A DNA stretch of 10,826 nt, taken from contig JACQVM010000219.1 in NCBI GenBank assembly GCA_016209785.1, positions 1 to 10,826 of the forward strand. Reading direction: 5' to 3'. Made by a program: the position numbers and the translations under genes. Source of the stretch: Candidatus Melainabacteria bacterium (lineage in GTDB: Bacteria; Cyanobacteriota; Vampirovibrionia; Obscuribacterales; Obscuribacteraceae). Below, piece by piece: positions 1 through 10,826 of this stretch. Each line of letters opens with the position of its first letter. Position 1 is the first letter of the stretch. The notes beneath the pieces were generated by a model, which was given only the letters and a program-made list of their open reading frames with translations, was not told the origin of the DNA and did not search any database.

Positions 1-49
1 CACCTCCTGACTCGCTCTGGGTGCTTCCGGCTGGAGCGAGAGTCGCCGG

Positions 50-355
50 GTGGGACTTGGTACCCACGAAACCTGTGTACCTTGGCAGGGCACACGCAAT
101 AATGCTAGCGAACGCAGCATCAAGCCAATGGTGCTCAGCAGGCGCAACTGGCTCTTCGCCGGTTCCGAAGAAGGTGGACAAACTGCTGCTACGATCATGA
201 GTGTCATCGAAACCTGCAAGCGCCTTGGTATCAATCCCTTTGAGTTCTTGAAGGATGTTCTGACTCGGTTCCCTTCTGCCAAGACTTCCCAAATCGATGA
301 CTTCCTTCCAGACCGTTGGTTAGCTCAAAGACAAGCTCAATCCCAGCCAACCTAA
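50..355 (+). pseudogene. IS66-family transposase, C-terminal remnant
   Basis: The translation from about position 95 to 355 matches the C-terminal end of IS66-type DDE transposases (TnpC). It has the hallmark NNASERSIKPMVLSRRNWLF, then a GSEEGGQTAATI stretch and a helix IETCKRLGINPFEFL, and ends with DFLPDRW. Full TnpC proteins are about 500 residues; only about 85 are recognisable here. Before roughly position 90 the frame no longer resembles the family, and a TGA lies in frame at 8-10. The catalytic core is therefore missing from the visible sequence or in another frame. The nominal ATG at 50 is just the first ATG of the open stretch, not a real start. Seen: the C-terminal motif and truncation. 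Inferred: an inactive insertion-sequence relic, possibly marking a rearrangement junction at the left of the element. Confidence 0.85.
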
Positions 356-431
356 ATCTAATCGACTGAACCGGCTCAATCTTCCCGCGCGCGCGTGCTC
401 ACTTCAAGGGCGTGGTTCCTGCAACGCTTTC
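356..431 (+). mobile_element. possible right-end remnant of the IS66 element
   Basis: The transposase tail is followed by a GC-rich run (CGCGCGCG around 387-395) and then AACGCTTTC at about 423-431. IS66-family elements characteristically end in ...CGCTTAC, so this could be a decayed right terminal repeat with one mismatch. Neither a matching left terminal repeat nor an 8-bp target duplication can be shown, because the left part of the element is missing. If the assignment is right, the first dozen codons of the next reading frame come from the insertion sequence. Confidence 0.3.
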
Positions 432-712
432 ATGATGAGCCAGATACGTTCTTCCCTGATGATGGACTTAAGAGCCTGATAGCGGCAGTGTTATGGCGAA
501 CAAAACTAGATGCTCACGCTCTAGGTAAGGGCAGAAACCTAATTGGTACATCCGACGTAACTGCACAAGCCAGAGAACGTAGAAAGCGCGATCTTGGTGA
601 CTGGTTATGGAGCGAGCGTTGTTGGTTGTGGCTAGACTATCTAGGACTGACAGATGAGGAGGCGTGTAAAGTGTGCAATTACATGGAGGAGATATGTCAT
701 GGTAAAGCGTAA
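395..712 (+). CDS. small phage/island-type hypothetical protein, N-terminus uncertain
   Basis: Open frame of 105 codons from a GTG. Its central and C-terminal part (RRKRDLGDWLWSERCWLWLD followed by YLGLTDEEA) recalls short proteins of phages and genomic islands that carry an ARxDLxDWLxSxxxxxWCxxxGLDPE-like segment; their function is unknown. It is Trp-rich, with no signal peptide or membrane segment. The GTG has no visible ribosome-binding site, and the first residues overlap the presumed IS66 end, so the native N-terminus may have been lost or replaced. The gene ends TAA at 710-712, overlapping the next gene's ATG (699) by 14 nt, which suggests co-translation. Whether it is still functional cannot be judged. 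Confidence 0.55.
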   Translation: MLTSRAWFLQRFHDEPDTFFPDDGLKSLIAAVLWRTKLDAHALGKGRNLIGTSDVTAQARERRKRDLGDWLWSERCWLWLDYLGLTDEEACKVCNYMEEICHGKA

Positions 713-1067
713 GACAAGGCGAGGGTTGCATTGGATAGGGGGACTGTCTGAGGAACTGCGGTGTCAGGAGCTGAACAAACGTGGCAAGCGTTGTGGAATG
801 CCACGGCTCAAGGGTGAGGCATATTGCAGGAAACATCAGCCAGGGTGTATGGTTACAGGTCTGTCGGGTAAGGCATCCGCATTAGATTTGGCAGAAACGG
901 CACCGGTACTGCCGATGCTGCCATCGACACAACTGGATCTCAAAACACTCGATGATTGTCTTGCCTGGCTGTCGACAATCACACGTGAAGTAAGGCAGGG
1001 GAAGTTAAACCAATCGGTTGCCAATACGCTAAGACAGCTACTACAAGTGTTTGCCCACGCTCACTAG
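699..1067 (+). CDS. small zinc-motif protein of phage/island type (DUF5763-like)
   Basis: The predicted product is 122 aa. I chose the ATG at 699 because GGAGGA lies at 685-690, about 8 nt upstream; an upstream in-frame ATG at 654 has no comparable site. Residues 20-46 form a putative zinc-binding motif C22-x9-C32-x10-C43-x2-H46 with a GKRCGMP core and YCRKH ending. This resembles the C...T.xGxRC...YCxxH pattern of DUF5763-like and phage-associated small proteins. After a Pro-rich linker, residues 79-120 form a predicted helical tail (LDDCLAWLSTITREVRQGKL). Similar tails occur in small phage proteins sometimes found near terminase genes. DNA or RNA binding is inferred from the zinc motif only. 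The gene ends in TAG at 1065-1067, within an inverted repeat, and the frame stays open for 71 more codons. Confidence 0.65.
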   Translation: MVKRKTRRGLHWIGGLSEELRCQELNKRGKRCGMPRLKGEAYCRKHQPGCMVTGLSGKASALDLAETAPVLPMLPSTQLDLKTLDDCLAWLSTITREVRQGKLNQSVANTLRQLLQVFAHAH

Positions 1068-1083
1068 ATCAGAGCCGATCTAG
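1064..1083 (+). repeat. 7-bp inverted repeat spanning a TAG stop
   Basis: CTAGATC (1064-1070), a 6-nt spacer AGAGCC, then GATCTAG (1077-1083) form a perfect dyad that contains the TAG of the preceding gene. It is not followed by a T-run on either strand, so it is not a typical intrinsic terminator. It may be a transcript hairpin, a protein-binding site or chance. Confidence 0.5.
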
Positions 1084-1339
1084 ATCCCCAGCATACGGCC
1101 CAACACATCCTTAGTGCGGCTGCTGCTGTGGAAATGGCCAAGAGCATGACAGTTCAACAGGCCAAAGAGGTACTCCTCCAGCGGGGTTTCCTGTCAACAT
1201 ATCATGAGTTTGACATTCAGCCAGCCCGACTGCCAGTTGATTTGTCATCTGAGACAGGCACTAATAGCGGAAGACTGTCCTGAGAGCTGAGTTGCTGTGC
1301 CATAGTGCTAGTTAGTTATGGTGGCTATACAGGTTTGCT
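1068..1339. other. 272-bp intergenic region with an in-frame open extension
   Basis: This region carries the uninterrupted continuation of the preceding frame (1068-1280, then TGA at 1281-1283). Read alone, it could give a 49-residue peptide from the ATG at 1134, which has no clear ribosome-binding site and no recognised domain. Downstream lie a short dyad CCATA-N12-TATGG (1300-1321) and a TATACA box at 1326-1331 without a matching -35. A HipB-like helix-turn-helix gene was looked for here and not found. No confident promoter or terminator is seen. Confidence 0.45.
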
Positions 1340-1448
1340 TTGGACCTGAGTAGATTATTGGCTGGACCAACGAGGCTGTCAGGCTTGACCGGTCCACTGT
1401 TATCAAGGAAGTATCCTATCTGTCAGTATCTCCCTTGTGTATCTCAAC

Positions 1449-1454
1449 AGGAGG
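1449..1454 (+). promoter_or_regulatory. consensus ribosome-binding site AGGAGG before an ATA codon
   Basis: A perfect AGGAGG lies exactly 8 nt upstream of an in-frame ATA codon at 1463-1465. No ATG, GTG or TTG in the kinase frame lies at a suitable distance. The nominal TTG start at 1340 has no such site. This suggests that translation of the kinase begins at the ATA. Confidence 0.6.
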
Positions 1455-1462
1455 TTTTCTCA

Positions 1463-2386
1463 ATAGCTAAGACGTTTCACGTTATTGAAGTAGATGAGGC
1501 AAGAGCTGAGGTTTGGGAACCTGTTGGCAAGAAGCAGAAGTTTTGGTTTGCTGACCCTACCTTGGGACGTTGTCTTTTCAAGTATTCCCGGCAGGCTACA
1601 GGTGAGCACTGGTCGGAGAAGATAGCCTGTGAGCTGTGCTCTCTCTTGAATTTGCCTCATGCACACTATGAGCTGGCTGTAAGCAGACGTGGCAGAGGTA
1701 ATGTTTCTGTCTCGTTTTGTGATCAAAGCAGCGAGTTAATTCTTGGGAATGAATACCTTAGTCAGTTTTGCTCTGACTACGATACTGAAGCCACCTACAG
1801 GCATTCTAAGCATACCCTGAACCTTGTGTTTACGGCGCTATCTCATCTTGAGCCACCCAAGGACTGTGTATTACCGGCAGGGATAACAACCGCCAGTGAT
1901 GTATTTGTTGGCTATCTTTTACTGGATGCCTGGATAGGCAATACAGATCGCCACCACTTAAACTGGGGCTGCGTGCGTCATTCGGTTGCGCATCCAACAC
2001 AGAAAGTGACCTTACATTTAGCTCCAACTTTTGATCATGCCTCGAGTTTAGGCCGAGAATTACAAGATGAACAACGAAAGCTCAAATTGAACACCCACGA
2101 CATAAGAGGGACAGTTTCGGTGTATGCAAAACGATGCAGGTCAGCATTCTACGACAAAGAGACTAATAAGAGTCCTATGACTTCTCTTGAGGCTTTCACA
2201 CAAGCGGCTCAGGTGCTGCCAGACGCTGCCGAGACTTGGATGGTACAACTTGAGAAGATTTCGTGTAATGATACTCTTAGGCTGTTTGAACAGATACCCG
2301 ATGACCTGATCTCACCTGAGGCTATTCAGTTTGCCCAAGAACTTCTGGACATAAACAGACAGCGCTTGTTGAAAAAGGGGATATGA
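1463..2386 (+). CDS. HipA/HipT-like Ser/Thr kinase, putative toxin
   Basis: The frame is open from a TTG at 1340 (348 aa), but the better-supported start is ATA at 1463 (307 aa), numbered here. Homology-like sequence begins at about residue 5 (FHVIEVDEARAEVWEP). Kinase features of the HipA_C family are all present: the nucleotide-binding lysine in LFKYSR (K40), the EHWSEKIACEL helix (48-58), the catalytic loop GNTDRHHLNWG (159-169, D162) and the metal-binding APTFDHASSLG (D191). It therefore looks catalytically competent. It lacks the N-terminal HipS-like subdomain of classical HipA, as in three-gene hipBST systems; that region appears to be in the next gene, which it overlaps by ATGA. Known HipA and HipT phosphorylate aminoacyl-tRNA synthetases; the target here is unknown. 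Inferred role: cytosolic growth-inhibiting toxin or abortive-defence kinase. Confidence 0.82.
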   Translation: MAKTFHVIEVDEARAEVWEPVGKKQKFWFADPTLGRCLFKYSRQATGEHWSEKIACELCSLLNLPHAHYELAVSRRGRGNVSVSFCDQSSELILGNEYLSQFCSDYDTEATYRHSKHTLNLVFTALSHLEPPKDCVLPAGITTASDVFVGYLLLDAWIGNTDRHHLNWGCVRHSVAHPTQKVTLHLAPTFDHASSLGRELQDEQRKLKLNTHDIRGTVSVYAKRCRSAFYDKETNKSPMTSLEAFTQAAQVLPDAAETWMVQLEKISCNDTLRLFEQIPDDLISPEAIQFAQELLDINRQRLLKKGI

Positions 2387-3138
2387 GCAACATGAAGACC
2401 AGATCATTGTACGTTGCCTGGCAGGATAAGTTAACCCGAGCCTGGTTTCCTATTGGAAAGCTCATGTTTGATGGGCTGAAATTTAGATTTGTATATACAA
2501 AAGGGGTGATTGAGGCTCGTCAGCAATGTGGGTTTGAATCTTTACAATCTTTCCCGGACATTTACAGAACCTACGAATCCGAAAAATTGTTCCCTGTGTT
2601 TTCCAACCGGGTCCTGTCGCCGTCCAGGGAGGACTACCCTAGTTTTGTCGATTGGTGTGATTTGTCACGCGGGTTGAAGGACCCTGTGGCTTTGCTTTCT
2701 CGCAGTGGTGGTGAGCGTGAGACTGATGCTTTGCAGGTGTTTCCAATTCCAGAGCCGGAGAATGGACAATATCAAATTCACTTTTTCGCCCATGGTATTC
2801 GGCATTGTGAGGGGGCTAGCAAGCGTATAGAGGGGTTGTCGCCTGGTGATCCTTTGCAGTTAGTGCCAGAGCTAGATAATCCACAGGACCCGTTGGCTAT
2901 CAAGCTAGTGGCTGAAGACTCACCAATTGGTTATTGTCCTCGTTTTATCGTTAAGGACTTGCATAAGCTGCAGCGGTTGTGTGAGAAGGACATCAGAGTG
3001 TCGGTAGAGAAAGTTAATCCAGCTCCTACGCCAGTGCAGTTTCGATTGCTGTGTCGTTTAGTCTCACCCTGGCCAAATGAGTTTCAACCCTTTTCTGAAG
3101 AACATTATGGGGCTCTTGCTCCTAAGGTCGCGGCTTGA
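2383..3138 (+). CDS. HipS-like plus HIRAN domain protein, putative antitoxin
   Basis: The predicted product is 251 aa. Its ATG overlaps the kinase stop (ATGA at 2383-2386), behind AAGGGG, so the two are probably translationally coupled. Residues about 8-95 (LYVAWQDKLTRAWFPIGKL, then FRFVYTKGVIEA, then LFPVFSNRVLSPSREDY) resemble the HipS/HipA N-terminal subdomain. Residues about 130-228 form a HIRAN domain: FFAHGIRH, GDPLQLVPELDNPQDPLAIKL and IGYCPRF. HIRAN domains bind DNA ends in the helicase HLTF/Rad5. A published phylogeny of Hip kinases (Gerdes and colleagues, from memory) described two-gene operons in which a HipS-HIRAN protein is the putative antitoxin. Inferred: it restrains the kinase and may link release to DNA ends or damage. 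No helix-turn-helix domain is seen, so autoregulation is unclear. Confidence 0.8.
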   Translation: MSNMKTRSLYVAWQDKLTRAWFPIGKLMFDGLKFRFVYTKGVIEARQQCGFESLQSFPDIYRTYESEKLFPVFSNRVLSPSREDYPSFVDWCDLSRGLKDPVALLSRSGGERETDALQVFPIPEPENGQYQIHFFAHGIRHCEGASKRIEGLSPGDPLQLVPELDNPQDPLAIKLVAEDSPIGYCPRFIVKDLHKLQRLCEKDIRVSVEKVNPAPTPVQFRLLCRLVSPWPNEFQPFSEEHYGALAPKVAA

Positions 3139-3141
3139 TGG

Positions 3142-3564
3142 TCAGGGTTGAACATCTGTGCCAACCTCGCACCGTTGCCGAAATTCTGCCAGCTGTCTTT
3201 CCGCCAACTGCCCCCTCAGCCACCTTGCATCTGTCCCACTTTGTCCATCATCAAGCTTGTATGCATGGTGGCACTCTCGGTGCTGACACTTAAGCATTGG
3301 TGTCAATCTCCCCACGAGTCTGATGTAGTAGCCAAGCTTTGCATAGGGGCCGTCAGGGGTGGAACAGTGTGCTGTTCTGTGGCCATCACCGCCGCCGGCG
3401 CCGTGCAAATGCCAACAGTGGCAGTATAGGCACCAGACAGCTAGCTGACAGCCATCCGTATTATAGGCGGGCAAGATTGGGATGCCTCTCTCGTCGAAGC
3501 CTAGAGGCTGACAGTCTCTGCACATATGGATTTCCAAGATTGCTTTTAAAATGGATGATTGCAT
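3142..3564 (-). CDS. zinc-ribbon-like hypothetical protein, coupled to primase-helicase
   Basis: The predicted product is 140 aa. The ATG at 3564 lies one base after the stop of the upstream primase-helicase, with GGGGA from that gene's last codons as ribosome-binding site; the two form an operon. The core is a Cys/His-rich stretch: WCLYCHCWHLHG (44-55), then GHRTAHC (61-67), then SPY-like DGPY and GYY. A second pair of cysteines (C15, C18) precedes it and C93/C98 follow. The pattern WCxxCxxWHxHG...GHRxAHC recalls uncharacterised phage and plasmid proteins, as I remember them mainly from Actinobacteria. No enzyme motif, signal peptide or membrane segment is seen. The C-terminal 30 residues look helical. 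A nucleic-acid-binding accessory to replication is inferred from position only. It ends 3 bp from the converging HipS-HIRAN gene. Confidence 0.7.
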   Translation of the reverse strand: MQSSILKAILEIHMCRDCQPLGFDERGIPILPAYNTDGCQLAVWCLYCHCWHLHGAGGGDGHRTAHCSTPDGPYAKLGYYIRLVGRLTPMLKCQHRECHHAYKLDDGQSGTDARWLRGQLAERQLAEFRQRCEVGTDVQP

Positions 3565-3565
3565 A

Positions 3566-6274
3566 TTAGTCCCCTAGAATTTTTGATGAAATGACGTAAA
3601 CCCGTTTCGGTCCCAGCTCCGGGAGCCTCTCAAGGCGCTGCTTCTTGCCATCATCCCCGCATACCAGAAAATCTCGTTGTACCAATAGGCGCGAAACCTC
3701 ACGTGGGTCGAAGCCTTTGCAAACCTCATTTCTGAAAGCCTCAGGAAAGATCAAAAACTCACTTTCGCCTGTGGTAGTAGTCCGCCTGAAGCCGGCACGA
3801 TTGATAATAATTCGTACATCGTCGCGTTCACCGATACGATTGAGCGGCACAAATCGTGCCTCACCGTGCAACTCCAGGTATTGGCGCACTTGGCTTAGCA
3901 TCTGAGTTGGCTCTAGCGCTCCAACGTCTCCGCGTGCTTGTAGCCAGGCTTTGAAGCAGACAACTGCTGACTGAGTTGCCTCACCAGCCTTCCAGCCAGT
4001 GATACCGAATGCAGTGGCCAGCTCGCCTGCAGCGGAAATCAGTGCGAATCGTCCGCCTACTCTAGTGACTTGTCCGCTTGCCCCTGCGGGTATGTAGCCC
4101 ATAAACTCTGTCCTGAGCGTGCGCACACGTTCAGGAATCGACTCAATGTTCCTGTCCACTACTCCAACGAAGCCTGGTCCAGCAGTGCCATAGTATCGGC
4201 TGGTGGTATCTTTTAAGGCTCGCGCAAATGCGTCACCGCTGGCGTACCCATGCAGGTGTTCAAATACGCCCAGTCCGGAGCCGGCGTCGGCAGGAATATC
4301 GATTAGGCGAATTTCTTGACCTGCCGTTGTACGACGCCCAGCAACGCGCACATGGTCACTTAGCCCTAGTTCACCAGAGGATAGAAATAACAAGCGCCAG
4401 GTTGCGGCACGCTTCGCCCCGCCAGCCTTAGTGGCGCGCCCCTTGCCATGACCGTTTCCAAGCATATAGGCACATAATCCAGCCTCCTGCGGATCTAGCT
4501 GCGCTAGATCATCTAATGGCAGAACCAGGTCGTTGTGCATGGCTGCGATACCCTCGAGTCCGTTTGATGTTGTACGCCAGGATCTCACAAAATCATGCGG
4601 ACCCCAGAGGCTTCCCGAAACGTGTAACAAAGTGGTTTTTCCGACGCTACTGGGTCCCTTAAGATTGAATCCCCCACACTCCTCTCCTGTGATATGGAGG
4701 AGACTTGCAGCAAAAGCAGTGGACAGGCAGAATATTAGTCGTGAATTGTTACGACAGTAGCGGGAAACACCCATTTGCCACTCATCGAAGGTCCCTGCTG
4801 GGCGGATCACATTTGGTGTAATGTCTGGCGATTGATATAGGACCTTTTCGTCAGATTCTCCTAGTGTACGATTGGGCAATACGAAACACTTCTGGTGCCA
4901 ACCTGTGCTCTGAACACACAGCGCGCGTGCTTGTGGCTGTGTGCTTTGAAGGTAAATTCCTAGTTGATTTCGCGCCCAGGTGCTGGGAGCAATTTGTAGT
5001 CCTTGATTTAATAGTGTTGCGCGACAGTCCTCACCGCTTCCCTTAAGTAACTCCATTGGCATAGACCACTGATGCTTCGTACCGTCGGGGTCAGAAAACG
5101 CTAGCAAACGACCCCAATTATTGCCGTCTTTATCCCGCGTTGACGCCACCACCTGTAAGGGTGAGCATATCCAAACACGCTTCGGCGGCTCGCCTTCATC
5201 TCCTGCTGTTAGCGCAAAGACGCCATCCTCGGTGACTGTAAAGCCCTGAGCAACCGCAGTTTTACGCTCTTTGAATGGTGTTAGCTCAATCAACACCCCT
5301 GGTTTCTGAAGAAGCTCCTGCACGAAGCCTGTTGTCCATCCTGCTATGACTGCATCGGCGGCATCAAAACCAGTTGATAGCATAAGTCCGGCCTCGCGGC
5401 CAAGCAGCTCGACATTGATGATACGTACCTCGGCAGCACCAGCTTGTGAAGCCAAGGTTGCCACGCTGGTGGCATATTTCTGTCCAGCCTGGTCGTTGTC
5501 AGGCCAAATCAGAACCTTTCGCCCAGCTAGTGGGCTGAAATCGCTTTTATGTGGTGACAGAGCACCGTTTAAGCTGGTTGTAACGATATGATCAGGGAAT
5601 AGGACGGCAGCAGCATCTGCTGCCTTTTCACCTTCAACAAAGAGCACAACTGCATTTGGTGCGCTGGTCAGTTTGTCTAGGTGAAAGAGCGGGCGCGGTT
5701 CGGGTGGTGCCTTCCAGCGCCAACCGCGCTTCCCCGCATTTTCACAAAATGTGAGGGGGGAGAACTTCTTTCCGTCTTGTGTCTCGAAGCGACATTGGAG
5801 AAGGAGCTGGGCACCTTGCTGGTCCCGATATATCCAGCAAGCCGATGGCTTGCCTAACGTGGGATGTGCATCTGGTGGTGGTGGCGCTTCGTGCGGTATC
5901 GGGAGCAAGGGATGCCAATCTCGGCTCCGAGCCTCAGCGGATAAGCTTGTCGTGACTGTTTGACTCTCTGTCAGTCCATAAACTGAGGATAGTCCAAGCA
6001 GAGTTGCAAGTGTGTGAGCGGCTTGGAGCTGAGTGTAATTATGTAAGTATGCCGTGAGCGAAACCAAATCGCCGCCTCTGTCATGCGTGGCAAAGTCTCC
6101 CCATTTACCGGACCTTAGATTCACAGAAAAACTTCCGACAGCGGCATCACTTCGGGTGGGGTTGATTGATAAATATTCATTGCCCTGCCGTTTCCCATTC
6201 GGCAAAAGGTGCCCCACAATATACTCAGCCTGCCGAAGGGCTTCTTTGCTAATGTTCTTGATAAAAATGGGCAA
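3566..6274 (-). CDS. TOPRIM-DUF927 primase-helicase, element replication protein
   Basis: The predicted product is 902 aa. The start is TTG at 6274 (complement of CAA at 6272-6274), with AGAGG 7 nt upstream and a stop in frame not far before; no ATG fits. Residues about 15-95 resemble a primase N-terminal region (KWGDFATHDRGGDLVSLTAYL) but lack the zinc-binding cysteines of CHC2 domains. A TOPRIM domain follows at about 205-290, with VEGEKAADA (E214) and the acidic IWPDNDQAG (D259, D261). The DUF927 helicase part spans about 330-700, with Walker A GPSSVGKTT (540-548), Walker B-like LVLPLDDL (583-590) and a sensor-like LLFLSSGE. The C-terminal 200 residues may be a DNA-binding region. Such fusions replicate plasmids, satellites and integrative elements; it would prime and unwind DNA of the excised element in the cytosol. 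Confidence 0.88.
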   Translation of the reverse strand: MPIFIKNISKEALRQAEYIVGHLLPNGKRQGNEYLSINPTRSDAAVGSFSVNLRSGKWGDFATHDRGGDLVSLTAYLHNYTQLQAAHTLATLLGLSSVYGLTESQTVTTSLSAEARSRDWHPLLPIPHEAPPPPDAHPTLGKPSACWIYRDQQGAQLLLQCRFETQDGKKFSPLTFCENAGKRGWRWKAPPEPRPLFHLDKLTSAPNAVVLFVEGEKAADAAAVLFPDHIVTTSLNGALSPHKSDFSPLAGRKVLIWPDNDQAGQKYATSVATLASQAGAAEVRIINVELLGREAGLMLSTGFDAADAVIAGWTTGFVQELLQKPGVLIELTPFKERKTAVAQGFTVTEDGVFALTAGDEGEPPKRVWICSPLQVVASTRDKDGNNWGRLLAFSDPDGTKHQWSMPMELLKGSGEDCRATLLNQGLQIAPSTWARNQLGIYLQSTQPQARALCVQSTGWHQKCFVLPNRTLGESDEKVLYQSPDITPNVIRPAGTFDEWQMGVSRYCRNNSRLIFCLSTAFAASLLHITGEECGGFNLKGPSSVGKTTLLHVSGSLWGPHDFVRSWRTTSNGLEGIAAMHNDLVLPLDDLAQLDPQEAGLCAYMLGNGHGKGRATKAGGAKRAATWRLLFLSSGELGLSDHVRVAGRRTTAGQEIRLIDIPADAGSGLGVFEHLHGYASGDAFARALKDTTSRYYGTAGPGFVGVVDRNIESIPERVRTLRTEFMGYIPAGASGQVTRVGGRFALISAAGELATAFGITGWKAGEATQSAVVCFKAWLQARGDVGALEPTQMLSQVRQYLELHGEARFVPLNRIGERDDVRIIINRAGFRRTTTTGESEFLIFPEAFRNEVCKGFDPREVSRLLVQRDFLVCGDDGKKQRLERLPELGPKRVYVISSKILGD

Positions 6275-7135
6275 ATCGTCGCCTCTGGGGATGACACTAA
6301 GGGGCGCTATCTTTTAAATTCAGCTGGCAACCACGAGGCAATGTTTAGGGATTTGCTTGCTATTCGGCTGTCTAATCAGGTAGCCGCTTTGCAGTGGATT
6401 CATCAGTGGGGATTTCCCACCGCCTATATTCAGCTCGCTATTGATGATTGGCTGACTGCAATTTGTTCAATACAGTGGCTGTGGGATTTCAGCAGGGCTG
6501 TTCTTAATACTGACTATGCCAAGCTCAAGCAGTGGCAATACATGCTTCAGCCACCTGATCTCGCACTCCTGAACTTGCCAGGAGCGGATCCCGCATCGGT
6601 GTATGTGACGTTTTCCCCAAACCCGGCCAAGCCAATTGCAGATTGGAGGGAGTTTATTGTTATGTCTGACGGTCCATCTTATCCGAGAGGGAAATTGGTT
6701 GGGGTTAGTATCGGGAGCCCACAGTTTTTTAAGCTGGTGTTACAGAATAGCGGTAAGGCTTGGAAAAATGATGAATGTGGTGAGTGTTTCTTTGCGGCCA
6801 AAGCCTTCCTTGTCCGAGCGTTTGACATGTTGCTCAGTGGAGTCCACCCAGCTTTTGATCTTGAATACGCGCGGAGCGAGGACTTGCACCATTGGATTCT
6901 TGTCCCTACCGAAAAAGTAACCTGTCCATGGCATGCATTAAATCTTGCACTGTACAAGCGTTTGCAAACATACCAACCACAAAGATCGTGCACAGAGTGT
7001 GACAAGATGTGGTCTCCGAAGTATAGAAGCCAACTTACCTGTTCAGGGCGTTGCAAAAAGAGAAGGCAGCGAAGATTGAAGCAAGAAGCAGGGCAACCAT
7101 CTGTAGTGCTTCAAGCACAACGCCGAGTTTTGTAA
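6209..7135 (+). CDS. CGNR/ABATE-like zinc-finger protein
   Basis: The predicted product is 308 aa from a GTG at 6209. The first in-frame ATG (6341, residue 45) has GAGG only 2 nt upstream, too close for a good ribosome-binding site. Residues just before that ATG (RYLLNSAGNHEA) look like part of the domain, so a start upstream seems likely. The N-terminal part (RDLLAIRLSNQVAALQWIHQ, then WGFP) resembles the F..L......ail.Fa..yG.L pattern of ABATE/stress-regulator-like proteins. The C-terminus has a zinc motif C261-x2-C264-x13-C278-x3-C282 followed by a basic KKRRQRRLKQ tail, like CGNR fingers. Relatives are annotated as putative transcription regulators without firm biochemistry. With the GTG start, its 5' end overlaps that of the divergent primase gene by 66 bp. 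Its stop overlaps the first TGTAACAC repeat. A regulator of element excision or replication is inferred from position only. Confidence 0.68.
   Translation: MPHNILSLPKGFFANVLDKNGQIVASGDDTKGRYLLNSAGNHEAMFRDLLAIRLSNQVAALQWIHQWGFPTAYIQLAIDDWLTAICSIQWLWDFSRAVLNTDYAKLKQWQYMLQPPDLALLNLPGADPASVYVTFSPNPAKPIADWREFIVMSDGPSYPRGKLVGVSIGSPQFFKLVLQNSGKAWKNDECGECFFAAKAFLVRAFDMLLSGVHPAFDLEYARSEDLHHWILVPTEKVTCPWHALNLALYKRLQTYQPQRSCTECDKMWSPKYRSQLTCSGRCKKRRQRRLKQEAGQPSVVLQAQRRVL
6313..6341 (-). promoter_or_regulatory. candidate promoter for the primase-helicase gene
   Basis: On the minus strand, TTGCCT (complement of 6336-6341) and TTTAAA (6313-6318) are separated by 17 nt. Each matches the sigma-70-type -35 and -10 consensus at four of six positions. 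Transcription would begin near 6306 and give a leader of about 32 nt before the TTG start. It lies inside the long form of the divergent gene. Moderate to weak evidence. Confidence 0.33.
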
Positions 7136-7243
7136 CACGTGTAACCTCTTGAAGACTGTCACGTGTTACAGCATCGTGAATCTGCAAAGCCCCATAGAGA
7201 CTGGGATTCCACCACTATGTAACACCTGTAACCTGTGTAACAC
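7131..7243. repeat. iteron-like TGTAAC(A/C)C repeat array
   Basis: Six copies of a 7-8 bp motif: TGTAACAC at 7131-7138, TGTAACC at 7140-7146, the reverse complement GTGTTACA at 7163-7170, TGTAACAC at 7218-7225, TGTAACC at 7227-7233 and TGTAACAC at 7236-7243. Adjacent direct copies begin exactly 9 bp apart (7131/7140 and 7218/7227/7236), and the pair order TGTAACAC then TGTAACC is kept in both clusters. The array fills most of the gap between the CGNR-like gene and the integrase gene. Likely roles: integrase or excisionase arm-type sites, an operator for an element regulator, or replication-origin iterons for the element's primase-helicase. Confidence 0.8.
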
Positions 7244-7293
7244 GAAAAACTGAAGGTAGTCAGAGTAAATCAAGATGAAGGAAGAATAGCGCA

Positions 7294-8520
7294 ATGGGGA
7301 TTTTCCAAGACAAAGAGACCGGACACTGGGCCATAAGGCTCAAGTATTATGGCCGCGACATGAAGAAAGTCATTGGCCCTGATAGGCGTAAGGCTGAGTT
7401 AGCGCTAGCTGAAATCAGACAAGAGATCAAGCTTGCCAAACTTGCTGGGCAGCACTGGCAGGGGTTTGAGAAACTCCAGCGTGTGCAAAAACCAAAGACA
7501 TTTGCCGAGGCAGCCAGGGATTTTCTCGCCGAACGAGTTGGATATAAGTCTTCCACAATAGCGTCCTGGAACTCAATCTTTCGCAGCTACCTGCTAGCTG
7601 AGTTTGGACGAACACCTCTGTCAGTTATCACTGAATCCCATCTCCGCAAATTTCAAGCCAGGCTGCAAATGACTACTGTCCGGGGCTCCAATAAGCCGCT
7701 TACAGAATCCCGGATAAATACAATCATGCAGCCACTACGGAGCGTCCTGGCACAGGCTTACCGCAATGGCGAGCTACCACGCGATCCCTCGCTTGCCGTT
7801 AAGCGTTTGGAAGAACCTCGGGCGGGTATCGATCCCCTTTCAGAGGAAGAACTGCAACTTGCACTGTCTTATATAGACTCACATTATCAACCACTCTTTA
7901 CGGTACTGGCTTACTCTGGCGCCAGACCTAATGAGCTGCTGGCGCTGCGCTGGTCCGATATTGACTGGAACAGCAAGTCCATTTCCATAACTAAGGGTAG
8001 GGTCAGGGGGCATGAGGGTCGACCTAAGACCAGATCGAGTGAAAGAACAATTCCGCTTCTGCCACCAGCAGAGCAGGCGCTCAACGAACTCAAAGGGCGT
8101 GGCGTCAGATCGTTGGATGGCTATGTGTTCACCAAGCCTAATGGCAATCCAATTGATAAGCACCTTGACAGAATCTGGGAACGGGCACTGCGAAAAGCCG
8201 GACTTCGCCACCGCCCGTCATACCAACTGAGGCACACCTTCGCTACTCAATGCATAGTGAAGAGCTTTCCATTACCGTTTATTGCCAAAGTACTCGGACA
8301 CTCAACAATTGATACCTTAATCCGTCACTATGCTGGTTGGATAGATAGTGCCACCAAAGAACAGGAAAAAAGACTGATGGAATCCTTTGCCGAAATCCCG
8401 GCTAAAATGACTACCCCAAAAATCGCTCTCAGCAACAAAAAGGGGGAAGGAAAGGTGGAAGGTCGTCGAAAAACCAAAGTTTCCCCAGTCAGGAAATCAC
8501 TCACCAGGTTGGAGTTTTAG
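7294..8520 (+). CDS. int: tyrosine recombinase (site-specific integrase)
   Basis: The predicted product is 408 aa from an ATG behind AAGGAAG. Residues 1-50 resemble an arm-binding N-terminal domain (GHWAIRLKYYGRD). Residues about 68-160 form the core-binding SAM-like domain. The catalytic domain has Arg in SGARPNELLALRW (R211), Lys in GRPKTRSSERTIPL (K245), Y310-x-x-R313-H314 in SYQLRHTFAT, His in LGHSTIDT (H336) and the nucleophile Tyr in RHYAGWI (Y346). The first position of the HxxR box is Tyr rather than His, a variant I recall in other phage-type integrases, so activity is plausible. A basic tail (about 370-408) extends beyond the catalytic fold. The gene lies downstream of the TGTAAC repeats and ends 20 bp from the tRNA-His gene. 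It would integrate and excise the element at that tRNA. Confidence 0.95.
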   Translation: MGIFQDKETGHWAIRLKYYGRDMKKVIGPDRRKAELALAEIRQEIKLAKLAGQHWQGFEKLQRVQKPKTFAEAARDFLAERVGYKSSTIASWNSIFRSYLLAEFGRTPLSVITESHLRKFQARLQMTTVRGSNKPLTESRINTIMQPLRSVLAQAYRNGELPRDPSLAVKRLEEPRAGIDPLSEEELQLALSYIDSHYQPLFTVLAYSGARPNELLALRWSDIDWNSKSISITKGRVRGHEGRPKTRSSERTIPLLPPAEQALNELKGRGVRSLDGYVFTKPNGNPIDKHLDRIWERALRKAGLRHRPSYQLRHTFATQCIVKSFPLPFIAKVLGHSTIDTLIRHYAGWIDSATKEQEKRLMESFAEIPAKMTTPKIALSNKKGEGKVEGRRKTKVSPVRKSLTRLEF

Positions 8521-8539
8521 GCTTTCTATGGGGTAAGAA

Positions 8540-8565
8540 TGGGGCAGACGAGGGGATTTGAACCC
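8540..8565. mobile_element. inferred attachment site at the tRNA-His 3' end
   Basis: The integrase gene directly abuts the 3' side of an intact tRNA gene, the usual arrangement of a tRNA-targeting integrative element. The att core would lie in the T-arm and acceptor 3' half and mark the element's right end. No second copy of this sequence was found elsewhere in the window, so the core's exact length cannot be defined and the other end lies outside. Confidence 0.55.
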
Positions 8566-8617
8566 CCGAATACCGGAACCACAATCCGGGGCCTTAGACC
8601 GCTTGGCGACGCCTGCC
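8540..8617 (-). tRNA. tRNA-His (GTG anticodon)
   Basis: The minus strand folds into a complete cloverleaf. The acceptor stem has 8 pairs including the tRNA-His-specific G-1:C73, with one G-U. The D stem is GCC/GGC. The anticodon stem CCGGA/TCCGG encloses the loop TTGTGGT, with anticodon GTG decoding CAC/CAU. The T-loop is TTCAAAT, and CCA is encoded (complement of 8540-8542). The 3' end faces the integrase gene and remains intact, so the tRNA stays functional after integration. Confidence 0.97.
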
Positions 8618-8741
8618 ATAAGCTAGGACTGTCCTTGTGGCAAGCATTTTAGCATGACTGTGCTTTAGCTGAAGAACGAGCAGTTTGTCTTTTCTTGTAA
8701 ATCCATCGCAGTCCACAGTGTAATGGATTGTCCAGGGTTAT
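8618..8741. other. intergenic region between feoB and tRNA-His
   Basis: Besides the tRNA promoter it contains a 7-bp inverted repeat AATCCAT...ATGGATT (about 8700-8729) with a 16-nt loop. It follows the feoB stop on the minus strand but has no T-run after it, so it is only a weak candidate for transcript end or RNA stabilisation. Confidence 0.35.
8646..8654 (-). promoter_or_regulatory. extended -10 promoter for tRNA-His
   Basis: The minus strand reads TGCTAAAAT, a TGn-extended -10 with TAAAAT matching TATAAT at five of six bases. It ends 29 nt upstream of the tRNA 5' end, giving a leader of about 22 nt. The -35 region (around TTCAGC) is weak, as is tolerated with an extended -10. Confidence 0.55.
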
Positions 8742-10775
8742 TTATGATGCTCCTGCCAGGTGAAACAGGGGTGGCAGGATTTGTGCTAGTAGCCCACCAA
8801 TCACAAAAGCGCATAGCCAGGAACCAAACCAGATTGAAAGTGCAATTTTAACTCCACGTTCCTTCATCATTACGCCAACGGTGGCAATGCACGGCACAAA
8901 GAGTGTTACAACAATCATGGCTACCACGGCTTGCACTGGGCTAAGGGCAACGTCAGTCAAACCAAAAGCTGCAAAATCACGCCTTACAATGCCGAGGATA
9001 AATGTTGTTGCAATACGTGGATCGGATGGCAAATTGAGCCAAGATATAGTAATGGGTTGTAGAACGTGTATGAAGAGGTCAAGCAGTCCAGAGGCTTGTG
9101 CAAAGGTAACCAGAAGGGCAGCTAGAAAGAATGGTACTGAGGCATCCTTAAGAAAGTTCCAGGACTTGCGCCAGGTTTTTTTTACAACGTTATCTACTCG
9201 GGGAACTCGCAGTGGTGGCAAGTCAATCAGAAGTGCTCCTGATTTGCCAGGCAGAATCATGTTTAGAAGTACACCAGTTATAGCTAGAACGCTTCCTACC
9301 ACTGTTATATAGATTGTCCAGGCAAACAACCCGCCAGCTTTAGCGAGTGTGCCTGAGACAACACCTAGTTGTGCTGAGCAGGGGATGGCAATTCCTAATA
9401 GTGCGCTAGCAATAATCTTTTCACGTTTTGTAGATAAAAGTCTAGTAGTAATTGTAGCCATGGTGACACAACCGAGCCCAAGAATGAGCGGGATTATGGC
9501 CCGACCGTTGAGTCCAAGTTTGTTCATTAGGCGATCAACAAGCACAGCAAGCCGTGGCAGGTAGCCAGAGTCTTCAAGCAATGACAGTCCAAAGTAAAAG
9601 CCTAAGACAAGTGGCATAAGAAGACCAAGAAGATATGTAACTGTCAGTGTTAGAATGCCATATTCTCCTACCAGACAATTGCCGATCAAGGTTAGCAGGC
9701 TTGGCTGAGGCCAGAAGTTGTACTCAACTTTGTCCGGCTGAGTATGTGCTAGAGCAGCATTAACTGCAGCCGCCTTGTGTTTGGCAGATGCTGTGCCAGA
9801 CCTAAAGTTGAAAGTATTCTCTCCAATGGTGATGGTACAAGGGAATACTGTTGCGGCAATTCTGCGCACCAGTGGTTCGTAATAAGCGCGCATTGCCTTT
9901 TTTTCAGTGAAATCAACCAGGTTGCCGGCAATTAAAATTCCCAGTAGTTGATAAAAGATGAGGTAGCAAACCATCAATGCAATGAAGAGCCCATACACTG
10001 GATGCAGCATCAAGCGACCAAGTCTAATGGACAAATCTTTTGTCTTGCTACCATAGACAACAGTTTGTGTCACTATTTCATTGACCAACTGACGACGTGC
10101 TCTGTAAAGTTCAGCACGCCAGGTGCCAGGTGCGATACCATATTCAGTGGCACTTAGGTCATCCCCTTCCAAAATCAAAACGGCATGCTCCTGTAGGACT
10201 CCAGAACTCAGGAGTGGAGCTAAAAGCTGTCCTATCTCCAGGCTGACATTACCGGCTCTCGCCAGATGGAGGCTGTCTTTGATTGCGGGTATGCCTTCGC
10301 CACGTACAGCGACAGCTGTGATGACATTGATACCCAATAGGGTTGATAGAAGATGCGTGTCAATTTTTAGTTCCCTATGCCTGGCCTCATCCCATTGGTT
10401 GAGCACTAGCAACATGGGTTTACCCATATCCAGCAGTTGTAAGGTTAGAAAAAGATCTCTATCAAGGCTAAGTGCCGAGACAATGTTAACAATTAGATCT
10501 GCCTTAAGAATAATGGCTCGTGCTGCCCGCTCTTCATCGTTGAAGCTTGAGATGCCGTACACGCCGGGCGTGTCAATGAGGTCGCATGGTCCAAGCCGCC
10601 CATACGATATATCAATGGTGGTCCCTGGATAGTTAGATACATCGACATTCTCGCCAGTAAGCGCATTGAAGATAACCGATTTGCCTACATTAGGATTTCC
10701 AGCCAGTACAATCTTGCGCCGGACAGTTTCAGTGCTTACTCGTAGTGCTGCTGGATCACGTACGTGAACCTGCAT
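8742..10775 (-). CDS. feoB: ferrous iron transport GTPase-permease FeoB
   Basis: Inner-membrane Fe(II) uptake protein of 677 aa. The ATG at 10775 is preferred because GGAG lies 7 nt upstream; a TTG 39 nt further out has no such site and lies within a palindrome. The G domain shows G1 GNPNVGKS (26-33), G2 YPGTT (49-53), G3 DTPG (68-71), G4 as NQWD (126-129) instead of the usual NMxD/NKxD, and G5-like AVRGEG. The membrane part begins at about 257 and contains EDSGYLPRLAVLVDRLMNK (401-419), the first gate LGLGCVTMA (432-440) and the second gate VPCIAT (627-632). A roughly 40-residue hydrophilic segment (about 315-358) sits between the first helix and the rest. Length is near the short end of the family. 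No feoA is seen on the downstream side. Confidence 0.96.
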   Translation of the reverse strand: MQVHVRDPAALRVSTETVRRKIVLAGNPNVGKSVIFNALTGENVDVSNYPGTTIDISYGRLGPCDLIDTPGVYGISSFNDEERAARAIILKADLIVNIVSALSLDRDLFLTLQLLDMGKPMLLVLNQWDEARHRELKIDTHLLSTLLGINVITAVAVRGEGIPAIKDSLHLARAGNVSLEIGQLLAPLLSSGVLQEHAVLILEGDDLSATEYGIAPGTWRAELYRARRQLVNEIVTQTVVYGSKTKDLSIRLGRLMLHPVYGLFIALMVCYLIFYQLLGILIAGNLVDFTEKKAMRAYYEPLVRRIAATVFPCTITIGENTFNFRSGTASAKHKAAAVNAALAHTQPDKVEYNFWPQPSLLTLIGNCLVGEYGILTLTVTYLLGLLMPLVLGFYFGLSLLEDSGYLPRLAVLVDRLMNKLGLNGRAIIPLILGLGCVTMATITTRLLSTKREKIIASALLGIAIPCSAQLGVVSGTLAKAGGLFAWTIYITVVGSVLAITGVLLNMILPGKSGALLIDLPPLRVPRVDNVVKKTWRKSWNFLKDASVPFFLAALLVTFAQASGLLDLFIHVLQPITISWLNLPSDPRIATTFILGIVRRDFAAFGLTDVALSPVQAVVAMIVVTLFVPCIATVGVMMKERGVKIALSIWFGSWLCAFVIGGLLAQILPPLFHLAGAS

Positions 10776-10794
10776 AAAGGTTCTCCAATACAAG

Positions 10795-10822
10795 TTATTG
10801 AGAAATCTTATCAATAAGATTT
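10795..10822. promoter_or_regulatory. overlapping inverted repeats upstream of feoB, candidate operator
   Basis: A perfect 9-bp dyad, AAATCTTAT-CA-ATAAGATTT (10803-10822), overlaps a second dyad, TTATTGA-N9-TCAATAA (10795-10817). Both lie 20-47 bp upstream of the feoB ATG. The AT-rich GATAA-type half-sites are loosely reminiscent of metal-responsive operators (Fur or DtxR type), but neither consensus is clearly matched. Iron-dependent repression is an inference from the neighbouring gene. Confidence 0.5.
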
Positions 10823-10826
10823 AGAG

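Follow-up and report, generated by a model that had tools for sequence, protein, structure and literature searches.

The window, that is, the whole 10,826-nt stretch of DNA analysed here, is contig C147 of an assembly that is 66.6% complete and divided into 449 contigs. From left to right it carries a remnant of an IS66 transposase, two small ORFs, a kinase gene and a HipS-HIRAN gene (hipN); 3' of the latter lie the genes for a Cys/His-rich small protein, a Toprim-DUF927 primase-helicase, a 308-aa protein and a tyrosine integrase, followed by tRNA-His and feoB (Table 1). There are 36 ORFs of at least 60 aa in the window, most of which overlap the 10 proteins that we scanned with Pfam. Consistent with a first-pass annotation made from the sequence, the kinase gene and the next gene overlap by the four letters ATGA on the same strand, and no HipB-like DNA-binding gene was found, as none of the 10 window proteins scanned had any Pfam HTH match.

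Table 1. Coordinates of the features in the window, with the evidence for each.
Feature	Position	Strand	Evidence
AGGAGG Shine-Dalgarno	1449..1454	+	Read from sequence; 8 nt 5' of ATA start
HipI-type Ser/Thr kinase, 307 aa, ATA start	1463..2386	+	Pfam, PADLOC PDC-M03A, phrog_8728, PDB profile, alignments
ATGA shared by the kinase stop and the HipN start	2383..2386	+	ORF coordinates, sequence
HipN, HipS-like + HIRAN, 251 aa, putative antitoxin	2383..3138	+	Pfam, PDC-M03B, phrog_8026, AlphaFold, Foldseek, hhalign
HipS-like domain, ~residues 7-121; invariant W13, R76, R82, D115	2401..2745	+	hhalign, alignments
HIRAN domain, ~residues 129-229	2767..3069	+	Pfam, AlphaFold, Foldseek, HMMER alignment
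Small Cys/His-rich protein, 140 aa, without family match; probable element gene	3142..3564	-	Pfam/PHROG
Toprim + DUF927 primase-helicase of the element	3566..6274	-	Pfam DUF927 5.4e-86; phrog_1139 DNA primase
308-aa protein, C-terminal Cys motif; start uncertain, overlaps primase ORF	6209..7135	+	ORF list, Pfam/PHROG
Tyrosine integrase	7294..8520	+	Pfam/PHROG
tRNA-His, presumed attachment site, 3' end toward integrase	8540..8616	-	tRNA prediction

The kinase gave a Pfam HipA_C match of 5.7e-5, which is under the curated cut-off, a PADLOC match to PDC-M03A of 1.5e-109 and a match to PHROG family phrog_8728. The residues that the first-pass annotation had read as nucleotide-binding (K40), catalytic (D162) and metal-binding (D191) are indeed invariant in a seven-sequence alignment, and among 94 of the 96 representatives, window included (L084 and L135 being set aside as incomplete), K40, D162 and N167 are kept in 94/94 and D191 in 93/94. 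The claim that the kinase lacks the HipS-like N-terminal subdomain also held, the Gly-loop region being reached already near residue 22. At position 23, beside the loop glycine, the window has Lys; Thr (63/94) or Ser (15/94) occupies this place in 78 of the 94 sequences. When PDB sequences were compared with a seven-member kinase profile, CtkA of Helicobacter pylori (PDB 3akj/3akk) came first at 1.3e-17 and is the closest solved kinase by sequence profile, followed by Legionella HipT at 0.0081. For a related fusion protein described below, L069, CtkA is the closest solved kinase by fold as well; it differs in that its PDB title names a proinflammatory kinase. The earlier label 'HipT-like' is loose, given the E value of 0.008 for HipT against 1.3e-17 for CtkA and a gene order with the kinase first, as in hipIN, and not HipS first. 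Membership of HipT was ruled out by gene order, the missing HipB and the profile scores.

No ATG, GTG or TTG stands at the natural start of the kinase. The frame opens with ATA at 1463, behind a perfect AGGAGG, and the ORF tool places the start at TTG 1340 instead. We considered rare starts as a family trait and ruled this out, since a canonical start lies within 60 nt of the expected place in 90 of 92 kinases; the ATA start of the window is an exception in the family. The fusion L069, which is outside the 92, apparently begins at ATC (~9938). Rare start codons could hold toxin output low.

HipN matched PDC-M03B at 2.3e-87 and PHROG family phrog_8026. Its N-terminal half was aligned by hhalign with 21 HipA/HipS N-domains at a probability of 95.8% (E 7.3e-9), compared with 0.4% for the HIRAN half used as a control against the same 21 domains, and the HIRAN domain itself was matched by Pfam at 5.3e-8, above the cut-off. 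These results agree with the earlier claim that the subdomain missing from the kinase is joined to a HIRAN domain in the next gene. An AlphaFold2 model of HipN from a 70-row alignment reached a mean pLDDT of 95.2 and a pTM of 0.90, and Foldseek with this model returned the HIRAN of HLTF (4s0n, 5.1e-5) and also lp_0118 (3k2y); no HipA/HipS match for the N-terminal half was present in the best 50 of 298. Structure prediction, proposed by the first-pass annotation as a check, recovered the HIRAN fold and, within those best 50 of 298 matches, not the HipA/HipS fold.

Across 70 HipN sequences W13, R76, R82, D115 and G183 are invariant, and N166 (69/70), D169 (68/70) and A172 (68/70) nearly so. In the HMMER alignment F220 falls, in a weak stretch, on the Phe of the HLTF NAF motif, and F or Y occupies this position in 49/70 sequences. 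This Phe142 of HLTF has been tied to duplex binding and is described as lacking in most bacterial HIRANs (PMC8262856). As for the HipS-like half, HipS of hipBST has been reported to be an inhibitor whose Glu63 and Trp65 are positioned at the Gly-rich loop of HipT, Trp65 not being universal among HipS proteins (PMC10627512). Five HipA/HipS comparison sequences (L240-L244) carry a PEGW motif, which we took for the place of Glu63/Trp65, and in our alignment to this PEGW-type motif S79 and S81 of the window HipN align with the two residues. The HipN residues at the PEGW place are variable, and the invariant arginines 76 and 82 lie around that loop.

Taken together, the gene pair is a member of the predicted hipIN organisation (Gerdes et al. 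2021) and not a new class. The first-pass annotation had spoken of a predicted, little-studied class of Hip kinase operons; the domain reading, the missing HipB and the description of hipIN in PMC8262856 all agree with this. Gerdes et al. named hipIN, predicted HipN to be the antitoxin, gave the short kinases of these Hip families as 279-321 aa, named a Proteobacteria/Cyanobacteria subclade of HipI, and had already proposed activation of hipIN by phage DNA ends (PMC8262856). In the window, as in hipIN, the kinase gene comes first, with 307 aa from 1463 and no N-subdomain-1, and the gene directly downstream encodes a HipS-like N-terminal domain and a C-terminal HIRAN. The window pair differs from hipIN in Lys23, where HipI mostly has a Ser/Thr beside the Gly-rich loop, a typical and non-defining trait, and in F220, which in its weakly aligned stretch falls on the Phe142 that most bacterial HIRANs lack. 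HipBST likewise has a split kinase and a HipS-like partner; it is organised as HipB gene and order B-S-T, whereas the window has no HTH protein among the 10 scanned, the kinase first, the partner downstream instead of upstream, an added HIRAN and, by our alignment, apparently no PEGW-type loop. The HipB antitoxin and the N-subdomain-1 inside the kinase that mark HipBA are both missing from the window. HipL has the same three domains in the same order (kinase-HipS-HIRAN) in one chain, and differs in being one gene instead of two. Both window proteins match the phage defence candidate PDC-M03 (A and B) with no evident difference, and the hipIN prediction and this candidate describe one gene pair, to which PHROG families 8728 and 8026, of unassigned function, also belong. 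A literature search by the name PDC-M03 found no paper, and no experimental test of hipIN was found among the matches listed from the freely available journal literature. Within the related literature, a 2025 paper describes HipA and HIRAN genes beside DEDD dinucleases, names HipI, and refers to PADLOC papers as predicting a defence function for HipA/HIRAN genes (PMC11706625). In the DefensePredictor paper a Hip kinase pair that involves DUF3037/DUF1829 (HipAD) was validated, and a HipA kinase is said to have been validated elsewhere (PMC13092281).

We then surveyed relatives of the pair. The single window kinase found no relatives in the viral scan; with the kinase profile, viral contigs yielded 87 relatives, of which 80 were kept. 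HipN is adjacent in 74 of these 80 loci and fused in five (L069, L078-L080 and L085, three of them with equal lengths and scores), and the remaining contig, L089, is cut off just past the kinase; the kinase frame of L053 is broken. Many of the 80 are near-copies, and 38 unfused-pair representatives remain at 85% HipN identity. The scan of genome contigs gave 447 relatives, with 80 kept, 67 of them cyanobacterial by count of record titles. HipN lies downstream in 80/80, some with broken frames: L135, L145 and L160 have an interrupted kinase frame, L121 has no N-terminal part of the kinase, and in L150 and L160 the HipN frame is interrupted. In all, 159 of the 160 retained kinase loci have HipN next to the kinase or fused to it. 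A 4-nt overlap like that of the window is the commonest pair spacing (97/159, choosing the start nearest to overlap, for 159 of 167 sources with the five fusions, L089, L150 and L160 set aside). The identity matrices of kinase and HipN correlate over 94 pairs with r 0.949 (best of 500 permutations 0.18; L135 and L145 set aside), which, at the level of sequence comparison, shows common descent of the pair and not contact. In the E. coli fusion Pfam recognised the HipA N-domain at 8.3e-6 and HIRAN at 1.4e-10. The AlphaFold2 model of fusion L069 had a pLDDT of 88.0 and a pTM of 0.77, from a 29-row alignment in which some single-domain rows were stretched over both parts, and with it Foldseek found CtkA (3.5e-13), HipA, HipT and HIRAN structures.

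The two genes are not lost equally. We searched 386 genomes of the phylum, the window's own among them, at 1e-10; 23 had a match to the kinase model and 27 to the HipN model. Counting as intact those matches that cover at least 250 of 305 kinase model positions or at least 190 of 245 HipN model positions, 19/25 kinase matches and 29/30 HipN matches are intact. No intact kinase lacks an adjacent intact HipN (0/19), and 10 of 29 intact HipN lack an intact kinase, a directional loss with a two-sided sign test of 0.002 if the places are independent. Kinase remnants lie beside six of the ten lone HipN (L198, L199, L201, L209, L215 and L217); none was found at L212, L219, L220 and L225. Two kinase fragments without HipN, L188 (to ~residue 168) and L194, are neither of them intact. 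On an Oscillatoria plasmid most of the kinase has given way to an inserted ORF that looks transposase-like by eye, and HipN is whole. This is the pattern predicted by a toxin-antitoxin relation, not proof of it, and the retained lone HipN could also reflect an independent function of HipN. At L198 (1432-1584) the first 29-44 kinase residues stand inside the HipN open frame, as if an internal deletion had taken the kinase and left HipN under the kinase start.

The first-pass annotation had placed the pair on a tRNA-targeted element. The tRNA-His with its adjoining integrase agrees with this for the right-hand side; the left end lies outside the contig, and we infer that the pair sits inside the tRNA-integrating element, probably as its cargo. 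We looked for a second attachment site, but the tRNA-His 3' end has no further copy left of the integrase in the window, and none was found in the rest of the assembly when up to 3 mismatches were tolerated. The layout of the window recurs in a relative, L237, with an integrase, a DUF927 helicase and an ORF that by eye is of the Toprim type, and its element is bounded by 20/20 nt copies of a tRNA-Thr 3' end at 525 and 14634, giving ~14.1 kb (525-14653); the kinase is absent from the L237 genome, and among 60 related genomes, own included, only the window's own genome matches it. In another relative, L238, an integrase with 61% identity is likewise found at tRNA-His, next to a 689-aa ORF that matches feoB in size and position; no second att copy was found there.

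Other copies are carried by prophages, phages, plasmids and chromosomes. The 38 representative viral loci have 69 neighbour proteins, seven of which match PHROG portal families and four of which match integrases; five viral loci have a portal-size gene followed by a terminase-size gene on one strand, as in P2. Of 5,426 E. coli genomes, 21 carry a hipIN pair, a number that a second search, with matches at 80-90% identity, gave as well; 61 of the 5,426 carry the HipL fusion of phage 899. Both, in the one context of each that we inspected, lie between a replication endonuclease and a portal gene, as does the fusion in Escherichia phage 899. This endonuclease-portal site of P2 is described as a hotspot of anti-phage genes (PMC9122126, PMC9519451); the words HipA and HIRAN are absent from the main text of both papers. 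In Vibrio phages of the order Vinavirales and in a Clostridioides phage the pair lies beside an integrase, and eight plasmid records have HipN matches. Near the cyanobacterial and other genome copies we found no enrichment of PADLOC defence families over genes at least 7 kb away: at 1e-10, 63 families were listed near (97 proteins of up to 700 aa from 56 of 57 representative loci) and 89 far (97 of 144 genes at least 7 kb off), these being families listed and not protein counts, and distant genes of the same loci being a conservative control. The neighbours of the genome copies include SKI-like (7/97) and PfkB (10/97) proteins, which suggests a shared, settled chromosomal place in part of the cyanobacteria. 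On a Rhodococcus plasmid (L007 1637-6263) the pair lies between genes for a restriction specificity subunit and a DNA methyltransferase. In two E. coli P2-like prophages (L263 3356-5560, L005 3302-5506) the gene directly before the HipL fusion encodes a 3'-5' exonuclease (PF16473 in L263), an order that recalls the published diDNase-HipA-HIRAN clusters (PMC11706625).

The likeliest reading, which we favour with modest confidence, is that the pair forms a hipIN toxin-antitoxin module, the DNA-end trigger being its least supported step. By analogy with the Hip family, the free kinase, with its catalytic residues kept, would probably phosphorylate a host protein and stop growth. HipN, presumably made by translation coupled to that of the kinase, would bind it through the HipS-like domain, at the place of HipA's own N-terminal lid, and would hold it inactive; natural one-chain fusions of the same parts exist. 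To judge from its fold and motifs, the HIRAN may give HipN an affinity for free DNA ends. HipN would then be changed or removed in response to phage DNA, damage or element loss, which would free the kinase, with abortive infection or addiction as the possible outcome. HipN should make a different inhibitory contact from HipS, because the places of Glu63 and Trp65 are variable and R76 and R82 are invariant; these two arginines may have taken over the contact. The directional gene loss and the cargo positions in prophages give the toxin-antitoxin logic indirect support. Against it stand the Foldseek result for the N-terminal half of HipN, with no HipA/HipS in the best 50 of 298, the Lys23 of the window where 78/94 have Thr/Ser, and the tree-like matrix correlation, which cannot separate interaction from shared descent. 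The lack of PADLOC enrichment and the SKI-like and PfkB neighbours also speak against this reading.

HipN might instead be a targeting subunit and not an inhibitor, its HIRAN directing the kinase to stalled forks or DNA ends so that repair, replication or phage proteins would be phosphorylated there. The HIRAN fold with its conserved motifs and the natural fusions would suit such a role, and the absence of any intact kinase without HipN would equally suit an obligate activator. However, HipN without an intact kinase in 10 of 29 places would be odd for a mere activator, and HipS of hipBST is reported as an inhibitor (PMC10627512), so that we consider a targeting subunit unlikely. Slightly less probable still is a pure addiction module that keeps an integrative element, plasmid or prophage in place and has no defence role. 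Copies on plasmids and phages and the absence of defence-gene enrichment near genome copies are what such a module would lead one to expect, but the settled places suggested by the SKI/PfkB proteins beside many genome copies would have no need of addiction, and the E. coli copies sit at the P2 defence hotspot. A further possibility concerns the window copy by itself, which may be silent or attenuated, with ATA marking a decaying cargo gene or an assembly error. The start codon and an assembly only 66.6% complete in 449 contigs point that way; the perfect Shine-Dalgarno, both frames open, the kept catalytic residues and the apparently rare start codon (ATC) of fusion L069 as well make a silent copy very improbable.

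Beyond the toxin-antitoxin reading itself, we tentatively propose a wider and rather doubtful generalisation: hipIN and HipL may act as a DNA-end-sensing kinase alarm in the phage defence of P2-like, corticovirus-like and other prophages and of integrative elements. The HipS-like domain, by its two invariant arginines and not by the Glu-Trp plug of HipS, would in that case restrain a CtkA-like kinase until the HIRAN engages DNA ends. In short, a mobile element of an uncultured cyanobacterial relative carries a putative kinase toxin and a putative antitoxin with a domain of the DNA-end-binding type, which may together serve as an alarm against phages or DNA damage. The directional loss together with the E. 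coli copies at the P2 hotspot makes the hipIN prediction directly testable in a laboratory strain. Elsewhere in the host genome, an ordinary HipA-type N-terminal domain is encoded in a 464-aa open frame (G000:C32:7896-8213, L250).
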